DNA of 34,895 nt from Desulfocapsa sp. (GTDB taxonomy: Bacteria > Desulfobacterota > Desulfobulbia > Desulfobulbales > CG2-30-60-27), in assembly GCA_020717925.1 (NCBI GenBank), contig DYDL01000006.1, positions 1-34,895 of the forward strand, in the 5' to 3' direction. The position numbers and the translations under genes are program-made. Shown in pieces: positions 1 to 34,895 of the stretch. The notes under the pieces are model-generated. The model saw nothing but the letters and a program-made list of their open reading frames with translations, was not told the origin of the DNA and made no database searches. Each line of letters starts with the position of its first letter. Within the stretch, counting starts at the first letter, position 1.

Positions 1-1201
1 CATGGGTATGGCCACAAAGGTATAACCCCGGATTGAAAGCCGACGCAGCGAGGCAGGCTTCGGGCGAGTGGGCCAGCAAGATTGAGCAGCCGTGCCGATC
101 CACCTTACGAAAGGCCATCTCCAGATCCTCTACCTTGTAGTAATGGGGGTCATCGATGCCGACCAGCCACAGATAATGCCCATCTTTTTCCAGGCGAAAC
201 GAATCGTTGACCAGCATAAGCATGCCAGCCTCCTCGAAATCAGGCACCATTTCAATACAGTCGTGGTTGCCAAGAACCCCGAAGACGCCATAAGGTGCGG
301 CAATATTGCCCAGCAGACGACGCAGTTTCCGCAGCGATGGGGCCGTGGGACCATACAGTTCCATGCGCACGTCGCCGCCGATCAGGCAGAGGTCGTAGGA
401 AAACGAACTGATCTTATCAATGATCGCCTCGGTCAAGCCTTGCAGGCCGTCGAGATGGAGGTCGGAGAGAAAAAGAATGCGAAAGCCGTCAAAGGGAGGC
501 GGCAGACAGGTGAGTTCGAAATCCTGCTCCTCCACCCGGGGGGCAAGGACATTACGCTGGCCCCGGTGATACAGCCCCAGGAGCATGAATATCGGGGCGA
601 GGAGAAGCCGGTGGTAGAGAAAATCGGGAAAATGAAGATAGACATGAAACCGCGCCATAGGCGCATGGCAGGCGCGCCATTCCTTGAGACGCACCGTGGA
701 GCGGACGATGCGTGCATAGTTTGCCATGTCCGGCCTGAAGAGCAGGAGTTTCCAGAAGCGAGCCCCGACCAGGGCCAGGGGCATGAAAATGGCCGCGGCG
801 CCAACCCCCACCCACCAGGCAAGATCCAGCACCGCGCCCAGATACATGGCGGGCCATATCCCCTCGAAGAACTGGTCAAAGACGACCACGGTAGCGCCGC
901 TTTCCAGTCCAACCCGGCGTTTCACAAAACTGGTGAGCAGATCGCCAAGAATGACGAACAACGCAGCCAGGCCGGCCTGATCCCACCGCACGCCCAACAG
1001 GGGAAAGGTCAGGCTGCCGCCTACCAAAATCGCAAACACTCCTCGCAGGGTCTTGTGGGGCCCGAGCAAAGGGCGTCCATCAAGCCAATAAACGCCACCG
1101 TCCACCGGCCAGCCGAAGCGGTCAGATGTAAGCAGGCTGGCCAGAGGCGGCAGCAGGTTGGCCCAGAGCAAAAATGCTGCGATGCGAAAAAGTTCCGTCA
1201 T
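1..1201 (-). CDS. CarS-like (CDP-archaeol synthase/DUF46) membrane domain fused to a calcineurin-like metallophosphoesterase; partial, runs off left edge
   Basis: Manual minus-strand translation from 1201: MTELFRIAAFLLWANLLPPLASLL...DGRPLLGPHKTLRG...GDLLTSFVKRRVGLESGATVVVFDQ...ILFLSDLHLDGLQG...DLCLIGGDVRM...GVLGNHDC...GHTH; SD AAGGA 6 nt upstream; absent from the ORF track because it has no stop in the window. Confidence 0.85.
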   Translation of the reverse strand, partial: MTELFRIAAFLLWANLLPPLASLLTSDRFGWPVDGGVYWLDGRPLLGPHKTLRGVFAILVGGSLTFPLLGVRWDQAGLAALFVILGDLLTSFVKRRVGLESGATVVVFDQFFEGIWPAMYLGAVLDLAWWVGVGAAAIFMPLALVGARFWKLLLFRPDMANYARIVRSTVRLKEWRACHAPMARFHVYLHFPDFLYHRLLLAPIFMLLGLYHRGQRNVLAPRVEEQDFELTCLPPPFDGFRILFLSDLHLDGLQGLTEAIIDKISSFSYDLCLIGGDVRMELYGPTAPSLRKLRRLLGNIAAPYGVFGVLGNHDCIEMVPDFEEAGMLMLVNDSFRLEKDGHYLWLVGIDDPHYYKVEDLEMAFRKVDRHGCSILLAHSPEACLAASAFNPGLYLCGHTH

Positions 1202-1210
1202 CGTCATTCC

Positions 1211-1966
1211 TTAAAACAGTTCTTCCTTCTTCCACTTGCGCAGTTCTTTGTGCATCCAGTCGATACGGCTCCACAATCCTTGCAGAACGCTGACTTCCCA
1301 ATCGGAGAGGGATGCCCGTCCGAAAATACGACGAAATGCCCGCAAGATATGATCCGGATTTTTTGGATTAAGGTAATCGATCGCTGTCAGGCTCTGACGC
1401 ATATGGGAAAACATCCCTTCCACCGCCGCCGAGGCGGCTGGAATGCTGGTTCCCGCGGACGCAGGTCTGCCCGCGGTCGACAAAGAGGTAAATATTTCAT
1501 ACAGGCAGATGGCAACCGCATGAGAAAGGTTCATGGATGGTAAAACATCGCTGACCGGGATGGTGAGCAAGTGATGGCAACAGTCCAATTCCGTGGTTTT
1601 AAGGCCACTGTCCTCCCGGCCGAAGACCAGGGCGATACGGACAGCCGTGTCCTGCTCAACCGCAAGCATTGCGGCCTGCCGGGGCGAGAGAAAGTCGTCC
1701 CGATATTTACCAAAGCGGCGGGTGGTGCCGAATACCAGGTGACAGTCGGCCACTGCCGCTGCCAGATCGTCAAACACCCTGGCCTCCTCAAGCAACCGAC
1801 CGGCACGCACCGCCATGTGCCGCGCCTCGTCAGCCAGATGGTCAGCCTCGGGACTCACCAGCCTTAAAGCGGTGACCCCGAAATTCATCATGGCCCGGGC
1901 AACAGCGCCGATATTGCGTGCTCCCTGCGGACCTACGAGGACTATCTGAATTTCACTGCTACCCAC
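1211..1966 (-). CDS. trmJ: TrmJ-type tRNA/rRNA 2'-O-methyltransferase (SPOUT family)
   Basis: IQIVLVGPQGARNIGAVARAMMNFGV, ALVFGREDSGL, IPVSDVLPSMNLSHAVAICLYEI motifs. Confidence 0.85.
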   Translation of the reverse strand: MGSSEIQIVLVGPQGARNIGAVARAMMNFGVTALRLVSPEADHLADEARHMAVRAGRLLEEARVFDDLAAAVADCHLVFGTTRRFGKYRDDFLSPRQAAMLAVEQDTAVRIALVFGREDSGLKTTELDCCHHLLTIPVSDVLPSMNLSHAVAICLYEIFTSLSTAGRPASAGTSIPAASAAVEGMFSHMRQSLTAIDYLNPKNPDHILRAFRRIFGRASLSDWEVSVLQGLWSRIDWMHKELRKWKKEELF

Positions 1967-1969
1967 GAC

Positions 1970-3928
1970 CTACCCCTTCAGTATCTCCCTTACCCTATCA
2001 GTAAGTTCATTGGGGGCAAAGGGCTTCTGGAGAAAGGGATGATCCGCGTCCATCTTGATGTCGTGCTCGGCAATGTTCCCGGCCGGGTAGCCAGACATAA
2101 AAAGAACCTTCAGGCCATCGAATTGCGCCCGCAGACAACGGGCCAACTCTACACCACTCATACCGGGCATGACCACGTCGGTAAGCAGGAGATCAATGGC
2201 CACCTCGCCACTGTTAAAAGAGGCTAGCGCCGCCTCACCACTGGCCGCCTTAATAACATGGTAACCAAGCGGTTTCAGGGTATTGACGATAAGGTCGCAA
2301 AGGGAGGTTTCATCGTCAACCACCATAATGGTTTCCGAACATCTGACTGACGGAGGAATCGCCCAACCCTGCAATTGCAAGCTGATCTCCTCGGGCTTCA
2401 CCGCGGATGCGGGCAAATAGACAAAAAAGGTGCTGCCCTGGCCCTGCCGGGAGTTTACCCTGATAATGCCATTGTGCTGCTCCACAATGCCGAATACCGT
2501 GGCCAGGCCAAGACCGGTGCCCTTGCCCTGTCCCTTGGTGGTAAAGAACGGCTCAAAGATATTATCCTGCAATTCCGGGCTCATGCCCACACCGTTATCA
2601 CTCACAGAGATCATGACATACCGGCCCGGTACAGCTTTGGCATGGGGGCTGATAAAGGCCTCGTCGAGATTCACATCAGCGGTTTCAATAATCAGCGCGC
2701 CGCCGGCCGGCATTGCATCCCTGGCATTAATCGAAAGGTTCATCACCACCTGTTCCAACTGCGACGGGTCGGCCAGCACACTGGTCGAACTTTTTAGGCG
2801 CAGGGAGAAGCGGATATCCTCGCCGATCAGCCGCACAAGCATCTTGGACAGGCTTTCCAGCAGTGGCCGAATGTCGACCGGTTTCATCTCCATGCCCTGC
2901 TTACGGCTGAAGGTCAGGAGATGCCGGACCAGGGCCGCGCCCTTTTCACCAGTGGTTTTGATAACCTCCAGGTTATCCTGGACTTGCTCATATTGGCCCT
3001 TGTCTATAGTCAGCCGAGTGAGATCGGCATAGCCGATGATTGTGGTCAGCATGTTGTTGAAGTCATGGGCCACACCGCCTGCCAACCGGCCGATGGACTC
3101 CATTTTCTGAGAGTGCAGCAACTTGGCCTGCAACTCCTTTTTTTCCTTTTCCCTAACCACGCGACGGGATATATCCCGGAACACCACCACCGCGCCGATC
3201 ACCTTGTCCTCTTCCTTAATGGGCGTGGTGACATATTCAACCGGAAAGCTGGTAGCATCCTTGCGCCAGAATATTTCGTCGGCAGTTACAAAATCCTTGC
3301 CAGTCCTTATTGAATTGAAGATAGGGCAGTCGTCTTTTGCATGAGGGGTGCCGTCTGCCCTGGTGTGATGAAGTAATTGATGAGGGTTCTGACCGAGAAG
3401 CTCGTGCTCCGCGTAGCCGAATAACCGCATTGCCGCGGGATTGACAAAGGAGATGGCGCCTGAAATATCGATACCGAACAGTCCTTCGCCGGCTGAGTTC
3501 AAAATAAGTTCATTATGGCGGTGCAGGCGATGGATCGCCAATTGGGCTCGTTCCCGCTCATCCACCTCCTGCTGCAGGAGCCGATTCGACACCTCAAGCG
3601 CCTCGGTTCGTTCCCGCATCCTCTTGCCGAGAAGGTCGTAGTCCTCCCGTAGCTTCTCATCGGCCATACGGGAAGCGTCGATCTCCTGCTCAAGGGGACG
3701 CAGGGCGAACCGCTTGAAGGTCAGCCACAGCACCAGGCCAAGCAAAATGCTAAAACACCCCGCAATCGCCATCAATTGCGGGGCCGTGAGCAGCGCATTG
3801 CGCTGGTGCCAGAAGATGAAAACGCTCTGACCAACAATGGACAGCATCAGCACCAGAAGAAAGACGCATGAGACCCGGTTGTGCCGGCTGGCCCACCACC
3901 AGTGCGCTTCCATCTTACCCATACGCAT
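1970..3928 (-). CDS. PAS hybrid sensor histidine kinase with C-terminal receiver domain
   Basis: Two N-terminal TM segments, PAS domain, H-box GGVAHDFNNMLTTIIGYADL, ATPase motifs, receiver IMVVDDETSLCDLI...LLLTDVVMPGMSG. Confidence 0.9.
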   Translation of the reverse strand: MRMGKMEAHWWWASRHNRVSCVFLLVLMLSIVGQSVFIFWHQRNALLTAPQLMAIAGCFSILLGLVLWLTFKRFALRPLEQEIDASRMADEKLREDYDLLGKRMRERTEALEVSNRLLQQEVDERERAQLAIHRLHRHNELILNSAGEGLFGIDISGAISFVNPAAMRLFGYAEHELLGQNPHQLLHHTRADGTPHAKDDCPIFNSIRTGKDFVTADEIFWRKDATSFPVEYVTTPIKEEDKVIGAVVVFRDISRRVVREKEKKELQAKLLHSQKMESIGRLAGGVAHDFNNMLTTIIGYADLTRLTIDKGQYEQVQDNLEVIKTTGEKGAALVRHLLTFSRKQGMEMKPVDIRPLLESLSKMLVRLIGEDIRFSLRLKSSTSVLADPSQLEQVVMNLSINARDAMPAGGALIIETADVNLDEAFISPHAKAVPGRYVMISVSDNGVGMSPELQDNIFEPFFTTKGQGKGTGLGLATVFGIVEQHNGIIRVNSRQGQGSTFFVYLPASAVKPEEISLQLQGWAIPPSVRCSETIMVVDDETSLCDLIVNTLKPLGYHVIKAASGEAALASFNSGEVAIDLLLTDVVMPGMSGVELARCLRAQFDGLKVLFMSGYPAGNIAEHDIKMDADHPFLQKPFAPNELTDRVREILKG

Positions 3929-4082
3929 CCGCCCTTATCTCCTCTGACTTGGCAAAGCGCCCGCCTGGCGCAGATTAGCATTTTAACAGAACAAAGTAGA
4001 AATACAAATAGTTATCAGGCGTTTCCGCCGCAACTCCCGAAAGGATGAGCAAGCACTTTTTTTTCGCAAACCAGGCCAGACT

Positions 4083-4913
4083 GTGGTAGAGAAGGACACC
4101 ATGGTACCCGTCAAAAGAGAGGCCCTCCCAGGAGATAACGACCTTTTCACCCTGGTCCGAAATGCCAGGAATTTTCTGGTCTACCACCATCTGCTTGGGA
4201 TCAAAAGCTACCCGGCCGGGCCTGCACTGCTGACTTTTCTCCACCCCACGCCGAACACAAGGGGGGTAGCCGTGGTAGCGCCCCGCAAAACAACAGGATC
4301 CGCCAGGCAATTTACCCCGGCAACTTCTCCTGACCACGATTCCCCACCCCGGCAAACGCAGCCCATCGGTGACCTCGCGGCTGTTCAGGCTGAACTGGAG
4401 GGATGCACCCGCTGCCTCCTCCATGAAAAAAGGCATACCCTGATCTTCGGTGAGGGCAAGGAACGCCCCCGGTTGATGGTCATTGGCGACTGGCCGGGCA
4501 CGGAAGACGACTGTGTCGGCCGTCCTTTCCAAGGGTCGGGGGGCGAGATGCTCACCAACATGTTGAAGGCCATCGGTCTGCCCCGGGAAGAGGTCTATAT
4601 CACCACCCTGGTAAAATGTTTGCCTCCGGCGGACCGCCCGCCCACCAGGGACGAAATTGCCACCTGTCTGTCCTTCCTGTTTCAGCAGATCGCCGCCCTC
4701 GCCCCCTCGGTCATCTGTGCCATGGGCCCACTGGCCACACAAACGCTTCTGGCCACGGATCAGCCCCTCACCCGGCTCAGGGGTAGCTTCCATAATTGCC
4801 ACGGGGTGGCGCTCATGCCCACCTTTCATCCACGTTTTCTGGAGAAGCATCCGGAAATGAAGAAGGCCACCTGGCAGGATCTGCTCTTGATCAAGAAAAA
4901 ACTGGCCAAGTAG
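4083..4913 (+). CDS. Family 4-like uracil-DNA glycosylase (Fe-S)
   Basis: CTRCLLHEKRHTLIFGEG, GDWPGTEDDCVGRPFQGSGGEMLTNML, VYITTLVKCLPP, MPTFHPRFLEK. Confidence 0.85.
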   Translation: MVEKDTMVPVKREALPGDNDLFTLVRNARNFLVYHHLLGIKSYPAGPALLTFLHPTPNTRGVAVVAPRKTTGSARQFTPATSPDHDSPPRQTQPIGDLAAVQAELEGCTRCLLHEKRHTLIFGEGKERPRLMVIGDWPGTEDDCVGRPFQGSGGEMLTNMLKAIGLPREEVYITTLVKCLPPADRPPTRDEIATCLSFLFQQIAALAPSVICAMGPLATQTLLATDQPLTRLRGSFHNCHGVALMPTFHPRFLEKHPEMKKATWQDLLLIKKKLAK

Positions 4914-4968
4914 ATTCCATAAGGAACTTATATCCCCATCCGCATGCTGTCAGATTGCAGCGGTCAGC

Positions 4969-5010
4969 AAAAAAAAAATGAAGGGCCGTTGCCGACCCTC
5001 CATTTTTTTT
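4969..5010. terminator. Bidirectional intrinsic terminator between the UDG gene (+) and the 34-aa ORF (-)
   Basis: AAAAAAAATGaAGGGccgttgccgaCCCTcCATTTTTTTT stem with A/T tracts on both sides. Confidence 0.8.
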
Positions 5011-5048
5011 GCAAGACTAACCAACCTGTTGCCCTAAAGCGGGCGTCC

Positions 5049-5153
5049 TTACTTGCCGGTTTTCAGGCATCTCCTGATCACGACTTGAAAGGTGTCCCAA
5101 TTGGTGGTGGCAAGCGCCCCCTGTTTCGCGTAAGCCAGTTCCCTGTTGTCCAT
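5049..5153 (-). CDS. Putative 34-aa small protein downstream of cobalamin riboswitch
   Basis: Manual translation MDNRELAYAKQGALATTNWDTFQVVIRRCLKTGK*; GGAGGA Shine-Dalgarno 5 nt upstream of ATG; bracketed by riboswitch/terminator and a downstream terminator. Confidence 0.55.
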   Translation of the reverse strand: MDNRELAYAKQGALATTNWDTFQVVIRRCLKTGK

Positions 5154-5191
5154 GCAATCCTCCATCTAAAGTTGAGAATGAAGGTTTGGGG

Positions 5192-5229
5192 AAAAAATAT
5201 CCCAAACCGCATAAAACGGTCTGGGATAT
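5192..5229 (-). terminator. Riboswitch expression-platform intrinsic terminator
   Basis: Minus strand ATATCCCAGACCG-TTTTATG-CGGTTTGGGATAT-TTTTT: 13-bp stem (one G.U) followed by a T tract. Confidence 0.85.
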
Positions 5230-5284
5230 CCCTGTTATCCCGAGAACCAGCAACCGCCAACCCTTTCCACGAGGTTGTGCGATC

Positions 5285-5476
5285 AGAATATTCAGGCAGG
5301 TATTCTGACTCCCTCCCCTTCTGACGGCCTTCCCGTCCCGTGGCAACGAAACAGTGGCAGAAAAGTGTCAAAAAGTTCCCTTTTCCATGAATATAACAAG
5401 GGAGAGGATACAGCGGCGGGACCGTTCCCGGTTTGCACGGGATTCCCTGTTGTGTCGCAAGGACACCTGAATATTA
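5285..5476 (-). promoter_or_regulatory. Cobalamin (B12) riboswitch
   Basis: Minus strand AACAGGGAATCCCGTGCAAACCGGGAACGGTCCCGCCGCTGT (conserved core), then GCCACTG...CGGGAAGG...AGTCAGAATACCTGCC; P1 pairing between ATATTCAGGT and CCTGCCTGAATAT. Confidence 0.93.
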
Positions 5477-5578
5477 GAGGCAAGATTACAGGCAAACAGC
5501 GGCGGCAGTCAACGTAAAAACGGGGGCCATTCTTAAGACTTCCCTAATAGATGCAATCTAGCACGGCGCAAACGATCG

Positions 5579-6151
5579 CTACGCTGAATCATCCTGTGCT
5601 TCATAGCTGGTTGCAATCAGGGCATCGGCCAAACGGTATTGCTCTTCGCCAGGTCTGGTCAGGGCAAGAACCCGCTCAAAACAGGCCCGCGCCTCCCTGT
5701 TCTTCCGGTATCCTTCCAGCAGAATCTGGCCTTTCAGGCTGAGGGCATTGGCAAAATCAGGCGCCTCCCGCAAAAGAGCGTTAACGATTTGCAGGGCAAC
5801 AACAAAATCAGATGCCGCCATGAGGCAGGCGATATGCTGAATACTCTTGGCGTGTTTGAGGTTGAGACTGAGTTGAGTTTCCTTGCCCAGACCAAACAAG
5901 ATCATGATGTCATTAAGATCGTGGGTTACCACGACGATGATGAGACTGATGCCGATACTGTAGACAAGCGGGTTGACAAGACCGCAGATAAGCAAGGCGT
6001 CATTAAACAAGCCATAAATAGCGCCAAACAGAAAAAAAGGCACAAAGAGCCAAATGCAATAGCGGGCAAAATCCCCGACAATGGTCAGATCGCGTCCTGG
6101 CTTGACGTGCATAAGTTCTCCGAACCGGCGTTGCCGCTCATCTCTCCTCAT
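5579..6151 (-). CDS. Membrane protein with TPR-like C-terminus
   Basis: MRRDERQRRFGELMHV... with TM segments (YCIWLFVPFFLFGAIYGLF, GISLIIVVVTHDL) and a C-terminal TPR-like repeat; start overlaps rnhA end. Confidence 0.6.
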   Translation of the reverse strand: MRRDERQRRFGELMHVKPGRDLTIVGDFARYCIWLFVPFFLFGAIYGLFNDALLICGLVNPLVYSIGISLIIVVVTHDLNDIMILFGLGKETQLSLNLKHAKSIQHIACLMAASDFVVALQIVNALLREAPDFANALSLKGQILLEGYRKNREARACFERVLALTRPGEEQYRLADALIATSYEAQDDSA

Positions 6152-6848
6152 AACCCTCGTCAACCGGCAACCCCTGCCGGCCGGACTCGGCCACCGCCAG
6201 TTCATCGCAACGTTCGTTCATGGGGTGGCCGGCATGGCCCTTTACCCATCGGAAGGTGACATCCAGCCCATCGACCAAATCCAGCAGTTCGCCCCAAAGA
6301 TCGGCATTAAGGGCTGGCTGCTTGTCGGATTTGATCCAGCCCTTCTTGCGCCAGTTCCTGGCCCAGCCCCTGGCGATGCCGTTCACCACATAACTGGAAT
6401 CAGAGTACAGCGTAACCTTCTTGTCTCGGTGCGTCAGTGCACGCAGGGCCACCAGACAGCCCATGAGTTCCATGCGGTTGTTGGTGGTCAATCGAAAGCC
6501 ACCCGAGAATTCCTTGCGCTCGCCATTATAAAGCTGCACCACACCATAACCGCCAGGTCCGGGGTTAAAACGTGCGCCGCCATCGGTATAGATCGTCACC
6601 TCGCCCGGGATGGGTGCGGTAACGGTGCTGGCATGAACCGCCAGGGGCGCTCTTTTCCCATGGCTGTAAGCAGCGGGTGGCTCAGTCAGCCATTGTGCCG
6701 CCTCGGCCCTAGTGGCAAACCCTTTGAAACTGGCCTTGGGGAAGCCCTGCACCTGGGCATGGGCAAGAGGCCAGTTATCGTAAATACCCGGCTTGCGGCC
6801 GACGGCAATGGCGTAAAATTTCTTCGGCAACATGGGTTGATCTCTCAA
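6138..6848 (-). CDS. rnhA: Ribonuclease HI with N-terminal viroplasmin-like domain
   Basis: KKFYAIAVGRKPGIYDNWPLAHAQVQGFPKASFKGFATRAEA (viroplasmin), TIYTDGGARFNPGPGGYG, NNRMELMGCLVAL, YSDSSYVVNGI, WVKGHAGHPMNERCDELA. Confidence 0.93.
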   Translation of the reverse strand: MRDQPMLPKKFYAIAVGRKPGIYDNWPLAHAQVQGFPKASFKGFATRAEAAQWLTEPPAAYSHGKRAPLAVHASTVTAPIPGEVTIYTDGGARFNPGPGGYGVVQLYNGERKEFSGGFRLTTNNRMELMGCLVALRALTHRDKKVTLYSDSSYVVNGIARGWARNWRKKGWIKSDKQPALNADLWGELLDLVDGLDVTFRWVKGHAGHPMNERCDELAVAESGRQGLPVDEGYEER

Positions 6849-6956
6849 AACTCCCTGAATCTCAGCAATAGAATTGCAACATTCTACCCCCTGGCATTGC
6901 CTGGGGCAAGGATGACCTTGAGACGACCTGATATCTTGAGGAAGTAGGCATCATAC

Positions 6957-6990
6957 AAGAAAGCCCTTCCCGGTTGGGGAAAGGCTTCTT
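6957..6990. terminator. Terminator-like hairpin (distal of a tandem pair)
   Basis: AAGAAAGCCCTTCCC-GGTT-GGGGAAAGGCTTCTT imperfect long stem. Confidence 0.6.
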
Positions 6991-6991
6991 T

Positions 6992-7015
6992 AGAAGGCCT
7001 CTTGGTTGGGCCTTC
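6992..7015. terminator. Terminator-like hairpin (proximal of a tandem pair)
   Basis: GAAGGCC...GGCCTTC stem. Confidence 0.45.
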
Positions 7016-7019
7016 CGGG

Positions 7020-7113
7020 ATAAGGAAGATTGATCCGGTGCGATTGAGTTTTCCTTTTTACAGGAGAACGAGAATGTTCTTACTCAATCTTTATGCACCG
7101 TTTTCTTCCTTAT
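7020..7113 (-). ncRNA. Candidate structured small RNA of unknown family
   Basis: Nested pairings ATAAGGAAGA/TCTTCCTTAT, CGGTGC/GCACCG, ATTGAGT/ACTCAAT with two small apical hairpins; preceded by TTGACT-N18-CATACT and followed by tandem hairpins. Confidence 0.5.
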
Positions 7114-7118
7114 AGTTA

Positions 7119-7148
7119 AGTATGGCACAACGAAATCAGAAAAGTCAA
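7119..7148 (-). promoter_or_regulatory. Sigma70-like promoter for the structured RNA candidate
   Basis: Minus strand TTGACT (7148-7143), 18-nt spacer, CATACT (7124-7119); predicted start about 7112. Confidence 0.5.
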
Positions 7149-7183
7149 AAAATAATTACGCACCTTTGCAAAAAAACAGGCGC

Positions 7184-8392
7184 TCAGATCAGCTTGGCCA
7201 GGGCGGTATTCACCCGGCGCAACCCCTCCTCGATCACCTCCATGGCTGTGGCAAAGGAGAAGCGGATAAACTGATCGGCGCCAAAGGCCGCGCCCGGCAC
7301 CACCGCCACCAGGGCCTCATCGAGGAGAAATTCGGACAGATCGACAGAGCCGGTGATCGGTTTACCGCCAAAGGAGCGGCCGTAATAGGAGGCCATGTTG
7401 GGAAACACATAAAAGGCGCCCGCCGGCTGCACACAGGTGACCCCTGGCATGGTGCGCAGGGTATTAACCATGTATTCCCGCCTGGGCAGGAAGGCCTGGC
7501 GCATGACACCAGGAAAGTCCTGCGGGCCGGTAACGGCCGCCAGGGCGGCGTACTGGGCCACGGAGGACGGATTGGAGGTGGACTGACTCTGAATTTTATT
7601 CATGGCGGCGATGATGTGCTTGGGCCCGGCGGTGTAGCCAATACGCCATCCGGTCATGGCAAAGGACTTGGACACGCCGTTCAGAACCAAGGTCTGCTCC
7701 TGAAGTTTTGGGTCCACGTCAAGGATATGCGGCAAAGGGGTGTTGCCAAAGGTGATGGTGTCGTAAATATCGTCGCTGATGATGACCCAGCCCCGCTCCA
7801 GGGCCATTTCAGCAATAGCCTCCAAAGCCTTCCTGGAAAACAGGGCGCCGGTCGGGTTCGACGGACTGTTCAGAATGATGGCGCGGGTACGCGGCGTGAC
7901 ATACTGCCGGAGGATCTCGGGGTTGAGGTCGAAATCATCGTTTTCATCGAGTGGCACCAGCACCGGCGTGGCGCCGGCCAGCAAAACGATGGGCGGATAG
8001 GATACCCAGTAGGGGGTGGGGATAAGCACCTCGTCGCCCGGGTTGAACAGGGCCTGGGCCATATTGTAGAGGCCGTGCTTGCCGCCGCAGGCCACCTGGA
8101 TCTGCTCCGGGGTATACAGCCAGCCGTGGTCATCGGCAAAGCGGCGGCAGATCGCCTCGCGCAGCTCGATTATGCCAGGTACGGCGGTATAACGGGTATG
8201 GCCGGCATCAATGGCCTGCTTGCCAGCCTCACGCACATGTTCCGGGGTGTCGAAATCCGGCTCGCCAACGCTGAAGTTGAGCACATCGGCGCCAGACGCC
8301 TTGAGCGCCTTGGCCTTGGCGTTCACCGCCAAAGTGGGAGATGGTTTGATCTGTTGCACCCGCTGGGCCAGGGCAATTTGCGTCGTATCCAT
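7184..8392 (-). CDS. Class I PLP-dependent aminotransferase (aspartate aminotransferase type)
   Basis: SVGEPDFDTPEHVREAG, NSPSNPTGALFSRKAL, NGVSKSFAMTGWRIGY. Confidence 0.92.
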   Translation of the reverse strand: MDTTQIALAQRVQQIKPSPTLAVNAKAKALKASGADVLNFSVGEPDFDTPEHVREAGKQAIDAGHTRYTAVPGIIELREAICRRFADDHGWLYTPEQIQVACGGKHGLYNMAQALFNPGDEVLIPTPYWVSYPPIVLLAGATPVLVPLDENDDFDLNPEILRQYVTPRTRAIILNSPSNPTGALFSRKALEAIAEMALERGWVIISDDIYDTITFGNTPLPHILDVDPKLQEQTLVLNGVSKSFAMTGWRIGYTAGPKHIIAAMNKIQSQSTSNPSSVAQYAALAAVTGPQDFPGVMRQAFLPRREYMVNTLRTMPGVTCVQPAGAFYVFPNMASYYGRSFGGKPITGSVDLSEFLLDEALVAVVPGAAFGADQFIRFSFATAMEVIEEGLRRVNTALAKLI

Positions 8393-8488
8393 GACAATCT
8401 TCCTTGTAGATCCTTGTCGATAAAGTGTTGGCTAAAAAGCCTTACGGCCGGAAACGGATGGCTAATATACCAAATTTTTTGGCAAGCG

Positions 8489-9289
8489 TTAGCTAATTTC
8501 GCAGGCCCTGGCCATCGCTGCATGGTCAAAATATACGCCACGCAGAAAGAGGCCGCGGGCAGGCGCCATGGGACCGGCCAAATTACGATCCCTGGCCTTC
8601 ATGATTCTCATAAACTCGACTGTGTTGAGCCGGCCATGACCAACATCAATGAGAGTACCAGCCAGGTTGCGCACCATGTGCCGCAGAAAGCCGTCGCCCA
8701 CGAACTGGAAGCAACCAAGGCGCCCAGACTCTGACACGCGTTCCCGGTAACTGGCAACAAAAAGGGTACGAACCGCCCCGCGCCCATCGGTCTTGCTCAG
8801 GTCACGGGAGCCGGTTGCCTCGAAGCTGGAAAAATCATGGGTTCCGACCAGGGCCTGCAAACAAAGCCGCATCTCCGCCTGGTCCAAGGGCTGGCGCAGA
8901 TGATGAGCATAGAGCCTTGCAGTTGGCAGTTGCGTCTCGCCAAAGTCAAGCCGGTACTCATAGGCCTTGGCCTTGGCGTTGAAACGGGCGTGAAAACCTG
9001 GGAACTCCTCGACCACCTCCAGCACCCGGATGTCCAATGGCAGCAGGCTGTTCAAACCCTTGCGAAACCCCTCAACCGGAATGGCCGTGGCCGTGCTAAA
9101 ACTGGCCACCATGCCGAGGGCGTGGACGCCGGCATCGGTGCGGCCGGCGCCGTCAACCCGTACCTTTTCATTGGTCATTCTGGCCAGCTTCGCCTCCAGC
9201 ACCCCCTGGATGGTGGGCTGGTCCTTCTGATACTGCCAACCCGCGTAGGCAGTACCGTCAAAGGCCAAGGTCAGCCTGAGAGTGCGCAA
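8489..9289 (-). CDS. truA: tRNA pseudouridine synthase A
   Basis: LRLTLAFDGTAYAGWQYQ, VDGAGRTDAGVHALGMVASF, GDGFLRHMVRNLAGTLIDVG. Confidence 0.95.
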   Translation of the reverse strand: MRTLRLTLAFDGTAYAGWQYQKDQPTIQGVLEAKLARMTNEKVRVDGAGRTDAGVHALGMVASFSTATAIPVEGFRKGLNSLLPLDIRVLEVVEEFPGFHARFNAKAKAYEYRLDFGETQLPTARLYAHHLRQPLDQAEMRLCLQALVGTHDFSSFEATGSRDLSKTDGRGAVRTLFVASYRERVSESGRLGCFQFVGDGFLRHMVRNLAGTLIDVGHGRLNTVEFMRIMKARDRNLAGPMAPARGLFLRGVYFDHAAMARACEIS

Positions 9290-9293
9290 GTTG

Positions 9294-10331
9294 TTACGGG
9301 AAAACGGGCAGTGCCCGCAGTCCCTCCTCCTCCGAAAAACCGAGCATCAGGTTCATGTTCTGGATGGCCTGGCCAGCCGCGCCCTTGACCAGATTATCGA
9401 TGACCGAAACCAGCACTACCCGGCCGGTGCGTTTGTCCACCTGCACCCCGAGGTCGCAGAAATTACTGCCCCGCACCCATTGCACGGCCGGATAGGTACC
9501 CAGCGGCCGCACCCGGACAAAGGGTTCCGTTGCATAGGCCGCGGTCAGCAGGTCGTGCACCGATGACCGCGATATCTCCTGATTCAGGCTGGCGTAGACC
9601 GTGCTCAAGATCCCGCGTGACATGGGAACAAGGTGTGGGGTGAAGGTGATCGTTACGGGCGCACCGTGCAGACGGCCAAGCTCCTGCTCGATCTCAGGGG
9701 TATGACGGTGTTCACCCACCTTGTAGGCCTTGAAGCCCTCGTTCACTTCGCAGAAAAGGGTATCGGTCTGGGCGCCCCGTCCGGCCCCGGAGGCACCTGA
9801 CTTTGAATCGACCACCAGGGTTTCGGTGCGCACCACCCCGGCCCGCAACAGCGGCGCCAGGGCAAGAATCACACTGGTCGGATAACAGCCGGGGTTAGCC
9901 ACCAGGCGCGCCCGGCTGATTGACTGGCGATGGATCTCCGGCAGGCCGTAAACCGCCTCACCCAGATACTGCCGGGCGCCATGGGGCTGATACCACTCCT
10001 CGTAGATTGCGGCATCGGCAAGGCGAAAATCGGCCGACAGATCGACAACCTTGCAGCCCGCATCAAGCAGGCCAGGCACAATGCTCATGGCGGTCTGGTG
10101 CGGCACGGCGGTAAAGAAAAGGTCGGCCTTGTGGGCAACGGCCTCCGGCCGGGCATCCTCGCAGACTACCTGAACCCGCCCGGCCAGGCTCGGGTAGACC
10201 TCGGCCAGGGGCCGGCCGGCATACTGCCTTGAGGTGGCCACGGTCAATTCAACGCCAGGGTGTCCGGCCAAGAGCCGCGCCAGTTCAACGCCGGTGTAGC
10301 CGGAGGCGCCAATAATGCCAACCCTTTTCAT
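9294..10331 (-). CDS. argC: N-acetyl-gamma-glutamyl-phosphate reductase
   Basis: VGIIGASGYTGVELARLLAGHP, NPGCYPTSVILALAPLL, SKSGASGAGR, PHLVPMSRGILSTVY. Confidence 0.96.
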   Translation of the reverse strand: MKRVGIIGASGYTGVELARLLAGHPGVELTVATSRQYAGRPLAEVYPSLAGRVQVVCEDARPEAVAHKADLFFTAVPHQTAMSIVPGLLDAGCKVVDLSADFRLADAAIYEEWYQPHGARQYLGEAVYGLPEIHRQSISRARLVANPGCYPTSVILALAPLLRAGVVRTETLVVDSKSGASGAGRGAQTDTLFCEVNEGFKAYKVGEHRHTPEIEQELGRLHGAPVTITFTPHLVPMSRGILSTVYASLNQEISRSSVHDLLTAAYATEPFVRVRPLGTYPAVQWVRGSNFCDLGVQVDKRTGRVVLVSVIDNLVKGAAGQAIQNMNLMLGFSEEEGLRALPVFP

Positions 10332-10390
10332 GACAATTCCCCCTTTTCATCCTTACAGGCAGGCCGCCAAAATGGGCGGCCCCGCTAAAC

Positions 10391-10431
10391 AAAAAAAAGG
10401 GGAAGAACGATTGCAGCAATCGCCTTCCCCT
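10391..10431 (-). terminator. Intrinsic terminator after rpsI
   Basis: Minus strand AGGGGAAGGCGATTGCTGCAATCGTTCTTCCCCTTTTTTTT. Confidence 0.85.
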
Positions 10432-10482
10432 GAAAATTCCAGCACCGTAGGGGCTTGGCAGCCCCACTCTCCTGGAGAAAAA

Positions 10483-10881
10483 TTAACGCTTGGAGAACTG
10501 GAAACGGGCCCGAGCACCCTTCTGGCCGTATTTCTTCCGCTCCTTGGCCCGCGGGTCACGGGTAAGCAAACCGGCCTTTTTCAAGGTAATCCGGCATTCA
10601 GGATCAACCGCCAGCAGGGCCTTGGAAATACCATGCCGCAGGGCGTCCATTTGGGCCGACTTGCCACCGCCGTGCAGGGTCGCCATCACGTCGAACTTGT
10701 CGCCGCTCTCGGTAAGGGTCAGTGGCTTGGCAACCGCCTCGCGGGAGACCAGCAGACCGCCGAAATACTCTTCAATGGGCAGTTTGTTCACCACCATATT
10801 ACCGCTGCCGCTCTTGAGCCAGACCCTGGCGATAGCAGTCTTTCTTTTACCGGTAGCGTAAAAACTTTTCTCAGCCATCAT
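10483..10881 (-). CDS. rpsI: 30S ribosomal protein S9
   Basis: [21 protein letters not shown]...[28 protein letters not shown]. Confidence 0.97.
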
Positions 10882-10934
10882 GTTCTCCAGATAAACGATA
10901 CTTTCGTATCAATATGCCGTTAAAAAAGGTCGGC

Positions 10935-11363
10935 TCAGATCTCCAGCTTTTCAGGCTGCTGGGCCTCGTGAGGATGAGCGCCGCCGGCGTAGACCTTGAG
11001 CTTTTTCAACTGCGCCCGCCCCAGGGTGTTCTTGGGAAGCATGCCACGCACCGCCTTGGTGAGCAGATCCTCGGGACACGCCTCCAACAGATCCTTGGCG
11101 GAGCGCTCACGCATGCCACCCATGAAACCGGAGTGGTTGTAATATTTCTTGTCATCCCACTTATTACCGGTCAGCTTAACCTTTTCGGCGTTAACCACGA
11201 CAATGAAGTCACCGTTGTCCTGAAAGGTGCAGAAACTCGGTTTGTGCTTGCCCCGTAAACGGGTGGCAATCTCGGTGGCCAGCCGGCCTAGTATTTTGTC
11301 CGTGGCATCCACCACAAACCATTTGCGCTCAATCTCCTTAACCGGAGTCAGGTACGTCTTCAT
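10935..11363 (-). CDS. rplM: 50S ribosomal protein L13
   Basis: [44 protein letters not shown]...[13 protein letters not shown]; start placed at internal Met with upstream SD. Confidence 0.97.
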
Positions 11364-11384
11364 TGGGTTCATCCTCTGCTGGAC

Positions 11385-11450
11385 GGGTTGACGTTTTCTT
11401 GCCAACCCTGGGGCCGCAAGCGCGACCGTTTTTATATCCGGAAGCTCCGG
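11385..11450 (-). promoter_or_regulatory. Structured rplM-rpsI leader with three hairpins
   Basis: Minus strand CCGGAGCTTCCGG; GGTCGC-GCTT-GCGGCC; GGGTTGGC-AAGAAAAC-GTCAACCC immediately before the rplM SD. Confidence 0.5.
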
Positions 11451-11458
11451 TATCTAAT

Positions 11459-11489
11459 AAAAAAAGGTCCGATACCGCTCGAACCTTTG
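11459..11489 (-). terminator. Intrinsic terminator after tRNA-Gly
   Basis: Minus strand AAAGGTTCGA-GCGGTA-TCGGACCTTTTTTT. Confidence 0.8.
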
Positions 11490-11498
11490 CAATATTCA

Positions 11499-11573
<75 letters not shown>

Positions 11574-11835
11574 TCACTGCCACACGACGTACCGTGGGTG
11601 CGAGGGGCGGAATATAACCAGGTCCGCCGGAAGCTGTCAATAAAAAAAACACAGAAAAATCAGCCCGGCGCAAGCCTTTCCGGCCAGAAAAGGATGCTGG
11701 TCTTTTTTGTTTTTCCCGTCAAGGCTATTGCCAGGCAGGACAGGAACTTGGTATAGATGCTTAGGCATCATTGTTAAGCAAAAACTTGCAAAGCATCCGA
11801 GGAGTTCCGTGCCATCGGCGCAGCGGGAGCACAAC

Positions 11836-12438
11836 ATGACCACAAATCAGAATCGTAAAGGTTCCATAGAACGGCAGACCCGCGAAACCAGCATCGCCCT
11901 AAGCCTGTGCATTGACGGCGCGGGCCACGCCAACATCTCAAGCGGCGTGCCCTTTCTTGATCATATGCTCACCCTGTTCGCGGTGCACGGTTTTTTTGAC
12001 CTGGACATAAAGGCCACCGGAGACACCGAGGTCGACGACCATCACACCGTTGAAGACTTGGGCATCTGTTTAGGCCAGGCCATGAAACAGGCGTTGGGTG
12101 ATTTCCGCTCCATCCGCCGCTATGGCCACTGCCTGCTCCCCATGGACGAGGCCCTGGTCCGGATGGCGGTGGACTTTTCCAACCGGCCCTTCTTGGACTA
12201 CGGCGTCACTGTGCCGGACCAGAAGGTCGGCACCTTCGACACCGCCCTGGCTCGGGAGTTTCTTGGGGCTCTCACCCTGCATGCGGGCCTGACCCTGCAT
12301 GTGGAACTGGCGCACGGCGAGAACACCCATCACATCCTGGAGGCGATTTTCAAGGCCCTGGGCAAGGTGCTGGACCAGGCTACCGCCATCGAGCCCCGGA
12401 CCGGGGAACGCCCCCTCTCCTCAAAGGGGTCACTGTAA
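11836..12438 (+). CDS. hisB: Imidazoleglycerol-phosphate dehydratase
   Basis: SGVPFLDHMLTLFAVHGFFDL, DDHHTVEDLGICLGQA, GENTHHILEAIFKALGKVL. Confidence 0.97.
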   Translation: MTTNQNRKGSIERQTRETSIALSLCIDGAGHANISSGVPFLDHMLTLFAVHGFFDLDIKATGDTEVDDHHTVEDLGICLGQAMKQALGDFRSIRRYGHCLLPMDEALVRMAVDFSNRPFLDYGVTVPDQKVGTFDTALAREFLGALTLHAGLTLHVELAHGENTHHILEAIFKALGKVLDQATAIEPRTGERPLSSKGSL

Positions 12439-12486
12439 GTTGAAAAACCGGCAAAATCGCCAGCCTGCCCCTGATCGGAGACCGTC

Positions 12487-13116
12487 ATGATTGAACAAAG
12501 AGTCCGCCTGATTCTGGTCTGCCTTGTTGCCTGCTGCCTCCTCGCCTGCTCCTGGCATGGCAACGAACAGCCGCGGGAGACACCACCCATGGTGCGCCTC
12601 GAAAAAATCGCCGTGGTGGTGCTGCCCGGGCAGGACATCCCGAGCCATGAATCGGACAGCGTCCCGACAACTGAAGAAATTTCCGCTGGTACCGCCGCCC
12701 TGGACGAAATACTCCAGGAACATTTTGCCAATCAACCGCGTATCGCCGTCTACACCGACGTCCAGACGGAAGCATCACTCATGGGAACCCAGGCCGACCC
12801 CGCCCGCACCGCGCGCGGAATCGGGGAGAGCACCAGCAGCGACGGCGTTCTCATAGTGCACATTTTCCGTTTCCGCCAGCGGGTCGCATCCCGGCATGAG
12901 CCCGCCTCGGTGGCTTTTGATTTCCGTCTGTACGCGGCGGCCACGGGGCGTAGCATCTGCTCGGGCAGATTCGACGAGACCCAGCAGACCCTCACCGATA
13001 ATTTGTTCCAAATTGGCACCTGGTTCAAACGCGGCAACAAATGGCTCACCGCCGAGCAGCTTGCCCGCGAGGGGGTTTTGAAAATGCTGGACGACTGCCC
13101 CTCCCTCACCCCTTGA
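12487..13116 (+). CDS. Putative lipoprotein of unknown function
   Basis: Signal peptide with lipobox LLAC (LVACCLLACSWHG). Confidence 0.7.
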   Translation: MIEQRVRLILVCLVACCLLACSWHGNEQPRETPPMVRLEKIAVVVLPGQDIPSHESDSVPTTEEISAGTAALDEILQEHFANQPRIAVYTDVQTEASLMGTQADPARTARGIGESTSSDGVLIVHIFRFRQRVASRHEPASVAFDFRLYAAATGRSICSGRFDETQQTLTDNLFQIGTWFKRGNKWLTAEQLAREGVLKMLDDCPSLTP

Positions 13117-13134
13117 CCCAGGGAACCTCAAACC

Positions 13135-13890
13135 TTGCACCCTCTTGATCCGCGGGCCAACCGTCTCGTTGGCCAGGTCATGCATGCCTACGATATGCTG
13201 GCTGACGGGGACCGGATCCTGGTCGCTGTATCCGGCGGCGTGGACAGCCTGGTCCTGCTCTGGCTGCTCCACCACTGGCGGAAAAAAGCTCCCATCGACT
13301 ACGACCTGATAGCAGTACACCTGGACATGGGCTTTGCCCCCGGCACCTGGCAGGAAGTGGAGAAACGGTTGCGGCAACAGCCGGTCGCCTACTTTCTTGA
13401 ACACACCGATTTCGGCCCTCGCGCCGTTGCCGCCGAGACCGGCGGCAACGGCTGCTATCACTGCGCCCGACAACGGCGCAACAAACTGTTTGACCTGGCC
13501 CGCGCCAAGGGATGCAACAAGATTGCCTTCGGCCACCACCAGGAGGACATCATTGAGACCTTTTTTCTCAACCTGCTTTACAGCGGCAATCTAAGCACCA
13601 TGGTGCCCAGACAGGATCTGTTCGACGGTCGTCTGGCCCTGATCAGACCCCTGGCCTTGCTGGATAAAAGTCAGATCTTGACCATTGCCGCCAGCCTGCA
13701 TCTCGAGGCTGTGGCCAATCCCTGCACACTGGCCAAGGACTCTAAACGCGAAGAGGTGCGGGGACTGCTGCAATCCCTGGCCGCCAAGGATAAAAAAATC
13801 ATTGCCAGCATCTTCGCGGCCATGGCCAACGTCAAGCCCGATTATCTGCTCACCAGATTGGCGGGCCATAAAGGACAACCACCATGCTGA
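13135..13890 (+). CDS. TtcA-like PP-loop ATPase (tRNA 2-thiocytidine biosynthesis type); TTG start
   Basis: ILVAVSGGVDSLVLLWLL PP-loop, GCYHCARQRRNKLFDLA CxxC, KIAFGHHQEDIIETFFLNLLYSGNLSTMVPRQ. Confidence 0.8.
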   Translation: MHPLDPRANRLVGQVMHAYDMLADGDRILVAVSGGVDSLVLLWLLHHWRKKAPIDYDLIAVHLDMGFAPGTWQEVEKRLRQQPVAYFLEHTDFGPRAVAAETGGNGCYHCARQRRNKLFDLARAKGCNKIAFGHHQEDIIETFFLNLLYSGNLSTMVPRQDLFDGRLALIRPLALLDKSQILTIAASLHLEAVANPCTLAKDSKREEVRGLLQSLAAKDKKIIASIFAAMANVKPDYLLTRLAGHKGQPPC

Positions 13891-14762
13891 CAGCCCTGGA
13901 ATGTCTGCCCTGCTTTCTTCGGCAGGCCCTCTATGCTGCCCGGCTGTCCACCCCGGACGTGCATCTGCAGCGGCAAATCCTGCACAAGGTCGCCCGCCTT
14001 CTGCCCGAGCTGGACCTGGGCAGCACCCCGCCGGAAAACTCCATTCTGGTCTACGAAACCATTGCCCGACTCTCTGCCTGCCCAGACCCTTTCCTTGACC
14101 TCAAAAGGACAAGTAACCAGCGGGCACGGGAGTTGCTGCCAAGGCTGCGGGCAATCGTGGCCGAGGCGTCCGACCCGATGCGGGTCGCCATCAGGCTGGC
14201 CATGGCCGGTAATGTCATTGATTACGGCGCCCACCAAGACTTTGACCTTAACCAGGCCGTGGATGACTGCCTGGTCCGGGAACCGGCTATAAACCACTAC
14301 CATCTGCTGCAAGAAGACCTGCGCACGGCCAGGACCGTGCTCTATCTCGGCGACAACTGTGGGGAATTGGTCTTTGACGGTTTGGTACTTGAAAGGCTGA
14401 AACAGGAGGTGACGCTCGCGGTAAAACAACGGCCGATCATCAACGACGCCCTGGTAGCGGATGCCTTGTCCTGTGGCCTGAACCGACTGGCCAAGGTCAT
14501 TGATAACGGCCTGGCCTGCCCCGGCACCCCGGTGCCTCGCTGTTCGCCAGAGTTTCAAAAGGCCTTTGCCGCGGCCGACCTCATCATCGTCAAAGGTCAG
14601 GGCAACTTCGAAACCCTGTCAGAGACCAGGGCGCCTCTCTACTTCCTGCTCATGGTGAAGTGTCAGGTGGTGGCGGAGCATATAACGGCGTTGACCGGCC
14701 TGCCGGCCGGCGTCGTGGCAAACGGCGATCTGGTGCTGCTGCGCACCCCGCACTGGCCATAA
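13884..14762 (+). CDS. DUF89/ARMT1-like protein (damage-control phosphatase family)
   Basis: CLPCFLRQAL, RLAMAGNVIDYGA, VLYLGDNCGELVFDGLVLE, RPIINDALVADA, ADLIIVKGQGNFETLSE. Confidence 0.85.
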   Translation: MLTALECLPCFLRQALYAARLSTPDVHLQRQILHKVARLLPELDLGSTPPENSILVYETIARLSACPDPFLDLKRTSNQRARELLPRLRAIVAEASDPMRVAIRLAMAGNVIDYGAHQDFDLNQAVDDCLVREPAINHYHLLQEDLRTARTVLYLGDNCGELVFDGLVLERLKQEVTLAVKQRPIINDALVADALSCGLNRLAKVIDNGLACPGTPVPRCSPEFQKAFAAADLIIVKGQGNFETLSETRAPLYFLLMVKCQVVAEHITALTGLPAGVVANGDLVLLRTPHWP

Positions 14763-14779
14763 AAACGGCCGCGGCCTGC

Positions 14780-15154
14780 TCAATCCACGCCGTGCGTGTT
14801 GAGCCAAATAAAATAGTCCAACTGGAAGCGCTGATGGGGCTTGAGGTCGCCGAACACCATGCCACATCGCTTGGCCACGGGCACCCCTCTTAAAAATTCC
14901 TCCTCCAGTTCGCAATGCGTCACGGTTTTTATTGGCACCCGCCCTAGAAAGAATTCCTGCCGCGACGCCTCGATATCCACCGTACCCAATGAACCGGGGA
15001 TGTCCTCGCCTTCAAAATGAAGGCCAAGCCCACCCTTGCTCACATCGACCACAATTCCTTCCCGCTGGCCGAAAAAGGCCTTCACACCGCGATGCACGGG
15101 ATGTCTTGGGTCTCTGCGCCTGTCCCGCCTGACATCTGATTGCGCCGTATCCAT
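14780..15154 (-). CDS. PilZ domain protein
   Basis: RRDRRRDPRHPVHRGVKAFFGQREGIVVDVSKGGLGLHF. Confidence 0.8.
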   Translation of the reverse strand: MDTAQSDVRRDRRRDPRHPVHRGVKAFFGQREGIVVDVSKGGLGLHFEGEDIPGSLGTVDIEASRQEFFLGRVPIKTVTHCELEEEFLRGVPVAKRCGMVFGDLKPHQRFQLDYFIWLNTHGVD

Positions 15155-15446
15155 GCCGACCTCCTCTTGCCGAATATAACCGAAAGACGAACCGAAGAAC
15201 TCCAGATTCCTGTTGCCATCACCTGCATGCTAAACTTGGACAAGACGAGAAAAGTTATCCTCATATTTTTCCCATGCCACATTTCCCTGATAAACTGTAT
15301 TTATTTTCTTACTTCAAGGGTAACTTGTCAAGCTGGAAAACATGATCATGATATTCTCCCGAATGATCCCTGCCCCGTTGCGGTAAGCGTTGTCCCTAGC
15401 CCCGTCGTGACAAAACCTAAATCTTTAGGTGTTTCAAGGTTATCTT

Positions 15447-15476
15447 TTGGCAATGAATTTCATAGTCATATATAAT
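15447..15476 (+). promoter_or_regulatory. Sigma70-like promoter of the REC-HDOD gene
   Basis: TTGGCA-N18-TATAAT. Confidence 0.5.
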
Positions 15477-15535
15477 ACAAAAAAATCACCTGGTAAGTGA
15501 CATGTCCCGACCCGGGTCAGACCAAAACAGGAGCG

Positions 15536-16762
15536 ATGATGGAACAGCCAAAACCACACGTATTGTTCGTGGATGACGAAAAGGGCATTCTTACCGCCCT
15601 GCGCAGGCTTTTTAACGATGAGGACTGGGAGATGTTCTTTGCCACCAGTGCCGAGGAGGGGTTGCGCATTCTCGCGCAAGAACCGATGGATCTGGTGGTT
15701 TCCGACGTGCGAATGCCGGAGATGAATGGCATCGATTTTTTGAGCGAAGTAAAGAAAAATTATTCCCACATCGTGCGGATATTCCTGAGCGGCTATGCCG
15801 ACAATAAGGCAGTCATCAAGGCCTTTGCCGAAGGTTGCGCGCAGCAGTTGTTGCCCAAACCATGGGATGACGAGGAACTGCGCGAGGTAGTCCGCGGCGC
15901 CCTGCGGCAGGCCTTGAAACAAAAAGAAAGGTTCCAGGGGTTGCAGCAGGTGATCAATTCAATCACCGCCCTGCCCCCCATGCCCCAGACCTATATGAAG
16001 GTGAAGGAAAACCTCTCCGACCCGGATGGTTTTTCCGTCGACAAGGTGGCCAAGGTAATTGCCCAGGATGTTTCCCTGTCCGCGGAGATGATCCGCTGGG
16101 CCAACTCCGCCCTGTTCGGACAGCGGCAGGAGGTGGAATCGGTGCAACGTGCCTTGATAGTGTTGGGCAGCGATATCGTCGAGGGCGTTATCCTGGCCCA
16201 TTCGGTCTTTCAGCCGACAAACGCTGGACCAGTGGCCGATTTCAGCCGCAAGGAATTTCATACCCATTCCATGGCCTGCGGCATCATAGCCAAAAAACTT
16301 ATGAAATTACAAGGATTCCAGGAGTCGGAATATGGCGATCGCGCCTTCACCGCCGGCCTGCTTCACGATATCGGCAAACTGGTGGAGGAGGTCTGTCTGC
16401 CCGCGGCCTTTGAGGAGATAATCTGCCTGGCCCGCGACCAGCGAGAATCCATGGAACAGGCGGAGCAGGAAAAAATCGGCACAACCCACGAGGAAATCGG
16501 CAGCTACCTGGCGGAATGGTGGAGCATGCCGTCATTCATCGTCAATGCCATCCGCTGGCACCACAACCCCGCGTTGTGCAACACCGACCATGAAATCATT
16601 GAGGCGGTACACATGGCCGACGCTCTGGCGCAACGCTTCAACCTGGGCCAGAGTGGCAACCATTGCCCGCCGACAATCGACCCGGCCTGCGAGGCCCGCT
16701 GGGCACTAACCGAGGAGCAGTTTGCCAGCCTGCGGGAGGAGGTTACCCAAGCGCTTCCCTGA
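15536..16762 (+). CDS. Response regulator with receiver and HDOD domains
   Basis: HVLFVDDEKGILTALRRLF...LVVSDVRMPEMNG; INSITALPPMPQTYMKVKE...FTAGLLHDIGKLVEE. Confidence 0.92.
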   Translation: MMEQPKPHVLFVDDEKGILTALRRLFNDEDWEMFFATSAEEGLRILAQEPMDLVVSDVRMPEMNGIDFLSEVKKNYSHIVRIFLSGYADNKAVIKAFAEGCAQQLLPKPWDDEELREVVRGALRQALKQKERFQGLQQVINSITALPPMPQTYMKVKENLSDPDGFSVDKVAKVIAQDVSLSAEMIRWANSALFGQRQEVESVQRALIVLGSDIVEGVILAHSVFQPTNAGPVADFSRKEFHTHSMACGIIAKKLMKLQGFQESEYGDRAFTAGLLHDIGKLVEEVCLPAAFEEIICLARDQRESMEQAEQEKIGTTHEEIGSYLAEWWSMPSFIVNAIRWHHNPALCNTDHEIIEAVHMADALAQRFNLGQSGNHCPPTIDPACEARWALTEEQFASLREEVTQALP

Positions 16763-16787
16763 CCGGTTTGCCGGGGAAAGAAAATCG

Positions 16788-17759
16788 TCATGGGGCAATG
16801 GCCGCCAATTGCCCCATGGTCGTTGTCATCCGACATATCACGTCATGAATATGGATTGACTCAAGGCTGGTTGATTCGATCAGCAGTTCGGTGCCCTCCG
16901 GCAAGATCCCGCCCAAAAGACGCAATACTTCCCGAGCAGTCTCGCGTACCGCATCCTCGGCAAACTGGGGATAACAATGGGCTCGCAGGACAAGGTCGGC
17001 CTCATCGGAACGTTTCAACAGATCGCTGGTAACATGCAGGGCCGCTTCCAGGCAGGCAAGAAGATCATCGTGGTGCAACCGCATTGCCACTGGTCCTATC
17101 TCCAGCCAGGTGCGGGAGCGTTGCGAATGGGTGGGCTGGGGGCATGGTTCCGACTTCTGCCCGTAAAGCACGCTATTATAGGCCTGGGTGCATGGGCAGG
17201 CCGTGATATGGTGCAAGCCGGCCCCCAGGGTAGCGCGGGTTGCCACCTGCTCCCCGGTTCTGCTCAAGTCCACCCGGACCATGATCTCGACCGCGTCAAT
17301 GGAAGTGCGGCCGCTAATCCGGGTGGTGCGCGCTACCGGGATCTCGCCGCTGAGATGTACCGACCCGGCCGTGGCCTCCTGGCGCAGAATCACCAGACGA
17401 CCAAGTTCCTCGGCGTATTCCCTTGGATCAACAAACTTCCGGCCATGGAGCTGGCTGACGACCTCCTCCATGCGCGACATATGGATACCACGGAGGTGTC
17501 CCGGCAGATCCACCTCCAGTCGGACCGTAAAAGCAAGACGACCCTGGGGCAGATCCACCCACACCGTTTTATTGGCAATGCCAACCGCGCCTAAAGGCGC
17601 GGCAAAAACCGGCCGCTGGCCGGGCACATCCACGCATTGTTCCAGCACCCGCCGATGGTCATCAGAGGTGATGACATGGTTCAAAGCATGTTGTCCCGAC
17701 GCAGGGCAGTGTACCACTCCTGGACCGTGGTCCAGGTCTCCTCGTTTTGCAGAAGCCAT
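16788..17759 (-). CDS. MptA/FolE2-family GTP cyclohydrolase (closer to MptA); true start probably internal near 17690
   Basis: VDLPGHLRGIHMSRMEEVV, HHITACPCTQAYN, FAEDAVRETAREVL, STSLESIHIHD. Confidence 0.8.
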   Translation of the reverse strand: MASAKRGDLDHGPGVVHCPASGQHALNHVITSDDHRRVLEQCVDVPGQRPVFAAPLGAVGIANKTVWVDLPQGRLAFTVRLEVDLPGHLRGIHMSRMEEVVSQLHGRKFVDPREYAEELGRLVILRQEATAGSVHLSGEIPVARTTRISGRTSIDAVEIMVRVDLSRTGEQVATRATLGAGLHHITACPCTQAYNSVLYGQKSEPCPQPTHSQRSRTWLEIGPVAMRLHHDDLLACLEAALHVTSDLLKRSDEADLVLRAHCYPQFAEDAVRETAREVLRLLGGILPEGTELLIESTSLESIHIHDVICRMTTTMGQLAAIAP

Positions 17760-18484
17760 TGCTCCATTTCCTCAAAGCGCCGCACGGCCAGATGACCGCC
17801 AAGTTGATCTGCCCGGCTCGCTGCCCCCAACTGGCGCACCGCGGCCAGGATGGCCCGGCGGTCCACCATGGCGCAAAGGCTGCCCTCGTGCAGTAGCCGT
17901 TCCGTTATGGGCGCATTTCCGGCAAAGCCAAACGGAAAGCGGGCCGCCAATCGTAAAAAAAATGCCCAGTCCTCACCCAACAGGCCGGGGCCGAATCCTC
18001 CGACCGTAAGAAAGGCCTCGCGGGTCACGGCCATGGCCGATGGCACCAAGAAGCACCAACGCCTAAGCGCATGCCGACAGTCACCTTCAACCGCCTCCCC
18101 TGCTCCAGGTAGTCGGAATTCACCGCCGTGCACCTTGTTCCGGTTCCGAGTCACCCCATAGGCCACGACAAAGCCCCGTTCCATCGTCTCCCGCAAGGCC
18201 CGAACATGACCCGGCAGCCAGATGTCGTCCGAGTCGAGAAACATCAACAGGTCATGGGTCGCGGCAGCAACGCCGGCGTTGCGCGCCAATCCCGGACCAT
18301 CGCCACCAAGACGCACCAGCGTGATCTCGGGGAAACAAGCACGCACCAGCTCCACGGTGCCGTCGGTGGAACCGTCATCCACCACCACGATCTCCACGGC
18401 CAGATCCTGGGCCTGCGCGCTGGCAATGGCCGCGAAAACAAGTTCGCGCCTGTTCCGAGTTGGAATGATGCAGCTCACGCCCAT
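17681..18484 (-). CDS. Family 2 glycosyltransferase
   Basis: VSCIIPTRNRRELVFAAIASAQAQDLAVEIVVVDDGSTDGT...LLMFLDSDDIWLPGHV. Confidence 0.9.
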   Translation of the reverse strand: MGVSCIIPTRNRRELVFAAIASAQAQDLAVEIVVVDDGSTDGTVELVRACFPEITLVRLGGDGPGLARNAGVAAATHDLLMFLDSDDIWLPGHVRALRETMERGFVVAYGVTRNRNKVHGGEFRLPGAGEAVEGDCRHALRRWCFLVPSAMAVTREAFLTVGGFGPGLLGEDWAFFLRLAARFPFGFAGNAPITERLLHEGSLCAMVDRRAILAAVRQLGAASRADQLGGHLAVRRFEEMEQWLLQNEETWTTVQEWYTALRRDNML

Positions 18485-18492
18485 GGCAAGCC

Positions 18493-19236
18493 CTACCGGC
18501 CTGGAGGAAAAACCATGGCCGCCTCCTGGACGCGACCCGCCAGCTTGTGTTCCACGTAACGGCTGACCCGGGGCAGCATGTCATCAAGATATTGACCTAT
18601 CTCGGACTCTGTAGCCGTGGTCAGCGTCTGGCAGAAAAGGCATTTGCGCTCCCCACCGCCGGTGGATGGCAGGCCGAAGTCCTCAAGCACCTGCCGGGTA
18701 ACCATGACGTCATCAAAGTCCTCGTACACCGGAAAGGTCGTGGTAATGCCGAACTGTTGGGAAAAATCGGCAATTTTCTCCATGAAAACCGCGGTCTGCT
18801 CCGGGTAATGGTTTTGTTTCCGCGTATATCCGGCCACCACCATGGGCACCAGATGTTCCACGCCATAGAGTACGGACCGGGCGTGCATGCCCACCTTGCA
18901 GGCCACACAGACCAGATTTTTACCGCCATAACGTGGCATGATCTCCTCGTAGCGATCCAGCCACAGCCCCTGAAAGAGGCGTCCCATGTCCAGTTCAACC
19001 ATGGTTGATTCGGCCAGTCTTTCCGGCGCTGACACCTGCTTTTGCAGAATCCGCTGGGCCATCTCAAATCGTTGTCTGGGGAAATCGGCAAAACGCTCCA
19101 TGCCGTTGCGCATATGGAGCAGATGAATATGACGCGGCCGTGGCAACTCACGATGGCACCCTACCGCGGCCAGGGCATAAAGAGCCAGGGAATCGGTGCC
19201 GCCGGAAAAAAGAATGGCCAGATCTTTGCGTTCCAA
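18493..19236 (-). CDS. PP-loop ATPase-like protein with two CxxC motifs, function unknown
   Basis: LAILFSGGTDSLALYAL PP-loop; LVCVACKVGMHA and KCLFCQTLTTA. Confidence 0.75.
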   Translation of the reverse strand: MERKDLAILFSGGTDSLALYALAAVGCHRELPRPRHIHLLHMRNGMERFADFPRQRFEMAQRILQKQVSAPERLAESTMVELDMGRLFQGLWLDRYEEIMPRYGGKNLVCVACKVGMHARSVLYGVEHLVPMVVAGYTRKQNHYPEQTAVFMEKIADFSQQFGITTTFPVYEDFDDVMVTRQVLEDFGLPSTGGGERKCLFCQTLTTATESEIGQYLDDMLPRVSRYVEHKLAGRVQEAAMVFPPGR

Positions 19237-19248
19237 GGCGTGCTCCTT

Positions 19249-19884
19249 TTATTTCTTTACGCGGTAGCGCAGATAGAGCTCGCCTTGCTCCCCTTGGCGC
19301 ACGGCGAGCAGTTCACACGGCAGAAAAGGATCGCCCAGGGGTACGGAACCTTCGGCCAGGGAGGCGGCGTAACGGTCACCGGAAAGGAAGGGGCACAACG
19401 TAACCATCAACTCGTCTACCACGCCTTGGGACAGGCAGGCGTGGTTCAGCCGGCCGCCTCCTTCCACCAGCACCCGGCGCGCCCCACGCCGGGCCAGTTC
19501 CGCAAAGGCCGGAGCCAGCAGCAGGCCGCCAGGGCCGGCAGTCAGGCCGACCACCTCGGCCCGATCCCCAAAGCGCCCGCCAAGTTCAGCCACAAGCTCA
19601 TGGCCGGTAAAGATCAATGGCACCGGGCCTTTACAAAAAAGTTGTTTCTTTTGCCAGGGAAAATCTCCCGAACCGCTGACCACCCCCCGCAGGCGGTCAG
19701 CGAAAAGCACCCCGCCCGGGCCCCGCATCTCGGGGTCACCGTCCCGGAGGGTGCCAGCCCCCAGCAAGCTCGCATCGGTTTCCTGGCGCATCCGTTCAAG
19801 CAATTGCCGGTCTTCCTGACTGCCCATGGTGGCCGGGCTGATTCGGCCGCACAGGGTAATGGCGGCAATCAGGATGACTTTCAT
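19249..19884 (-). CDS. RibD C-terminal/dihydrofolate reductase-like protein
   Basis: MKVILIAAITLCGRIS, LLGAGTLRDGDPEMR, RRVLVEGGGRLNHACLSQGVVDELMVTLCPFLSGD. Confidence 0.8.
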   Translation of the reverse strand: MKVILIAAITLCGRISPATMGSQEDRQLLERMRQETDASLLGAGTLRDGDPEMRGPGGVLFADRLRGVVSGSGDFPWQKKQLFCKGPVPLIFTGHELVAELGGRFGDRAEVVGLTAGPGGLLLAPAFAELARRGARRVLVEGGGRLNHACLSQGVVDELMVTLCPFLSGDRYAASLAEGSVPLGDPFLPCELLAVRQGEQGELYLRYRVKK

Positions 19885-19919
19885 GCCAGATGTCGCGCCA
19901 AGCCAAAATTCATGACGTC

Positions 19920-21635
19920 TTATCCCTTCTTCCGCGGCCGGGAAGCCGGATGCTGTGGCAACCGCACGATAAATACCGAGCCCTTGCCCGGGACCGAGCG
20001 TGCCGTGATCTCACCGCCGTGCCGTGCGGCAATGGAGGAACAGGTGGCAAGGCCGATGCCGGACCCCTCATACTTGCTGCGGGGGTGCAGCCGTTCAAAG
20101 GGGGTAAAGATCCGGGCCAGGTGCTTCTCGTCAAAACCAATGCCGTTGTCCTCCACCATGATCTCGCACATGCCATTCTCGACCAAGCGGCTGTAAACCT
20201 GCACGACCGGAGGACGATTCTCCTTGTTGAATTTGAGGGCGTTGGCAATGATATTCTGGAAAAGCTGGCGCACCTGCACCTGGTCACCTTCCAGGTCATG
20301 CAGCACCGACAGTTTGATGGTGGCGTTCACTTTCTTGACCTGTTCCACCAGATCGTCCACCACCTCCTGCATCAGGGTGTTCAAATCAATAGGCACCAGT
20401 GCGCTCTCGCTACGGGCAATGCGGGAGAGTTGCAACAGGTCATCAATGAGGGCCTGCATTTTACCGGCGGACCGCTGAATCCGGTCCACGTACTGCCGGC
20501 CCTTGCTGTCTAGACTGAGATAGCATCGATCAATAAGTTTTTCGCAAAAGGCGATGATCAGGAGCAGGGGCTCCTTGAGATCATGAGAGGCGACATGGGC
20601 AAACTGCTCCAGTTCCCGGTTGGAGCGTTGCAGATGCGTGGCCAGTTCGGTAAGTTCCTCCTCTGCCCTTTCCCGCACCGCCACCTCTCTCTGCAAGTGC
20701 AGGTTAGCGGTGCGCAACTCCTCGGTACGGGCCTCAACCAGTTCGGTAAGTCGCGAGCGATACTTCTCCTCCGACTCGCGAAGCGCCAGTTCGGTGGCCT
20801 TTTTTTCCGTGATATCCTTAAGAATGACCAGAATACCCGGACATTCATGGTTGATGTCGCCCAGGAAGGTGCCGTTCATCAGCACTGTCTTTTTCTTGAC
20901 GCCAACGGTTACAGACACCTCGATATTTGAAAAGGAGGTCTGCGCCGCCAGGGCCTCCTCCAGGGTGCAAGCCTGACACACCTCCCGGCCCAGAAGATCG
21001 CAGCACGCCCTGCCGAACAATTCCTGGTGGCTAGCGCCAAAAAATTCCAGGCAGGCCTGATTAACATCAATGATGCGCAGGCGGTCATCAACTACAAAGG
21101 CGGGCTCGGCCATGCGCTGAAAAACGACAAAGTAACGACGCTTCTCATGCAGCAGATGGTAGCGCGCCTGCCGAAGCTCCTTCTGATAATGGCCAGCCTC
21201 AACCTCCAGCCAGCGGCTGCATAGGCCATCCTCAATCATGTCAAGCAAGCGGCGCAGCACGACACTTTGGGCAAAAGAGCCGCTCTGATCCTGCAAAAAA
21301 ACAATGCATGCCTGGCCGATTAATTTGAAAACAGGGAAAAATTCGGCAAAGGCGATACCATTGTAATGCGCTGTGTCGCAGAGCCGGGCACCAAGCTGTC
21401 TGCACGGCTTACAACCCATGAATTCGGCGCCAGTCCCGGCTTCATCCGGGCCGCGCTCCTCGCACCAACCCCGGATGGCGGCCATTAAATCCCGCAGCAC
21501 GGAACGCCAATGGCTGCTCCGGGCCTCGTCAATGAGTAGGCCGGCGCCAAGTGCGGCAGATAGAAATTTCTGAAAAAGCAACTCCTCATCGCACGCCAGT
21601 AAGGTGGACAATGAAGACCGGCCCGGGTCAGTCAT
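19920..21635 (-). CDS. PAS sensor histidine kinase with Cys-rich N-terminal region
   Basis: PAS FVVDDRLRIIDVNQACLEFFGAS; H-box QFAHVASHDLKEPLLLIIAF; IMVEDNGIGFDEKHLARIF; N-terminal GCKPCRQLGARLC. Confidence 0.9.
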   Translation of the reverse strand: MTDPGRSSLSTLLACDEELLFQKFLSAALGAGLLIDEARSSHWRSVLRDLMAAIRGWCEERGPDEAGTGAEFMGCKPCRQLGARLCDTAHYNGIAFAEFFPVFKLIGQACIVFLQDQSGSFAQSVVLRRLLDMIEDGLCSRWLEVEAGHYQKELRQARYHLLHEKRRYFVVFQRMAEPAFVVDDRLRIIDVNQACLEFFGASHQELFGRACCDLLGREVCQACTLEEALAAQTSFSNIEVSVTVGVKKKTVLMNGTFLGDINHECPGILVILKDITEKKATELALRESEEKYRSRLTELVEARTEELRTANLHLQREVAVRERAEEELTELATHLQRSNRELEQFAHVASHDLKEPLLLIIAFCEKLIDRCYLSLDSKGRQYVDRIQRSAGKMQALIDDLLQLSRIARSESALVPIDLNTLMQEVVDDLVEQVKKVNATIKLSVLHDLEGDQVQVRQLFQNIIANALKFNKENRPPVVQVYSRLVENGMCEIMVEDNGIGFDEKHLARIFTPFERLHPRSKYEGSGIGLATCSSIAARHGGEITARSVPGKGSVFIVRLPQHPASRPRKKG

Positions 21636-22968
21636 ATTTTTTTCGTGCCCTCTCCCTGAAAAAGACCCGCACGGGCGCCTTTTCCAGCCCCAGCCCCTTG
21701 CGGAAGTAGTTCATTAGATAGCGGTGATAGGAAAAATGTAACCCTTCCGGGTAATTGGCAAAGACGACAAAGGTCGGCGGTTTGCTGCTCAACTGAGTAA
21801 TATAGTAGAGCTTCACCCTCTTGCCCCGGTACAGGGGGGGCGAATGGGCCAGCACCGCTTCCTGCAGCAACCGGTTCAAGCGGCCGGTGGTGAATTCCTG
21901 GCAGTACTGGTCGTAAACCACGCGCACCATGGGCAGGATCTTGCTGACTCCATGGCCGGTAAGGGCGGAGATGGTAAGGGTCGGCGCGTAGCCGATAAAG
22001 GTCGTGGCCCGCTCCACCCCCTCTGACAGATACTTCTGACGGCGCGTATCGCCCTTCACCAGATCCCACTTGTTGACCACCAGTAGGCAGGCGCGGCCCC
22101 GCTCATGGCAATAACCGATGACATTGGTGTCCTGCTCGGTGATCCCCTCCTCGGCATCGATGATGATCAGGACCACATCGCACCGTTCCAGGGTAGACAG
22201 GGCGCCCATGACGGAAAATTTCTCCAGTTTCTCCTGGACCTTGCCCTTGCGCCGGATGCCCGCCGTATCTATGAGAAGAAAGCGAGCACCATTTTTTTCG
22301 AGCAGGGTGTCCACCGCGTCCCTGGTGGTACCGGGCACGGCGGACACCACCATGCGATCCTGGCCCAGCAGACGGTTGACCAGGGAGGATTTGCCCACAT
22401 TGGGCCGCCCCAGACAGGCCAGCCGGATGGTGTCCGCGGGCACACCGCTGTCCACCGCCGGCATGGCCAGGTGGCGGGCCAGGTAATCGAAAAAGGTCTT
22501 AAACCCGAAGCCATGCGAAGCCGACACCGGCCACAGACGCTCCGCGCCCAATTCATAGAACTGCGGCAGCAACCTCTCTTCAACCTCGGGGCCATCCACC
22601 TTGTTGACCAGGTAATACACCGGCTTATCGCTACGGCGCAGCAGATCCACCACCCGATAGTCCTCGGCCGCCAGGCCCGCCTTGCCGTCCAGCACGAGCA
22701 GGATAACATTGGCCTCCTTGACCGCCTGCCAGGTCTGCTCCTGAATACTGCCTGCCATAAGGTCATCGCTGTCGGTTTCCAGACCGCCGGTGTCCACCAG
22801 AATGAACTCCTTTTCCTCCCAGACCACTCGCTGGTAATGACGATCGCGGGTAACGCCGGGCGTTGGATCGACAATGGCCTTGTTTCTGGGGGCCAACCGG
22901 TTGAACAGTGACGATTTCCCCACATTGGGGCGGCCCACCAGGGCCACGATCGGAATGGGGTTGGTCAT
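21628..22968 (-). CDS. der: Ribosome biogenesis GTPase Der (EngA)
   Basis: Two G domains: VALVGRPNVGKSSLFNRL and LACLGRPNVGKSSLVNRLLG; KH-like C-terminus. Confidence 0.97.
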   Translation of the reverse strand: MTNPIPIVALVGRPNVGKSSLFNRLAPRNKAIVDPTPGVTRDRHYQRVVWEEKEFILVDTGGLETDSDDLMAGSIQEQTWQAVKEANVILLVLDGKAGLAAEDYRVVDLLRRSDKPVYYLVNKVDGPEVEERLLPQFYELGAERLWPVSASHGFGFKTFFDYLARHLAMPAVDSGVPADTIRLACLGRPNVGKSSLVNRLLGQDRMVVSAVPGTTRDAVDTLLEKNGARFLLIDTAGIRRKGKVQEKLEKFSVMGALSTLERCDVVLIIIDAEEGITEQDTNVIGYCHERGRACLLVVNKWDLVKGDTRRQKYLSEGVERATTFIGYAPTLTISALTGHGVSKILPMVRVVYDQYCQEFTTGRLNRLLQEAVLAHSPPLYRGKRVKLYYITQLSSKPPTFVVFANYPEGLHFSYHRYLMNYFRKGLGLEKAPVRVFFRERARKKYD

Positions 22969-24047
22969 GAGTGATGGTCCTTTTGCTGACTCTCTTTGCA
23001 ACACAATGCTTCACAGGCGCCCGCGGCAAGGGACCGCAACCGCGGAAAACGATGCCCGTCCGACTGACTCAGCAGGTCGTGCAAGGTGTGCAGGGCCGGA
23101 GGTATATAATCCCGGAAAAATAGCTTATTGCGTACAGTGGTCAAAAACCCGAAGGCGCCAAGGATCTGCAGGTTCCTCTGCAGGGCCATATAATAATATC
23201 CTGCAATAAAGCGGCCCCGGTCAAGGTAAATATGGCGACCGATCTCGTCCAGATAACACTCCATGAGCTCGCTTCGCTGGTCGCTGCCAAGGCCTGCGTA
23301 GGGATCAAGCAGCAGGGCTGCCAGGTCATAGGCCAGGGGCCCGAGACGGGCGCCCTGAAAATCGATGACCCGGAGCCGGTCTTGGTGCACCATGAGGTTG
23401 CGGGATTGAAAATCCCGGTGCAACAGAAAGTCGGCCGGCTCGGCAGCCGCAAGATTGGCCAGCGCTTCAAACTCCGCCTGCAACCCTTTTTCCGGCTGCT
23501 CCTGACCCAGATAACCCCGCCAAAACCTCTGCAGGAAGTAGCCAGACTCACGTTCCAGCATAAGTGCGCGATCATAACGCTGGGTGTCGCAGCACCAGTT
23601 GACCTCAAAGCCAACCCGCCCTTCAATCTGAAAACGCGCCAGTATTTGCACGGCCTCTTTATACCAGCCCATGGCCGCGGCCGTTCCTTGCTCCTGTATC
23701 ACCTGGTGCAGCAGGGTGTCGCCCAGATCCTCGCATACCACGAGGCCGCTGCCCGGGTCGTAGCCCAGCGGCTCCGGCACCGGGATATGCATGTCATGGA
23801 GATGGTTGCCGATCAAAAAACTGGCCTTGGCCTCGGCGTGTTCACCCTTGGTGCCGACCGGGGGCAGGATGGCGATACAACAAACGCCTGTCAGCCCCAG
23901 GCCAATGGCCAACTCAGGCTCCAGGCGCAGCCTGAAAAAACGCCGCACCGATCCATCCGCGCCACGGGCCTCCACCCGCCAACCCGAAGGGGGTGTCGCC
24001 TGACTGATGGCATCCAGAACCTCGGCTAGTTGTCCGCTGGTCATCAT
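22965..24047 (-). CDS. Aminoglycoside phosphotransferase-family sugar kinase (AmgK-like)
   Basis: PADFLLHRDFQSRNLMVHQDRLRVIDFQGARLGPLAYDLAALL. Confidence 0.8.
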   Translation of the reverse strand: MMTSGQLAEVLDAISQATPPSGWRVEARGADGSVRRFFRLRLEPELAIGLGLTGVCCIAILPPVGTKGEHAEAKASFLIGNHLHDMHIPVPEPLGYDPGSGLVVCEDLGDTLLHQVIQEQGTAAAMGWYKEAVQILARFQIEGRVGFEVNWCCDTQRYDRALMLERESGYFLQRFWRGYLGQEQPEKGLQAEFEALANLAAAEPADFLLHRDFQSRNLMVHQDRLRVIDFQGARLGPLAYDLAALLLDPYAGLGSDQRSELMECYLDEIGRHIYLDRGRFIAGYYYMALQRNLQILGAFGFLTTVRNKLFFRDYIPPALHTLHDLLSQSDGHRFPRLRSLAAGACEALCCKESQQKDHHS

Positions 24048-24937
24048 GCTGTCACAATCGCGTCGCTGAGTTTTGCTCCCGGCTCGACTTGCGCGCCCTC
24101 CCAGACCACCACCCGGGTGAGTTCGGCGTTCTGGCCGATCCGTGCACCGGCCCCGATGCACACCCAATCCTTCAGGCTTACCCCGGATCCCACCGTAGCC
24201 GTCTGGTCCACAAGCAAGGCAGGCTGCCCCGCCCTATGTGGTCGTCGTTGACCAAGGAGCAGGCCGTGCAGGTCGAGATAATCCATCGGCGTGCCTATAT
24301 CGCTCCAGAAATGCTGGCGGGCCACCAGTCCATGCACCGGAATCTGATCCTGAATCAGCCCTTCGTAGCACGATATGATGTCAGCAAAACCGCTGGCCGG
24401 CAGACGGCGCAGAATCTCCGGCTCAACCACATGAATGCCGGTAAAGGCAAGGCGTTGCCCACTATGATCATCGGTCTGTCGGCCAAAGGAGCGGATTGTC
24501 AAATCAGCGTTCACCGCGACTTGATTAAAGCGGGGATAGTCATGCAGCACCAGGGTGACCGGGCCGCCATTCCGCCGGTGCCCGGCCAGCACCCAGCGCG
24601 GATCAATGTTGTGAAAGATGTCGCCGTTAACCACCAGAATGGGTTCGGGTCCGAAACGCCCTAGGGCCTGGCGCAGGCCGCCGCCGGTGCCGAGGATCTC
24701 ATCTTCAGTCTGCAAGACAACATCCGGCTCACTTACGAGCAGACCGGCGATCTGCGCCGCAAGATGATGGGCATTTACCACGATGGGTGCGCACCCGGCC
24801 TGACGCACCTGATCGAGATGGCGCAGCAGCAAGGGGTGATTCAACACCGGGAAAAGCGGCTTTGGCCGCATCAGGGTGTAGGGGCGAAGCCGGGTTCCTA
24901 GTCCGGCCGCAAGGATCATGGCCTGCATGGACATCAA
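24044..24937 (-). CDS. Sugar-1-phosphate nucleotidyltransferase (MurU-like)
   Basis: MILAAGLGTRLRPYTLMRPKPLFPVLNHPLLLRHLDQV. Confidence 0.85.
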   Translation of the reverse strand: MMSMQAMILAAGLGTRLRPYTLMRPKPLFPVLNHPLLLRHLDQVRQAGCAPIVVNAHHLAAQIAGLLVSEPDVVLQTEDEILGTGGGLRQALGRFGPEPILVVNGDIFHNIDPRWVLAGHRRNGGPVTLVLHDYPRFNQVAVNADLTIRSFGRQTDDHSGQRLAFTGIHVVEPEILRRLPASGFADIISCYEGLIQDQIPVHGLVARQHFWSDIGTPMDYLDLHGLLLGQRRPHRAGQPALLVDQTATVGSGVSLKDWVCIGAGARIGQNAELTRVVVWEGAQVEPGAKLSDAIVTA

Positions 24938-25767
24938 TAGGCAAGCGTGCCGTCGGCTTGTTCCTCAACCCCGATCACCACGATGCCGGTCTCCCTCGCT
25001 TTCTTGATTACCGCCTCATGGTCAAAAAGCAGGGCCTGGCCAGTTTCCACCGCCAGCACGGCGCAATGCGCCTCCTCCATGCTGCCAATGGTGGTCCAGC
25101 CAATGGCCGGCAGATCGAAGCGAAAATCCTGGTGCGGTTTCTTCACCTTTACCACCACGCATTTTTCCCGCCCCAGACTGCCACCCCGCTTGATAGTGGC
25201 ATCGGTGCCCTCAATAGCCTCCACCGCCAGCACGGTGCGGTCGCGTACCACCACGCACTGGCCGATGTCAAAAGCGCCCAGGGCGCGGGCGGTGCGCCAG
25301 CCAAAGGCCACATCCTCCATCTGTTCCGCTGTTGGTTTCTTTTTGGACAACAACCCCTTGGGAAAAAGGAGATGCTTGAGATAAAGGGTGGATTCCACCA
25401 CCCGGATCCCCTCGTGTTCCAAGGCCTCGGCCACGGCCCGCAGGATGGCGTCGTCCTGCCGGGACTTGATCTTGTTCCAGAGACTCAAACCCTTGAGGTC
25501 CGGCAGGACATCGCGGAAGATACGGGTCTTGGTGATGGTGCCGAGCAAAACGGTTTCCTCAACCTGCTCGTCCTGAAAATGACGAATGATCTTGCCAAGC
25601 TGACCGAGCTTGACCCAGAAGAAGCGGTCGGCCACCGTCTCCAGGTCGGGCCACGCCTCGCCCTCATGGGCCACGATCACCACCTGTCGGCCGGCCTGGC
25701 GCGCCGCCTTGGCGAACAGCAACGGGAACTGACCGCCGCCGGCAATGATGCCGATTTTGTCATTCAT
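24934..25767 (-). CDS. lpxI: UDP-2,3-diacylglucosamine pyrophosphatase LpxI
   Basis: IGIIAGGGQFPLLFAKAARQAG...LAVEAIEGTDATIKRGG...RFDLPAIGWTTI; position next to lpxA. Confidence 0.9.
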   Translation of the reverse strand: MNDKIGIIAGGGQFPLLFAKAARQAGRQVVIVAHEGEAWPDLETVADRFFWVKLGQLGKIIRHFQDEQVEETVLLGTITKTRIFRDVLPDLKGLSLWNKIKSRQDDAILRAVAEALEHEGIRVVESTLYLKHLLFPKGLLSKKKPTAEQMEDVAFGWRTARALGAFDIGQCVVVRDRTVLAVEAIEGTDATIKRGGSLGREKCVVVKVKKPHQDFRFDLPAIGWTTIGSMEEAHCAVLAVETGQALLFDHEAVIKKARETGIVVIGVEEQADGTLAY

Positions 25768-26557
25768 CTTCCCAGGCCCGCACCACGCCTCTTTGCGAGG
25801 CCTGAATGAATTGCACAAGATGGGTCACCGGGTCGCAGTCAGGTATTTCTGCCATGGTCTTTGCCAGGGCGTCCTTAAGCAGCAGACCTGGGGTACGGAA
25901 AATAATTTTAAAGGCCTGCTCCAGCTTGTTGATGGTAGTCACGTCCATCCCGTTGCGCTTCAGACCGATCTTGTTGATGCCGCTGATCCGCATTTGGTTA
26001 CGAGTGCCGGCCAGGATGACATAAGGCGGCACGTCCCGGCTGATGCCGGAAAGCCCGCCGATATAGGAAAAAACACCAATCCTGGAAAATTGATGCACCG
26101 CCACCAGACCGCCCAGGGTAACCCGGTCCGCCACCTCGACATGACCGCCCAGGGTGGCGGCATTGGCCATGATGACGTGGTTACCAACCACGCAGTCGTG
26201 GGCTATATGGCAGTAGGCCATGATCAGGTTGTTGTCGCCCACCGTGGTCAGACCGTGGCCCGTTGGCGTGCCGCGGTGGATGGAGACGTATTCCCGGATG
26301 TCATTGTTTTCGCCAATCACCAGCCGGGTGTCCTCGTTGTGATACTTGAGATCCTGCGGCGGGCCACCGATATGGGCAAAAGGACCGATCTTGGTATTGC
26401 GGCCGATGGTGGTGTGCCCGGTAATCACGGTGTGGGAACCGATCTGCACGCCAGGGCTCAGGGTCACGTTGCGGTCTATCACCGCAAAAGGACCGACAGT
26501 GATGCCAGGCGCAAGGTCAACGCCAGGATCGATCACCGCTGAAGAATGAATGCTCAT
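25760..26557 (-). CDS. lpxA: UDP-N-acetylglucosamine acyltransferase
   Basis: Hexapeptide repeats; IGPFAHIGGPPQDLKYHNEDTRLVIGENNDIREYVSIHRGT. Confidence 0.96.
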   Translation of the reverse strand: MSIHSSAVIDPGVDLAPGITVGPFAVIDRNVTLSPGVQIGSHTVITGHTTIGRNTKIGPFAHIGGPPQDLKYHNEDTRLVIGENNDIREYVSIHRGTPTGHGLTTVGDNNLIMAYCHIAHDCVVGNHVIMANAATLGGHVEVADRVTLGGLVAVHQFSRIGVFSYIGGLSGISRDVPPYVILAGTRNQMRISGINKIGLKRNGMDVTTINKLEQAFKIIFRTPGLLLKDALAKTMAEIPDCDPVTHLVQFIQASQRGVVRAWEDE

Positions 26558-26612
26558 AAGGACCGCCAGAAAAAAAGGGGTAACAAGGCAGGAAGACGAA
26601 ACAGCGAATGCA

Positions 26613-27044
26613 TCAGGACAAGGTGGCCATCAGTACGGCCTCGGCCACCAGCTTGTCGTTTACGTAAGCCTGCCCGGCCAGTTTGTAAAGCTTTGTTTTG
26701 CGCTTGAGTACGGCCAGGCGAAAGATAAGTTGGTCGCCAGGCACCACCTTCTGCCGGAAGCGGACCTCATCCAACCCGGCGAAGTAAACCAGACTTTTGC
26801 CCACCTTTTCAGGTTCGGTAAGGTAGGCAAGCAGGGCGCCGGACTGGGCCATGCCCTCCAGAATTAAAACGCCGGGCATCACTGGCTCAACCGGAAAATG
26901 GCCTTGAAAAAACTGCTCGTTCATGGAGACGTTCTTAAGCGCCACTATCCTCTGTCCCAATTCCACCTCGAGAACCCGATCCACCAACAGGAAGGGATAG
27001 CGGTGCGGCAGCAAATCCAGAATCTTGGTAATGTCGAGCTCCAT
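26613..27044 (-). CDS. fabZ: 3-hydroxyacyl-ACP dehydratase FabZ
   Basis: ITKILDLLPHRYPFLLVDRVLE...NEQFFQGHFPVEPVMPGVLILEGMAQ. Confidence 0.95.
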   Translation of the reverse strand: MELDITKILDLLPHRYPFLLVDRVLEVELGQRIVALKNVSMNEQFFQGHFPVEPVMPGVLILEGMAQSGALLAYLTEPEKVGKSLVYFAGLDEVRFRQKVVPGDQLIFRLAVLKRKTKLYKLAGQAYVNDKLVAEAVLMATLS

Positions 27045-27064
27045 AACCCCTTTTCCTTCCATAA

Positions 27065-28126
27065 TCACTTGGAATCCCCGTCTGAGTCTGAAATATGCCT
27101 CTCCAGTTCCGCCACCCTTTGCGTAAGCTGCGTGATCTCCCGGAGCAGGCCGGGTAGCTCCGCAAAAACCACACTCGCCTTGAGCCACTGGCGATGCGGG
27201 ATGGCTGGCATGCCTGAAACTACGCTGCCCGGCGCCAGGTCGGCGATTACACCAGCCTGGGCGGCGACCATGCTTTTATCGCCAAGCCGCACATGATCCT
27301 TGATGCCCGCCTGACCACCCATAACCACGTTGTTGCCAAGGGTAACGGAACCTGCCAGGCCGCACTGCCCCGCCACCAGGCAGTTCTCACCAAGATCGTT
27401 GTTGTGCGCCACATGCGCGAGGTTGTCGAGCTTCGTCCCCTGCCTGATCCGTGTCGTGCCCATGGTGGCGCGATCCACGCAGGTGTTGGCGCCAATCTCC
27501 ACGTCGTCATCGATCCGCACCGCGCCCACATGCGGGCGCTTTACATGACGCCCGGTAGCCGCATCCGTAACATAGCCAAAGCCATCGGCACCGATTACCG
27601 CGCCGCTGTGGATGATCACCCTGGCACCGATGCGGCACTCCGCATAAACTGTCACATTGGCATGGAGCACGGTGTCGTCACCAATGGTTACATCATCGCC
27701 AACCACGGTGCCGGCACCAAGGCTCACCCGCTCCCCCAGGGTCACCCGGTCGCCTATGACTACACCCGGCGCCACGGCAACCGCCTCTGGAATCAGGCAG
27801 TCGGCCCCGACCTGGGCACGCGGGTGCAGGCCGCTGGCCAGAAAAGGTTTATGCAGGAAAGCGGTATGGATAATCGCCAGGGCCAGGGCAGGATTGACGA
27901 TCCTGATTACCGGTCGGTCCGCGTCAGTCATACCGAGCGGCACAATGAAGGCCTCGGCCTTGGAGGAGGAGGCCGCCATTTGCCTGGCCTTGCCGACAAA
28001 GGCAACTTGCCCTGCGTCGGCATTATCCAGGTCGCCTACCCCGTAAATAAGCGGGTCACAATCGCCTGCAAACTCACCGCCGACCATGCGGGCCAATTCG
28101 GACAGTCTCTTGGGTTCCATGGCCAC
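27065..28126 (-). CDS. lpxD: UDP-3-O-acylglucosamine N-acyltransferase
   Basis: Hexapeptide repeats; GADGFGYV, KLDNLAHVAHNNDLGENCLVAGQCGLAGSVTLG. Confidence 0.95.
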   Translation of the reverse strand: MAMEPKRLSELARMVGGEFAGDCDPLIYGVGDLDNADAGQVAFVGKARQMAASSSKAEAFIVPLGMTDADRPVIRIVNPALALAIIHTAFLHKPFLASGLHPRAQVGADCLIPEAVAVAPGVVIGDRVTLGERVSLGAGTVVGDDVTIGDDTVLHANVTVYAECRIGARVIIHSGAVIGADGFGYVTDAATGRHVKRPHVGAVRIDDDVEIGANTCVDRATMGTTRIRQGTKLDNLAHVAHNNDLGENCLVAGQCGLAGSVTLGNNVVMGGQAGIKDHVRLGDKSMVAAQAGVIADLAPGSVVSGMPAIPHRQWLKASVVFAELPGLLREITQLTQRVAELERHISDSDGDSK

Positions 28127-28189
28127 AACTCATGTTGCCGGCAATAAAATCACCCCGGCCGAGGTGGTGCGACCGGACGACCAGCCGCA

Positions 28190-28235
28190 CGAAAAAAAAA
28201 GACGAGCCGTTTCCCGGGGGAACGCCAACCCGTCT
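28190..28235 (-). terminator. Intrinsic terminator after the HU/IHF gene
   Basis: Minus strand AAGACGGGTTGGCGTTCCC-CC-GGGAAACGGCTCGTCTTTTTTTTT. Confidence 0.8.
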
Positions 28236-28303
28236 TCAAAAGTTGTAAAGTCCGATCATCCGCCAAGGGGTGCGGTCGAGGCCGACCAAAGGTCGGCTGC
28301 AAT

Positions 28304-28591
28304 TTACTTGCCGGTGTTGATCCGGTTCCTAAGAATGCCGGAGGGTTTAAAGGTGATCACCTTGCGGGCCGACAGGATGAGTTCCTCGCCAGTCTGGGGG
28401 TTTCTGCCCCGCCGAGCCCGTTTTTCCTTGACATTGAATTTGCCAAAACCGCTTATCAGGAGGTCTTCCCCGCTTTCCAGGCAATTCTTGCACACTTTGA
28501 GAAAGGCCCGCACCGCTTCGGTTGCCTGCAGCTTAGTCAGGTTATGGTCTTGATATACCTTCTGGACCAGATCGGCTTTTGTTAGAGTCAT
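28304..28591 (-). CDS. HU/IHF family DNA-binding protein (IHF alpha-like)
   Basis: MTLTKADLVQKVYQDHNLTKLQATEAVRAFL...GFGKFNVKEKRARRGRNPQTGE. Confidence 0.93.
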   Translation of the reverse strand: MTLTKADLVQKVYQDHNLTKLQATEAVRAFLKVCKNCLESGEDLLISGFGKFNVKEKRARRGRNPQTGEELILSARKVITFKPSGILRNRINTGK

Positions 28592-28656
28592 CCCGTACCT
28601 TCCTTGCAAAGTATAGAACCAATTATTCTATAACTAACAAGAATCACTAGCATTTG

Positions 28657-29970
<1,314 letters not shown>

Positions 29971-29978
29971 TTATACTT

Positions 29979-31187
29979 CTACTTGATAGCCTCGCCGATC
30001 TTGAAGATCGGCATATAAAGGGCAACGACCAGACCGCCTATCATGCCGCCCAGGAAAACCATCATAAAAGGTTCGATCATTGACGTGAGGTTTTCCACAG
30101 CCTGATCAACCTCCTCGTCATAAAAGTCCGCGATTTTTTCCAGCATGATATCCAGGGCGCCGGTGGACTCGCCGACATTGATCATCTGTACCACCATGCC
30201 GGGGAAGACCCCGGTCTCCTCCAGGGGCTCGGCAATGGCGCGGCCCTCGCTGATGGCGTCCACCACCCGATAAACCGCCTGCTCTATCACCTTGTTGCCG
30301 GAGGTCCGGGCCACCACGTTCAAAGCCTCAAGAATTGGAACGCCGGACTGCAGCATGGTGCCCATGGTCCTGCTGAAACGGGCCACCGCCACCTTACGGA
30401 TCAGCAGACCAATGACAGGCAGCCGCAAAAGGGTGGCATCTATGCGCAGCCGCCCCTTTTCAGTCTTGTAGACTTTTTTAAAGGCCACAACAACAAGCAC
30501 CACAAAGAGAATAAAAAAATGAAATTTTGTTTTGACAAAATTGCTTAAATCCACCACTGCCTGGGTGGCGGCGGGCAAGGCAGCCCCGAACTCGGCGAAC
30601 ATCTTCTCGAACACCGGCACCACGAACACCAGCATGACAACAAAAACAATAATGGAAATGGCCAGACAGATGGCCGGATAGGTCATGGCGCCCTTCACCT
30701 TTTTCTTCAGGGCCATGGCCTTTTCCATAAAAGCGGCCAACCGGTTCAGGATGGTATCAAGGATACCCCCCACCTCACCAGCCTCCACCATGTTGCAGAA
30801 CAGGTTGTCGAAAACGTCCGGATGCTTCTTCATGGCGTCGGCCAGGGTGGAACCCGATTCCACGTCGAGGCGCACCTCGATAAGCAGTTTCTTGAAAGTC
30901 GGGTTGTCCTGCTGCCGACCAAGAATCTCAAGGCTCTGCACCAGGGGCAGGCCGGCATCGATCATGGTAGAGAGCTGTCGGACGAAAATCACCACGTCCT
31001 TGCCGGTGATCTTGGGCCGGAACAATGGAATGTTCGCCAACAGATCCTTGGGGGCCTCCTTGATGGAGTCCGGTGTGATGCGCAATTTCTTGAGGTGAGA
31101 ACGAGCCGCCTGTTCGTCGTGGGCTTCCAGTCTGCCCTTGCGCTTCTCACCATAGGAGTTCGTGCCTTTCCAGATATATACGGGCAT
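29979..31187 (-). CDS. pilC: Type II secretion/type IV pilus inner-membrane protein (PilC/GspF)
   Basis: MPVYIWKGTNSYGEKRKGRLEAHDEQAARSHLKK; FVRQLSTMIDAGLPLVQSLEIL; INVGESTGALDIMLEKIADFYDEEVD. Confidence 0.93.
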   Translation of the reverse strand: MPVYIWKGTNSYGEKRKGRLEAHDEQAARSHLKKLRITPDSIKEAPKDLLANIPLFRPKITGKDVVIFVRQLSTMIDAGLPLVQSLEILGRQQDNPTFKKLLIEVRLDVESGSTLADAMKKHPDVFDNLFCNMVEAGEVGGILDTILNRLAAFMEKAMALKKKVKGAMTYPAICLAISIIVFVVMLVFVVPVFEKMFAEFGAALPAATQAVVDLSNFVKTKFHFFILFVVLVVVAFKKVYKTEKGRLRIDATLLRLPVIGLLIRKVAVARFSRTMGTMLQSGVPILEALNVVARTSGNKVIEQAVYRVVDAISEGRAIAEPLEETGVFPGMVVQMINVGESTGALDIMLEKIADFYDEEVDQAVENLTSMIEPFMMVFLGGMIGGLVVALYMPIFKIGEAIK

Positions 31188-31380
31188 ACAGTATACTCCT
31201 CTAGTTGACAGGAAAACTAAGTGCTCAGAATATATATAGCAAGAAATTCCCAAACACAATAGCAATTTATGAATAAAACCAGCTAAGTTATGGGTCGGAA
31301 AGCTGTCATGACCCAAGCGTGAAAACGGTCCCGTACCAGCCTGTGCAAAATTTTTCAGATCAATGTTGTGCAAGTTTTTG

Positions 31381-31409
31381 TTGACAGAGCACCCTTAATT
31401 CTTTATGTA
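31381..31409 (+). promoter_or_regulatory. Sigma70-like promoter for the PxxKW protein gene
   Basis: TTGACA-N17-TATGTA. Confidence 0.6.
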
Positions 31410-31533
31410 ATTATGCTTTTCTCCGGTCAGAGCATGATGCCATTAATGCCTGGCGCATCCTTGACCGGAACGGAATTTTTATTACGACAAAGCCGGTTTA
31501 CATAGACCGTACCGCCCGAAGGAGGTTTGTACC

Positions 31534-31782
31534 ATGAGCAAAACCGTATCCCAGAACAATTATGCCAGCGGCCTTTTCAATCCGATCATCGAAAAATGCG
31601 AAGGTTGCGAAAGAGTCGTTGAGGTCGCCGCGGCGAAATACTGTAGCGCCTACACCGATCCCTCGGCCAAATGGAGGCTGGGCATCTGCAATTTCGCCAC
31701 CCACCAAAAGCCCGAGACCCTCGTGGTCAAGATCAAGGTCAATCCGCTGAAGGCCTCCAAACGGGCCATGTCTGGCAAGTAA
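31534..31782 (+). CDS. PxxKW family cysteine-rich small protein
   Basis: CEGCERVVEVAAAKYCSAYTDPSAKWRLGICNFATH; SD GAAGGAGG upstream. Confidence 0.85.
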   Translation: MSKTVSQNNYASGLFNPIIEKCEGCERVVEVAAAKYCSAYTDPSAKWRLGICNFATHQKPETLVVKIKVNPLKASKRAMSGK

Positions 31783-31796
31783 AACTTCCCCGAATG

Positions 31797-31829
31797 GGCC
31801 AAGGCCTGACACCTTGTCAGGCCTTGGCC
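31797..31829. terminator. Perfect 15-bp hairpin at convergent gene ends
   Basis: GGCCAAGGCCTGACA-CCT-TGTCAGGCCTTGGCC; no strong T tract. Confidence 0.5.
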
Positions 31830-32374
31830 TTGGGAAAGAGCGAACTCAAGATCTCCTTATCCATCTGCATCTCCCTGAACCTCCCATAGGCCGGCTCAAA
31901 GTGTGCGGGCGTGGCGCCGCCTGCACGCATAAGGTGAACCGCTTCTTCCATGAGGGTCGGAGCCTGCTGGTGTACGGCATGGAAGAGTTTGTCCGTCACC
32001 ATCTGGGGCGATTTTTCATAGGGCGGCGGCGATTTGCCGAGTGCCACCATGACCTGTCCGACCGTGGGACCTCCGATAAGGTCGAATATACTGATAACAT
32101 CGTAAATATCAGCCGCCCGCAGCAACTGGACGACAATCTCTTCATCCAGCCCGGCCAAAAGGTCGGCCAGTTGCCGTCGTCTCTCCGCCTCCTCGTCCTC
32201 CAGCAACAACCTTACGTATGGATGTATCTCGTCCAGAGACAGGGTTCGTCCTCCCGCCGGACTGGCCAACGTCATGCACAAGGCACCCCGCAGCCACTCC
32301 ATCTGCTTTTCCAGGCTGCGGGCCACAAAAGGCAGATATCTCTCATACCATGTCGGCATTTTTATTCCTTGCAC
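31817..32374 (-). CDS. Conserved-looking protein of unknown function
   Basis: 185-aa ORF directly downstream of an HTH/Zn-ribbon gene. Confidence 0.65.
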   Translation of the reverse strand: MQGIKMPTWYERYLPFVARSLEKQMEWLRGALCMTLASPAGGRTLSLDEIHPYVRLLLEDEEAERRRQLADLLAGLDEEIVVQLLRAADIYDVISIFDLIGGPTVGQVMVALGKSPPPYEKSPQMVTDKLFHAVHQQAPTLMEEAVHLMRAGGATPAHFEPAYGRFREMQMDKEILSSLFPKAKA

Positions 32375-32375
32375 C

Positions 32376-32669
32376 TCATCGAGTCATTCTGGCGGCAAAA
32401 AGCGGTTCGCCGATATAGGTGGATCGGCACTGCGGACACTTGCCTGGTTTGGAGCGACAGCGCCGTTCAGCAAAAAGAAAGCCGCAACTCTTGCAGGCGG
32501 CTGGAATAAAAACCAGACGTCCGCCTGCCTGTTTCAAGGTTTTCTCGATATGGACAAGATGGAAAGCCACCTCTTTTTCCCGAATCCCAACGACGCCGGA
32601 AATCTTCAGGGCCGACACCGGCCCCTCGACCAGCATGTCCAGTATTCTCTGACGAATTGTCTGCCCCAT
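32376..32669 (-). CDS. Winged-helix regulator fused to a C-terminal zinc ribbon (COG3357-like)
   Basis: MGQTIRQRILDMLVEGPVSALKISGVVGIREKEVAFHLVHIEKTL...CKSCGFLF...CPQC. Confidence 0.75.
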   Translation of the reverse strand: MGQTIRQRILDMLVEGPVSALKISGVVGIREKEVAFHLVHIEKTLKQAGGRLVFIPAACKSCGFLFAERRCRSKPGKCPQCRSTYIGEPLFAARMTR

Positions 32670-33178
32670 GTCTGCTGTTGACCCTGATTTACGCAACCGG
32701 GAAAACCGGAACGCCTACCGCAATCCTATGCCTCGGAACAACACAGTTAATTGCTTACCATAGGCAGGGAATCCTTGCACGAGCATCATGATAATTTCCA
32801 TTTTCAGTTGCTGGGAATGGCTGTTGCAACCAAACCAAGCGCAGACAAAATTTTCCGCAAAGACATTATTCCGGCAGTCCGGACATTATACGAAAAACCT
32901 TCCGTATTACCGGAAACAATAGCATCGCAGGCCCCGCTTTTTTTACCACTTTGCATCTTCCCGACATGCTTGCCCTGGCAAAAACACATCAATATCATTA
33001 CCAAATATTTAGAGACTAAAATTGTTATATCAAGCAGTTATGTTGAAACTTCAAAAAACATTGCTGCTAAATCTAAAAAAAATGCCGCCATCCTTCCCCA
33101 ATGGCACAACAATTGAATACACAGTATGCAGAGCCTAAATGCAAAACCGCAACAACCTTATTTGTTGGGAGGACTGTG

Positions 33179-33925
33179 ATGAGAAAAAGATTTAGACAAA
33201 CCGTTCTGCTGGCTGCGACCGGCTGCTTACTCCTGGCCGGAAGCGCCATGGCCGCGACAGTCACATTCCCGGATATCTACAAAGATTTTCCAGGATACGC
33301 AACCGCCTATGGCGATCAGATCATCAACCCTGCCGTTGGCGACATGACCGTTACCTATGACGACGCCTCCCGTCAACTGCTGAGCGTCAGCCTGCAGCTT
33401 ACCAACCGCCTCGTCTGGGACACCCTGTTCATCAACGCCGGTTACACCTCGGCCGATGATCAAGAAAAATGGGATTATATCGTATTGGACACCAGCGGCC
33501 TTGCCTCCGGTTCTTTGACCAGGACGCCTCTTGCCGGCTATCCTGTTGCAGCGGCCACCGGTATTTACGAGGTCAACAACGGTTACGACTACACCCTGGC
33601 CACCGAAGGCCGGATCGGTCATCCCAACGGCATCGCCTATGACGACCTAAGCCTGTTATCCCCGTTAAATTCGGGTGGGTACGGGAACAGCATATCGTAT
33701 TTCAATCAAGCTGAAAAATACTCTGGCAGAAACTGGGACACCCTGACCTATGACTTTAGAGGGCTGGAAATCACCCTGGGTCAGGATTTTGTCATTGCCT
33801 ACGCTCCATGGTGCGCCAATGACGTAACCACCTCCGCCGTGCCGGAGCCAGCCGCCGGGCTGCTTATTGGCGCCGGCCTGCTCAGCCTGCTTGGCCTGAA
33901 TCGGAGGAAAGCCGTCAAGGCATAA
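33179..33925 (+). CDS. PEP-CTERM sorting domain exported protein
   Basis: Signal peptide LLAATGCLLLAGSAMAA; C-terminal VPEPAAGLLIGAGLLSLLGLNRRKAVKA; SD GGGAGG. Confidence 0.9.
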   Translation: MRKRFRQTVLLAATGCLLLAGSAMAATVTFPDIYKDFPGYATAYGDQIINPAVGDMTVTYDDASRQLLSVSLQLTNRLVWDTLFINAGYTSADDQEKWDYIVLDTSGLASGSLTRTPLAGYPVAAATGIYEVNNGYDYTLATEGRIGHPNGIAYDDLSLLSPLNSGGYGNSISYFNQAEKYSGRNWDTLTYDFRGLEITLGQDFVIAYAPWCANDVTTSAVPEPAAGLLIGAGLLSLLGLNRRKAVKA

Positions 33926-33949
33926 ATTATTGCCATTGCGATCTTTATC

Positions 33950-33995
33950 AAAAAAAGGGTTGCCCACCATCAATGGCTGGGCAACCCTTTTTTTT
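33950..33995. terminator. Bidirectional intrinsic terminator
   Basis: AAAAAAAGGGTTGCCCAcCATcaATGGcTGGGCAACCCTTTTTTTT. Confidence 0.9.
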
Positions 33996-34018
33996 GCAAA
34001 CAACTTTTCACCGTTCTC

Positions 34019-34732
34019 TCAGCGCCGATCCCCCATAAAACGAAGCAGGCTCAGGAACAGGTTGATGAAGTCGAGGTAGAGAGCCAGCGCACCCATGATT
34101 GCGCCCTTTCTGATGGCCACCTCACCCTGCTCCATGATGCCCTGAGTGCCCATCTGGGTGATCTTCTGCACATCATAGGCGGTAAGACCGGTAAAGACGA
34201 GCACCCCTATTCCGGAGATCAGCCATGAAAGCATACTGCTGTTGAGAAATATGTTCACCACCGAGGCGATGATCATACCCACCAGCCCCATGAACATGAA
34301 GGAGCCGAAGGACGACAAATCCTTCTTGGTCACCAGACCATAAACCGCCATGGCCCCGAACATGCCGGCGGTCACAAAAAAGGTGGCAGCCACCGAGGTG
34401 GCGGTATAGAGCAGCAGTATGGACGACAGGGTGGCGCCGTTCAACGCCGAATAGAGCAAAAAAAGCGCGGTGGCGGCCTGGGCGGAGATGCGCTGGATCC
34501 GGGCGGAGAGGTAAAAGACCAGCCCCAGTTCACCGATGACCATAGCGAAAAATACCAGCCGGTTGCCGAAAATCATCTGCTGCGCCACGGCCGAATTGGC
34601 CACCAGCAAGGCTACCAGACCAGTCAGCCCGAGACCCATCGCCATCCAGTTGAAGACCTTGGCAAGAAAAATCGTCGAGGCCTGAGCCCGGGCCTGGGCC
34701 ACGGTCAAAGTGCTATTGCTGTACTGAGTCAT
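34019..34732 (-). CDS. Bax inhibitor-1/YccA family membrane protein
   Basis: Seven TM segments; TGLTAYDVQKI; ALALYLDFINLFLSLLRFMGDRR. Confidence 0.93.
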   Translation of the reverse strand: MTQYSNSTLTVAQARAQASTIFLAKVFNWMAMGLGLTGLVALLVANSAVAQQMIFGNRLVFFAMVIGELGLVFYLSARIQRISAQAATALFLLYSALNGATLSSILLLYTATSVAATFFVTAGMFGAMAVYGLVTKKDLSSFGSFMFMGLVGMIIASVVNIFLNSSMLSWLISGIGVLVFTGLTAYDVQKITQMGTQGIMEQGEVAIRKGAIMGALALYLDFINLFLSLLRFMGDRR

Positions 34733-34895
34733 AAGTCCTGTCCTCCGTATTGCGGTGACATTAATGAAAAGCCGGTGTTATCAAAACATACTGGTAAGAC
34801 ATCCACGCTGGAAAGCCAAGGCAAAACTATCTGCCTCAGAGTTGCAAACAGTCGCCCACCCAGGGCAACACGATCCGGAGAGGACTTGCGCTGCC

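Follow-up and report, generated by a model that had tools for sequence, protein, structure and literature searches.

A conserved small-protein family behind cobalamin riboswitches of Desulfobulbales, found at a riboswitch with no other apparent gene

A cobalamin riboswitch in a Desulfocapsa genome that seems to have nothing to control is followed by a 34-aa ORF, which is a member of an order-wide family in Desulfobulbales rather than a single-genome oddity. We consider it fairly probable that this locus, located in a 34,895-nt stretch of contig DYDL01000006.1 (hereafter the window), is a complete monocistronic gene whose product, a small helical protein repressed by B12, acts in trans, with a probable role in acquiring corrinoids or cobalt. 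The riboswitch, its terminators, the conservation of the ORF, the purifying selection on it, and its gene context were all established by computation; translation of the ORF, its response to B12, its partner, and its mode of action are inferences. Cobalamin riboswitches are usually interpreted via a large downstream gene, and those without one are set aside; here, behind such a seemingly gene-less riboswitch lies a conserved family of small proteins with recurrent links to btuB-like receptors and cbiK.

The riboswitch locus in the window

A first-pass annotation had described an orphan cobalamin riboswitch on the minus strand, followed by a terminator, a GGAGGA Shine-Dalgarno (SD) sequence, a 34-aa ORF, and a second terminator facing a convergent uracil-DNA glycosylase (UDG) gene. 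Each of these elements was recovered by covariance model, RNA folds, sequence, or Pfam search (Table 1), with the aptamer matching RF00174 over the full model length at 80.6 bits (gathering score, 31.5 bits). Terminator 1, a hairpin between the aptamer and the small ORF, is the riboswitch expression platform. Terminator 2 begins 39 nt past the stop of the small ORF and, U-rich on both strands, is possibly shared with the convergent UDG gene. Both terminator calls are based on RNA folds evaluated against shuffled sequences, and a simple consensus scanner reported no terminators over this region. As originally noted, no B12-related gene lies downstream of the riboswitch on the minus strand of the window.

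Table 1. Features of the small-ORF locus, in window positions
Feature	Positions	Strand	Evidence
Cobalamin riboswitch aptamer (RF00174)	5278..5485	minus	cmscan 80.6 bits, E 1.6e-18, model 1-189 of 189
Intrinsic terminator 1, hairpin and T run	5192..5231	minus	-24.1 kcal/mol, z -6.97 vs shuffles
Shine-Dalgarno GGAGGA	5158..5163	minus	from sequence
34-aa small ORF MDNRELAYAKQGALATTNWDTFQVVIRRCLKTGK	5049..5153	minus	ATG (at 5153) to stop (ends at 5049), 34 codons; profile and pN/pS
Terminator 2 hairpin, closing the monocistronic unit	4971..5010	minus	-24.4 kcal/mol, z -6.42
Uracil-DNA glycosylase superfamily gene, convergent neighbour outside the unit	4083..4913	plus	PF03167, E 9.8e-32

The second cobalamin riboswitch of this genome is on a different contig, ahead of a run of TonB-receptor, TonB, substrate-binding, permease, and ATPase genes that reads like btuB-tonB-btuFCD, with names assigned by eye. 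The btuB-like receptor in this run starts straight after a terminator, with no small ORF in between. A sister genome carries four more cobalamin riboswitches on a single contig (G001:C65; L049, L050), where the window genome has only one other, and B12 gene content may differ between the two genomes, or contigs may be missing. Relative to the window aptamer, that of the sister locus (L032) is missing 14 nt in the region of GCCACTG, yet it still scores 80.5 bits.

Distribution and conservation of the small ORF

A peptide search, suggested along with the original annotation, identified a 91%-identical ORF in the sister genome (E 7.9e-17) as well as more distant relatives, and every good match sits just downstream of a cobalamin riboswitch; a search seeded with a 48-aa relative yielded 11 loci. 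A family profile built from 16 protein sequences, using no RNA information, matched 121 of the 263 genomes of the order, spanning 38 of 69 genera, essentially as a single copy in each. Labels on named records bearing the ORF include Desulfobulbaceae, Desulfocapsaceae, and Desulfurivibrio, which makes Desulfobulbales the most probable identity of the order. Across a phylum sample of 396 genomes, full-length matches were limited to genomes of the same order, and the partial matches outside of it (E 0.002-0.01, 13-16 residues) were judged to be chance. Since the profile detected no such ORF in the other 142 of the 263 genomes, while cobalamin riboswitches are present in 55 of 58 sampled relatives, the small ORF is not essential to B12 regulation.

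The association with the riboswitch extends to the whole family. Among 100 further loci, 97 had an RF00174 match above gathering just upstream on the same strand, one (L110) had a marginal match (30.4 vs 31.5 bits), and two were cut by contig ends, i.e. a cobalamin riboswitch lies directly ahead of the ORF in all 98 loci with upstream DNA, counting the marginal one. Because the protein search used no RNA, this association represents independent evidence. Genomes bear up to 10 cobalamin riboswitches, yet essentially one family ORF. A hairpin and T run separate the aptamer from the ATG in 104 of 116 family loci, which marks it as a transcription-terminating switch, and the SD matches in at least 5 of 6 bases in 102 of 117 family members.

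Family members share the core M-x3-E5-x4-K10-x7-(D/N)18-W19-D20-x-F22-Q23-x2-(M/L/I)26-R27, and past residue 30 the tails differ in both length and sequence. In the solitary set, which was assigned by script from mechanically called ORFs so that single cases may be misfiled, W19, D20, and Q23 are invariant (42/42), as is E5 (41/41). The first alignment set was picked by similarity and the core was located partly by a motif (W or G, then D/N/E, any, F/Y, Q/L), which slightly favours invariance at the motif positions, but the freedom allowed by this motif is little used (W 116 vs G 1, Q 116 vs L 1).

Synonymous bias, another check proposed at the outset, was evident both locally and across the family. 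Between the window and its sister, the core differs by 7 synonymous and 2 nonsynonymous changes (omega ~0.06, binomial p 9e-4), and similarity in the DNA alignment drops right past codon 33. For 19 disjoint close pairs, largely from solitary loci, we counted 136 synonymous vs 75 nonsynonymous changes (pN/pS 0.134, p 2e-45), whereas the +1-frame control on the same DNA gave a pN/pS of 1.7; as the binomial p assumes independent changes and ignores codon bias, its exact value is unreliable and the frame contrast is the safer measure. These substitution patterns indicate that the small ORF is under strong purifying selection, and is neither a relic nor a product of chance. With selection acting on its amino acids, and an SD and start codon found across genera, it has the makings of a conserved small-protein gene.

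No significant match to the small protein was obtained in Pfam, NCBIfam, PHROGs (a hit at E 0.35), or the PDB, for which the profile hits, amounting to a 10-residue DWDSFQ stretch in actin-like protein 6A (E ~0.9), were considered chance. No description of the family was found in the open-access papers searched, subscription papers being outside the scope of this search. AlphaFold2 predicts a single helix over residues 3-32 with moderate confidence (pLDDT 78), and a Foldseek search with this single predicted helix returned no match, as expected. On the predicted helix, W19, F22, Q23, M/I26, and L30 fall within ~100 degrees on one face, with R27 at its edge.

Gene context and alternative explanations

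The surroundings of the small ORF vary between lineages. A TonB-dependent receptor, identified by PF00593/PF07715 in the one representative tested, is the next gene after the ORF in families f3, f4, f5, f8, f12, and f15, and in 19 of 24 TonB-receptor loci the stop of the ORF overlaps the receptor start (ATGA, TGATG, or similar; junctions read by eye). In six other loci, from five f6 genomes and separately from G575 of f13, the ORF is fused as the N-terminus of CbiK, the shared peptide amounting to 30 residues. The CbiK parts of these two fusion groups are only ~24% identical to each other, and the G575 part shares 51-63% identity with CbiKs encoded on their own. Since two different CbiK subfamilies are involved, the fusion is likely derived. 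A separate CbiK is found nearby at five loci. Finally, the ORF is solitary or has unrelated neighbours in f1 (window and sister), f3 genus g26, f6 genus g307, f12 genus g283, and most of f13. Judging from taxonomy labels rather than a tree, several of these context states must have arisen independently. Neighbours of solitary loci, named by eye, include FeoB-like, aminotransferase-like, Fe-S protein-like, and LysR-like genes; as these are unrelated to B12, only the riboswitch and the other lineages connect the ORF functionally with corrinoid acquisition. CbiK as the sole partner was ruled out, its presence across 58 relatives tracking the ORF poorly, with several carriers in f4, f8, and f15 that have no CbiK.

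Other genes and riboswitches were observed around individual loci. In five genomes from two genera (L127, L171, L175, L138, L108), an NrdJ-like ribonucleotide reductase gene, which looks like a B12-dependent class II enzyme, is found 417-879 nt beyond the riboswitch and small ORF, a distance too great to claim it as an operon partner. At L105:1996-3978, an SbmA/BacA-like ABC transporter, a type that imports B12 in mycobacteria, is found 354 nt past the small ORF. A divergent TPP riboswitch (L084:1099-1210) adjoins the cobalamin riboswitch of a CbiK-fused small ORF, and at L121 and L012 two cobalamin riboswitches are arranged divergently, such that one drives the small ORF and its counterpart points away.

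The original annotation offered three readings of the locus: a B12-controlled small protein, a riboswitch-terminated regulatory RNA, or the remnant of a lost gene. Of these, the small protein is strongly supported by conservation of the ORF, its synonymous bias and invariant residues, and the overlap coupling in relatives. A regulatory RNA with an incidental ORF would fit the short transcript and its two strong terminators, but amino acids rather than nucleotides are conserved, with synonymous-biased substitutions in the ORF frame against the high +1-frame ratio, and the SD and start codon are retained; we thus regard an RNA as the main product as very improbable. Were the locus what is left of a truncated cbiK or btuB operon, this would account for the peptide shared with CbiK N-termini, and for the receptor that follows the ORF in other families. 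Purifying selection, the proximity of terminator 2 to the stop, the solitary form in several families, and the apparently derived CbiK fusions leave this reading scarcely credible. It had also been anticipated that a transporter gene at the syntenic position in close relatives would betray a decayed locus; instead, the sister locus is equally solitary, and it is in other families that a btuB-like gene or cbiK follows.

Two further explanations were considered. As a cis-acting leader, it would couple or tune translation of a downstream btuB or cbiK, solitary copies being leftovers. The frequent stop/start overlaps at receptor loci are consistent with such a leader, for which termination-reinitiation at the AUGA of uPPE2 in M. 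tuberculosis is a precedent (PMC11260477). In the window, where no gene is downstream, no overlap of this uPPE2 type occurs. A pure cis coupler, however, requires no amino-acid conservation, whereas in many genera of several families the invariant residues are retained by solitary copies, for which pN/pS is 0.13, making this explanation unlikely. The other, which we consider distinctly unlikely, is an export or assembly factor: as an N-terminal domain, the peptide would assist the translation of exported corrinoid proteins (CbiK, TonB receptor) or their targeting to the membrane, acting in cis in the fusions and in trans elsewhere. CbiK and the receptor both seem to have signal sequences and the fused domain directly precedes a hydrophobic segment, but the solitary state has no exported corrinoid partner nearby, and EamA, DUF2162, and oxidoreductase genes also occur as neighbours.

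Proposed role and comparison with known systems

In our favoured reading, i.e. a small protein acting in trans, the cobalamin riboswitch would control a 34-aa cytoplasmic helical protein through a transcription terminator. When coenzyme B12 is sufficient, the terminator would form and transcription would stop; when B12 is scarce, the small protein would be produced. That the ligand turns the switch off is what we infer from RF00174 biology, and action in trans is suggested by the conservation of residues where the ORF stands alone. The helix face formed by W19/F22/Q23/M-I26/R27/L30 would probably dock on a conserved cytoplasmic or inner-membrane partner, itself functioning in B12 sparing or in the acquisition of corrinoids or cobalt. 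Where the ORF is the first cistron of a btuB-like operon, stop/start coupling would allow its translation to drive the receptor as well. In two lineages the small protein has become fused to the N-terminus of an exported CbiK.

More broadly, we see an even chance that this undescribed family of ~30-60 aa, the sole riboswitch output in many Desulfobulbales, is a trans-acting effector of B12 starvation controlling corrinoid or cobalt acquisition, with, for example, CbiK, the TonB machinery, or a B12 enzyme as possible targets. As a candidate protein effector of B12 starvation, the family is concrete enough to be tested. It accompanies B12 sensors in roughly half of this order of sulfur-cycling bacteria, and it warns that small first cistrons behind riboswitches are easily overlooked.

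MntS and FbpB are regulatory small proteins produced in response to shortage of a metal or cofactor, or to a need to adjust it; the proposed window protein resembles them in logic only, and we know of no sequence relation between them. The periplasmic cobaltochelatase CbiKP (PF06180) shares the 30-residue peptide as its N-terminus at the six fused loci, whereas the window ORF, at 34 aa and with no Pfam match, has no chelatase domain. The btuB operons under RF00174 control use the same aptamer family, and several families place the ORF between riboswitch and btuB-like gene, but the window genome's own btuB-like operon uses a separate riboswitch and no small ORF. A related arrangement is already known from uPPE2 and uMetE2 in M. 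tuberculosis, short translated ORFs tied to B12 riboswitches, of which uPPE2 is coupled to the next gene by an AUGA overlap, as in the btuB-type relatives described here, and uMetE2 shows limited conservation (PMC11260477). While these mycobacterial riboswitches act on translation (PMC11260477), the Desulfobulbales ORF follows a terminator-type platform, its amino acids are conserved order-wide, and in the window no gene comes after it; what is new is that a conserved small protein should, in many cases, be the sole product of a cobalamin riboswitch.
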